A stretch of 47,306 nucleotides of DNA, from assembly GCA_017451265.1 (NCBI GenBank), contig JAFSPU010000014.1, positions 1 through 47,306 on the forward strand, read 5' to 3'. Below are positions 1 to 47,306 of this stretch, piece by piece. This stretch comes from Clostridiales bacterium (GTDB lineage Bacteria > Bacillota > Clostridia > Saccharofermentanales > Saccharofermentanaceae). How positions within the stretch are numbered: the stretch's first letter is position 1; every line of letters begins with the position of its first letter. The notes under the pieces were generated by a model, which had not been told where the DNA came from, ran no database searches, and saw only the letters and a program-made list of their open reading frames with translations. A program made the position numbers and the translations under genes.

Positions 1-100
1 GCTCGTTGTTTTTAAGTTCTGCATTCTATTCAATTTTCAAGATCCGCGCCCCTTCGGAAGAGTTCGTTTTTTGTGTTTCCCTCTCGCGAAGTGCCTACAA
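1..100 (-). other. probable leader of an rRNA operon lying beyond the left edge
   Basis: Read on the minus strand this stretch lies just downstream of a consensus promoter and has no convincing reading frame. At about 27-46 it contains a CTTGAAAATTGAATAG element that resembles the boxA-containing leader and spacer sequences of Firmicutes rRNA operons (TTCTTTGAAAACT type, known for Bacillus). A short GC hairpin (CTTCCGAAGGGG area, about 47-58) precedes it. I infer that a 16S rRNA gene starts beyond base 1. The rRNA itself is not in the window, so a tRNA or other stable-RNA operon remains possible. Confidence 0.5.
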
Positions 101-129
101 AGAATACAACGCACTTACCTCATTGTCAA
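101..129 (-). promoter_or_regulatory. strong sigma-A promoter, probably of an rRNA operon
   Basis: On the minus strand there is a perfect -35 TTGACA (124-129), a 17-base spacer and a -10 TATTCT (101-106). Just upstream (about 130-175) lies an A/T-rich run with phased A-tracts, as expected of an UP element. The combination is typical of stable-RNA promoters. It fires leftwards, away from the dehydrogenase gene at 347. Confidence 0.75.
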
Positions 130-346
130 GCGGAATTTTCAACTTTTTTTAGAAAGGTTTTTTTAGGTTTTTCTATTGCTTTATCGCACTAAATTCTTAT
201 GTGAATATTCTTTATATTTTATATACATGTTCTTTATTTATTGGAGAAAGTCTGATATATTCTCTATGCAGTTTTTCTGCGCTTTGCAAATGCGCGTTCG
301 CGTATTACAAATATAAATCTATTATCTACTAACGGGGGTATCTTCC
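130..346 (+). other. divergent intergenic region upstream of the LDH-family gene
   Basis: This 217-base stretch is AT-rich on its left and holds no gene. It must contain the promoter of the gene at 347, but I could not find a well-spaced -35/-10 pair or a clear Rex-type operator. The ribosome-binding site is GGGGG at about 333-337, ten bases before the ATG. A short GC-rich patch (about 281-305) could form small hairpins. I see nothing else identifiable. Confidence 0.4.
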
Positions 347-1303
347 ATGAGTAAGATCAGTGAAGGATCTAAGGTCTGCATTATCGGTGCAGGCGCAGTC
401 GGTGCGACAATCGCATTCGCAATCTCGATGAAGCAGCTCTGCTCTGAGCTCGTTCTTATCGACGTAAACAAGGACAAGGCACTTGGTGAGGCTCTTGATA
501 TCAGCCACGGTCTCCCTTTCCTCGGCCAGATGGACATCCACAGCGGTGACTATGATGAGGTTAAGGATGCTGACGTTATCATCATCACAGCAGGTATTCC
601 TAGAAAGCCCGGCGAGACAAGAATCGATCTTGCAAAGAAGAACGTTAAGCTCGCTCACACAATCACAGACAGCATCATGAAGTACTACAACAAGGGTGTT
701 ATCCTCGTAGTATCCAATCCTTGCGATGTTGTTACTTACAAGGTTACAGAGTGGACCGGTCTTCCTTCTTCAAGAATCATCGGTTCCGGTACAAATCTCG
801 ACTCCGCTCGTTTCAGATGGCTGCTCTCACAGCACCTCAACGTTGATGCACGTAACGTACACGGTTACATCCTCGGTGAGCACGGTGAGACACAGTTCGC
901 TGCATGGAGCCGCACACACGTTGCAGGCGTACCTGTAGAAGAGTATGCAAGAATCATCGGCAAGCCTCTCTCTGAGCAGGATAAGATTGATCTCGTTGAG
1001 CAGACAAAGTCTTCCGGCGCACAGATCATCAAGCTCAAGGGCGCTACATTCAACGGTGTTGCTGTTTCCGTAACAACTCTCCTCGAGTCCCTGCTCATGG
1101 ACAAGCACACAATCCGTACAGTATCCACAAAGCTTAACGGCGAGTACGGTATGTCCGACGTAACACTCAATGTTCCGATCATGATCGGTGCAGGCGGTGT
1201 TGAGAGCATTGTTGAGATGGAGCTGAGCGATGCAGAGAAGGCACTCCTCCAGGCTTCTTACAACAACATCCACGAGGCAATCGTAAGCGTAGAAGGTCTC
1301 TGA
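347..1303 (+). CDS. ldh: L-lactate dehydrogenase family protein (lactate or malate dehydrogenase)
   Basis: A cytoplasmic NAD-dependent 2-hydroxyacid dehydrogenase of 318 residues, the usual length for the family. It probably reduces pyruvate to lactate at the end of fermentation. The Rossmann motif GAGAVG is at residues 14-19, the catalytic His is His179 (GEHGE), its Asp partner is Asp152, and the substrate-binding Arg is Arg155 (LDSAR). The coenzyme-loop motif reads AGIPRKPGETR. The residue aligned with the LDH/MDH specificity position 102 is therefore Arg86 instead of the Gln of classical LDH, and this points towards oxaloacetate/malate. Thr234 (KGAT) and the GEHGE context remain LDH-like. 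I am sure of the family, less sure of the substrate. The gene is monocistronic, ends in a strong terminator, and sits divergent from a probable rRNA promoter. Confidence 0.9.
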   Translation: MSKISEGSKVCIIGAGAVGATIAFAISMKQLCSELVLIDVNKDKALGEALDISHGLPFLGQMDIHSGDYDEVKDADVIIITAGIPRKPGETRIDLAKKNVKLAHTITDSIMKYYNKGVILVVSNPCDVVTYKVTEWTGLPSSRIIGSGTNLDSARFRWLLSQHLNVDARNVHGYILGEHGETQFAAWSRTHVAGVPVEEYARIIGKPLSEQDKIDLVEQTKSSGAQIIKLKGATFNGVAVSVTTLLESLLMDKHTIRTVSTKLNGEYGMSDVTLNVPIMIGAGGVESIVEMELSDAEKALLQASYNNIHEAIVSVEGL

Positions 1304-1326
1304 TAACAAGTATCAATGAACTTTCG

Positions 1327-1354
1327 AACGGGCTGCAGATGCAGCCCGTTTTTT
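1327..1354 (+). terminator. rho-independent terminator of the LDH-family gene
   Basis: A perfect ten-base stem (AACGGGCTGC / GCAGCCCGTT, 1327-1336 and 1341-1350) with a four-base loop is followed by a T-run. It lies 24 bases after the stop codon at 1303. Confidence 0.93.
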
Positions 1355-1384
1355 ATGCCCGCATTCTTCCCTTACCCGCAAACA

Positions 1385-1412
1385 AATAAGCGCCCCGCAA
1401 AGGGCGCTTATT
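1385..1412 (-). terminator. rho-independent terminator of the gyrA-carboxypeptidase transcript
   Basis: An eleven-base stem (AATAAGCGCCC / GGGCGCTTATT) with a six-base loop lies 20 bases beyond the stop codon of the minus-strand carboxypeptidase gene. A T-rich tail follows on the minus strand. The symmetrical A/T flanks mean it may also stop leftover transcription from the plus strand. Confidence 0.85.
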
Positions 1413-1431
1413 CTTATTCATTTACTTTATA

Positions 1432-2928
1432 TCACTGGAAGGTCGGACCCTTACCCTGATAACCCCTGACCGAAGTCTTACGTCTCTTCGGCCTTGAATA
1501 CTTAATACTTCTGGTAATCAGGATAACAACAAGTACGATGATCGTTATTATCAATACCGCGATGAATACGGATACACCGGGGTTAAGCGATATGAACTTA
1601 CCCACACGGGTCTCGAAGAATCCGCCGAGTGCAGAGTCATCTCCGACAGGAGATACTTCAGGATCACCCGCATCGCCGATGATTACTTCACCCGCAGTCT
1701 CTCCCGGAGGCAGTTCCTCCTGCCCGCTTTCAAGCGGTTCAGTTTCTATAGGTTCAACTACTGCATCGAAAGGAGCAATGACAGTATCCAGAACGGGATA
1801 CTCATCAGCTGTCCAGTTGAATCTCTGATAATCGCCGAGCGTACCGGGTACTACAGTTACGGGATCTGAATTCCAGCATGCGTAGTTTCCGTAAGCAACT
1901 GCTGACGTTACATATCTTGTCTGATTGGTCGATTCCTCATAGGGAATACCGCAAACAGCGATCATGAGCTCATGTCCGTTCTCGTTTACGCTGTAAGTAG
2001 TCATTCCCGTACCGGCTACGGATGTAGTACCAGTCTTACCTCCGATAAACGCAGCGATATGTGTATCCTCACCGTCTGCAGTCTTGGAAGTCATCCAGGG
2101 ATCCATAAGGATCTGGTTTGTATTTCTTACAGTAGACCAACCGTCATAAGGGTGGCAGTTAGTAGCCTGGAATACGTGCGTAGGAGAACTGATAACAGTA
2201 TTGAAATCAGGATTACGTGTGGCATTCGCCATCATGATGCACAGGTCAAAAGCCGTGGTGTAATGATCATCACTGTGATATCCGTGAGCATTGGAGAAAT
2301 GCGTTCCTGTACATCCGAGATTACGCGCACGGAGCGTCATCAGCTCAGCAAACGCAGACAGCGGATATGATGCCAGGATCTCTTCCGCAGAGACTCCAAG
2401 GGCATCTACGAAATACTGGGCATTAACTCCGTCAGGTCCCGTAGGTCCGCCTACAGGATAATTCTCGAACAAAGCGTTGATAACCGACTCACCGATAACA
2501 TTCGCAGCATCGTTACCTGAAGGAAGCATCAAGCCGTAATACAGCTCCGACACCTTGATCTCTTCGCCGACACACAGGTACATCATGGTGGAGTCTGAAG
2601 CGACGCTGTTGATCGCATTCTCCGAACAGGTTACATATGCATCGGAATCCAGATAATCAAGTCCTAACTGGAACGTCATTATCTTCGTCATTGAAGCGGG
2701 ATAGATCCTGTTATGAGACTGACGCTCCATTAAGATCTCATCGGCCGTGAAGTCATATACACAGTAAGATGCACAGTTAATATCATCGATGGGAGTGATC
2801 GTGATATCAGGCTGGTTAACAACAGCCTGTACGCGGCCTGCACCCGTAAACGGGATAACACATGCCGCAGCGATCAGCACCGTCAGCAATGAACTGATGA
2901 TCTTGCCTGTCTTACGATTCTTATGCAT
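1432..2928 (-). CDS. D-alanyl-D-alanine carboxypeptidase, membrane-anchored (PBP5/DacF type)
   Basis: A serine peptidase (family S11) that removes the terminal D-Ala from peptidoglycan pentapeptides outside the cell and so limits cross-linking. All three active-site motifs are present: SMTK, SGN and KTG (in GGKTGTT). A basic N-terminus plus a hydrophobic stretch forms the signal peptide. After the catalytic domain come a Glu/Pro/Gly-rich linker and a C-terminal hydrophobic helix followed by a basic tail, so the protein is probably held by a membrane helix instead of the amphipathic anchor of classical PBP5. I chose the ATG at 2928 because an AGGAAG site lies just upstream and the start overlaps the gyrA stop (ATGCATAA), which suggests translational coupling. 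A start at 2970 would overlap gyrA by 50 bases. Length is about 498 residues. Confidence 0.93.
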
Positions 2929-5470
2929 CAGCTTCCTCTTCCGTCTGTTCTTCTTCCTCAGGCTCTTCATGCTCAGTTACTGTGAAGTCAACTACTGAAG
3001 CGCCGTTTGATCTCATGAGCTTAACACCCGATGTCGCACGTGACAATGTAGGGATTTCCGTTGTAGCTACACGGATGATCATACCTGTATCGGTGATCAT
3101 GAGAAGATCGAGCGAATCATCTACGAGAGTACATCCGATGAGAGGTCCTGTCTTATCACTGATCTTATAAGTGATGAGACCCTTACCGCCTCTGTTCTGC
3201 TGACGGTACTCCTCAACAGAAGATCTCTTACCCATACCCTTCTCGGAGATAACGAGCAACTCGCCGCCCTCGGTAACAGGAACCATGCCTACAACCTTGT
3301 CATCGTCTGTAAGGTTCATGGCACGTACACCGGAAGAGTTACGTCCTGTCTCTCTTACATCGTCGGTATTAAATCTGATAGCCTTACCGGAGGAGGAAAC
3401 AACGATAACTTCCTGTCCCGGAGCCGTCATTGCGATATCGACAACTCTGTCATCATCACGAAGCTTAACGGCGATAAGACCATTCTTGTTGATGTTCTTG
3501 TAGCTTGAAAGAGGTGTTCTCTTAATGATTCCCTTGCGGGTTACGATGGTGAGATTTACCTCTTCCTCATCGAGGTTGTCTGCAGGAATAATGTTCCTGA
3601 TCCTCTCGCCCTCACCGAGGTTAAGAAGGTTAACAAGAGCTGTACCCTTCGCACTTCTGGAAGCGGTCTCAGGGATCTTATAACCCTTGATCTTAAATAC
3701 GCGCCCCGTGTTGGTGAAGCACAGAAGGAACTTATGAGTAGTAGTCGTTAAGATCTTCTCAACATAGTCCTCCTCACGTCTTCCCTGACCGGATATACCG
3801 CGGCCGCCTCTGTGCTGGCTCTTGTATACATCGATACGCTGACGCTTGATGTAACCGAAGTGAGTAAGAGTAACAACGATGTTCTCTTCCTGGATCAGTG
3901 ACTCGTCATCCACATCCTCGAAAGCACCGTTGATGATCTCAGTGACACGGGGAGTAGCGAACTTACGCTTGATCTCCAGGATCTCCTTCTTGATAGTCTC
4001 ATGGAGAACACCATTATCGCTCAGGATGAGCTGGTAGCCTGCGATAGCTTCGTCCAATGACTTGATATCAGCCTCGAGCTTTTCTCTCTCGAGTCCTGTG
4101 AGACGTCCGAGTCTCATGTCTACGATGTGCTGTGCCTGCTTGTCAGAGAAGCCGAATCTCTCGCACATCTTGGCCTTGGCATCAGCCTCGGTTCTGCTCG
4201 CTCTGATGATGTTGATGATCTCATCGATATGGTCGATGGCAAGGAGCAAGCCTTCATCGATATGTCTCTTGCCCAGAGCCTGCTCGAGGTCATATTCAGT
4301 TCTCTTGGTAACTACGTTCTCCTGGTGCTCGATATAGTATCTGAGAGCATCGAAAAGCGTGATCGTCTTAGGCTCAAGCTTGCCGTCCTTATCGGGAACG
4401 AGCGCGATCATATTGGCACAGCATGCATCCTGCAGCGCGCAGTTCTTATAAAGCTGGTTAAGTACTACCTCAGGGTTAGCTTCCTTCTTGATCTCGATAA
4501 CGATACGGACCATCTCATTACGGTCGGACTCGTCACGCAGACCTGAAATACCCTCTACCTTCTTCTCCTTAACGAGGTCAGCCATTCTCTCGATGAGACG
4601 CGCCTTGTTAACTGCGAAAGGAAGATCGTGGATGATGATCCTCTGTCTGCCGCTGCCGAACTCTTCGATATCGGCATGGGCTCTTACCATGATCCTGCCG
4701 CGTCCTGTGGCATATGCTTCACGGATACCTGCAGTGCCGAGGATAGCTCCTCCCGTAGGGAAGTCAGGGCCCTTAACAACTGTAAGGAGCTCATCAAGAG
4801 TTACCTCAGGGTTATCAAGCATCATTACAACGCCGTCGATGACCTCACCCATGTTATGGGGAGGGATATTTGTAGCCATACCTACGGCGATACCTACGGA
4901 ACCGTTAACAAGAAGGTTAGGGAATCTGGAAGGCAGTGCCACAGGCTCGAACTCGTGCTCGTCGAAGTTAGGACGGAACTCGATGCCCTTCTTGATATCA
5001 GTCATCATCTCCAGGGCAACCTTGGCAAGTCTGGCCTCCGTATAACGGTAAGCAGCCGGCGGGTCACCGTCGATGGAACCGAAGTTACCGTGGCCGTCTA
5101 CGAGGGGATGTCTCAGTGAGAAATCCTGCGCCAGTCTTACGAGCGCGTCGTAAACAGATGCGTCACCGTGAGGATGGAAACGTCCGAGAACGTCACCGAT
5201 CGTGGTAGCGCACTTACGGTAAGGCTTATCGGGTGTAAAACCCTGTGTATACATGGAGTAGAGAATTCTTCTCTGAACGGGCTTCAGGCCGTCTCTTACA
5301 TCGGGGAGAGCACGGTCGGAAATAACCGACATCGCATAGTCGATAAACGACTTCTTCATCTCCTGCTCAAGGTCAACAGGAACTATAGTAGTCTGCTCGG
5401 AGCGGAACGCCAGGTCCATCTCCTCTTCCTGAAGCTTACGTAATTCCTTGGACTTATCGTTATCTGCCAT
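2921..5470 (-). CDS. gyrA: DNA gyrase subunit A
   Basis: The breakage-and-rejoining subunit of DNA gyrase, which works with GyrB to introduce negative supercoils. It has 849 residues, a normal length. The catalytic Tyr is Tyr143 (YRYTEARL). The quinolone-determining segment reads [10 protein letters not shown], so the position equivalent to E. coli Ser83 is Ala104 and that of Asp87 is Asp108. The GyrA box appears as QHRGGRG, and the C-terminal beta-pinwheel ends in a very acidic tail. I prefer the ATG at 5470: a GGAGGA site sits a few bases upstream, and the probable transcription start (about 5514) almost coincides with the earlier ATG at 5512, leaving no room for a ribosome-binding site there. 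It follows rsmG on the same strand. gyrB is not in the window. Confidence 0.97.
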
Positions 5471-5520
5471 CTTGTCCTCCGCGTTTGACGGCCCGAAGCC
5501 GCCACAATTCATACCCCGTA

Positions 5521-5529
5521 ATTATAACA
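5521..5529 (-). promoter_or_regulatory. extended -10 promoter of gyrA
   Basis: On the minus strand TGtTATAAT (TG at 5528-5529, TATAAT at 5521-5526) forms a perfect extended -10 element in the very AT-rich gap between rsmG and gyrA. There is no good -35, which an extended -10 can compensate for. It would let gyrA be expressed independently of the tRNA-modification block upstream. Confidence 0.6.
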
Positions 5530-5587
5530 TAACTTATACTTATAATTACTATAAATATAAAAAATATTATAATATAGCGCGGAATTA

Positions 5588-6325
5588 TTACAGAGGGTTC
5601 TTGGAGGGCTTTCCTGCCTGTCTGGGATATCCCTTGGGAGTCGGGCGGATCTTCCTGACGACTACAACAGACCTGTTCATGTCGGTTCCGGGCAGAAGGA
5701 ACTTATCGGTCTTCTCCTTCTTTCCCCCGAGGACCAAGATTGCTTTCGAAGAAGCCTGCTCCTCCTCATCCACATTGCCCTTCATGGCGAGAAAGGCTCC
5801 TTCCGGCTTTACGAAAGGAAGGCAGTACTCGCAAAGCACGGGCAAGGCTGCCACGGCTCTGGCGCACGAGATGTCATACTTCTCGCGCAGCTTCGCGTCA
5901 CGGCCCGCATCTTCGGCTCTGCCGTGTACCGTACGCACGTCCTTAAGTCCCAGTGCGGTACTGACCTCATTTAAGAAGTTAAGGCGCTTATTAAGCGAAT
6001 CCAGAAGCGTCAGGCGAAGCTCCGGCATTGCGATCTTAAGCACGAGTCCCGGGAAGCCTGCGCCTGTACCCACGTCTATCACGGAAAGCTCACGGCGGCC
6101 GGCTTGCTTTTGCTCCTCCCTGATATAAGGGACCAGTGTGAGAGAATCGATGAAGTGCCTTACGGCGATGCCCTCGTCGTCTGTGATGTTGGTGAGGTTC
6201 ATCACCTCGTTGGTCTTAACGAGCATCGAAGCGTACTGTTCAAGAGCAGACAGCTGGGCATCGGTAAGCCCGATCTCCTCCCTGTCGCTGTATTCTTTTA
6301 CGAGATTTCTAATTACCTCAGACAT
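5588..6325 (-). CDS. rsmG: 16S rRNA (guanine-N7) methyltransferase RsmG (GidB)
   Basis: A SAM-dependent methyltransferase that modifies the 7-methylguanosine of the 530 loop of 16S rRNA; its loss gives low-level streptomycin resistance in known bacteria. The SAM-binding motif DVGTGAGFPGL is plain at about residues 96-106, and the 245-residue length is normal. The ATG at 6325 overlaps the end of mnmG by eight bases and is preceded by an AAGGGGAAGG ribosome-binding site inside mnmG, so the two are translationally coupled. The order mnmE-mnmG-rsmG is a classical conserved block. Confidence 0.96.
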   Translation of the reverse strand: MSEVIRNLVKEYSDREEIGLTDAQLSALEQYASMLVKTNEVMNLTNITDDEGIAVRHFIDSLTLVPYIREEQKQAGRRELSVIDVGTGAGFPGLVLKIAMPELRLTLLDSLNKRLNFLNEVSTALGLKDVRTVHGRAEDAGRDAKLREKYDISCARAVAALPVLCEYCLPFVKPEGAFLAMKGNVDEEEQASSKAILVLGGKKEKTDKFLLPGTDMNRSVVVVRKIRPTPKGYPRQAGKPSKNPL

Positions 6326-8258
6326 TGCCTTCCCCTTTCAAGGTCTCGAGATAAACAAGGAGTACCGAGATATCGGCAGGAGATACTCCCGATATTCTTG
6401 ACGCCTGACCGAGACTTACGGGCTTCATGCTGTCGAGCTTCTGCCTGGCCTCGAGTCTTAAGCCGGAGATCTTCGAGTAATCGATATCGGAAGGCAGCAC
6501 TTTCTTCTCGAGCTTGCTGAACTTGTTTATCTTCTCCTCCTCAAGCTTAAGGTAGCCTTCATACTTTATGTCGGTCTCGACTTCACGCGTGATGTCGGGA
6601 GTAAGTTCGGGCCTGCCCTTGTCGACGGGCGCGAGCATGTCGTAGGTGACTCCGGGGCGCCTTATGAGCTCCGCCATGGAAACACCGGAAGAGGGCGGCA
6701 CCTGGTCCACGCTCTCAAGTATTGCGACGAGCTCGGGAGTCGGGCCCGTAAAAGTCTTATTCAGTCTTTCGTATTCCGCCGCCACAGCCTCATACTTGCG
6801 CTTGAACGCCTCGTAGCGTTCCTCGCTTATTAGTCCTGCCTCGTAGCCTATCGGCGTAAGTCTCTTGTCGGCGTTGTCGTATCTTAAGAAGAGCCTGTAC
6901 TCCGCACGGGAGGTCATCATCCTGTAGGGCTCGTTCGTGCCCTTGGTGACGAGGTCATCGACAAGCACGCCGATATAGCCCTGCGAGCGGTCAATGATAA
7001 TCGCGTCCTTACCCTGGACAAAGCGGCCTGCGTTAATGCCTGCGACTATGCCCTGGCCCGCTGCCTCCTCATAACCGGAAGAGCCGTTAATCTGTCCTGC
7101 CGTGAATAGTCCTGATACTATCTTGGACTCCAGCGAGGACTTCAGCGTAGTGGGCTCGATCAGGTCATACTCAATGGCGTATGCGCTCCTTTGGATCATG
7201 GCGTTCTCAAGACCGGGGAGCGAATGCACCATGCGCACCTGAACTTCCTCGGGAAGGGACGTGGAGAAACCCTGAAGGTACATCTCCTTTGTGTTGCTGC
7301 CCATGGGCTCGATAAAGATCTGATGTCTTGTCTTATCCTTGAACTTCACGAACTTGTCTTCGATAGAGGGGCAGTACCTGGGGCCCGTGCCCTTGATGAC
7401 GCCGCTGTACAGGGGCGACCTGTCCATGTTGTCGAAGATGACCTCGCGGGTCTCGTCGGAAGTCCACACGGAGTAGCACGGAGTCTGCTCGGAAGGCACA
7501 GTCCTGCCCTTCATCTCGTTGTCGAAAGAGAACGGCGGACAGTCTGTCTCACCATCCTGGATCTGCATCTTGGAAAAGTCGATGCTGTTAGCATTAACTC
7601 TTACGGGGGTTCCCGTCTTGAATCTTAGAACCGGGATACCGAGCTCGCTTAAAGACTTCGAAAGACCCGTGGACCTCGGCAGGCCGTCCGGACCGGACTC
7701 GATTATTACCTCGCCCCTTATCGTTCTGGACTCCATGTATGTACCCGAGCAGATAACGACGGCTTTGGCTTTATACACGGCCTTGCTCTCCGTCATGACA
7801 CCGGATACTTTATATCTGCCGTCAGCCTCCTGCGACGCAAGCAGGGCGGTTATATGAGCCTGTCTGATATCGAGGTTCTCCGTATCCTCGAGGAGGCTCT
7901 TCATGGCAACGGAGTATCTGCTCCTGTCCATCTGGGCGCGCGGAGAATGCACTGCGGGGCCCTTGGTCCTGTTAAGCATGCGCATCTGTATAAGGCAGTC
8001 ATCTGCGACCTTGCCCATGACTCCGCCCAGGGCATCCACCTCACGCACAATCTGTCCCTTGGCAGTGCCGCCGATAGACGGGTTACAGGGAAGGTTTGCG
8101 AGCGAATCGAGATGGAGCGTGAACAGTATCGTCTTAAGTCCCATCACGGCACAGGCGTGCGCTGCCTCGCAGCCCGCGTGTCCTGCTCCTACTACAGCGA
8201 CGTCGTACGCGCCCGCTTCATATGCATGTTCTGTTTTAAGTGCTTCGTTTATGTCCAT
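6318..8258 (-). CDS. mnmG: tRNA uridine-5-carboxymethylaminomethyl modification enzyme MnmG (GidA)
   Basis: The FAD-dependent partner of MnmE. Together they install the cmnm5 group on U34 of tRNAs that read split codon boxes. The N-terminal FAD-binding motif GAGHAG is at residues 24-29 and the PCNPSIGG signature follows at about 58-65. The family signatures IEPMGSN and GYEEAAGQG are also visible. At 646 residues the length is usual. It begins one base after the mnmE stop codon and overlaps rsmG, so the three genes form one translational unit. Confidence 0.97.
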   Translation of the reverse strand: MDINEALKTEHAYEAGAYDVAVVGAGHAGCEAAHACAVMGLKTILFTLHLDSLANLPCNPSIGGTAKGQIVREVDALGGVMGKVADDCLIQMRMLNRTKGPAVHSPRAQMDRSRYSVAMKSLLEDTENLDIRQAHITALLASQEADGRYKVSGVMTESKAVYKAKAVVICSGTYMESRTIRGEVIIESGPDGLPRSTGLSKSLSELGIPVLRFKTGTPVRVNANSIDFSKMQIQDGETDCPPFSFDNEMKGRTVPSEQTPCYSVWTSDETREVIFDNMDRSPLYSGVIKGTGPRYCPSIEDKFVKFKDKTRHQIFIEPMGSNTKEMYLQGFSTSLPEEVQVRMVHSLPGLENAMIQRSAYAIEYDLIEPTTLKSSLESKIVSGLFTAGQINGSSGYEEAAGQGIVAGINAGRFVQGKDAIIIDRSQGYIGVLVDDLVTKGTNEPYRMMTSRAEYRLFLRYDNADKRLTPIGYEAGLISEERYEAFKRKYEAVAAEYERLNKTFTGPTPELVAILESVDQVPPSSGVSMAELIRRPGVTYDMLAPVDKGRPELTPDITREVETDIKYEGYLKLEEEKINKFSKLEKKVLPSDIDYSKISGLRLEARQKLDSMKPVSLGQASRISGVSPADISVLLVYLETLKGEGNV

Positions 8259-8259
8259 G

Positions 8260-9660
8260 TTACTTGCCTATGCAAAATCTGGAGAAGATGTTCTCCACGA
8301 GTTCGTCCGAGACCGTGCGTCCCGTGATCTGTCCGCTGTCTTCCAGCGCTGCTCTTATAACCTGCGAGCACACATCGACGCCGAGACCATCTCTTAATAT
8401 GCCTTCAGCCTCGCCCAGCTTCTGCACGGCACTTCTCAAAAGATCCGCGTGCCTCGAGCTTAAGACTGTGATGTCGCTCGCACTGATACCGCCCGCCTTC
8501 TCGTAAGCGTCCTTAACGAACTGCCCGATAAGGCCCGTGTTGATCTCCTCCTTGACCGAGACTGAAGCGAAACCCGTCACACCCTGAGCTTTAAGCTCAT
8601 CTTCAATCTGCTCCTTAAGAGGGTTCTCCCCCTTGTCGCTCTTGGTGAAAAGCACTCGTACCTTGGAAGAATCCAGAGCACTTACAGTCTCCTTTATGCT
8701 CTCAAGGGGTGCATCGGGAGCGATCAGGTACAGCACGAGGTCGGCCTCGGCCGCTGCGGTTATGGCGAGCTTGACGCCCATGGCCTCAATTCTGTCGTCA
8801 GTCTCCCTTATGCCTGCGGTATCGACGAAAGTAACCGGGATGCCTTCTATCTCAGTATTGAACTCCAGCGTATCCCTCGTGGTGCCGGGCACATCGGTAA
8901 CTATGGCGCGGTCGAAGCCCGCAAGGAAATTAAGCAGTGTACTCTTGCCGCTGTTGGGAAGGCCTAAGATCGCGATTTTCATGCGCTCCGTAAGAAGCCT
9001 GCCTCTGCCGTAGCTCTCGGCGAGTCCCAGAAGTTCCGCGCGCACTGCCGTGATCATGTCCTCAATGCGTTTCGTGTTCTCGGGGGTGTCGTCATGCTCG
9101 GGGAACTCTATCATCATCTCAATACCGGAGAGGGCCTCATAAAGCCTGTCCTCGGCACCTGCGATGCGCTCCCTGAGCCTTCCCATGAGCTGGGTGTTCG
9201 AGGCCTCAAGCGCGCGGGATGAATCGGCGCTTATGATATTCATGACAGCCTCTGCCTCGGTAAGGTCCATCTTGCCGTTAATGAAGGCAGTCTTAGTAAA
9301 CTCACCCGGAGCCGCGGGTCTGATCCCGAGAGAATTTAATACACGCAAAATCTCCTGTCTTACGGCCTGACCGCCGTGACAGGAGATCTCTATCATGTCT
9401 TCACCGGTATATGAATGCGGTGCCTTAAAAACAGTCACCACAACATCGTCAACTGTATTGCCCGTGGAAGGGTCGATGAATCTTGCGTAACAGGATTCAT
9501 AGCCTCCGAGGGACTCAAGAGCCGCATCTGTTCTTTCACCGGTCGTACGAAGTACCTTTACGGCCTTGGAAGCCTTTAAGGATACGCCTTCGCCCGATGC
9601 CCTTATCACTGCGATGCCGGATACACCCGCCGGCGTAGATAAGGCACAGAAAGGCTCCAT
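8260..9660 (-). CDS. mnmE: tRNA modification GTPase MnmE (TrmE)
   Basis: The GTPase half of the MnmE-MnmG tRNA U34 modification complex. It has an N-terminal tetrahydrofolate-binding domain, a helical domain, and an inserted G domain with GLPNSGKS (G1), DVPGTTRD (G2), DTAG (G3) and TKSD (G4, in place of the usual NKxD). The C-terminus is the invariant FCIGK, whose Cys is needed for modification activity. Length 466 residues, normal. It lies nine bases after jag. Confidence 0.97.
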   Translation of the reverse strand: MEPFCALSTPAGVSGIAVIRASGEGVSLKASKAVKVLRTTGERTDAALESLGGYESCYARFIDPSTGNTVDDVVVTVFKAPHSYTGEDMIEISCHGGQAVRQEILRVLNSLGIRPAAPGEFTKTAFINGKMDLTEAEAVMNIISADSSRALEASNTQLMGRLRERIAGAEDRLYEALSGIEMMIEFPEHDDTPENTKRIEDMITAVRAELLGLAESYGRGRLLTERMKIAILGLPNSGKSTLLNFLAGFDRAIVTDVPGTTRDTLEFNTEIEGIPVTFVDTAGIRETDDRIEAMGVKLAITAAAEADLVLYLIAPDAPLESIKETVSALDSSKVRVLFTKSDKGENPLKEQIEDELKAQGVTGFASVSVKEEINTGLIGQFVKDAYEKAGGISASDITVLSSRHADLLRSAVQKLGEAEGILRDGLGVDVCSQVIRAALEDSGQITGRTVSDELVENIFSRFCIGK

Positions 9661-9669
9661 GGATGCGCC

Positions 9670-10371
9670 TTATGCCTGTGCGGCAACAGGTGAAACGATT
9701 ACGTGTCTGTCGGACTCGTCGCCCTCAGAATGAGTTGTTACACCCTCAACATTCTGCAGATAGGAATGAACCATTCTTCTCTCAGCAGGGTTCATGGGCT
9801 CCATTGCAACGGGCTTGCCGTAACGCAGAGCCTTGTTGGCAGCACGGTCAGCGAGGCCTTCGATGATCCTCTCTCTGTGCTTTCTGTAACCGCCTACATC
9901 GAGATGAACGTGTACTCTCTCATCGCTGTGCTTGTTGGCGATAAGATTTGTCATGTATGTGATAGCCTCGAGAGTCTCACCATGGCGTCCGATAGCGGAA
10001 CCGCAGTCACCGCCGGAAACGGAGATGTAAATGGTGTCGTCCTCTCTGTAGGAATCCATGTTGCCGTGAATACCGATGCCGGAAAGAACCTCAGCTACGA
10101 AAGAAACAGCTGCGTCCTCAGCCTCACTTACGGCATCACCCTCATAGTTCTCGTCGTCACCGTAGTAAACGACTTCCTCTTCAGTCTCTTCGACATTAGC
10201 TGTAACCTTAACCTCAGCCTGCTTGCCGAGTCCGAGGAAACCGCCCTCGCTCTCATTGATTACTTCTATAGTAGCCTGATCTTCAGAAACACCGAGCTCC
10301 TCGAGAGCTGCAGCCTTTGCTTCCTCAACAGTCTTGCCTGTCTTAACGATTGACTTTTCCATATTGTCCAC
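9670..10371 (-). CDS. jag: Jag/KhpB RNA-binding protein (Jag-N, KH and R3H domains)
   Basis: An RNA-binding protein tied to cell elongation and division in Firmicutes. Three parts are visible in 233 residues: an N-terminal Jag-N domain (about 1-55, with GFLGLGK), a central acidic linker, a KH domain with its GxxG loop (GRHG, about residue 130) and a C-terminal R3H domain (RRMVHSYL). The start is uncertain: a GTG at 10371 and an ATG at 10362 share a GGAGG/AGGTGG region, and they differ by only three residues. It sits in its standard place between yidC and mnmE. Confidence 0.93.
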   Translation of the reverse strand: MDNMEKSIVKTGKTVEEAKAAALEELGVSEDQATIEVINESEGGFLGLGKQAEVKVTANVEETEEEVVYYGDDENYEGDAVSEAEDAAVSFVAEVLSGIGIHGNMDSYREDDTIYISVSGGDCGSAIGRHGETLEAITYMTNLIANKHSDERVHVHLDVGGYRKHRERIIEGLADRAANKALRYGKPVAMEPMNPAERRMVHSYLQNVEGVTTHSEGDESDRHVIVSPVAAQA

Positions 10372-10385
10372 CTAGCCTCCTGCTA

Positions 10386-11414
10386 TTACTTTTTCTTCTT
10401 ATTCTTCTTGCCGTTGTTCTTACCCTCATCCTGTGAGTGGTCCTTCTTGAACACGGCGGCCTTCTTCTGTTCCATCTCGAGCTTCTTCTGCTCATAGGGC
10501 TTCGTAAACATGAAGTATGTCAGCACCTGAGTAAGGATACCCATAAGTCCGCCGACTACCCAGTACAGACCCATTGCGGCAGGAAGAGTGAATGTCGTGA
10601 AGAGCATAAGCAGCGGCATCATCCACGTCATCATCTTGGTTGTCATCTCAGCCTGGTCTGTAGGAGTCTGACCCTGTCTTGCAGGATTCATCTTCTCTCT
10701 CTTCTTGGCCTCCTGCTGCTCCTTATATCCGGGCTTGAGCCATGTTGCCATCCTCATGGAGAAGATATTGGTGAGGATAACAAGGATCGGGAATAACAGC
10801 AAAGGCAGATATGTCTTGGGATCGGAGATGATCGTAACAGGATTCCATGCAGGTGTCTTTGTAAGATCCATGCCAAGGAAGTGCAGATCAAGAAGCTGAC
10901 CCATACCGATGTAGCCCTTCTTGATACACTCGCTTAAGAAATCACTGTTATTTGTAAGTATCTCGATAAGAGGGATATGCAGTTCAGCCGTAAGTCTCTT
11001 GCTTGTGTTGAGGCCTTCCGAGTTTGCCAGATCGATCATAGCCTGAACCTTCTCCTTAGGTACCTGTGACAGGTAGATCAATGGTCCGGATACGATACGG
11101 TAGATAGGCCAGATAAGGAAGATCTGAATGAAAGGAAGGATACAGCCGGAGAAGCCCATGGCTCCGTTTTCCTGCTGAAGCTTCATTACCTCTTCCTGGT
11201 ACTTCTGCTTATCGTCGCCGTACTTGCGCTGAAGCTCGGCTGTCTTTCCGGAGAGAGCCTGCATCTTGATCATCGACTTCTGAGAAGTGATATTAAGAGG
11301 GATCAGGGCTGCTCTGATAATGATCGTAAGCATGATGATGGCCATACCGTAGTTGCCGAAGAAACCGAACAGGATCCTCGTGAGCCATCCGAAAAATGTG
11401 TAGAGTAATGACAT
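10386..11414 (-). CDS. yidC: membrane protein insertase YidC/Oxa1 family
   Basis: Inserts membrane proteins, alone or with Sec. It has 342 residues with about five membrane helices, no lipobox Cys (unlike Bacillus SpoIIIJ), the conserved groove arginine in the first helix (Arg34, in IIIRAALIPL), a cytoplasmic coiled-coil hairpin (about 55-85) and a very basic Lys-rich C-terminal tail that may bind ribosomes. The ribosome-binding site AGGAGAAG is well placed. It follows yidD by three bases. Confidence 0.95.
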   Translation of the reverse strand: MSLLYTFFGWLTRILFGFFGNYGMAIIMLTIIIRAALIPLNITSQKSMIKMQALSGKTAELQRKYGDDKQKYQEEVMKLQQENGAMGFSGCILPFIQIFLIWPIYRIVSGPLIYLSQVPKEKVQAMIDLANSEGLNTSKRLTAELHIPLIEILTNNSDFLSECIKKGYIGMGQLLDLHFLGMDLTKTPAWNPVTIISDPKTYLPLLLFPILVILTNIFSMRMATWLKPGYKEQQEAKKREKMNPARQGQTPTDQAEMTTKMMTWMMPLLMLFTTFTLPAAMGLYWVVGGLMGILTQVLTYFMFTKPYEQKKLEMEQKKAAVFKKDHSQDEGKNNGKKNKKKK

Positions 11415-11417
11415 AAT

Positions 11418-11642
11418 CTATCTCTTCTCCTTGGTTGGAACCGGATCGTAGCCGCCCTTCGAGAAAGGATTACAGCGTAAAATACGCCATACCCCCATTG
11501 GAAGTCCTTTGACTACTCCGTGATTCTCCAGACATCCTATCATATATTCCGAGCAGGTTGGCTGATACTTGCAGTAAGACTGCATGTTAGGAGAGATGTT
11601 CTTCTGATAAAACCTGACGGCTTTGATCATCGCTCTTCTCAT
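11418..11642 (-). CDS. yidD: membrane protein insertion efficiency factor YidD
   Basis: A 74-residue protein of the YidD family, which assists YidC-dependent insertion. The family's conserved cysteine-rich motif is present ([11 protein letters not shown]) together with [17 protein letters not shown]. Its start lies 56 bases inside the end of rnpA, a common arrangement. The ribosome-binding site (GGAG, about 11 bases upstream) is weak, which fits translational coupling to rnpA. Confidence 0.95.
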
Positions 11643-12021
11643 TCTCGACTGCTCCGGGCATTAATACCTTAAGTCTGGACATAAGAACCTCCATCTCGGC
11701 GGATACTTCCGCATAAGACGGCAGTTCATCGACATTACGTAATGTAATAACAATATCATTTCCTTCGCGTATCCGCGGTTCGAGGTGTCGATAGGCCTCG
11801 CGCATAAGGCGTCTTGCTCTGTTTCTGCCCACTGCGCCCATCTGCTTTTTGGAGGCACAGAACCCTACTCTTAAAAGGTCTTCGGGTATGCGTGTATTGT
11901 TATGTTTTAAACCTTTGGGACGGTTGAAGACGTGAACCGTCAGTATCCGTCCCGTTGCGAATGCGGCGCGGCGATACACTCTTGAGAATTCATAATTGAA
12001 TCTTAAGGGTAAAGCCTTCAA
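11587..12021 (-). CDS. rnpA: ribonuclease P protein component
   Basis: The protein subunit of RNase P, which with the catalytic RNA matures the 5' end of tRNAs. The signature RNR motif is present ([14 protein letters not shown]) after an N-terminal FSRVYRR segment. At 144 residues it is longer than the usual 110-120; the extra part is a polar C-terminal tail that overlaps the yidD start. The start is a TTG at 12021, supported by an AGGGG site seven bases upstream and by where the family's N-terminus normally begins. No ATG fits. Confidence 0.93.
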
Positions 12022-12044
12022 TTAACGCCCCTTTCACAATAACG

Positions 12045-12068
12045 AAAAAGGACCACAGCCGTGATCCT
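12045..12068 (-). terminator. terminator or attenuator between rpmH and rnpA
   Basis: On the minus strand an eight-base stem (AGGATCAC / GTGGTCCT, one G-T pair) with loop GGCT is followed directly by five T. It begins at the rpmH stop codon. It probably reduces read-through, so that L34 is made in excess over RNase P protein and the downstream genes. Confidence 0.7.
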
Positions 12069-12202
12069 TACGCTGCAAGCTTCTTTCTGCCCTTAAGTCT
12101 TCTTCTCTTAAGAACATCGCGACCGTCACGAGTAGCCATTCTTGCACGGAAACCGTGAACCTTAGCTCTCTGCCTCTTCTTAGGCTGATATGTCATCTTC
12201 AT
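12068..12202 (-). CDS. rpmH: 50S ribosomal protein L34
   Basis: A 44-residue, strongly basic protein of the large ribosomal subunit. The classical L34 pattern is present: [19 protein letters not shown] near the start and a [11 protein letters not shown] tail. The ATG at 12202 has a GGAGG site eight bases upstream. It lies immediately upstream of rnpA, as in nearly all bacteria, and has its own consensus promoter and a partial terminator. In most Firmicutes dnaA would be divergent from it; here it is not. Confidence 0.97.
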
Positions 12203-12262
12203 ATCGCTATTCCTCCATATCTTTCTTATGCATAAGCATACTTTCGCATAAATAGCCTAACG

Positions 12263-12291
12263 ATTATAAACGCGGTTCCCCGAAGTGTCAA
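12263..12291 (-). promoter_or_regulatory. consensus sigma-A promoter of rpmH
   Basis: On the minus strand TTGACA (12286-12291) and TATAAT (12263-12268) are both perfect and separated by exactly 17 bases. Transcription should start near 12256, about 54 bases before the rpmH ATG. This is the likely head of the rpmH to rsmG transcript. Confidence 0.92.
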
Positions 12292-12310
12292 CCGTCAGGA
12301 AATGTTACAT

Positions 12311-13486
12311 TTATCTGATCAGCGGATCGATGATCGAATAAGCATATTCGGCGGCATCAATGAATCCTGTTGCAGGATACTCATCGAGAGAATCGGAATC
12401 CAAACCGAGTCTGAATACCTCAGGCTCGCCGAAGTCATATGCCCAGCAGATCTCATCGCCGCACATGGCATCATCAAATTCATAGTTATTGGTGCCGTCT
12501 GTGAATACGATTACCGCATGGCCGATGTTATTGTCATCAAGCGGGCCGTAATACTCATAAGAGTTGCTGCGCTCATAATAGATAGCAGTCTCGGGCTCGA
12601 AATTGTCGTTATGCATCTCGAACGACAAAACTGCAAGATAAGCCAGAGTATTGGAAAGCTGATTTCTGGTAAGACCCATATTCTCGTACTCAGCAGCACT
12701 TATGAACTGGAAGGTTACAAGTTTTCTGAATGTCTCCCTGTCGAATCTGACCGTCTGGCCGAAATTATCAGTGGTATAAAGCTCATCCTCAAGAGCATCA
12801 CAGATCTCATCGAAGTTAGAGTTGAAGAACTCGAAGTCATCCGGAATGCCGTCTTCATATTCAATTGTGATGCATGACATATCATCATCTACTTCGAAAT
12901 CTGTCCATTCGTTGTCGATCTCAATACGTCCGTTATTCTCGTAGTGCTCTTCCAGGTTATCGAGCTCTTCTGTGAAGTTTTCCATGAACTCTGCGAAGTC
13001 ACCATTCTTGGTTTTCTCGGAAGCTGCCTGAATAGCGGGCCAGCAGACTGCAGCCTCGACTGCGATAAATAATGTAAGAAGACCCGATATAACAAGTCCT
13101 GCGATGGCGAATCCCATGCCCTTCTTATTCTTCTTGGAAGCTGAAATGAGACCCGCAATAGAAAGGATAAGTCCGATGATCGCAGTGAAACCGCAGCAGA
13201 ATATGGATATCAAAGACACAACGAAACCTGCGACGGCAAGTCCGCTGGTCGTAGGATAATCATTACCCATCATAACGGGGTTATAAACAGACTGATCATA
13301 AGTGGGAGCCGCCGTCTGGTATGTAGGCTGATATGTCGTCTGATAAACATTATCAGACGGAGCAGCATACTGCTGTGCAGGCTGGGCGGCGGGCTGCTCT
13401 ACCTGCTCCGGGAACTTGGATCCGCAGTGTGAGCAGAACCTTGTATTGTCTTCACTTGAATTTCCGCAGTAATCACATCTCTTCAT
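12311..13486 (-). CDS. zinc-ribbon, DUF4190-like membrane protein of unknown function
   Basis: A 391-residue protein. An N-terminal zinc ribbon has four cysteines in two CxxC pairs (C4, C7, C18, C21). A Gln/Tyr/Ala-rich flexible stretch follows (about 28-75), then two membrane helices (about 82-145) of the kind grouped as DUF4190, and a long acidic domain (about 150-391) that would lie on the far side of the membrane. I do not recognise the acidic domain. It occupies the spot next to rpmH where dnaA is normally found. No clear terminator separates it from the rpmH promoter. Confidence 0.8.
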   Translation of the reverse strand: MKRCDYCGNSSEDNTRFCSHCGSKFPEQVEQPAAQPAQQYAAPSDNVYQTTYQPTYQTAAPTYDQSVYNPVMMGNDYPTTSGLAVAGFVVSLISIFCCGFTAIIGLILSIAGLISASKKNKKGMGFAIAGLVISGLLTLFIAVEAAVCWPAIQAASEKTKNGDFAEFMENFTEELDNLEEHYENNGRIEIDNEWTDFEVDDDMSCITIEYEDGIPDDFEFFNSNFDEICDALEDELYTTDNFGQTVRFDRETFRKLVTFQFISAAEYENMGLTRNQLSNTLAYLAVLSFEMHNDNFEPETAIYYERSNSYEYYGPLDDNNIGHAVIVFTDGTNNYEFDDAMCGDEICWAYDFGEPEVFRLGLDSDSLDEYPATGFIDAAEYAYSIIDPLIR

Positions 13487-13638
13487 AATCTATCCCTTCC
13501 CTTAAACAAGAACCTTATGGGAATACGTTTTTGAATCCCCACTTCAACAGTATACATAATTGTCGATTTCTTTTCATTCTTTAAGTTTCGTTTTAAGTTC
13601 GCCCTGTAAGATATGCTCAACAACAGGAGGAACATGAG

Positions 13639-14373
13639 ATGAGTCACATTGATGTTTTCAAAAGATATGAATATAAATACCTGCTCGACGTATCCTCGAA
13701 GGCCAAGCTTCTCGAAGTTCTTGACGGACACATGAAGCTCGACGAGTACGGAAGGACGACTATAAGAAACGTTTACTACGATACTCCGGATTACGCTCTC
13801 ATAAGAAAGTCTCTCGAGAAGCCCGTTTATAAGGAGAAGCTTCGCGTCAGATCCTACAGCAAGGTCACAGAGAATGACAACGTGTATGTAGAGATCAAGA
13901 AAAAATACATGGGCATCGTCTACAAAAGAAGAACGGCTGTTAGAGAATATCAGGCGGAAGGCTGGCTCGAGGGCACCTCCCCTCAACCTTATATCTCGCA
14001 GATAGCAGACGAGATCGAGTACTTCAGAAGATTATATAAGGATTTAAGACCTTCCTGCTTCCTTGCCTACGAGCGCGAATCATACTACGCGACGGACGGA
14101 AGCGGTCTAAGACTTACGATGGACGAGAAGATCTTGGGCAGGACCTGCGACATATCGCTTACCGAAGGCGTGTACGGTGACAGGATAATCTCTCCGGGGT
14201 GCACACTTCTAGAACTTAAGACATCAGGCGCCATCCCTTTGTATCTTACGAAATTCCTAAGCGAAAACGACATCGCGCGGACATCATTCTCGAAGTACGG
14301 TTCCTACTACGAGAACAAGATCAGAAAAGCATCCCGCGTAGCAACAATCGAAGGAGGACTTCTTTATGCTTAA
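13639..14373 (+). CDS. VTC-domain polyphosphate polymerase family protein
   Basis: A single-domain protein of 244 residues with the tunnel-domain fold of the yeast vacuolar transporter chaperone, which makes polyphosphate from ATP. Conserved charged strands are visible: RYEYKYLL near the start, KLRVRSY, VEIKKKYMGIVYKRR, LELKTSG and SFSKYG near the end. Family knowledge supports nucleotide/phosphate polymer chemistry, but the activity here is inferred. An AGGAGG site lies eight bases before the ATG. It overlaps the next gene by eight bases, so the two are coupled. This gene type, a DUF4956 membrane protein and a beta-helical lipoprotein often travel together in Clostridia, from memory. Confidence 0.85.
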   Translation: MSHIDVFKRYEYKYLLDVSSKAKLLEVLDGHMKLDEYGRTTIRNVYYDTPDYALIRKSLEKPVYKEKLRVRSYSKVTENDNVYVEIKKKYMGIVYKRRTAVREYQAEGWLEGTSPQPYISQIADEIEYFRRLYKDLRPSCFLAYERESYYATDGSGLRLTMDEKILGRTCDISLTEGVYGDRIISPGCTLLELKTSGAIPLYLTKFLSENDIARTSFSKYGSYYENKIRKASRVATIEGGLLYA

Positions 14374-15010
14374 CACTACGGATTTTATTATATACATTGC
14401 AGTCGCACTCGGGCTCGGCATAGTTATCGCAGCCTCTTACATGTTCAAGACGAAGACGAGCAGATCTTTTCTCGCGACACTGGCTTTGCTTCCCGCTCTT
14501 GTCAGTGTCGTCATCATGATGGTCAACGGCAGCATCGGAGCAGGAGTCGCCGTGGCAGGCACCTTCAGTCTGGTTCGCTTCAGATCCGCTCCCGGCACTG
14601 CCCGCGAGATAACCGCCGTATTCCTGGCGATGGCAACCGGTCTTATCTGCGGTATGGGATATTTCGTATACGCAGGCATCTTCACGGCAATAATCTGCGT
14701 CGCCATGATGCTTCTTAAGGTCACGGGCTTCGGCGACAGCAAGGACGAGAAAGAGCTTCACATCACAATCCCGGAAGACCTGGACTATGAAGGCGTCTTT
14801 GACGAGATTTTCGACAAGTACACATCGGAAAGAAAGCTTATAAGCGTAAAGACCTCCGACATGGGAAGCCTGTTCCGCTTAAAGTACACATTCACACTCA
14901 AAAACGGGATGAGTGAAAAGGATTTCATCGACAAATTAAGAGTGCGTAACGGTAATCTTCCCATCGCCGTATGCGTATCGCAGCTTACCGAATCATCGGC
15001 ACAGCTTTAA
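14366..15010 (+). CDS. DUF4956-like integral membrane protein
   Basis: A 214-residue protein with about four membrane helices in residues 5-130, including a Gly/Ala-rich segment and the conserved patch FSLVRFRSAPGTAREI, followed by a cytoplasmic ferredoxin-like tail (about 130-214). Function unknown. Its eight-base overlap with the VTC-domain gene suggests the two products are made in equal amounts and may form one membrane complex, by analogy to the membrane partners of eukaryotic VTC. That role is inference. Confidence 0.8.
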   Translation: MLNTTDFIIYIAVALGLGIVIAASYMFKTKTSRSFLATLALLPALVSVVIMMVNGSIGAGVAVAGTFSLVRFRSAPGTAREITAVFLAMATGLICGMGYFVYAGIFTAIICVAMMLLKVTGFGDSKDEKELHITIPEDLDYEGVFDEIFDKYTSERKLISVKTSDMGSLFRLKYTFTLKNGMSEKDFIDKLRVRNGNLPIAVCVSQLTESSAQL

Positions 15011-15031
15011 CAAGGAAAGGGGATCACGACC

Positions 15032-16513
15032 ATGAAAAAGATCAGAACCATAGCATTATTCATAGCACTTGTCCTTCTTATGACAGGATGTGCAGAAGCT
15101 TCTTTAACAGCAGATAATACCGTAACTGAGACAACACAGATCTCTTCCGAAGATCTGTATTCAGACCGCGACTTCGAGACCGATTATGACGAATCAGACG
15201 CCGTGCTGATATCATTGACTTCCGATTCCGTCACTATCACGGAAGAAGGAACATATATCGTACAGGGAACTTTGGAAGACGGATCGATAATAATAGACGC
15301 AGGCGACGAGGATAAAGTGCAGCTCATTCTGGACGGATGCTCAATTTCCTCTGCTTCATCAGCGGCAATCTATGTTAAGAATGCGGACAAAGTCTTTATC
15401 ACCACAGCACAAGGAAGCGTAAACACACTTACCAACGTAACAGGATTCGAAGCCGACGAAGAATCCAATATCGACGGTGTCATATTCTCGAAGTCAGACC
15501 TTACTCTTAACGGAGAAGGAATCCTGATCATAAGCTCTTGTGATCACGGTATTGTAGGCAAAGACGATCTTGTCATAACAAGCGGAGAATATGAGATTGA
15601 TTCGACAGGCGACGCTTTACAGGCGAACGATCTTATAGCTATATCAGACGGAACATTCACCATCAATTCGGGCGATGACGCTATCAGGTGCGACGCAGAT
15701 CTTGTGATAGACGGCGGAACAATCGATATATTAAGTTCGAAAGAAGGTCTCGAGGGAAATACGATCACAATTAACGGAGGAGATATTACCCTTGAAGCTT
15801 CCGATGACGGCATCAACGCATCCAGCGAATCGGGAGACACCATGATGTCGGATTCTTCCTGTCAGATCTATATCACAGGAGGAACTGTCAGCATCACGAC
15901 TTACGGCGACGGTATCGACTCGAATGGTGATCTTACGATCACAGGCGGATATATAACAGTCAGCGGTCCCGAGAATTCCGGTAACGGCTCTCTTGATTAT
16001 GCAGGCACAGGCACTATAACGGGCGGTACCATCATCGCGGCCGGCATATCGGGAATGGAAATGAATATGACCGAAGCAACCCAGGGATCCATCCTCGTAT
16101 CTACAGGCAATCAATCCGCGGGAACTGAGATAACAGTGACGGATGCATCCGGCAACGAGATCATAAACTTTACGCCGTCGACATCTTATTCCTGTGTTCT
16201 AATAAGCTCTCCTGAACTTCAGGTCGGGCAAACATACACGATATCATCAGGCTCCTCTTCACAAGATGTCACATTGGGTGATTATATTTATGGTCAATCC
16301 ATGGGATTAGGGGGATTTGGCGGAGGATTCGGCGGCCCCGGCGGACAGATGCCCGACGGACAAATGCCTGATATGTCAGACTTTGACGGGCAGATGCCGT
16401 CTGACTTTAACGGCGAACGTCCCGAACTTCCGGGCTCCGACGGCCAGACTCCTCCCGACTTACCCGAAGGCTTCGACGGTCAGACCCCGCCTGAGCCTCC
16501 CTCGGGGCGTTGA
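15032..16513 (+). CDS. secreted beta-helical lipoprotein, carbohydrate-binding domain (DUF4353, Cthe_2159-like)
   Basis: A 493-residue lipoprotein. The signal peptide ends in the lipobox LMTGC. Residues about 55-400 are a series of degenerate short repeats (ITGG, INGGDIT, DGGTIDI, SDDGINA, GDGIDSNGD) that build a right-handed beta-helix of the type found in the Cthe_2159 family, which binds acidic polysaccharides and calcium. The C-terminus is Gly/Pro/Asp-rich with a repeated DGQMP/DGQTPP unit. It follows the DUF4956 gene by 21 bases in one operon and probably acts at the cell surface. It ends with no gap against the next, convergent gene, and I see no terminator. Confidence 0.83.
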   Translation: MKKIRTIALFIALVLLMTGCAEASLTADNTVTETTQISSEDLYSDRDFETDYDESDAVLISLTSDSVTITEEGTYIVQGTLEDGSIIIDAGDEDKVQLILDGCSISSASSAAIYVKNADKVFITTAQGSVNTLTNVTGFEADEESNIDGVIFSKSDLTLNGEGILIISSCDHGIVGKDDLVITSGEYEIDSTGDALQANDLIAISDGTFTINSGDDAIRCDADLVIDGGTIDILSSKEGLEGNTITINGGDITLEASDDGINASSESGDTMMSDSSCQIYITGGTVSITTYGDGIDSNGDLTITGGYITVSGPENSGNGSLDYAGTGTITGGTIIAAGISGMEMNMTEATQGSILVSTGNQSAGTEITVTDASGNEIINFTPSTSYSCVLISSPELQVGQTYTISSGSSSQDVTLGDYIYGQSMGLGGFGGGFGGPGGQMPDGQMPDMSDFDGQMPSDFNGERPELPGSDGQTPPDLPEGFDGQTPPEPPSGR

Positions 16514-17791
16514 TCAGCCGGCGAGCGCCATAAGCTCTCGCTGGATCTGCGCCGCTGTTTCTTCAAGAGTAGCTTCATCATAGATATACATATCGCTCAG
16601 ATTCTTAAAGATATCCAGGAAATCCGCATTCTCCAGCATGGGATTAATAAGATTCATATTGGCTATATTATCCGATATAAACTCTCCTGCCTCATATTCG
16701 ATTCCGCCGAGCAAACCGTTATCGATAAGAGCCTGCCTGGCAGCCGCACTTACCGGAATTCCCTTCTCTGTTCCCTGAAGGATCGCGAATTCCGGATCGT
16801 TCAAAAGATAGTTCACCAGTCTGCCGCAGGCTTCAGGGTCCCTGCAGTCAATGCTTATGGCATACATCGTCGCAGGTTTGATATACCACTCGCTCTGATC
16901 GTCCAAAGAGATCCTTAAATACTCGCCTATTACTACATTCATTCCGTCATCGATAGCAGGCTGACAGTATCTTAATGAATCGCTGGCCCAACAGACGGTA
17001 CCTGCAACCCTTCCGTCTTCAAGGTCACTGACATTGAAATTATAAAGAGGCATAATTACCCTACGGTCTGTAAGTTCTTTGTAGAATTCCAGGATCATCG
17101 ATATATCTTCTGTTGTTCCTATGTAGGTTCCTTCATCATCAAACAACGTTCTTCCCGTGGTCTGTTCAAACCATGCGTTAAGAAGAAGGAACAAGTGCTT
17201 ATTCACCATACCCAGCACATAGATATCGTCCCGGCTCATTACATCTGCCGCCTCGAACAGATCATCCCACGTCATCGGTATATCAAGTCCGTACGAGGCA
17301 AACATATCAGCATTATAGAACATACAGATCGTATTATAGGCTATGGGAAGTGCATTAAGGTGTCCGTTTCTCATTCCTGTAGCGAGATCTTCCTGAGAAA
17401 ACTGTGACAGGTCGATATACTCTGAAAGCTGATTGATATCATAGTAACCCATACCGTCGGAGGAATACTCTGATAGCCATGCATAATTGATCTGCATTAC
17501 ATCGCAGTTGTTATGGGATGCCATCTGCATCAAATATCTTCTCTCATATCCGTTCCATATACCGTAAGAATGGTTAACGATAATGTCGGGATTATTCTCC
17601 TGGAATAAAGACAACCCCTGCAAAGTGTACTCATGTCTGGGGTCGTTTCCCCACCATGACATTGAGATAACGGCCGACTGCTCCGGGGCACTTATCCTTA
17701 CCTTGGACACATCAGAAGAACATGATGCTATGGGAAGCATAAACATCAACACAGCCATCAAAGAAGAAAAAATCTTAATGTGTCTACGCAT
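16514..17791 (-). CDS. extracellular solute-binding lipoprotein (ABC sugar-binding type, orphan)
   Basis: About 425 residues with a signal peptide ending in the lipobox PIASC and a family-1 solute-binding fold: an early SWWGNDPRHE strand, the NNPDIIV region and a mid-protein FYNADMF/PMTWDDLFEAA segment. I chose the ATG at 17791 because a GAGGT site lies just upstream, it follows the diguanylate cyclase stop by ten bases, and the lipoprotein signal starts there. The open frame runs further upstream only inside that gene. No permease or ATPase gene lies nearby, so this protein may deliver ligand to the sensory domain of the diguanylate cyclase encoded just upstream. That is inference. Confidence 0.85.
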   Translation of the reverse strand: MRRHIKIFSSLMAVLMFMLPIASCSSDVSKVRISAPEQSAVISMSWWGNDPRHEYTLQGLSLFQENNPDIIVNHSYGIWNGYERRYLMQMASHNNCDVMQINYAWLSEYSSDGMGYYDINQLSEYIDLSQFSQEDLATGMRNGHLNALPIAYNTICMFYNADMFASYGLDIPMTWDDLFEAADVMSRDDIYVLGMVNKHLFLLLNAWFEQTTGRTLFDDEGTYIGTTEDISMILEFYKELTDRRVIMPLYNFNVSDLEDGRVAGTVCWASDSLRYCQPAIDDGMNVVIGEYLRISLDDQSEWYIKPATMYAISIDCRDPEACGRLVNYLLNDPEFAILQGTEKGIPVSAAARQALIDNGLLGGIEYEAGEFISDNIANMNLINPMLENADFLDIFKNLSDMYIYDEATLEETAAQIQRELMALAG

Positions 17792-17801
17792 TCGCTTTAC
17801 C

Positions 17802-19265
17802 TCAGATAAATGTCGGCTTGGACTTGCCGTTACGCTTCGATATATAAAGGGCAACATCCGTCTTCTGATACAGATCGTCAAACTTATAATCGCCTGCACC
17901 GGTAACGAGCACTCCGCTTGAGATCGAGAGTCGAAACTTTTCATTCTCTTCCTTGAACCTGATATCAAACCTGTCATAAAGCTTCATGGTAAGATCGTGT
18001 ATCCTCTTCTCTGCTTCATCGCGGCTGATATCCGTATACGACTTATAGACGGCGAATTCATCACCGCCGATGCGGCCTATCAAAGCCTCTTCTTCACCGA
18101 ATACTTCCCTTAGCAGATCCGCCATTCTCTTGATTACTTCATCACCGAATTTATGACCCGCCGCATCGTTGACCTCTTTAAAGTTATCAAGGTCAAACAT
18201 AAGGAAAGCAATTGCCTGTTTGCCACTGAATGCTGACAGGTCGTTCTCGGCTAATTGCCTGAATGTGCTCTTGTTCAGAAGATTCGTCATCAGATCATTC
18301 TTTGCCTGATGATCAAGATCTTCCACAACATCGGTAACCGAATGATTAAGTCTGCTCATTATGAGGAGCATAGTAAGAACGACGAGCACCGTTATAAGCA
18401 AAACTACTATGATCAGATTCTTCGTCGCAGCCACCTGATCGGCCATGATAGAAGAAGACGGCATCGAACACACGACCTTCCAGCCGTTTGACAAGCGGTT
18501 GGAAGTGATCAGGTAATCGTTGTTGATCGCGGTTATGCCGACATTATCGCCTATGATCTGTGTAAGCTCGGGATTCAGGGCAGTTGATGTTTCTTCGGAA
18601 GCAGTCGAATAGATAACATAATCATCCTCAGTTACCAGTCTGACGCTCATGTCGGACAGCTCGTTAGGTACGGCAAGAACATTCTCAAGCTCTGAGATAT
18701 AGAAAGACACAACGCATACCGCATTCGGATTAAGTCTCTTAACATAGTAGATGCGGTCCGTGTTCCCGAGAACATTAACCAGCCATGCATCCTGCTTAAG
18801 ATTATCATCGGGAATGACTGAAGAGAAATACGAATAGATACTGCTGTCTTTAAACATCTGTCCCGTAGTCTGAGATATCCAGCCCGTAGAGCTGTCATTT
18901 GCATAGACAATACCGAAGTCGCAGAAATTATTCATCATGCCAAGATCGACGATCCTGTTAAGTATAAGCGTCTCGCTTTGGATCTTCTCATAATCGCTCA
19001 ACGACGGATCAGAAGCATCATAAAGATAATAATTCTTATCCGAGAACAACAAAGCCGTTACCCGCTGAACATTGTTAAGATAACTGTCTACATTGAGCTC
19101 CATCTGATGAGCATCGGCGGAAATAAAATATGATATCTTGTCTTCCGTGGTACGCCTTACCGAACGAAGCAGAACGAAGGAGATAATTATTGACAACAGA
19201 ATAATGCCGAATGCAACGACCAGAGAATAGATAATCTGAGTAAGACGTAAATTCTTGAGTTTCAT
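17802..19265 (-). CDS. membrane diguanylate cyclase with extracellular sensor domain (GGDEF)
   Basis: Makes cyclic di-GMP from two GTP. In about 487 residues it has an N-terminal helix (about 8-35), an extracellular sensory region of roughly 230 residues that looks like a Cache-type domain, a second helix (about 278-302) and a C-terminal GGDEF domain with the intact GGDEF motif at about 400-404. The inhibitory RxxD site is absent: the aligned residues are EEEA. The ATG at 19265 has an AAGGGT site; the longer frame from 19295 has none. It is followed by a solute-binding lipoprotein gene ten bases downstream, so the pair probably senses an extracellular sugar or similar solute. Confidence 0.9.
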   Translation of the reverse strand: MKLKNLRLTQIIYSLVVAFGIILLSIIISFVLLRSVRRTTEDKISYFISADAHQMELNVDSYLNNVQRVTALLFSDKNYYLYDASDPSLSDYEKIQSETLILNRIVDLGMMNNFCDFGIVYANDSSTGWISQTTGQMFKDSSIYSYFSSVIPDDNLKQDAWLVNVLGNTDRIYYVKRLNPNAVCVVSFYISELENVLAVPNELSDMSVRLVTEDDYVIYSTASEETSTALNPELTQIIGDNVGITAINNDYLITSNRLSNGWKVVCSMPSSSIMADQVAATKNLIIVVLLITVLVVLTMLLIMSRLNHSVTDVVEDLDHQAKNDLMTNLLNKSTFRQLAENDLSAFSGKQAIAFLMFDLDNFKEVNDAAGHKFGDEVIKRMADLLREVFGEEEALIGRIGGDEFAVYKSYTDISRDEAEKRIHDLTMKLYDRFDIRFKEENEKFRLSISSGVLVTGAGDYKFDDLYQKTDVALYISKRNGKSKPTFI

Positions 19266-19319
19266 ATCAAGTACCCTTAAACAAGAGTATAACATGATAC
19301 GAAGTCTTTTAGTATCGGC

Positions 19320-20591
19320 TTACCCCCATACGATCCAGAGATATACATAACCTGCGAACACGGCCGTGAGCGTATACGGAACCCCTATCCTCATGAAGTC
19401 CTTGAAGGACACTTCATATCCTTCCTTTTTAAGAAGACCTGTCGCTGCTATATTGGCCGAAGCACCTATAGGAGTGATATTACCTCCGAGTGTCGCTCCG
19501 GAAAGAAGTCCGAAGTACAGAAGATACGGCTCGACTCCGAGCGAAGCCGTAACTGCCGCGAGTACCGGAAGCATCGTAGCAACATAAGGAATGTTATCTA
19601 CAAATGCGGAGATGATAACCGATCCCCACACGATGATCGTGTACAGAAGGAAGATATTGTCTCCGCCTACCTTAACGATGAAAGCTGCGAAGTCATCGAT
19701 AACTCCGACCTGAGTAAGGCCTCCGATAACGATGAACAATCCCAGAAGAAGTCCGAGAGTCTCGAAGTCGAGTTCGAGGATCGCGTCCTTAGCTTCTTTG
19801 ATACCCTTGTTCTTGGCAATCTCGATACCCATCGTGATCATCGCGAGGAACATGCAGATAATACCGTTGATCGCGTTCGGCGTATTCGGAATAAACGAAG
19901 CGATGATAAGCGCGAGAACCATGATAAGAAGCATCCATGTAGGAACATAATCGTTAACCTTGGTGCGGTCTGCAGAAGAAACCGGATCTCTGTCCTTACG
20001 GAAAAGTATCATCATGATCGGTACTGTAGCAAGCGCACCTATCTCAACTGCGAAGAAGATACCGAGTCTTCCCTCCATCCAGAAGAACTCCATGAAGTTC
20101 ATGTCGGCATAAGCCGCGAGCATGATGGAAGTCGTGTCTCCTACGAGTGTCGCTGCACCCTGAAGGTTCGACGATACCGCGATAGACAGTATCATTCCCA
20201 CGGGATTCATCTTGAGCTTCTTGCACACGGCAAGACCTACGGGAGCCACCATGAGAACCGTAGCTACATTATCTATGAAAGCACTAATAAGTCCCGCGAA
20301 AAGCGACATCAGTATCGTTACCCACATCGCATTCTTGGATTTATTAAGGATCATATCCGCCAGAAGGTTCGGCATCAGTGATTCTATGAAGTAATAGACG
20401 ATGATCATCGTACCCGAGATCATCATAAGAACATTCCAGTTAATGGTAAACGGAAGTTCGCTGAACGGAACTATGCCGAGACAGACAAATACCGCTGCGA
20501 CCGTAAGTGCGATCACAGGACGGAACTTAGGCTTGGCGATCATTGCAATATACATGATCACAAAAAGAATAAGAGCGGCTGTCTTCAACAT
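19320..20591 (-). CDS. ArsB/SLC13-superfamily anion permease
   Basis: A 423-residue membrane protein with about eleven helices and the two inverted half-repeats of the ion transporter superfamily. The repeat signatures are NLQGAATLVGDTTS in the first half and GATLGGNITPIGASANI in the second. Each follows a FIDNVA or FVDNIPYVA helix. Family members export arsenite or import dicarboxylates, sulfate or citrate; the substrate cannot be read from the sequence. There is no arsenic gene nearby. It lies 44 bases after the transketolase C-terminal subunit and 54 bases before the diguanylate cyclase, so it may share their transcript. Confidence 0.85.
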   Translation of the reverse strand: MLKTAALILFVIMYIAMIAKPKFRPVIALTVAAVFVCLGIVPFSELPFTINWNVLMMISGTMIIVYYFIESLMPNLLADMILNKSKNAMWVTILMSLFAGLISAFIDNVATVLMVAPVGLAVCKKLKMNPVGMILSIAVSSNLQGAATLVGDTTSIMLAAYADMNFMEFFWMEGRLGIFFAVEIGALATVPIMMILFRKDRDPVSSADRTKVNDYVPTWMLLIMVLALIIASFIPNTPNAINGIICMFLAMITMGIEIAKNKGIKEAKDAILELDFETLGLLLGLFIVIGGLTQVGVIDDFAAFIVKVGGDNIFLLYTIIVWGSVIISAFVDNIPYVATMLPVLAAVTASLGVEPYLLYFGLLSGATLGGNITPIGASANIAATGLLKKEGYEVSFKDFMRIGVPYTLTAVFAGYVYLWIVWG

Positions 20592-20635
20592 ACTACCCCG
20601 GGGTCATAAGCCGGATAAACCGTTATAACGGCATC

Positions 20636-21580
20636 TTACTTCTTTAATGCGATCGCCTGCTTAGCCTTGTCAGCGATATCTGCGCCTGTCAGATGATAGT
20701 AAGCCATGAGCTCTGCAGGAGTACCGGAACGGCCGAACTCATCATTAACGCCTACGCGGAGCATCGGGCAGGGAGCATTCTCTACAAGAACCTCTGCAAC
20801 TGCGCTGCCGAGGCCTCCGATGATGGAGTGCTCTTCGCATGTTACGATGCAGCCTGTCTCGCGGGAAGCCTTTATGATCGCTTCCTTGTCGATAGGCTTG
20901 ATGGTGTGCATATCGAGAAGTCTGGCGTTGATACCCTCGCTCTCGAGAATATTAAGTGCCTCTACTGCCTGCTCTACCATGTAACCGCAGGCGATGATCG
21001 TTACGTCTGTTCCGTCCTTAACCATGTGAGCCTTACCCAAAGTAAAGTCAACGTCCTCGCCGAACTCGCCGTATACGGAGTCTGTGGCGAGACGCGCAAG
21101 TCTTACATAGAAAGGTCCGGGATTCTCATAAGCAGCCTTAACTGCCATTCTTGCAGATGCTGCATCTGCAGGGCACAGTACTGTCATGTTAGGAAGAGAT
21201 CTCATAATGGAAAGATCCTCGAGGCACTGGTGGGAAGCACCGTCCTCACCTACTGTGATACCTGCGTGTGAAGCGCATACCTTTACATTAAGGTTAGGGT
21301 AGCATACGGAGTTTCTGATCTGCTCGCATGCTCTCTCTGTCGCAAACATTGCGAAGGAGGAAACGAATGCAACCTTGCCGCATGTAGCCATACCAGCTGC
21401 ACAGGCTACCATGTTTGCCTCTGCGATACCCATATCGAAGAATCTTTCGGGGAAATCCTTCTTGAATCTTCCTGTGTTGGTGGAACCTGCGAGATCTGCG
21501 TCAAATACTACTACCTTCTCGTCGGAACCGATCTCCTGAAGAGTTCTTCCGTAAGCCTCTCTTGTTGCCATCTTGCCCAT
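20636..21580 (-). CDS. transketolase, C-terminal subunit
   Basis: The pyrimidine-binding and C-terminal domains of transketolase as a separate 314-residue chain. It moves two-carbon units in the non-oxidative pentose phosphate pathway. The conserved region DMGIAEANMVACAAGMA carries the Glu that activates thiamine diphosphate, and SHAGITVGEDGASHQ is the substrate-site loop. The ATG follows the stop of the N-terminal subunit after a short gap and has a GGAGGG site that overlaps that stop. Two-chain transketolases are common in Clostridia and archaea. A DXP-synthase-like enzyme or sulfo-sugar transketolase is less likely. Confidence 0.92.
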   Translation of the reverse strand: MGKMATREAYGRTLQEIGSDEKVVVFDADLAGSTNTGRFKKDFPERFFDMGIAEANMVACAAGMATCGKVAFVSSFAMFATERACEQIRNSVCYPNLNVKVCASHAGITVGEDGASHQCLEDLSIMRSLPNMTVLCPADAASARMAVKAAYENPGPFYVRLARLATDSVYGEFGEDVDFTLGKAHMVKDGTDVTIIACGYMVEQAVEALNILESEGINARLLDMHTIKPIDKEAIIKASRETGCIVTCEEHSIIGGLGSAVAEVLVENAPCPMLRVGVNDEFGRSGTPAELMAYYHLTGADIADKAKQAIALKK

Positions 21581-21584
21581 TGGA

Positions 21585-22433
21585 TCAACCCTCCAGTTCT
21601 GCTATCTTCGCATCGAGTTCTTCGACAGCGATATTGTATTGTTCTTCCTTAGGAGCACAGCCGTGCCAGCCCGGATCATCCGTCATGAAGGAAACGCCCT
21701 TACCCTTATGAGTCTTGGCGATTACGAAGAACGGCTTGCCGGAACCCTTGTTAGCCTCGAAGGCCTTCAAAGCGCCCTCGATCTCATCGAAGTTATGTCC
21801 GTCGATAACGACAGTCTCCCAGCCGAATGCCTTAACCTTGGCTTCAATATCGCCGAGGCTCATGACATCGTCGACCTTACCGTCGATCTGAAGCCCGTTG
21901 TTATCGAGGAAAGCACAGATATTGTCGAGCTTGTAGTGAGCGGCGCTCATGAGAGCCTCCCATACTTCGCCCTCCTGCATCTCTCCGTCACCGAGGATGG
22001 AGAAGACGCGGTATGATTTCTTGTCTACCTTACCGGCAAGAGCCATTCCGACTGCTGTCGAGATGCCCTGTCCGAGTGAACCCGTCGACATGTCGATACC
22101 GGGTGTGATCGCCTTACAGGGATGTCCCTGAAGGAAGGAGCCGATCTTACGGAGGTTCTTTACCTCATTTACATCGAAGAAGCCCTTAAGGCCCAAAGCT
22201 GAATAGAGAGCCGGTGCGCAGTGTCCCTTGGAAAGAACGAATCTGTCGCGCTCGGGGTCTGAAGGATTCTTGGGATCTACCTTAAGCTCCATGTTGTACA
22301 GATAGCAAATAATATCCGTACAGGAGAGCGATCCGCCGGGATGTCCGCTCTTGGCGTTATAAACGCCCTCGATGATCCATCTTCTCATTCTTGCCGAGAA
22401 TAACTCGAGCTCTTTTCTCTGTTCAGGTGTCAT
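21585..22433 (-). CDS. transketolase, N-terminal subunit
   Basis: The thiamine-diphosphate-binding half of a split transketolase, about 282 residues. The cofactor/metal motif GDGEMQEGEVWEA...FLDNN is complete, and SGHPGGSLS is the conserved substrate-side loop. I chose the ATG at 22433, with AGGCGG eight bases upstream; the frame can be extended to a TTG at 22454, but that codon lacks its own site. Encoded directly upstream of the C-terminal subunit and downstream of alr. Confidence 0.92.
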   Translation of the reverse strand: MTPEQRKELELFSARMRRWIIEGVYNAKSGHPGGSLSCTDIICYLYNMELKVDPKNPSDPERDRFVLSKGHCAPALYSALGLKGFFDVNEVKNLRKIGSFLQGHPCKAITPGIDMSTGSLGQGISTAVGMALAGKVDKKSYRVFSILGDGEMQEGEVWEALMSAAHYKLDNICAFLDNNGLQIDGKVDDVMSLGDIEAKVKAFGWETVVIDGHNFDEIEGALKAFEANKGSGKPFFVIAKTHKGKGVSFMTDDPGWHGCAPKEEQYNIAVEELDAKIAELEG

Positions 22434-22472
22434 TGTTGAACCGCCTCTCCTCAAATACCGCTTTATTATATA

Positions 22473-23612
22473 TCAGTCAGTGAAAATTCTCTGCACTCTT
22501 TTTCCGACATCGCATGTTATCTCGTAACTGATCGTACCGAGGGCATCCGCGAGCTCATCCGCAGGTCTACCCTTGCCGAAAATTGTTACGATATCGCCCT
22601 TTTTTATCTCTCCTGCCATGTCGGTGGCATCCAGCATGCACATATCCATGCATACGTTGCCGATGATCGGGAGGCGCTGGCCGTTAACCAGAAGCTCGAA
22701 GCCGTTGCTCAGGCGTCTGGAAAGTCCGTCGGCATATCCTACCGATACCGTAACCACCTTGGTGGGACGCTTGGCCGTGAAGTGCCTTCCGTAGCTTACA
22801 GTCGTTCCCTCGGGGATGGTCTTTACGTGTACTACCTTGGAATACCAGGTCATAACGGGCTTAAGATCTATATCAGTGTAGCCTTCGGGGCATCCCGCGG
22901 GCTTATATCCGTACAGGATGAGTCCCGCACGTACCATATCCATGTGCATATTCGGGAATCTCATGATACCTGCGCTGTTGCAGATATGTCTCTTCTTAAA
23001 TTCGATCCCTCTGGCCTTCAAGTCCTCCACTTCCCTCGTGAAAGCCTCAAACTGGCTCATGGTATAAGCGTCATCGTCAGTATCAGCCACAGCGAAGTGG
23101 GAGAAGATTCCGTAGGGGTTTATGCCGGGGAGCTTGCAAATCTCGACGATCTCATCGTTCTTGAATCCGTCCGCAGGAAAACCGATACGGCCCATGCCTG
23201 TATCAAGCTTGATGTGGATATCACATACTCTTCCCTGCCTTACAGCCTCATTGGAAAGCGCGACTGCGGACTCCTTGTCGTAGATGGCGAGGTCGATGTT
23301 ATAAAGAACAGCATCCTCATAGCTTTCGATGTCGGTGCCTCCGAGGATCAGAAGCCTGGATGTGATCCCGCTCTGACGAAGGTGCACAGCCTCACCGATA
23401 GTCGCAATGCAAAGTCCGTCCGCGCCGTTATCAAGCAGCGTCTTGGCTACTTCATACGCTCCGTGACCGTATGCGTCAGCCTTAACTACCGCCATGATAT
23501 CCGCATTGGGATCCGTGATGCGTCTGATTTCCTGAATATTGTGCTTAAGGGCAGACTTGTCTATCTCAACACAAGTCCTGTCAAAGAAAACCTTGTCTTC
23601 AATGATGCCCAT
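22473..23612 (-). CDS. alr: alanine racemase
   Basis: A PLP-dependent enzyme that makes D-alanine for peptidoglycan. The PLP lysine is Lys44 in VVKADAYGHG, and the second catalytic base is the Tyr of VGYADGLSRR about two thirds of the way along. The 379-residue length is normal. It starts nine bases after the nnrD stop with a weak ribosome-binding site. The alr-nnrD pairing is common in bacteria. Confidence 0.95.
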   Translation of the reverse strand: MGIIEDKVFFDRTCVEIDKSALKHNIQEIRRITDPNADIMAVVKADAYGHGAYEVAKTLLDNGADGLCIATIGEAVHLRQSGITSRLLILGGTDIESYEDAVLYNIDLAIYDKESAVALSNEAVRQGRVCDIHIKLDTGMGRIGFPADGFKNDEIVEICKLPGINPYGIFSHFAVADTDDDAYTMSQFEAFTREVEDLKARGIEFKKRHICNSAGIMRFPNMHMDMVRAGLILYGYKPAGCPEGYTDIDLKPVMTWYSKVVHVKTIPEGTTVSYGRHFTAKRPTKVVTVSVGYADGLSRRLSNGFELLVNGQRLPIIGNVCMDMCMLDATDMAGEIKKGDIVTIFGKGRPADELADALGTISYEITCDVGKRVQRIFTD

Positions 23613-23621
23613 CTTAAGTCT

Positions 23622-24497
23622 TTACCATCCTGTCTCTCGGAACACCTGACTGAGCGTTCCTATTACATCTGTAGGTAACATACAGCGCTTTCCTAAGGCT
23701 TCAGCCGCCAGCACTCCTGCCTTGGAATGCATGTAAACCGCTGCCACGCCTGCGTTACAGGGCTTTACACCCTGGGCAAGGAAGCCTGCCGTAAGTCCAG
23801 TAAGAACATCGCCGCTTCCGCCTTTCGCCATGCCGCTGTTATCACCCTGAATACTATACCATGTGTCGTGCGGGGTATATATCAGAGTTTTATTATCTTT
23901 CAGCACAAGAAGACACGCATTATCCACCGCAAATTTGGCACACACTTCAGGCGTAACCTCTCCCTTAAGAAGCCTTCTCATCTCGCCGATATGGGGCGTG
24001 AGCACTGCAGGCAGCAGTCCGCGGGCTTTACGGGAAGCAAGCACGGGGAGCAGCTCCTCCCTGTTCTTCGCGATGATATTGAGTGCGCCCGCATCAAGTA
24101 CGAGGGCATGTGCGGTATTAAGAACTTCCTCCACAAGAGCCTTGGACCTGGGGTCAGACTCATCGAGGCCGGGGCCTATTGCGACAGCTGATGCCTTCTT
24201 CATGAGCTCATCCGCCTTGCGCAATGTCGCCGTGACGCTATCTTCCCAGGCAGCCGTGAGAGCGCAGGGTGTACTTGCCTTAAGAGGCACGAGAGCCTCA
24301 CGCGTGGAAAAAGCCGTTACAAGCCCGATACCGCTTCTGAGAGCGGAAGCACAGCAAAGCTGCAGCGCACCCGTCATGAACTCGGACCCCGCAATGATAA
24401 GCAGGTGCCCGAAATCATTCTTGTGGCACCTGTCGTCCCTCACGGGAGCCATGCCGCGTACGAGTTCCCCGGTTATTGCGGTCCCTTCAGTGCTCAT
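23622..24497 (-). CDS. nnrD: ADP-dependent NAD(P)H-hydrate dehydratase
   Basis: Repairs hydrated NAD(P)H by ADP-dependent dehydration. The ribokinase-like fold shows GHLLIIAGS near the start, LTPHIGEM in the middle and the nucleotide-site motif [13 protein letters not shown] towards the end. At 291 residues it is the dehydratase domain alone; many bacteria fuse it to the epimerase NnrE (YjeF-N), which is absent here. Its start overlaps the metA stop as ATGA, so the two are translationally coupled. Confidence 0.92.
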
Positions 24498-25450
24498 GTG
24501 TCCTCCAGGTCTATCTTGGTCTTCTTCTCTTCGTTAACGAGAGACAGGTCGAAAGGAGTCTCCTGGTATACGTAATAGTTAAGCCAGTTGGCAAAGAGCA
24601 GCGTAGCCGAAGCTCTCCACAGCATTACGGGCTCCTTTTCGGGATCATCGTCCTTGTAGTAGTTGATCGGCTTTTTGATGGGACGGCCGAGGTTCAGGTC
24701 ACGCTTGTACTCGCTGTCGAGAGTGAAGCGGTCGTACTCGGAGTGGCCCGTAAGGAAGAACATTCTGCCCTTGCGGTCCGATACGGCATAGACGCCGCTC
24801 TCGGGGGACTCGGAGAGGATACGCAGATCGTAGATCTTGGCGATATCGTCCCTTCTAATCTCAGTGTGACGTGAGTGGGGCACGTAGAAGACGTCGTTAA
24901 AGCCCCTGAAGAGCTTAACGGGCTTGGACCACGTCATTGAATGCTCGAAAACGCCGAAGCACTTCTCGGGAAGGTCGTACTTGGGGATACCGTAATGGTA
25001 GTAGAGGCCTGCCATTGCGCCCCAGCAGATATGCATTACGGAGTAGACATGTGTCTTGCTCCACTCCATGATCTGGCAAAGCTCGTCCCAGTAATCGACT
25101 TCCTCATAAGGCATCTGCTCCACGGGAGCACCGGTGATGATCATGCCGTCGTAGAAACGGTCCTTGATCTCATCGAAAGTCTCGTAATACTTGAGCATGT
25201 GCTCGGCACTTGTGTGCTTGGACTCATGTGTAGAGATCCTTAAAAGATCGATGTCGATCTGGATAGGTGTGTTGGAAAGTGTGCGCAGAAGCTGCGTCTC
25301 GGTAGTAACCTTATCCGGCATGAGGTTAAGGATGACGATGTGCAGGGGTCTGATATCCTGCGAAAGGGCGCGGTTCTCCTCCATTACGAAGATGCCCTCT
25401 CCCTCGAGAACATGTCTTGCCGGTAGATTGTCAGGTATTCTAATGGGCAT
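24494..25450 (-). CDS. metA: homoserine O-acetyltransferase (MetA type)
   Basis: Activates homoserine for methionine synthesis. In 318 residues the nucleophile is Cys142 (HICWGAMAG) and the catalytic His and Glu are at 236 and 238 (LTGHSEYD). Residue 111 is Glu (TGAPVEQM). In this family Glu111 is known to select acetyl-CoA and Gly111 succinyl-CoA, so I call it an acetyltransferase even though automatic annotation often says succinyltransferase. It sits between a nucleoside kinase and nnrD, with no other methionine gene nearby and no visible SAM riboswitch in the short gap upstream. Confidence 0.95.
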
Positions 25451-25461
25451 TTACTGCCTCC

Positions 25462-26469
25462 TTATGCTGAGATAAATTCGTTCAAAATGGATTCCGAGGG
25501 CACTCTTGAAGGATCTACCTTGGGAATCTTCTTCAAATGCCGTACAAGCCTGTCCGCCCATGTGAGTGCCGCTGACAGATCTGCAAAGTCCTTGCCCGTC
25601 AGTGACCTCTCCATGAAGATATTCGGCTCGAGCCTTCCCTCGTCCAAAGCGAGCAGCGCCTCGTTTATGTCCTGAAGCGCAAGCGGAGCGATGATAAGGC
25701 TCTCGTACGGAAGGAATGAGTTTACATGGTAGTCTGCAGCCGAGAGGTAATCCGTATAGTACTTCTCCTCTGACTTGGCGATCATCGGCCAGTAATCGAT
25801 GGTGGATATGGCGTGTGATGCTCTGTGGCGCTTGTCTCTTACGATCCTTCTAAGAAGTCTGATCTCAGCGCTGTCCATGAGCTTTCTGTCTGAGAAGACA
25901 TTGCCGTAGGGCATTATGAAGACCTTCATGATCTCACCGTCGAAGTCTCCGGAGACTCTTTTGTTAAGGCCGTGGAGACCTTCCACCACCAGAACTCCGT
26001 CATCGGGAAGGGTAATGGCCTCGGATGCATCGCGCTCCTTCTGCTTCCTGTCGTTAAAATCAAAGAACGGCGGGATGACAGTCTTGCCGCTGATGATATC
26101 GTGGATATCCCTGTTGGCGCGCTCTACATCGATGGCGTCGATAGTCTCAAAGTCGGGGCGTCCTGCCCTGTCGTATGTGAGATCTTCCAGAAAGTAGTAG
26201 TCATCGAGCGAAAGGAAAGCCGCTTTTCTTCCGGCCTTGGACAGACCCTGTGACAGACGCATGGTAAATGTCGTCTTTCCGGATGATGTGGGGCCTGCGA
26301 CGAAGATGGCCCTCTTGGACCTGTCTTCGATCATGATATTAACTATCTTGTCGATACGGGAAATGAATCCCTCTTCACTTCTTCTTATAAATTCAGGAAG
26401 TCTCTTCTCGCCGAGATTTTCTTCAAGTTCTTCCACCGTAACGTTTATCTTATCTTCGAGAAGTGCCAT
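25462..26469 (-). CDS. nucleoside kinase, uridine kinase/phosphoribulokinase-like
   Basis: A 335-residue P-loop kinase. The Walker A motif GPTSSGKTT is at residues 59-67, followed by LSLDDYY and the base-contacting VVEGLHGLN segment. Family knowledge points to phosphorylation of uridine or another nucleoside, and such proteins in Clostridia often carry an N-terminal TGS-like region, here reduced to a short helical extension. Eleven bases separate it from metA and ten from the membrane protein upstream. Confidence 0.85.
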   Translation of the reverse strand: MALLEDKINVTVEELEENLGEKRLPEFIRRSEEGFISRIDKIVNIMIEDRSKRAIFVAGPTSSGKTTFTMRLSQGLSKAGRKAAFLSLDDYYFLEDLTYDRAGRPDFETIDAIDVERANRDIHDIISGKTVIPPFFDFNDRKQKERDASEAITLPDDGVLVVEGLHGLNKRVSGDFDGEIMKVFIMPYGNVFSDRKLMDSAEIRLLRRIVRDKRHRASHAISTIDYWPMIAKSEEKYYTDYLSAADYHVNSFLPYESLIIAPLALQDINEALLALDEGRLEPNIFMERSLTGKDFADLSAALTWADRLVRHLKKIPKVDPSRVPSESILNEFISA

Positions 26470-26479
26470 GTCCTAACTA

Positions 26480-27088
26480 TTACCTCTTATATCTGAAAAA
26501 CTTTCTTAAGATGAGCCTGTCCGCGAGGAAGTCGTAGAAATACTGAACCAGCTTAAACAGGATGAAGATGACTCCGGGGATAATGACGAATGCCGCCAGC
26601 ACCAGGACCACAACGAGGACCACATGAATGCCTCCGGTCAAAACGCCCATTACCGTCGAAAAGCTTCCGCCTCCGGACGCGAACTTCTCCGTGTAAGTCT
26701 CAAGCGTGGAATTAAGATAATTGATGAGAAAATCCTTAAGCCCATTGCTCTGAACCGTCAGTCTCGGAAGGATCAGACTTACCGTAAGACTCATAACCAA
26801 ATATGCTTTATAAACCTTGATGAATAAAATAGTTCCTTTGCCCCAGATGGGCATGCCGTAATACTTGAAGCACAGGAACGGGTTAACCAGGCACAGCATG
26901 ATAAGCATGATCGTACCGACCACACCGAAATTACCCACTCCGAGGAGCGGCTTTCCGGTCCAGTAATAAAGTACGAGGAAAAGGGTAGTCAGGAAACCAT
27001 ACATGAGAAACAGCTCTATGTGACGTCTGTTCTCATAATCAGTATCGCTCCAGTACCTTCCCAGAAACAGGCCTTCAGCGTAATCCAA
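26480..27088 (-). CDS. hypothetical integral membrane protein
   Basis: A 202-residue protein with about four or five membrane helices (near 26-44, 50-72, 90-106 and 150-182) and a basic C-terminus. I do not recognise a family. The start is a TTG at 27088, supported by a GGAGG site six bases upstream; the first internal ATG would remove part of the first helix. It follows a terminator hairpin and is probably the first gene of the run down to the transketolase genes. Confidence 0.7.
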   Translation of the reverse strand: MDYAEGLFLGRYWSDTDYENRRHIELFLMYGFLTTLFLVLYYWTGKPLLGVGNFGVVGTIMLIMLCLVNPFLCFKYYGMPIWGKGTILFIKVYKAYLVMSLTVSLILPRLTVQSNGLKDFLINYLNSTLETYTEKFASGGGSFSTVMGVLTGGIHVVLVVVLVLAAFVIIPGVIFILFKLVQYFYDFLADRLILRKFFRYKR

Positions 27089-27102
27089 AGATAACCTCCA
27101 AA

Positions 27103-27139
27103 TAAAAAATCCCGTCTTTGTATTTTAACATACAACGGG
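27103..27139 (-). terminator. terminator of the hprK-to-27174 transcript
   Basis: On the minus strand CCCGT...ACGGG (27111-27139) with an inner TGTAT/ATACA pairing and a small bulge is followed by a run of T (27103-27109). An extended -10 (TGtTAAAAT) lies inside the loop region, so the same site may restart transcription for the gene at 27088. Confidence 0.65.
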
Positions 27140-27173
27140 GGTTAAATAAACGATGGTGACTGCAACGGTGCGG

Positions 27174-27584
27174 TCAGCGGAGTCTGAAACACATTTCGGT
27201 TGTGGCTTCGATCAGCTCCTTGAGTTTAGTCCAATTCTTAGGGAAGTTCTTGGTGCGGCTTGAGACGAGATCTGAACCGTCTTCAAAGTTCACACAGATC
27301 CTCCACGATGAAGGATTGGCAGTCGGAAGTCCGTACTTGGCAAGTTCTCCCTTGTTATAGCCCTCCATCCACTCGAGCATACCGGTGTCAGGCAGATTAT
27401 TCTGCATAAGCTCAAGCTTCTCGGGAGTTAAAGACTTCATGAAGTTGTTATTCCACATATAACCGTCATTCCAGGAGATGAGCTTGCGCACAAAATCATA
27501 GCGAACCTTATATCCGCCGCCCGTAAAAGAGCTTATCTCCACTTCAAGAGTGGTAATCGAGTTATATCTATCGTCTTTCTTCAT
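27174..27584 (-). CDS. hypothetical protein, 136 residues
   Basis: A small soluble-looking protein without signal peptide or membrane helix. The pattern is an N-terminal beta-rich part (LEVEISSFTGGGYKVRYDF), a tryptophan-rich middle (YMWNNNFM, LEWMEGY) and an RICVNFEDGSD strand near the end. I recognise no family. It starts nine bases after the beta-propeller gene and shares its transcript, so the two may act together. Confidence 0.7.
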   Translation of the reverse strand: MKKDDRYNSITTLEVEISSFTGGGYKVRYDFVRKLISWNDGYMWNNNFMKSLTPEKLELMQNNLPDTGMLEWMEGYNKGELAKYGLPTANPSSWRICVNFEDGSDLVSSRTKNFPKNWTKLKELIEATTEMCFRLR

Positions 27585-27593
27585 CTGCCCTCA

Positions 27594-29456
27594 TCATTCG
27601 ATCCGTATTCCGAATACTGAACCCTGGGTAGTTCCGATAACCAGAGTATTGCCGAATACGGCCGGTGACGCCTCGAACGTTACACTGCTTCCGGACTGTG
27701 AACTTACCTGAATATAGGTAATTCTCTCGCCCGTCTGACCGTTAACCAGATGTATCTGTCCCAGACTGTCAGCAATAATTATATACGCATTACCGTCTGC
27801 GGTGTAGCACGCGACAGGTGATGAATATGTATAAATATTCATGTCATAATGCCAAACTTCTGTGCCTGTGTCCCTATTGTAAGCAACAAGACGGTTGCCG
27901 CGGGTCAGCCCGTCAGTCATGGAATACGAGAAAATTACGAGGTTAGAGATGCTTCCCATGCCGATTATGGGGTTTCCGACGCATCCGCCGCTCTGATCAG
28001 TCGCGGAAGTCTCGCCGTTGTAGGTATAGCAGGACTGGGATGTCTGCCATACCTCTTCACCCGTAAGACCGTTGATCTTATAGGTATAAGCGGCTCCGTT
28101 ATACTCGCCGCTGCCCTGGTTATCGACCTCTGTGCCGATATAGATGTACGGAATACCGTTCTCTTCCTGTACTACAGGGGACAGATCCGAATCATCTCCT
28201 GTCCTGAATACCCATACCATCTGCAAAGTGTTCAAGTCGAGGCACACCAGATTGCAGTTATTATCCATGAAATAGCAGTAATTGCCGTAGACCGCAGCGG
28301 AACTCTCCACTCCGAGGTATCTTCCCTGCGTGTCATTGAAAATGTACTTATAGCCCGTGCACATCGGGTTTACCGATACTGTGCCGGCTACGGCATTATA
28401 CTGGGAATTAAGCTGGAAATTGTAGATGATACCGTTCTCGCAAGGCCAGATAAGTGTATCCGTGGCGCCGTCAATGATAGGTGACGAATCGAACGCGCCC
28501 CAGTTCATTCTGTAGGCACCGTCGTCGAGGCCCTCATAAGAATAGAGCAAAGAGCCGTCAATAAGCGAGAATATATACATTCCGAAGGTGTATTCGTTGT
28601 TGTCGTCTCCCTGTCCGATATAAAGCAGAGGATAGCCTCGGGGATCGACTGCGGCCGTACCCTTAACGGATGCGCCGACATAGATCGGGTCACGGGTCAT
28701 GGTGCCGTCATCAAGATCCATAAAGTAGATATAACCGTCCAACGAAGGGCAGATTACCTCTGTAAGATCAGGCTTTACCGCCGCTGACGGGTAGATATTC
28801 ATGTGGGCAATAAGCTCGGAAGGCCACCTTACGATGAGCGGCTGGCCCGTAAGTCTGTAGCCCGTCCATTCAAAGGTCATGTCGGAAGACAGCAGGCTGT
28901 GGCCGTTCTCGTACTCCCAGACCTGCGTCAGTGTATCGACAGTGCCGTCCGCGGGAGTCAGATAACCGAATGAAGCGGTATTTCTGAAGTTATTTCCTCT
29001 GTACGTAAGAACACCCGGGATCTGGGTATAGTAAAGCGGATCGCCGATATTGATGGGATTCGCGCGTGTAAAGTCCGTAATGATCTGGGAACCGCTGATG
29101 ATATTCTGCGTAATTCCTCTCATCGAAGGATTCACGCTGTCATCGATAACTGCGTTGGGATCGATGAAGATGCCTGCAGACGCAGGATAGAGAATAGGAT
29201 TCTGATAGTCTGCCAGGGGCGGTACGGGAGTAGGTGTAGGCGTAGCTACGGCAATATAATTGTTAAGCATCTCTCCCGAGGAAGGATTTGTCTCTCCGTT
29301 ATGTTTCTTGGTATAAAGTACAGCAGCGAGCACGGATGTAAGAACAACCGAGATTATCGTCAGCGTTACGACCAGCACCATCGTTCCACCCGAAGGATCG
29401 TGCGAGGACTGATGATAGCTGTTATCAGGCTCAATGTACTGATTCTTCAAATCCAT
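27594..29456 (-). CDS. membrane-anchored PQQ-like beta-propeller protein
   Basis: A 620-residue protein with a cytoplasmic N-tail, one membrane helix (about 26-48), a Pro/Thr linker (TPTPTPVPP) and a large extracellular domain built from WD-like blades with GxVYxxD/GxxYxxDLxT patterns (YIYFMDLDDG, LVCLDLNTLQMVW, TYKINGLTGEEVW, AYNRDTGTEVW, IHLVNGQTGER). Such PQQ-like propellers often serve as scaffolds like BamB, and the conserved PQQ residues cannot be assumed. The first ATG has a poor ribosome-binding site; a later ATG (residue 26) has GGTGG nearby and would start right at the helix. Confidence 0.82.
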   Translation of the reverse strand: MDLKNQYIEPDNSYHQSSHDPSGGTMVLVVTLTIISVVLTSVLAAVLYTKKHNGETNPSSGEMLNNYIAVATPTPTPVPPLADYQNPILYPASAGIFIDPNAVIDDSVNPSMRGITQNIISGSQIITDFTRANPINIGDPLYYTQIPGVLTYRGNNFRNTASFGYLTPADGTVDTLTQVWEYENGHSLLSSDMTFEWTGYRLTGQPLIVRWPSELIAHMNIYPSAAVKPDLTEVICPSLDGYIYFMDLDDGTMTRDPIYVGASVKGTAAVDPRGYPLLYIGQGDDNNEYTFGMYIFSLIDGSLLYSYEGLDDGAYRMNWGAFDSSPIIDGATDTLIWPCENGIIYNFQLNSQYNAVAGTVSVNPMCTGYKYIFNDTQGRYLGVESSAAVYGNYCYFMDNNCNLVCLDLNTLQMVWVFRTGDDSDLSPVVQEENGIPYIYIGTEVDNQGSGEYNGAAYTYKINGLTGEEVWQTSQSCYTYNGETSATDQSGGCVGNPIIGMGSISNLVIFSYSMTDGLTRGNRLVAYNRDTGTEVWHYDMNIYTYSSPVACYTADGNAYIIIADSLGQIHLVNGQTGERITYIQVSSQSGSSVTFEASPAVFGNTLVIGTTQGSVFGIRIE

Positions 29457-29469
29457 AAAGGAAATAATA

Positions 29470-30255
29470 TCATATACTTTCAGCTATTTCGAGAAGCCTC
29501 GTCAGTCTGTGATTCATACCGGACTTGCCGATAGGCGGATTCATCATCTTTCCGAGCTCCGCAATGGAGGCTCCGGGGTTATTCTGGTGCACGACAGCCG
29601 CCTCATACAGGCTTCTGGGGAGTTTCTCCGCTTCCGGGGACGCAAGCAGCTTCCCTATGAGCTCTCCCCTTCTTGCCGCGGCCTCCGCCTGCCTTCCGGT
29701 ATTGCCCGAGTCGCAGTTAACTGCGCGGTTTATGTCGGAGTACACCTCGCGCTCTATTCTTATGCTCTCGAAATTAAGTCTCGCAGTGCTGGCGCCTATA
29801 AGGCCCAGGATGTCGGAGACGGCATCGCCGTTGCTTATGTAGATGGAGTGTATCTCTCCCCTTTCGGCCTCCGAATACGGTATGTCGAAGCCGGAGAGTA
29901 TTCCCGTGATGACTTCGGCAGCCTCGGGATTAACGGGCCTTAGCTCGATCCTGTAAGCCGACGTGGGCTCCGTGATATACCCGCACGCAAGGAAAAAGCC
30001 CCTTAAGAAAAGCCTGGCGCCGTTCTTGGGGTCAAGTGAGATCTTCTCCTGCGAGCCTGTAAGGACGTCCCTGCACTTCATGAGGACCTCCTCGGCATAG
30101 TCCTTAATGGGAGTTCCGGGCATGATGATGCCCGAGGCGAGGCTGCGCTTGTCCTCCGTATTCTTCACGGGGAGCGCCGCTGCTTCCGCCTTTACGAGCT
30201 TGGAGAAACTCTCTTTCTTATCCTCAGCTGTTTGTTTCGGGCTTTTTGACGTCAT
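29470..30255 (-). CDS. whiA: WhiA-type DNA-binding protein, shortened
   Basis: WhiA is a conserved regulator linked to cell division and chromosome segregation in Gram-positives, built from a LAGLIDADG homing-endonuclease-like domain and a C-terminal helix-turn-helix. Here the second endonuclease-like half (RLFLRGFFLACGYITEP) and the helix-turn-helix (LGKMMNPPIGKSGMNHRL) are clear. The first half is reduced: between the start and the RLFLRGFF region there are about 80 residues instead of about 130. Total length is 261, against about 310-315 in Bacillus. It overlaps the end of rapZ by 32 bases. yvcK, normally between rapZ and whiA, is missing. Confidence 0.88.
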   Translation of the reverse strand: MTSKSPKQTAEDKKESFSKLVKAEAAALPVKNTEDKRSLASGIIMPGTPIKDYAEEVLMKCRDVLTGSQEKISLDPKNGARLFLRGFFLACGYITEPTSAYRIELRPVNPEAAEVITGILSGFDIPYSEAERGEIHSIYISNGDAVSDILGLIGASTARLNFESIRIEREVYSDINRAVNCDSGNTGRQAEAAARRGELIGKLLASPEAEKLPRSLYEAAVVHQNNPGASIAELGKMMNPPIGKSGMNHRLTRLLEIAESI

Positions 30256-31123
30256 ATCTGGGGTCTCTGTCTATATCACGGTGCTGGACTGTTACTCTGT
30301 AACCTTCATCGGCAAGGATCTGGCCTAATCTCTCGGCGATGAATACGGATCTGTGTCTTCCGCCGGTACAGCCGATACCGATATTAAGCCTCGACTTTCC
30401 TTCTCTGATATAGAAAGGGATCATATACTTAAACATATCGCTTAACTTGTCCAGGAACTCACGGGTCTCATCGAATCCCATCAGGTATTCGGCGATGGCC
30501 TCGTCCTTACCGCTCATCATCTGAAGCTTCTCGACCCAGAAAGGATTCGGGAGGAATCTTACATCGATTACGTCATCACTGTCGGAAGACAGACCGTACA
30601 TAAAACCGAAAGACTCAACATAAATGGACATGCCTGCCGCCTCGGCTTCATCGAGAACCGTGTGCAGCTCCTTGCGAAGCGCAGAGAGCGTGGTCATGGT
30701 GGTGTCGATGATATAGTTGGCGCGGCCTCTTATTCCCTGCAGCAGCCTTCTTTCAGCCGCGATGGCATCCACGAGGCTCATCTCTGCCATAAGCGGGTGC
30801 GATCTTCTCGTCTGACGGTAACGGCTTACGAGGACATTATCGGCAGCCTCAAGCAGAACGATCCTGTACTTGCACTCCATGTCATCGAGCTTTACCATGG
30901 CAGAATCGAAGCCCGCGAGCATGCTCCTGGAGCGCACATCTACTACCAGGCACAGCTTATCAATGGCAGGAATTCCTTCCTCCTTGCCCATAAGCGACTC
31001 CACGATGCCGGGAAGAAGCACCGGGGGCAGGTTATCAATACAGAAGTAACCGTGGTCTTCAAAGTAAGCCGCTGCCTGCGACTTTCCCGCTCCGCTCATA
31101 CCTGTCAAAATGATGATATCCAT
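30224..31123 (-). CDS. rapZ: RNase adapter/nucleotide-binding protein RapZ (YvcJ)
   Basis: A P-loop protein of 299 residues. The N-terminal Walker A is GMSGAGKS (8-15), and the C-terminal domain carries GCTGGRHRSV, the family's signature. In E. coli RapZ controls glucosamine-6-phosphate synthase through small RNAs; in Bacillus YvcJ binds nucleotides and affects competence. It shares one base with the murB stop codon (TAATG). Confidence 0.95.
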   Translation of the reverse strand: MDIIILTGMSGAGKSQAAAYFEDHGYFCIDNLPPVLLPGIVESLMGKEEGIPAIDKLCLVVDVRSRSMLAGFDSAMVKLDDMECKYRIVLLEAADNVLVSRYRQTRRSHPLMAEMSLVDAIAAERRLLQGIRGRANYIIDTTMTTLSALRKELHTVLDEAEAAGMSIYVESFGFMYGLSSDSDDVIDVRFLPNPFWVEKLQMMSGKDEAIAEYLMGFDETREFLDKLSDMFKYMIPFYIREGKSRLNIGIGCTGGRHRSVFIAERLGQILADEGYRVTVQHRDIDRDPRYDVKKPETNS

Positions 31124-32034
31124 TACTTCTTACTCCCGCCTAAGAATCTTACTTCGCATTCCAGCCTTACGCCGCTGTCTTCATAGACTTTATCCTGTAT
31201 GTGTTTTATCAGTCTCTTTATGTCCTCCGAGCCTGCGGTGCCGCCGTTGTTTACGACGAAGCCTGCGTGCTTGGGGCTTACCTCGGCACCCGAATCATCA
31301 AGAGAGAAGCCCTTGAGGCCCGAGTCCTGTATAAGCTTGCCCGCAAAGTAACCCTCGGGGCGCTTGAACGTGGAACCGCATGAGGGAACCGTCAAGGGCT
31401 GGGATGCACTTCGCTTATCGCGAAGCTCCTTTACGAGCGCGTCGATCTGCTCCCTGTCACCCTTCTTAAGGCGTGCGCGCAGTCTCGTCACGATCCTGCC
31501 GTTATGTGTGAAGAAGGAAGTCCTGTAACCGAAGTCCTCCTTGCTCACCTGCATGTCTTTTACTTCGCCGTCCTCGATGTAGCGCACTTCCACCGCAATG
31601 TCAGAGATGTCACGCCCGTAGGCACCGGCATTCATGAACACCGCACCTCCGACGCTTCCCGGTATACCGCACGAGAACTCGGCGCCCTCGTATCCTGCGG
31701 CTGCGGCAGTGTTGCCGAACTTAGAAAGAAGGCAGCCCGCCTGCGCCGTTATGAAACCGTACTCATTATCCTGCGGATCATCTTCTGTTTCGATCGCCGA
31801 CATGTTGGAACCAAGCTTGATGATAAGGCCGTCGAAGCCCGCATCATCCGCGATCACATTGGAGCCGTTGCCGAGGATGAATACTTCAAGGTTTTTGTCT
31901 TCTGCGAACTTTATAAGTTCTATTATCTCCCCCTCACACGAGGGCTCGGCGAAATAGGCCGCAGGGCCGCCGGTCTTCATGGTGGTGAGGGGCTTAAGAA
32001 CTACGTCTTTTCTTATGATATCTTCTATGGGCAT
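31123..32034 (-). CDS. murB: UDP-N-acetylenolpyruvoylglucosamine reductase
   Basis: An FAD enzyme that finishes UDP-MurNAc synthesis for peptidoglycan. Visible motifs are GNGSNVIADDAGF (FAD site), CGIPGSVGGAVFMNAGAYG, the YRTSFF loop, the catalytic Ser in CGSTFKRP and the C-terminal Glu (LECEVRFLG). Length 303, normal. It begins within the hprK stop (TGATG overlap), so the two are coupled. Confidence 0.96.
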   Translation of the reverse strand: MPIEDIIRKDVVLKPLTTMKTGGPAAYFAEPSCEGEIIELIKFAEDKNLEVFILGNGSNVIADDAGFDGLIIKLGSNMSAIETEDDPQDNEYGFITAQAGCLLSKFGNTAAAAGYEGAEFSCGIPGSVGGAVFMNAGAYGRDISDIAVEVRYIEDGEVKDMQVSKEDFGYRTSFFTHNGRIVTRLRARLKKGDREQIDALVKELRDKRSASQPLTVPSCGSTFKRPEGYFAGKLIQDSGLKGFSLDDSGAEVSPKHAGFVVNNGGTAGSEDIKRLIKHIQDKVYEDSGVRLECEVRFLGGSKK

Positions 32035-32963
32035 CAGCTTAAGTTGCCTCCCGGGAATACTCGTGAAACAAGATCCTGTGCGGCATTAAAGCCCATCTTC
32101 TTAACTCTGTAGTTGATAGCCGCCGCCTCGACGATAATGGCGAGGTTACGTCCGGGTCCTACCGGAATCGTTATGGAAGGAACCTTAAGGCCTAAGATCT
32201 CCGTGGTCTCTTCATTGAGGCCCATTCTGTCGTAGGTCTTGTTCTCATCCCAAAGCTCAAGGTTAATAACGAAGTCAATCGACTCCTGAGGCTTTACGGA
32301 AGATACACCGTAGAGCTCCTTTACGTTCATGATACCGATACCGCGGATCTCGATTAAGTGCTTAATGACATCGGGCGCCTTACCCACGAGAGTCGTCTCG
32401 GAAACCTTTCTTATCTCTACCTGATCGTCAGCGATAAGTCTGTGACCTCTCTTTACGATCTCGAGCGCGGTCTCGGACTTACCTACGCCGCTCTCTCCTA
32501 AGATAAGGATACCCTCACCGTTTACCTCTACGAGTACGCCGTGCATAGACACACGCGGCGCAAGCTCCATCTTAAGGTACTTAACGAGCTCGCTCGAAAA
32601 ATCGGAAGTGGCATCCTCTGTCCTTAAGACAGGTGTCTTCGTCTCCTCTGCAGCCTCAAGTATCTCGGGCTGCACCTCATGATTACGCGTGATGATAAGC
32701 GCAGGGATATTCTTCTCGAACAAAGTGGAGACAGATCTCTTTCTGTCCTCTGAGGTGAGGTTGTTAAGGAAAGCGTGCTCCATGTTACCGACGATCTGAA
32801 GTCGGTCAGGACCGAAGTGATCGTAATAACCTGCAAGCTGCAGTCCCGGACGCGTTACATCCGCGACGGTTATTCTTCTTTCCTCGATGTCCCCGGAATC
32901 ATAGACGACTTCCAGTTCAAATCTCTCTACGATCTGCGACAGAAAAATACTTGAATAAGGCAT
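32034..32963 (-). CDS. hprK: HPr kinase/phosphorylase
   Basis: Phosphorylates Ser46 of HPr in response to ATP and fructose bisphosphate, which drives carbon catabolite control in Firmicutes. The Walker A motif GESGVGKS is at 156-163, the conserved His is His141, and the family signature GIGIMNVKELYGV is present. Length 309, normal. First gene of the hprK-murB-rapZ-whiA block; a -10-like TATAAT lies about 30 bases upstream of the ATG. Confidence 0.96.
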   Translation of the reverse strand: MPYSSIFLSQIVERFELEVVYDSGDIEERRITVADVTRPGLQLAGYYDHFGPDRLQIVGNMEHAFLNNLTSEDRKRSVSTLFEKNIPALIITRNHEVQPEILEAAEETKTPVLRTEDATSDFSSELVKYLKMELAPRVSMHGVLVEVNGEGILILGESGVGKSETALEIVKRGHRLIADDQVEIRKVSETTLVGKAPDVIKHLIEIRGIGIMNVKELYGVSSVKPQESIDFVINLELWDENKTYDRMGLNEETTEILGLKVPSITIPVGPGRNLAIIVEAAAINYRVKKMGFNAAQDLVSRVFPGGNLS

Positions 32964-32991
32964 CTGACCCCTCCGCTTCGGTTATCTGTTA

Positions 32992-32997
32992 ATTATA
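32992..32997 (-). promoter_or_regulatory. possible -10 element of the hprK operon
   Basis: A perfect TATAAT on the minus strand lies 29 bases upstream of the hprK start. I could not find a good -35 at 17 bases, so this is only a candidate. Confidence 0.4.
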
Positions 32998-33034
32998 CAC
33001 CAGACGGAAGGATTTATTCTCGCCGGAAGTCTGA

Positions 33035-34123
33035 TCAGCTTTCGTGCGCCAGCGCCTCCCATATCTTCATCATCTTTTTAGATGCGGTGTTCTTCGGCAC
33101 CTTACCGAAAACATAGCTGCCTACTGCCTCGCGCACACTGCCACCGAACGAGTCCACAAGCGTTCCTTCCACATCGCTTATGAACAGCAGGCCGCGGGCG
33201 TCATTCACAGGATCTGCATCAAATGCCGCGGCAAGACTATAGGCCTGATTTAGGTGCACTTCCGCCTTTTCGACATACCCGAAAGTCTCCTCCCACACTG
33301 CCGCCAGCGCAAGCGAGATCGCCTTGAGCTTATCCGTGTACGCGAGTGCTTCGGCATCCGCCTTCAGCGAATCCAGGAAACCCGTGAGCCACAGCAAAGA
33401 AGTGATGCACGCCTCGTCATGTTTCTTCGCATAAGCGAAAGACGCTGCATACGTCGTGCGGGTGGTGGAGATAATGAAATCTATAACGGATCTCTTAACA
33501 TACCCGAGCGCATCATCGGCCTTCCCGAGCTCGACTGCGTAAAGGAAACTTATCATGCTGCTGTTGATGTTATGAACGTTGTTTTTCTTAAGGATCTCGA
33601 GCGCCTTTGGCATGTCACCTACGGACATGTAGTTGGTGGCGATGTAGTTATTGATAGTAACCTCGTTTATCTCACCAGAAGTATTCGGATCAAGGAGCGT
33701 GACCGCCTTTCCGAAAAGCTCATTCGACTTAAGCATAGAAGCGCGGCTCTTATCCTCCGCAGTCTTCACCATGTACATGAACGCGCTCGTGTAGACAAGA
33801 CGGAAGTTGTTCGGATATTTCTGCAGCGCCTTCTCGGATTCAGCCACAGCCTCGTCAAATCTCTTCTGTGTCATCAGGTCACGTATGCGCTTTATCCTGC
33901 CGTTAACATTGCCGCTTTGCTGCTCATATCCCAGAAGCGAATCCACCGAGCTGTCGAAAAGATCAGCCATCTCCATCAGCAGCCTAATCTCCGGCACAGA
34001 AAGCCCCGCCTCCCACTTATAGACGGCACCCACGGTGACGCCCAAAGCGTTCGCGAGCTGCTCCTGCGTCATGGAGTGCTCTTTGCGAAGTGATCTGATG
34101 TTCTCGGAAAGTTTTAGCTGCAT
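33035..34123 (-). CDS. XRE-family transcriptional regulator with helical repeat C-terminus
   Basis: A 362-residue protein. The N-terminal helix-turn-helix (about 4-60) is a standard Xre/Cro type (RSLRKEHSMTQEQLANALGV...VYKWEAG). The rest is all-helical and looks like TPR-type repeats, as in regulators that bind a peptide or protein partner. I chose the ATG at 34123 because a GGGGGAG site lies just upstream and the helix-turn-helix starts there; the frame also extends 20 residues further into the end of the upstream gene. It follows the membrane-protein gene by 13 bases, which suggests the two form a unit. Confidence 0.85.
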   Translation of the reverse strand: MQLKLSENIRSLRKEHSMTQEQLANALGVTVGAVYKWEAGLSVPEIRLLMEMADLFDSSVDSLLGYEQQSGNVNGRIKRIRDLMTQKRFDEAVAESEKALQKYPNNFRLVYTSAFMYMVKTAEDKSRASMLKSNELFGKAVTLLDPNTSGEINEVTINNYIATNYMSVGDMPKALEILKKNNVHNINSSMISFLYAVELGKADDALGYVKRSVIDFIISTTRTTYAASFAYAKKHDEACITSLLWLTGFLDSLKADAEALAYTDKLKAISLALAAVWEETFGYVEKAEVHLNQAYSLAAAFDADPVNDARGLLFISDVEGTLVDSFGGSVREAVGSYVFGKVPKNTASKKMMKIWEALAHES

Positions 34124-34136
34124 GTTTTCTCCCCCT

Positions 34137-35150
34137 TTATTCTCCCAGCATCTCGCCGCCCCACTCAACTGCAGTGAAGCCATGGCGCTCGCTTAAAGGC
34201 ACACTCATCTGCATAAGATTCTGCGGCTCTATCTCCACGTAATCGTCCGAAGGGAACCACAGCATGTTAACACGAACGAGCACGTCCGGCACAGGTGTGA
34301 TGTTAAGCTTAGCCGCCTCATCAAAAGCTGTCGTCTGGAATGTGATGACGTTGTAGTTATTGCCCTCCATGCGGGGCGCCCAGTAAGATACAAAAAACGC
34401 TGACTCGTTTTCGTTAAGACCGAGCTGTGCTGCCGCATCGCGAAGGAAGCTTTCCGTGTCTTCGCCAGCCACACAGAAGCCGCGGCTCAGATCCGGCTCA
34501 AAATACACGTCTCCTTCCCAAAAGAGGTACTCGAACTGATTGCCGGCTTCAGTTGTAAGAATTCCGTCAGGCGAAGCCATGACATTCCAGCCGTGCTCCT
34601 CATTGTAACGGGGATATGTGTAAGTGAACTCGCCGTTAAGGCCGATGCTGACGTTGATGGGAGTTATGCCGTCATTATAAAGGTAGATGACCGGCGCGTG
34701 GGCGCGGACAGACGTCGCCGCATTCTTGGCACGGGCAATATAATCTTGGGTATAAAGGCCTAAACAGGCCATGCATAAGACTGTAATAATCATTGCCAGG
34801 ATGGGACCCACAAAGGTCTTCGGTTCATCATCGGTTAACCGCGCGATTATCTTATATATACTTGCAAGCACGATTACCGCAGCGATATCAGGGACTATCA
34901 TCAGGGCCAGCGAGTACTTTACCGCATTAGTTACCTTTCTCGTCCGGGCCTCTTTCAAACGTGCAGCCGCATCGGTGTTATTTGAATCGAGAAGCACAGT
35001 AACTTCATATACCTGATATTCGCCGCAAGACTGTCTCGGTTGTAATGCTTCCTGAACTTTAGTGAATACAAAGTAAGCATTGAAGCCCACGATCAATGCA
35101 ATAGAAATGATTACAAATAATGTTTTCCAGACAGGTTTCTTGTTTTCCAT
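34137..35150 (-). CDS. membrane protein with an extracytoplasmic YLY/YLFWEG domain, function unknown
   Basis: A 337-residue protein with three predicted helices (about 10-30, 77-98 and 115-132) followed by a soluble C-terminal domain. That domain begins with APVIYLYNDG and contains GEFTYTYPRYNEEHGW and YLFWEGD. I recall the same pattern (KPVIYLYP ... YPKYN..GW ... YLYWEG) from clostridial secreted or membrane proteins of unknown function. It is encoded directly upstream of an XRE regulator. Function not assigned. An AGGAGGG site lies seven bases upstream of the ATG. Confidence 0.7.
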   Translation of the reverse strand: MENKKPVWKTLFVIISIALIVGFNAYFVFTKVQEALQPRQSCGEYQVYEVTVLLDSNNTDAAARLKEARTRKVTNAVKYSLALMIVPDIAAVIVLASIYKIIARLTDDEPKTFVGPILAMIITVLCMACLGLYTQDYIARAKNAATSVRAHAPVIYLYNDGITPINVSIGLNGEFTYTYPRYNEEHGWNVMASPDGILTTEAGNQFEYLFWEGDVYFEPDLSRGFCVAGEDTESFLRDAAAQLGLNENESAFFVSYWAPRMEGNNYNVITFQTTAFDEAAKLNITPVPDVLVRVNMLWFPSDDYVEIEPQNLMQMSVPLSERHGFTAVEWGGEMLGE

Positions 35151-35280
35151 ATCTTTACCCTCCTACGGGATAAGACTATCACCGCAGGTAATGGATTTTA
35201 AGATACTGCTAATACGGGTTGTATAGTTTTTATTCTACTTGCAGTATGTGTAACAATCAACCGCCTGTATGAAAACGATA

Positions 35281-35385
35281 TCAGGCTTCTTTGGTTTTTC
35301 TTAAGAAGACCACTGAAAGACTGGCACACGTAATGCCGATACCGAACATAAAAATACCGCTGACACGGTTAATGTCAGCGGCACT
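35281..35385 (-). pseudogene. possible remnant of a LysE/RhtB-type exporter C-terminus
   Basis: Between the membrane-protein gene and the cellodextrin phosphorylase the minus strand holds a short open stretch of about 34 codons. Its product, NRVSGIFMFGIGIT followed by a hydrophobic stretch and RKTKE, looks like the last helix of a LysE-type amino-acid exporter. There is no start, no upstream continuation (a stop precedes it), and its first codons coincide with a terminator hairpin. It could be a decayed gene end or chance. Confidence 0.22.
35350..35381 (-). terminator. terminator of the cellodextrin phosphorylase gene
   Basis: On the minus strand a nine-base perfect stem (CCGCTGACA / TGTCAGCGG) with a seven-base loop is followed by TATTTTT. 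It lies 38 bases beyond the stop codon at 35419. Confidence 0.9.
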
Positions 35386-35418
35386 TTATTGATCTAATTA
35401 TCAGCTTCTAAAGCCTTA

Positions 35419-38400
35419 TCAGAACTTAACCTCTACCTTATGTGCAGCACCGTCTGTGAAGATCGGTACCTTGCAGTCAGGAAGCTCGTTGCCGTCGCAG
35501 AAGACCTTGACGCCCTCGTTTGTACGGCGGAAGCCCTGAGGCTTTGTGATGTTAATGTCGTAAACAGCAAGACCGCTGTTTACTGTTACATTAAGCTCTG
35601 TATCGTCGTCTCTGAGCAAAGGCTCAACGATGAGTGCATCAGATGTGAACTCTACGCCGAAGCAGGAGAACAGACACAGCAGGAGCCATGTGGATGTACC
35701 GGAAAGTGTAGGTCCGATGTTCTCACCTGTGCTTGAGTTGTTGTACTGTGTGCACCACCTGGGGTTACCGCAAGAGTCGAACGGATGCTTAAGTGTTCTG
35801 TAAGGAAGGATGCAGTCGATTACCCAGTAAGCTGTCTTTGCAAGTCTTCCTGCAAGTTCTACATCGGAAACTTCCTTAGCTGCCTTGAGCATAGCTGCTG
35901 CAGCCATCATGTTAGCGTGCTTGAATACACCGCCGTTCTCACGGTCACCGGGATAATAAAGTGCAACGTCGATCCTTGGAGCGATCTTCGGATAGTCAAC
36001 TGTGGAGCAGAGTCTGAAGCCGTAAGGTGACTTGATGTACTTGTCCATGGAGTCGAGCATTGTGGAGATCTGCTGCTCGTCTGCACATCCGGAGAGTACG
36101 GACCAGGAGAATGCATTGAGGAAGTATGTTCCGGGAGCATCCTCAACCTGGAGCTTATCGCCTGCAGCACCGAGGTACTCGAGCTCGGGCTTATCCTTTC
36201 TGTTGAACAGAACTCTTGCGAAGAAGTCGTTCTTCCAGGCGTTCTCTCTCATTGTCTTCTTAACTGCCTCGGAAAGCTCACCGAGCTCAGCAGCATAAGC
36301 TGCATCGCCTGTCTTCTCGAACATGCCCTTAGCAGCATCGATGGCAACCTTAAGCAGGAAGCCATTCATTGTAGACTCGGAGAACTCAGACTCGAAGGGA
36401 ACCTCGCCGTAAGCCTTGCCCTTAGCTGCGAGCTGCTCCTTGTAAGCCTCAAGCTTCTTGCCTGCAGGCAGGAAGTCAGGGTCTACTCTCAAGCAGTCAT
36501 TCCAGTCAGCTCTGTCGATGAGCGGGATGCCGTGTGCACCGACGGAGATCTTGGCGCTGTATGTGATGATAGCCTTGATCGTCTCGAGGATAGTTCTCTT
36601 CTTGCCCTCGCCCTTCTTAACAGCAGCCATGGCAATCTCGGGTGTCTCATAAGTCTGAGCCATTACTACCTCTTCCTTAAGGAAGTCGTAGTCGCCTGTC
36701 AAAGATACATATCTGTCGAGAGCCTGGAGCAGCCACAGTCCGTCATCAGACCACTGACCGGGCTCCTTGCCGTACCAGTAGAAGTTATGGTTTGTGTAAC
36801 CGGCCTCGAATACGTTACTTGTCCACTCACGAAGGAGCTTCTTAACGAACTCCTGCTGTCCCATACCTGCGAAGTAGTACATGGAAGCGAAGATGTCCTG
36901 AATCTCTCTGAAACCGATCTCACGGTAACCCTTCTGTGTCCAGTCGAGTGATCTACTTACGAATGTCTGATAGAAGACCTGGAAAGGAAGGTTGTTGTTT
37001 ACATAAGACTCGAAGTTCTTATCGTCGTGAGAGATCTTCATGTACTTAGCGTAGTCATGTGTGAAGTTAACTACCTTGTCGTACATAGCGGGAAGTGCTT
37101 TCTCGTCGCTGTAGTAAGCGATGAGGTTAGCGATCTCCTCGTTAGTTGTCTTATCTACAACATAGTTGTCGTTAACAACATCGGAAGAAAGACATGTGAA
37201 GTTGTCTGCCCTTACGGAACCGCCAGCCTTTACTGTAAATGCAGTAGCGAGTGCGAAGAATCCGGGGCCCTTTCTGGACTGTTTGTCGGAAAGGAATGAG
37301 ATGAACTCAGGGTTAGCGAGTGTGCCGCTTCCTACGAAGTCAGCATAACGTGCGCAGTACTGAGTAGGCAGCTTAGCCTTGCCGTCCTCGTGAACGATGA
37401 GTGTGTTCCAGCGGATGTTGCCCTTGGCATTCTTAGGGTTAGGATCATTACAGATAGCGAGGATATTCTCATCGCCGTCATAGTAAACCTCAGACTCACA
37501 TACAACTGTGGTGAATATAACATCCTCACTCAGAGCGTGAACCTGCTTTGTTCCGAACATACCTGTATAAACGATACGGAGGTCTCTGTCCTTGGAACCT
37601 GTGTTCTCAATGTTGATCATCTGAGCTTCTGTAGCAAGAGGCATGTTGTTCTGTGCAGGAAGGATGAAGATAGTTCTTGTTACCTTAAGTCCGTCCTCGA
37701 GCTCGTAGGAGATGATAGTTCTGTTCTGTGAATGTGTTGTTGTAACCTTCTTGAGGCCCTCAGCCTTAGCTGTGCCGGACCAGAAGATCTGCTTGCCGTT
37801 CTCTGTAAGGTAGAACTGTCTGTTTGCCGGGAAGCCGTTCTCCTCAGGCAGGTAGTCCCATCTTGTAGCAAGAACCTGTGTGTCTGCGTGAGATCTGAAA
37901 GATCCGCCGCCCAATGCATCTACAGCACTCTTAGGTGTGCTCTGCAAAGGTCTGTCAAAACCGATACGGTTACCGATAAGCATGTTGGTGTAATAGTGAG
38001 GTCCCGGTGCAGGTGTGGAAGGATCGAAGCTGAGCTCACCGTTGCCGTCAAGCTCGCCGCCCCATGTTCTCGCACCATCGATAGCAGCCTTGATAGCAGC
38101 CTTCTGCTCTGAGCTGATCGCTTCAGGTGTGCTGCTGCCTTCCTTGTAGAGGTCTCCATCAGCTGTAAACAGAACGCTTACGCCCTGCTCGAAAAGCTTT
38201 GTAAGAATCTCGTTGATCTCATTTAACTGAAGCACTACTGATACAACAGGTGATTCAAATTCAAGTCCGCTGACTGCCGCTACTACGGGAGTCTTTGTAA
38301 AACCGATATACTGGGCACTTACAGCACCGTCAATTAAATTGCTGAATTTTCCCATTGCGATAGACTTTGCAGATATCTGCTTGTCTCTGGCTTTAATGCC

Positions 38401-38421
38401 GTTCACGATAGTGTTTGCCAT
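35419..38421 (-). CDS. cdp: cellodextrin phosphorylase (GH94)
   Basis: Cleaves one glucose from the non-reducing end of cellotriose and longer cellodextrins with phosphate, giving glucose 1-phosphate, in the cytoplasm. At 1000 residues it fits the long GH94 class (about 980-1010), and it matches from memory the C. thermocellum enzyme over its whole length, for example LIGNRIGFDRPLQSTPKS near residue 150, GYREIGFREIQDIFASMYYF in the middle and GENIGPTLSGT near the end. The catalytic acid motif is DRADWNDC. A GGAGG site lies nine bases before the ATG. It has its own extended -10 promoter and a dyad upstream, so it can be expressed apart from cbp. Laminaribiose or beta-1,3-glucan phosphorylase is less likely. 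Confidence 0.93.
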   Translation of the reverse strand: MANTIVNGIKARDKQISAKSIAMGKFSNLIDGAVSAQYIGFTKTPVVAAVSGLEFESPVVSVVLQLNEINEILTKLFEQGVSVLFTADGDLYKEGSSTPEAISSEQKAAIKAAIDGARTWGGELDGNGELSFDPSTPAPGPHYYTNMLIGNRIGFDRPLQSTPKSAVDALGGGSFRSHADTQVLATRWDYLPEENGFPANRQFYLTENGKQIFWSGTAKAEGLKKVTTTHSQNRTIISYELEDGLKVTRTIFILPAQNNMPLATEAQMINIENTGSKDRDLRIVYTGMFGTKQVHALSEDVIFTTVVCESEVYYDGDENILAICNDPNPKNAKGNIRWNTLIVHEDGKAKLPTQYCARYADFVGSGTLANPEFISFLSDKQSRKGPGFFALATAFTVKAGGSVRADNFTCLSSDVVNDNYVVDKTTNEEIANLIAYYSDEKALPAMYDKVVNFTHDYAKYMKISHDDKNFESYVNNNLPFQVFYQTFVSRSLDWTQKGYREIGFREIQDIFASMYYFAGMGQQEFVKKLLREWTSNVFEAGYTNHNFYWYGKEPGQWSDDGLWLLQALDRYVSLTGDYDFLKEEVVMAQTYETPEIAMAAVKKGEGKKRTILETIKAIITYSAKISVGAHGIPLIDRADWNDCLRVDPDFLPAGKKLEAYKEQLAAKGKAYGEVPFESEFSESTMNGFLLKVAIDAAKGMFEKTGDAAYAAELGELSEAVKKTMRENAWKNDFFARVLFNRKDKPELEYLGAAGDKLQVEDAPGTYFLNAFSWSVLSGCADEQQISTMLDSMDKYIKSPYGFRLCSTVDYPKIAPRIDVALYYPGDRENGGVFKHANMMAAAAMLKAAKEVSDVELAGRLAKTAYWVIDCILPYRTLKHPFDSCGNPRWCTQYNNSSTGENIGPTLSGTSTWLLLCLFSCFGVEFTSDALIVEPLLRDDDTELNVTVNSGLAVYDINITKPQGFRRTNEGVKVFCDGNELPDCKVPIFTDGAAHKVEVKF

Positions 38422-38460
38422 AGGGGGAACCTCCGAAAAAAGTTGGAAATAACTACAGAT

Positions 38461-38469
38461 ATTATATCA
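38461..38469 (-). promoter_or_regulatory. extended -10 promoter of the cellodextrin phosphorylase gene
   Basis: On the minus strand TGaTATAAT (TG at 38468-38469, TATAAT at 38461-38466) is a perfect extended -10, about 40 bases before the start codon. The -35 (TTTCGG at 17 bases) is poor. A ten-base inverted repeat sits just upstream and covers the -35 area. Confidence 0.65.
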
Positions 38470-38472
38470 GCA

Positions 38473-38504
38473 GACCCCGTCAGCCGAAAGGGATTGACGG
38501 GGTC
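38473..38504 (-). repeat. ten-base inverted repeat between cbp and cdp
   Basis: GACCCCGTCA (38473-38482) and TGACGGGGTC (38495-38504) form a perfect dyad with a 12-base loop. There is no T-run on either strand, so it is not a standard terminator. It may stabilise the 3' end of the cbp message, weakly terminate, or serve as an operator because it overlaps the -35 area of the cdp promoter. Confidence 0.75.
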
Positions 38505-38537
38505 ATACCGATAAATTTTTCCTTTAAATCATAGGAC

Positions 38538-41027
38538 TCAGCCGAGTACTACCTCAACCTTGTGAGTCTTGCCGTCGCCTGCAACGGGAACGATGCAGCC
38601 TTCTACAGCCTGACCATCAACTGTGAGGCTCTTAACACCCTTGTTTACGTGGTCGGGATTCTTGATTTCGATCTCGTATGTGTCGCCTCTGAACTGACGT
38701 GAAGCCTTGAAACCGTCCCATGCAGCAGGGATGGAAGGATCTACTCTCAGGCCGTCGAACTCAGGCTTAACACCGAGGATGTACTGGGAGATAGCAACCA
38801 TGTTCCAAGCAGCTGTACCTGTGAGCCAGGAGTTCTTGCCCTGACCGAAGTTCTTAGCATCCTTACCGCCGATCATCTGACCGTAAACGTAAGGCTCTGT
38901 CTTGTGGATATCGGATGTCTCTTCTGTGAAAGCAGGAGCGATCTTGGAATAGTACTCGAATGCCTTCTCTCCTCTTCCTGCATAAGCCTCAGCACAGATG
39001 ATCCATGCGTTGTTATGTGTGAAGATACCGGCGTTCTCCTTGTATCCGCCCGGATATGTGGAAATCTCACCGTACTGGATATAGTACTTTGTGAATGCAG
39101 GATTGTTCAGAACGAGACCGAACTCGCAGTTCAGATACTTATCGATGGAGTTCAATGTCTTGATGTCAGCTCCGACATCCTTACCGATCTCAGACATAAC
39201 AGCGAAGCCCTGAGGCTCGATGAAGATCTTACCTTCCTCACACTCGTGGGAACCCATCTTCTCGCCGTTAGCATCGTAAGCTCTCAAGAACCACTCGCCG
39301 TCGAAAGCGGACTCCATTACGTTCTTCTTCATCTTGTCGATCTCTGCCTGAGCCTTGGCAGCTTCCTCTGTCTTACCGAGGTGCTCGAGGATACCGACAT
39401 AAGCAGGACCTGTGTATGTGAAGAGTGCTGCAACGAATACAGACTCAGCAATCTTGGAGTAACCGCCCTCAGCCTTGAACTTGGGGTTGGTGTATGTCTG
39501 GAATGATTCACCGGGTGTGTCGGAGAAGCATGACAGGTTAATACAGTCGTTCCAGTCAGCACGCATTGCGAGAGGCAGACCGTGAGGTCCGAGGTTATCA
39601 ACGATGTGATAGAAGGAAACCTTGAGGTGATCGAGCATCGGCTTAGCAAGAGACTCGTCGTTATCATAAGGAACCATCTCATCGAGGATTGTCCAGTCGC
39701 CTGTCTCCTTGATGTAAGCAGCTACGGAAAGAATCATCCACAGCGGGTCATCGGAGAAGTCGCCGCCGATATCGGAGTTACCTTTCTTAGTAAGAGGCTG
39801 ATACTGGTGATAGCATCCGCCGTCAGGCATCTGTGTGGAAGCGATGTCGATGATTCTCTCTCTTGCACGGTCAGGGATCTGATGAACGAATCCGAGAACG
39901 TCCTGGTTAGAATCTCTGAAGCCCATACCACGGCCGATACCGGACTCGAAGTAAGAAGCGGAACGTGAAAGGTTGAATGTAACCATGCACTGATACTGAT
40001 TCCAGATGTTGACCATACGGTTAACCTTGTCATCAGGTGTATCAACCTTGAAGATGCTCAAGAGATGATCCCATGTAGCACGGAGCTCCTCGAGGCCTGC
40101 AGCAACCTTCTCAGGTGTGTTGTACTTCTCGATCATGGCATCAGCCTTCTCTCTGTTGAGAACCCATGCCTCTCTTGTGAGCAGACCCTCGGGCTTTGTG
40201 GAAGCGAACTTCTTGTCCTGAGGATTCTCAGCATAACCGAGGATGTAGATCAAAGTCTTTGTCTCACCGGGAGCGAGAGTGATCTTCTTGTAGTGGGAAG
40301 CGACAGGAGACCAGCCGTCAGCGAAGGAATTGGAAGCCTTGCCTGCCTTAACTGTCTCAGGGTTGTCGAAGCCGTTGTAGATGCTTCCGAGGAATGCATC
40401 ACGGTCTGTATCATAACCATCAATTGTGTCATTTACTGTGTAGAAAGCGTAGTGATTACGTCTGTCTCTGTACTCTGTTACGTGATAGATTGTGGAACCT
40501 AAGATCTCAACACGACCAGTGGAGAAGTTTCTCTGGAAGTTTGTGCAGTCATCCTGTGCATCCCACAAGCACCACTCAGCGAGTGAGAAGATGGAGAAAT
40601 CCTTAGCTGTAGAACCCTCGTTGGTGAGGACTACCTGCTGGACTTCACCGTCGTAGTTCTGAGGAACGAAGAATGTAACCTCAGCCTTAAGGTCGTTCTT
40701 CTTACCTGTGATGATCGTATAACCCATACCGTGACGGCACTCATATGCATCGAGCTCTGTCTTTACAGGAGACCATCCCGGATTCCATACTGTACCGTTG
40801 TCATTGATATAGAAGTAACGTCCGCCCATATCGAGAGGTACGTTGTTGTAGCGATAACGTGTGATTCTTCTAAGTCTTGCATCCATGTAGAAGCTGTAAC
40901 CGCCGGCAGTGTTGGAAATGAGGGAGAAGAAGCCCTGATTGCCGAGGTAGTTGATCCAAGGATAAGGTGTCTTGGGAGTATTGATGACGTACTCTTTGCG
41001 TGCGTCATCGAAATGACCGAATTTCAT
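38538..41027 (-). CDS. cbp: cellobiose phosphorylase (GH94)
   Basis: Splits cellobiose with phosphate into glucose 1-phosphate and glucose in the cytoplasm. The 829-residue sequence follows the C. thermocellum enzyme nearly block by block: [10 protein letters not shown] at 20-29, [11 protein letters not shown] at 54-64, [20 protein letters not shown] near 356-375 and the catalytic RADWNDC at 489-495. A CATCATG start with a GGAGG site lies at 41027. It has its own upstream region with a weak -10 and a cre-like site, and ends before an inverted repeat that precedes cdp. The enzyme works together with cdp: cdp shortens cellodextrins and cbp handles the final disaccharide. Confidence 0.96.
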
Positions 41028-41070
41028 GATGGTTGCCTCCGTGGTGATTATTTAATAAAACGATGTTTCT

Positions 41071-41135
41071 ATTCTACACTAAGCGCCGTTTATTTTAAAT
41101 AAAGTAGGTCATAATTATTAGTTCGTTTACAAACA
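41071..41135 (-). promoter_or_regulatory. putative cbp promoter with a cre-like operator
   Basis: On the minus strand a -10 TAGAAT (41071-41076) has a weak -35 TTTAAA at 17 bases (41094-41099). About 20 bases further upstream, TTTGTAAACGAACTAA (41118-41135) matches the catabolite-responsive element consensus except near its 3' end. If real it would place cbp under CcpA or another LacI-family regulator. Read by eye only. Confidence 0.4.
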
Positions 41136-41138
41136 TAG

Positions 41139-41170
41139 AAAAAGGCTGCCCCGGGATACGGGACAGCCTT
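41139..41170 (-). terminator. terminator of the lipoprotein gene at 41193
   Basis: On the minus strand AAGGCTG-CCCG pairs with CGGG-CAGCCTT (one mismatch) and is followed by five T at 41139-41143. It separates the lipoprotein from cbp. Confidence 0.88.
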
Positions 41171-41192
41171 GCTGATCAGGACTGAAAAACAA

Positions 41193-42023
41193 TTACTGAA
41201 CAGTACATGTAGATCTGTAGAACTCTACTCCGTCTGCATCATAAAGAACGAATGTATATGATCCTGAAGGGAATGAGCCGCCGAGGTTTGTATCTTCGGC
41301 ATAGCAGTAATTCTCGAGGAATCCGTAGTCATTGTAATCACGGCTTGTATAGATAATGTTGCCGTCCTTATAAACTACGAAGTAGTATTCCATATCATCA
41401 TAATAGTGAGCATCTACAACATACAGATCAAGGTCAAGATAAGATCTTCCGCTGCCGTAAACTGTGCCGTCGGCACCCCACCAGTTCTCTGAATTGATCC
41501 AGCCCTCATACATGGACTCGAATCCGAAATCAATGTCATAAAGCTCTTCGAAGAAATCCTCTACGAAATCATCACAGTTATCGATGACCCAGTTGTCTCT
41601 CTTATTAACGAACTCAAGTGTGATAGAGATCTCGATGGTATCTGCCTCATCGAGGAGATCTGCGAACTCATCAACATCTTCAGGATCCTCATCAAGAGCT
41701 GCATCATAGTCAGGCAGTGTGATAGTAAACTCTACTGTACCGCCATCCTTCTTAATGCTTGCCTTACCAGCTTCTACAGTTGCTCTTTCAATGATAGCAT
41801 CAACGGGATCATAATCAGATGCGAAAGGTGCGAGTGCTGCAAGAGCATCATCCTCATCCTCGCAAAGCTCAGCCATATCCTCGATTTCTCTTTCAAAAGC
41901 TGCCTCAATAAACTCTGTTCCGATCTCCTTGCACTCCTTAGCCGCAGCAGAACAGCCTGTCATGCTCAAAGCCATAGAAGCAACAAGAACAGAAGCAATA
42001 AGAGTCTTGCTTGCCTTCTTCAT
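41193..42023 (-). CDS. secreted lipoprotein of unknown function
   Basis: About 276 residues. The signal peptide ends in the lipobox LSMTGC. The mature protein is strongly acidic, with a helical first half (about 25-190) and a beta-rich C-terminal part with many Tyr and Asp (DAHYYDDMEYYFVVYKDG, SGSYTFVLYDADG) that looks like a small Ig- or carbohydrate-binding-like fold. I recognise no family. The ATG at 42023 has an AGGAGGAG site and begins the signal peptide; the longer frame runs into the upstream terminator. It is flanked by terminators on both sides and has a TATAAT at 42054-42059, so it is transcribed alone within the cellodextrin locus. Confidence 0.8.
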   Translation of the reverse strand: MKKASKTLIASVLVASMALSMTGCSAAAKECKEIGTEFIEAAFEREIEDMAELCEDEDDALAALAPFASDYDPVDAIIERATVEAGKASIKKDGGTVEFTITLPDYDAALDEDPEDVDEFADLLDEADTIEISITLEFVNKRDNWVIDNCDDFVEDFFEELYDIDFGFESMYEGWINSENWWGADGTVYGSGRSYLDLDLYVVDAHYYDDMEYYFVVYKDGNIIYTSRDYNDYGFLENYCYAEDTNLGGSFPSGSYTFVLYDADGVEFYRSTCTVQ

Positions 42024-42062
42024 AGTAACTCCTCCTGTTTTTTTGATATATACATTATATAA

Positions 42063-42090
42063 AAAGAGCCGTGCTTTTGCACGGCTCTTT
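42063..42090 (-). terminator. terminator of the ABC transporter operon
   Basis: On the minus strand a perfect twelve-base stem (AAAGAGCCGTGC / GCACGGCTCTTT) with loop AAAA leads into TTTTT. It lies 32 bases beyond the stop codon of the second permease. Confidence 0.93.
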
Positions 42091-42122
42091 CTGTTACCCA
42101 TAAAGGTTGATCGCGGTTCGGA

Positions 42123-43001
42123 TTACTCCTTAACACCACCGGCAGAAACACCCTGAATGATGTATCTCTGCAGGAAAGCGTATGCGATGATGATCGGGAA
42201 TACGGATGCGGACAGACCGATGTAAATAGCACCATAGTCTGTGTAACGGTCACCGTAGAGCAACGATACCATCAAAGGGAGAGTCTTCAGGTCCTGCTTT
42301 GTAAGGAGGATCGAAGGAGCGAAGAAGTTGTTCCAAGATCCCAAGAAGGAGAAGATACCCTGTGTAGCAAGAGCCGGTACCATGATCGGGAGGCAAACTC
42401 TATTGAATGTGTAGAACTCGCCTGCGCCATCGATTCTAGCAGCTTCGATGATTTCCTTAGAAAGCGATGTATCGAGATACTGCTTAATGAAGAAAACAGT
42501 TGCAGGAGCTGCGATTGCAGGAAGGATCAAAGGCCATCTTGTTCCGAGCAATCCCATGGAGTTCATGAGTCTGTAGAAACCTGTGATGTTAACGGCTGTA
42601 GGAACCATCATAACACCAACGATGATTGTGAAGATCAACTTTCTGCCCTTGAAGTCATAGACACTGAGGCCGTATGCCGTCAAAGCTGAGAAGTAAACTG
42701 TCAATGCTGTTGCAGAAACCGTGATGATCAGTGAGTTCTTGAAACCAAGAGCGAAGCTGAATGTTGAACGGTTTGCCAGGTACTCCCAGTTAGCCTTTAC
42801 CTGCTCAACTACATGTCCTACGTTAGGCCAGAGCTTAATTCCGGTCTGGATTGAGAATGTATCCCAAGTAGCGTTCATGAACATGTACCAGAAAGGAATA
42901 ATGGCAAGAATCGCAAAGAAGATAACTACAACATATACAAGTGCACTGTATGCCGCAATAGAAGCTGACTTACTGCGTAACTTTACATCATTGCTGCTCA
43001 T
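42123..43001 (-). CDS. carbohydrate ABC transporter permease (MalG type)
   Basis: A 292-residue membrane protein with six helices and the cytoplasmic EAA loop that contacts the ATPase (EAARIDGAGEFYTFNRVCLPIMVP area, about 185-208). It is the second of two permeases of a CUT1-type sugar importer. Its ATG overlaps the stop codon of the first permease by one base (TAATG). Together with the binding protein and two cellodextrin-degrading enzymes nearby, cello-oligosaccharides are the likely cargo. Confidence 0.93.
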   Translation of the reverse strand: MSSNDVKLRSKSASIAAYSALVYVVVIFFAILAIIPFWYMFMNATWDTFSIQTGIKLWPNVGHVVEQVKANWEYLANRSTFSFALGFKNSLIITVSATALTVYFSALTAYGLSVYDFKGRKLIFTIIVGVMMVPTAVNITGFYRLMNSMGLLGTRWPLILPAIAAPATVFFIKQYLDTSLSKEIIEAARIDGAGEFYTFNRVCLPIMVPALATQGIFSFLGSWNNFFAPSILLTKQDLKTLPLMVSLLYGDRYTDYGAIYIGLSASVFPIIIAYAFLQRYIIQGVSAGGVKE

Positions 43002-45433
43002 TAGTTGCCACCTGCCTTTCTTGCGAGTTTCTTAGCTTTTGCAGCCGCCGCTGCATCCTTATCTCTCATCATGTAGAAGATGAGGACAGAGAGAATCGTC
43101 GTTACGATAAACAAGAGGATTGATACTGCAGATGCAATACCGACCTGCTTAATGCTTGACTTACCGAAAGCGAGATTGTTGACATACATAAGAACTGTCT
43201 GTGTGCACTTGATGTAAGAACCGTTGAACGAAACGAGTGAAGGATACTGGTTGATGTTGAACGGAATATCGTACATCTGGAGACCACCGATCATGGATGT
43301 AACGAATGTGTACAAGAGGATCGGACGGAGCAAAGGCATTGTGATCTTTGTGTATGTCTGGAAGGAGTTAGCACCATCAAGCTGAGCGGACTCATAGAGA
43401 GACTCAGAGATGGAAGTAATACCGGCGATCAATACGATCATTGTATTACCATACCACATCCAGAAGTTGATGAAGCAGACGATGAATCTTGTATACCAGG
43501 GGTTAACGAAGAAGTTAACTCTCTCATGGCCTACAGCATCAAGCAACATCTGTACGGCTGATGTAGCCTCACCTGTTGAGTACGAGAACAGTCTTCTGAA
43601 GAAGATAGCGATCGTAGCAGCAGTAATAACGTTAGGCAAATACATCAAAGCCTTCATGAGGCTCAATCCCTTGAGCTTGAGCTTTGTATCTGTGAACCAA
43701 GCGGACAAGAGCAGAGCGAGGAGGATCTGAGGAATAAATCCGATGATCCACATAACAGCAGTTGTATAGAAAGCACCAATTACTGTATTGAATCTGTACT
43801 TGTTACCGAAGATATCACCGAAGTTCTTGAAACCTACGAAGAGGTAATCTCTTGTAGCGTCAGCCTTCTCAAGGAGACCGGCAGGTCTGTTGACCTTAGA
43901 CTCATTGTCGATGATCTGAACGTTTACAGCAGAGAGAGCCTCGTATGCATCCTGGATAGCTTCTTCGTCACCGGAAGCTACTGCAGCATCATAAGCTGCC
44001 TGTGCATCAGGAAGAGCAGCACGTGCTTCGTCGAGCTTAGCCTGAGCCTTCTCCTGATTCTTTACCTTTCTAGCTGCATCGAGCTCCTCGTACTTATCCA
44101 TTGTAAGGACAGTGTCGAGACCGATGAGAGCCTTGAAAGAAAGATACTTGCTCATGTCGAATTCGCCATTGAATGTGATGTAAGAGTCTACATCGATACC
44201 AGCATCGATGAGCTTCTTTCTACCGGCGTTCATGGCTCCATCGAGATAGTTGTTAAGGCAAACGATCTGGAGAGATGAGGAAGCCTTAACGGGATCTGAC
44301 TGATAATTGCTGTCAATGTACTGACGCATAGCAGCCAGAATGTTGTTTGTAGCATTGGAAGACTGAACGAGTGTGTCGCCTTCCTGAACGAGCTGAACCT
44401 GATTAACGATGAGACCCATAGCATCGAGAGCCTGGAGGTCAGCATAGAGCTGCTCCTCACTGTCGTGAAGTTCCTTATCACCGCTAATATAGTTAGCAAA
44501 TTCTGAATAAGATGTGAGAGCAGGAACGGAAGTTGACCAAGCATTTGCATTGAGATATGTGACCAAGTCGTTCATGAAAGGAACTGTAATCGCTGTGATT
44601 GCAGTCTCGCCCTCAGCAGAAGTATAAACAGCGTTAGGTGCGTTGAGGTTAGCGCAGATGTAATAGAATACATCAGAGTCAACCGAAACATCCTCAGCTG
44701 CAAAGAAATCATAGAGTGAATCTACACCCGCATAATTAGCGAGGTAGTTAACGAGGAGTGTCTGACCTTCGTCAAACTCACCTGCCTGAAGTGTCTCAAG
44801 GAAAGAAGCATACTGAGAGCTTGTAAGGATATCCTCAGCTGTAAGCGTATCAGTCTCTGTCTCGTCTTCACTTGTAACTACTTCTGCAGCAGTCATAGCT
44901 GCTGTGTTTACTTTACTTAAGCTGTTGATAACGGTAAGTCCGAGATCAACATAGTTTGCGCTCCATGTGTTGAGCTCTTCCATAACGGAAGCATCGGATG
45001 CGATATAAGAAATATCGTTAGTGTCGATAACCTGCTGGATCTTGCCTCTTGTAGCCTCTGTCAGATCACCATTGTTTACGAGTGCCTGAAGGCCTTCAGG
45101 ATCAATGGGGTTATATCTGTCAGCAACTTCCTGTGCGGAGAAGAAGCTCTTGATCTTTGCATAAGCAGCAGGGTCAATACCTGTACTGCCCTTCAGATCA
45201 TCATAGAAATCTGTAAGGTTAAGGTATTTGTCGTAATAAACCTCTCTGTGATTAAAACCCCAGAACTTAGCGTTTGTGTTCTGCATGAATGTTCCGGAAT
45301 ACCAGAATGTGGTAAGCAACGGATACAAGCTGAACAAGCAGTAAACGATAACGAACGGGGCAATAAAGAGGTAACCAAACTTGGTATAGCTCATACCTTT
45401 ACGTCTGGAAGGTGTATTAGTACCTCTTGCCAT
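43001..45433 (-). CDS. carbohydrate ABC transporter permease (MalF type) with a giant extracellular insertion
   Basis: The permease core is clear: a first helix (about residues 20-44), the FVGFKNFGDIF motif that normally follows it closely (about 531-541), five further helices and the EAA loop (ESAQLDGANSFQTYTKITMP). Between the first helix and that motif lie about 470 extra residues, so the protein has 810 residues where the family usually has about 290-320. The insert is soluble, acidic and mostly helical, with a Lys/Ala/Glu coiled-coil stretch (about 445-505). By topology it should lie outside the cell. I chose the ATG at 45433, eight bases after a GGAGAG site; a GTG at 45442 is too close to that site. 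Confidence 0.9.
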   Translation of the reverse strand: MARGTNTPSRRKGMSYTKFGYLFIAPFVIVYCLFSLYPLLTTFWYSGTFMQNTNAKFWGFNHREVYYDKYLNLTDFYDDLKGSTGIDPAAYAKIKSFFSAQEVADRYNPIDPEGLQALVNNGDLTEATRGKIQQVIDTNDISYIASDASVMEELNTWSANYVDLGLTVINSLSKVNTAAMTAAEVVTSEDETETDTLTAEDILTSSQYASFLETLQAGEFDEGQTLLVNYLANYAGVDSLYDFFAAEDVSVDSDVFYYICANLNAPNAVYTSAEGETAITAITVPFMNDLVTYLNANAWSTSVPALTSYSEFANYISGDKELHDSEEQLYADLQALDAMGLIVNQVQLVQEGDTLVQSSNATNNILAAMRQYIDSNYQSDPVKASSSLQIVCLNNYLDGAMNAGRKKLIDAGIDVDSYITFNGEFDMSKYLSFKALIGLDTVLTMDKYEELDAARKVKNQEKAQAKLDEARAALPDAQAAYDAAVASGDEEAIQDAYEALSAVNVQIIDNESKVNRPAGLLEKADATRDYLFVGFKNFGDIFGNKYRFNTVIGAFYTTAVMWIIGFIPQILLALLLSAWFTDTKLKLKGLSLMKALMYLPNVITAATIAIFFRRLFSYSTGEATSAVQMLLDAVGHERVNFFVNPWYTRFIVCFINFWMWYGNTMIVLIAGITSISESLYESAQLDGANSFQTYTKITMPLLRPILLYTFVTSMIGGLQMYDIPFNINQYPSLVSFNGSYIKCTQTVLMYVNNLAFGKSSIKQVGIASAVSILLFIVTTILSVLIFYMMRDKDAAAAAKAKKLARKAGGN

Positions 45434-45486
45434 CTTTGTCACTCTCCAAAATTATTTTGCCCAAAAGTTTCTTTTAGTTAAGGAAA

Positions 45487-45515
45487 TGCGGGGCAGGGTG
45501 TTGCCCTGCCCCGCA
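45487..45515 (-). repeat. very strong stem-loop between binding-protein and permease genes
   Basis: A perfect twelve-base GC-rich stem (TGCGGGGCAGGG / CCCTGCCCCGCA) with a five-base loop, 36 bases after the binding-protein stop. Only three T follow, so termination would be partial. Such structures commonly protect the binding-protein message from 3' decay and keep it more abundant than the permeases. Confidence 0.9.
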
Positions 45516-45550
45516 AAATACCTTAGTTAGTTTAAATCAATTGTTATGAA

Positions 45551-46945
45551 TTAAACAATACCAGCGTCTTCAACTGCTGCAACGAATGCGGACTCAGCCT
45601 CAGCTACAGTAGCGATGTCGCCCTCGATGTAGGACTGAACTACTGCGTTGAACTGATCGTTGATAGCACCGTCATTGATTGTGATGATGGAGTTATCGAT
45701 CTGTGTAGCAGCGTCGAGGAGAACCGGGATAGGGTTCTGGCCGCCGAGCCACTCAAGTCCGAATGCATCGTCGTGTCCAAGTGTATCCATGATGGAGATG
45801 TTGTTAACGAACTCACCGTTGTTAGCCATATCCTGGAGAGAAGCTGTATCGATGCAGATGTCTCTCATGATCTGAGCAACAGAAGCCTTAGAGTTGCAGT
45901 ACTTGGAAGCCATCATCCATGTACCACCCCAGTAAGAATCAGCGGGAGCGCCTACGATACCCCAATCACCAGATGTGGGATTAGGAACGTCGTTAACGGA
46001 AGGATCAAGAGCCATAGAGAACTTAGCAAGCCACATAGGACCCCAGTAAGAAAGAACTGTACCGTTGGACATATCAGCTGTCCAAGCATCCTGCCACTGA
46101 GCTGTCTCGTGTGTGAGGTTCTCATCGTGGAGTGTCTTTGCAAGGTCGAAGTACTCTTCCATGCAAGGATCGATTGTGAGCTCGCCATCTACGATCCAAG
46201 CCTGTGAACGGGAACCGAGGAAAGCACGGAAGATATCTGCAGGAGCAGAAATTGCAACGTACTCACCAGACTCAGCAACTGTTCTAGCTGTCTCGATGAA
46301 AGCATCCCAGCTCTCGAAGTAAGGAGCAACGTCTTCAGGCTCGGAAACGCCAAGTGTTGCCTGTGCTACGCTTCTGTTGTAGAAGACGCCGCAAGGGCAA
46401 GCCTGCCATGCGAGACCCTTAATAACGTTCTCATCGTCTGTAGCGAACTGGAGAGTGTAGTTGTACATCTCAGAAAGCTCGCTATAAGCGATACCAAGAT
46501 CATTGATAGGCAGTGTGTTGTCAGACTGCAAGTACTTTCTAGCATAGTCTGCATCGCATGCAAACATGTCAGGAGCATCCTCACCAGAAGCGAGAACGTT
46601 GTCAAGTACCTGCTGAATTGTGTCAGAGGACTGCTGCTCATAACGAACAGTGATGTCAGAGTATGTCTCGATGAGGTTCTTAACTTCCTCATTGAAGCCA
46701 TAAACAACAACTTCATCATCCTCATCAGCTACATCAGCAATAGCGAGCTCGTTGTAAGCAGAAGCCTCAACAACCTGAGTGATTGTCTCAGCTGTCTCTG
46801 TCTCACCAGCGCCCTGTGTCTCAGCAGCTACTGTTGTCTCACCAGCGCCTGCAGCTGTAGTCTCAGCTGTATCGTCGGAACAAGCAGCAACACCAAGAAC
46901 CATTGCCAATGACAACATCAAAGCAATAATCTTCTTTGTCTTCAT
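45551..46945 (-). CDS. extracellular solute-binding lipoprotein of the cellodextrin ABC importer
   Basis: A 464-residue family-1 binding protein. The signal peptide ends in the lipobox VAACSDD, then a Thr/Ala/Glu-rich flexible linker of about 45 residues spaces the binding domain from the membrane. The domain shows EDAPDMFACDADYARKYL, GVFYNRSVAQATLGV and a Trp-rich sugar site (SYWGPMWLAKF, DSYWGGTWMMA). It is first in the operon with an AGGAGG site and precedes both permeases. Substrate is inferred from the adjacent GH94 phosphorylases. Confidence 0.92.
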   Translation of the reverse strand: MKTKKIIALMLSLAMVLGVAACSDDTAETTAAGAGETTVAAETQGAGETETAETITQVVEASAYNELAIADVADEDDEVVVYGFNEEVKNLIETYSDITVRYEQQSSDTIQQVLDNVLASGEDAPDMFACDADYARKYLQSDNTLPINDLGIAYSELSEMYNYTLQFATDDENVIKGLAWQACPCGVFYNRSVAQATLGVSEPEDVAPYFESWDAFIETARTVAESGEYVAISAPADIFRAFLGSRSQAWIVDGELTIDPCMEEYFDLAKTLHDENLTHETAQWQDAWTADMSNGTVLSYWGPMWLAKFSMALDPSVNDVPNPTSGDWGIVGAPADSYWGGTWMMASKYCNSKASVAQIMRDICIDTASLQDMANNGEFVNNISIMDTLGHDDAFGLEWLGGQNPIPVLLDAATQIDNSIITINDGAINDQFNAVVQSYIEGDIATVAEAESAFVAAVEDAGIV

Positions 46946-47078
46946 TGTTTTTGCCTCCTAAAAAAATAAGGTTTTATTTCTGTCCTATTAGGACCAAAGT
47001 TTGCTTACATGAAGGTTTCCCCTCATGTGGTCCATCCGCCTTGCTCGCACGCATGCTCACAAAAACATGGACACTTAC
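46946..47078 (-). promoter_or_regulatory. structured 5' leader of the cellodextrin transporter operon
   Basis: About 130 bases separate the predicted transcription start from the binding-protein ATG and contain no reading frame I trust. On the minus strand GGACC pairs with GGTCC around an inner ACATGA/TCATGT stem, a GTCCT/AGGAC hairpin follows, and a weak AT stem with a T-run lies just before the AGGAGG site. This could be simple 5' stabilisation or an attenuator. No known riboswitch class is recognised. Confidence 0.45.
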
Positions 47079-47084
47079 GACTGA

Positions 47085-47113
47085 ATTTTACAACATGTTG
47101 CACATCGTTGCAA
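47085..47113 (-). promoter_or_regulatory. promoter of the cellodextrin transporter operon with internal palindrome
   Basis: On the minus strand TTGCAA (47108-47113) and TAAAAT (47085-47090) are 17 bases apart. The perfect palindrome CAACATGTTG fills 47091-47100 within the spacer, directly against the -10. A repressor bound there would block RNA polymerase, so it is a good operator candidate. Confidence 0.75.
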
Positions 47114-47209
47114 TCTTTTTTTGTGCGGTCTGTAAAAATGCCTCAAAAAAGTGAGTGAAATTTGCGTCAAAATTGAACAGAAATCTCAGCTCTCCGGCAG
47201 AGGTATTCT

Positions 47210-47306
47210 TCAGTCCTCCTCTTCCTCTTCGACTTCGTCCTCAGACTCGTCAGATTCTTCTTCATCCTCGGAATCCTCGTCGTCTTCGTCTTCCTCTTCG
47301 TCTTCC
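47210..47306 (-). CDS. C-terminal end of a protein with a long acidic tail (partial)
   Basis: The minus strand is open from the right edge to a TGA at 47210-47212. The 31 visible residues are nearly all Glu and Asp with a few Ser and one Val. The gene runs out of the window, so the protein cannot be identified. RNA polymerase delta subunit (RpoE) of Firmicutes has such a tail, but so do several other proteins. It is on the same strand as, and upstream of, the transporter operon, separated by that operon's own promoter. Confidence 0.55.
   Translation of the reverse strand, partial: EDEEEDEDDEDSEDEEESDESEDEVEEEEED

Follow-up and report, generated by a model that had tools for sequence, protein, structure and literature searches.

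The window, a stretch of 47,306 nucleotides from a Clostridiales bacterium (contig JAFSPU010000014.1), encodes a MalF-type sugar permease in which about 480 additional residues, predicted to form a folded domain and very probably exposed outside the cell, stand between the first transmembrane helix and the membrane core. The general long-loop architecture is already known; the insert family itself is new, with one origin in the tree of permease cores, and probably gives a known device a new form that is specific to one lineage. The permease gene and its parts are listed below, residue numbers following the 813-amino-acid frame that begins with GTG.

43001..45433, minus strand: MalF-type sugar permease gene, start ATG at 45433 (a GTG at 45442 opens a longer frame)
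45293..45385, minus strand: transmembrane helix 1 (TM1), residues 20-50, hydropathy peak 2.24
43841..45277, minus strand: insert, very probably extracellular, residues 56-534
45215..45265, minus strand: membrane-proximal conserved motif FWGF...YLNL, residues 60-76, seen in invariant columns and conservation blocks
43889..44101, minus strand: predicted coiled-coil hairpin, residues 448-490 and 493-518
43058..43840, minus strand: permease core with five further transmembrane helices and the PF00528 match, residues 535-795

The open frame 43001-45442 (minus strand) runs through 813 codons from GTG with no break. The ATG at 45433, which stands 8 nt behind GGAGAG and gives a protein of 810 amino acids, is probably the better-placed start, so that the start coordinates of an earlier note on this DNA were right. 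That note had also described the permease core as intact, and a PF00528 (BPD_transp_1) match is indeed present at residues 576-787 (33.5 bits, the cut-off being 26.4), the sole match in a Pfam scan of the permease at E up to 1. The best NCBIfam matches are MalF, UgpA and GlcT, all under their cut-offs: MalF scores 76.4 bits (against 392 for PRK10999, the enteric MalF equivalog), UgpA 55.3 bits and MalG 27.9 bits, and the MalF match covers permease residues 534-789, corresponding to MalF 263-512. MalF chains head the structure-chain alignments of the permease, and MalF-type models outscore MalG-type ones. Hydropathy reveals six hydrophobic regions, one ahead of the insert and five behind it. 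Genes for a binding protein and a partner permease adjoin it, and a MalK-type gene lies elsewhere in the genome. As judged from its sequence, the permease is a CUT1-type ABC sugar permease of the MalF-type subunit class.

About 480 residues separate TM1 (about residues 20-50) from the FVGFKNF motif, close to the insertion of about 470 residues that had been noticed between helix 1 and FVGFKNFG. The stretch corresponding to residues 56-534 measures 472-583 residues in 28 insert-bearing rows and 18 residues in the insert-free relative L053, while the distance from the YP motif of TM1 to the core is 22-37 residues in 35 insert-free loci (a few genes fetched twice are included, and seven more loci were not measurable). 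As had been proposed, the insert holds no transmembrane stretch: hydropathy detected no hydrophobic segment between residues 60 and 535, and the top 19-residue Kyte-Doolittle mean is 1.03 vs 2.24 in TM1. The N-terminus of the permease is K/R-rich, a single transmembrane helix precedes the insert, and the net charge of the insert is -48. These features point strongly to a location outside the cell, in line with the earlier note, and further support comes from a sister permease whose corresponding loop carries an unrelated acidic insert (see below).

The AlphaFold2 model of the full-length permease has a mean pLDDT of 71.6 and a pTM of 0.46, with the insert mostly at 76-95 and the membrane core poor; the insert modelled alone reaches a mean pLDDT of 91.6 and a pTM of 0.68. 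In the model, 21 helices and two small beta hairpins are followed by an antiparallel hairpin with arms of 43 and 26 residues, in which the previously suggested coiled coil can be recognised. The insert is predicted to be a confidently folded domain composed of a mostly helical globule and this coiled-coil hairpin. Searched alone, as the earlier note had proposed, the insert resembled neither a curated family nor a solved fold convincingly in the searches made: no family covering it was found in Pfam and NCBIfam scans of 28 rows, and Foldseek with the insert model returned no solved-structure match (best E 0.58). The VIA-align matches of the insert fall mostly on its hairpin. The FWGF...YLNL motif, membrane-proximal and next to TM1, is the most conserved part of the insert, which contains 21 invariant columns, most of them aromatic. 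The largest length changes occur at the hairpin tip (up to +91 residues in 27 rows), as if the length of the hairpin spacer were free to vary. The longest inserts belong to L049 (583 residues), L052 (570) and L043 (540), their extra residues lying largely at or near the tip of the hairpin.

The permease gene belongs to an operon on the minus strand, the other relevant features of which are the following.

45551..46945, minus strand: sugar-binding protein with a lipoprotein-type N-terminus, SBP_bac_1; the best PDB match carries the annotation putative cellobiose-binding and is weak (E 4.1e-9)
45487..45515, minus strand: strong stem-loop between the binding-protein and permease genes, 12-bp G+C-rich stem, poor U tract, MFE z -6.55
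42123..43001, minus strand: partner permease (MalG/UgpE/GlcU-like by Pfam and NCBIfam), with no large insert
38538..41027, minus strand: GH94 cellobiose phosphorylase, 1293 bits to 3qde
35419..38421, minus strand: GH94 cellodextrin phosphorylase, 948 bits to 8h6h

The gene for the binding protein lies upstream of the permease gene, and downstream follow those for the MalG-type permease, a small lipoprotein-like protein, the cellobiose phosphorylase and the cellodextrin phosphorylase. Because of this context of a binding lipoprotein and two GH94 phosphorylases, cellobiose and cellodextrins are probably the substrate of the importer. The cellodextrin setting envisaged in the earlier note is thus supported by both phosphorylases and by the cellobiose-type match of the binding protein. 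The binding-protein gene precedes the permease gene in 26 of the 27 insert loci identified (in the remaining one, just 85 bases are available upstream). Of the 27, whose flanks differ in length, 18 show a complete or partial cellobiose phosphorylase gene; about 5 kb downstream in L036 and L050 lack it. A GH94-linked permease of another family, L088, has a short loop, which indicates that the insert is needed neither for the GH94 context nor for the substrate. The scan of operon proteins revealed no ATPase, and we infer that the MalK-type ATPase encoded elsewhere in the genome serves this importer. Judged by description, the operon resembles CuaABC of Ruminiclostridium cellulolyticum, which together with the cellobiose phosphorylase CbpA is reported to couple cellobiose and cellodextrin import to intracellular phosphorolysis in a clostridial cell, although a giant loop is absent from the published summary of that system (PMC10384115).

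The scan of contigs with the whole permease gave 28 loci, 27 of them with the insert, L053 being the single insert-free relative. The 27 insert loci include Saccharofermentans, Mageeibacillus and Ruminococcaceae bacterium YRB3002, and many come from the rumen, omasum and other gut sites. Among 188 genomes of the order, 32 matched the insert profile (30 from the window's genus and 2 from one other genus of the same family), as did 5 of 391 genomes of the class, all from the window's genus, and 1 of 398 genomes of the phylum, the window's own; these samples overlap, and many of the genomes are incomplete. Within the genome samples searched, all occurrences of the insert family belong to a single bacterial family. 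The tree of 71 cores has one branch (support 100/100) that separates all 29 insert-bearing rows from the rest, which makes a single gain of the insert the simplest reading of these sequences. In 16 chosen close pairs, the Nei-Gojobori dN/dS values of the insert were 0.07-0.28 and those of the core 0.01-0.19, and the insert is under purifying selection. Two full-length insert matches were present in a single genome (G116; C40 and C81), and one isolate, RGIG9768, is the source of two long-insert permeases, L038 and L042.

The earlier note had placed the insert in a different loop from the P2 domain of MalF. This was not borne out, as the insert directly precedes the same five-helix core. A significant alignment pairs the permease core, beginning at residue 538, with MalF, beginning at residue 257. 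Helices 3 and 4 of MalF flank P2, which is about 180 residues long in enteric MalF (PMC2246101); this alignment puts the insert at the P2 position. For TM1, sequence comparison with MalF gave no significant alignment (negative bit scores), and some VIA rows place the coiled coil, not TM1, on the N-terminal helices of MalF. MalF of the E. coli MalFGK2 complex and the permease thus have in common a homologous core with a large extracytoplasmic domain directly ahead of its five helices; MalF, however, has eight transmembrane helices, three of them before P2, whereas the permease has one before the insert and five after it, and its insert of about 480 residues far exceeds P2 in size. No sequence match between the insert and P2 was detected, and MalF was absent among the fold matches listed; very remote homology is possible. 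The same study also ascribes P2-type domains to Thermotogales MalF1/2, with smaller ones in some other proteins, and reports their apparent loss in a largely Gram-positive clade of MalF relatives (PMC2246101).

The suggestion in the earlier note of an undescribed transporter architecture was too strong. In Thermotogales MalG1 and MalG2, according to a report of 2008, about 500 residues forming a hydrophilic region separate TM1 from TM2; the region is described there as having no known relatives or function, and the operons were reported for maltose/trehalose or mannooligosaccharides (PMC2246101). As far as that description allows the two regions to be set side by side, both are found in CUT1 permeases and span a similar length between TM1 and TM2, but the Thermotogales region sits in the MalG subunit of another phylum, while the permease studied here is of the MalF type. 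Among the papers listed by our literature searches, none was found to describe the insert family of about 480 residues.

The insert-free paralogs of the window's genus have a core about 39-47% identical to that of the permease and a short loop between TM1 and the core, and those of their loci that were opened show the same order of binding protein, MalF-type and MalG-type genes as the insert operon. Instead of GH94 enzymes, insert-free relatives have GH3 enzymes beside them in all four loci tested (L084, L086, L089 and L053, the last lying outside the window's genus). One insert-free-type paralog of the genus, the sister permease represented by L092/G023, L129/G114 and L130/G104, carries in the same TM1-TM2 loop a very acidic insert of ~165-220 residues, which is unrelated to the ~480-residue insert. 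A segment of this acidic insert resembles a segment of L131 and L132, two proteins with lipoprotein-like N-termini.

By analogy with P2, which reportedly contacts MalE, the likeliest of the functions considered is that the insert contacts and positions the binding protein, a statement that we regard, taken as a whole, as evenly balanced and that is favoured because the insert holds the P2 position. In this reading, the permease is the MalF-type part of an ABC importer that probably takes up cellobiose and cellodextrins, and its first extracellular loop has grown to a folded domain of about 480 residues. The binding lipoprotein would hand the sugar to the MalF/MalG pore, the MalK-type ATPase encoded elsewhere would drive import, and the two GH94 phosphorylases would split the imported sugar inside the cell. 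The insert would rise beside the pore mouth, touch the binding lipoprotein and hold or orient it for delivery. Across 25 loci, the partial matrix correlation given the core is 0.47 between insert and binding protein and 0.15 between insert and MalG-type partner; the correlation between core and binding protein given the insert amounts to 0.56, so the value of 0.47 is not specific. The linkers of the binding proteins measure 55-75 residues in the 27 insert loci vs 11-61 in 21 insert-free loci (four further insert-free loci were not measurable), yet the three acidic-insert loci have ordinary linkers of 46-47 residues.

An unlikely alternative is that the insert faces glycans or the cell surface, either capturing long cellodextrins or anchoring or spacing the importer at the cell wall or a surface protein. 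The aromatic character of most invariant columns, the cellodextrin phosphorylase suggestive of longer chains, and the spacer-like look of a hairpin with a tip that can differ in length by as much as 91 residues would suit this function, but neither Pfam nor NCBIfam scans of the 28 rows revealed a carbohydrate- or wall-binding family, and the invariant aromatics may simply be buried. It is rather improbable that the insert is a regulatory or sensing domain, gating the pore or signalling sugar availability and not serving as the main docking site; the conserved membrane-proximal motif adjoins TM1, and P2 is said to be linked to signalling to MalK, but the Pfam and NCBIfam scans matched no sensor family. 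Little likelihood is also given to the insert being tolerated cargo of an insertion-prone loop, with a role in folding or stability and little in transport. Its evolution is faster than that of the core (mean p-distance 0.61 vs 0.27), it was not found in most related genomes, and the sister permease has an unrelated insert in the same loop; on the other hand, its dN/dS of 0.07-0.28 in 16 pairs and its maintenance at 472-583 residues in 28 rows speak against mere tolerance. Finally, an assembly artefact or frameshift joining two genes has practically no likelihood, and neither chance nor a frame error explains the insert: nothing favouring an artefact was found beyond the incomplete assembly of the window's genome (69.5% complete), while the same fused frame without internal stops lies on contigs of many assemblies, with the insert in 27 of 28 loci and in 32 of 188 order genomes and with the dN/dS just given.

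Returning to the docking of the binding protein by the insert, it would represent, if real, a convergent solution at one loop and make the cellodextrin importer a tractable complex. A more general idea, which we put forward tentatively, is that the TM1-TM2 outer loop of CUT1 importers serves as a docking port, where unrelated domains (P2, the region of about 500 residues in Thermotogales MalG, the ~480-residue globule-plus-hairpin domain and the acidic insert) may have been captured independently and converged on holding the binding protein. If this were true, the domain found here in Clostridia would have a new fold and would serve, within a subunit of the MalF type, as a docking module of unusual size, and the lipid-anchored binding protein would be kept parked on the pore. 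The unrelated insert in the same loop of the sister permease turns an insertion hot spot of sugar importers into a testable idea. The insert is a natural, conserved, giant extracellular permease domain in Clostridia, notable against the apparent loss of P2-like loops described for the largely Gram-positive MalF clade (PMC2246101).

The stem-loop between the binding-protein and permease genes resembles the internal terminators reported downstream of binding-protein genes in cellulolytic Clostridia (PMC9045158), and it probably allows an excess of binding protein to be produced. The terminator scan of the region returned 14 sites vs 9.0 (sd 4.0) in shuffles. Another terminator-like stem-loop (41142-41170, minus strand) follows the small lipoprotein-like gene and precedes that for the cellobiose phosphorylase. 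The lipoprotein-like protein itself (41193-42101, minus strand), encoded between the MalG-type permease and the phosphorylase, matches no significant Pfam family, and a relative of it was seen in only 6 of the 27 insert loci (L026, L027, L029, L030, L032 and L047), which are close relatives of the window's locus. Beyond the operon, the genes at 30224-32963 (minus strand) presumably encode proteins like HPr kinase, MurB and RapZ, and in L043 relatives of these genes follow the cellobiose phosphorylase gene.
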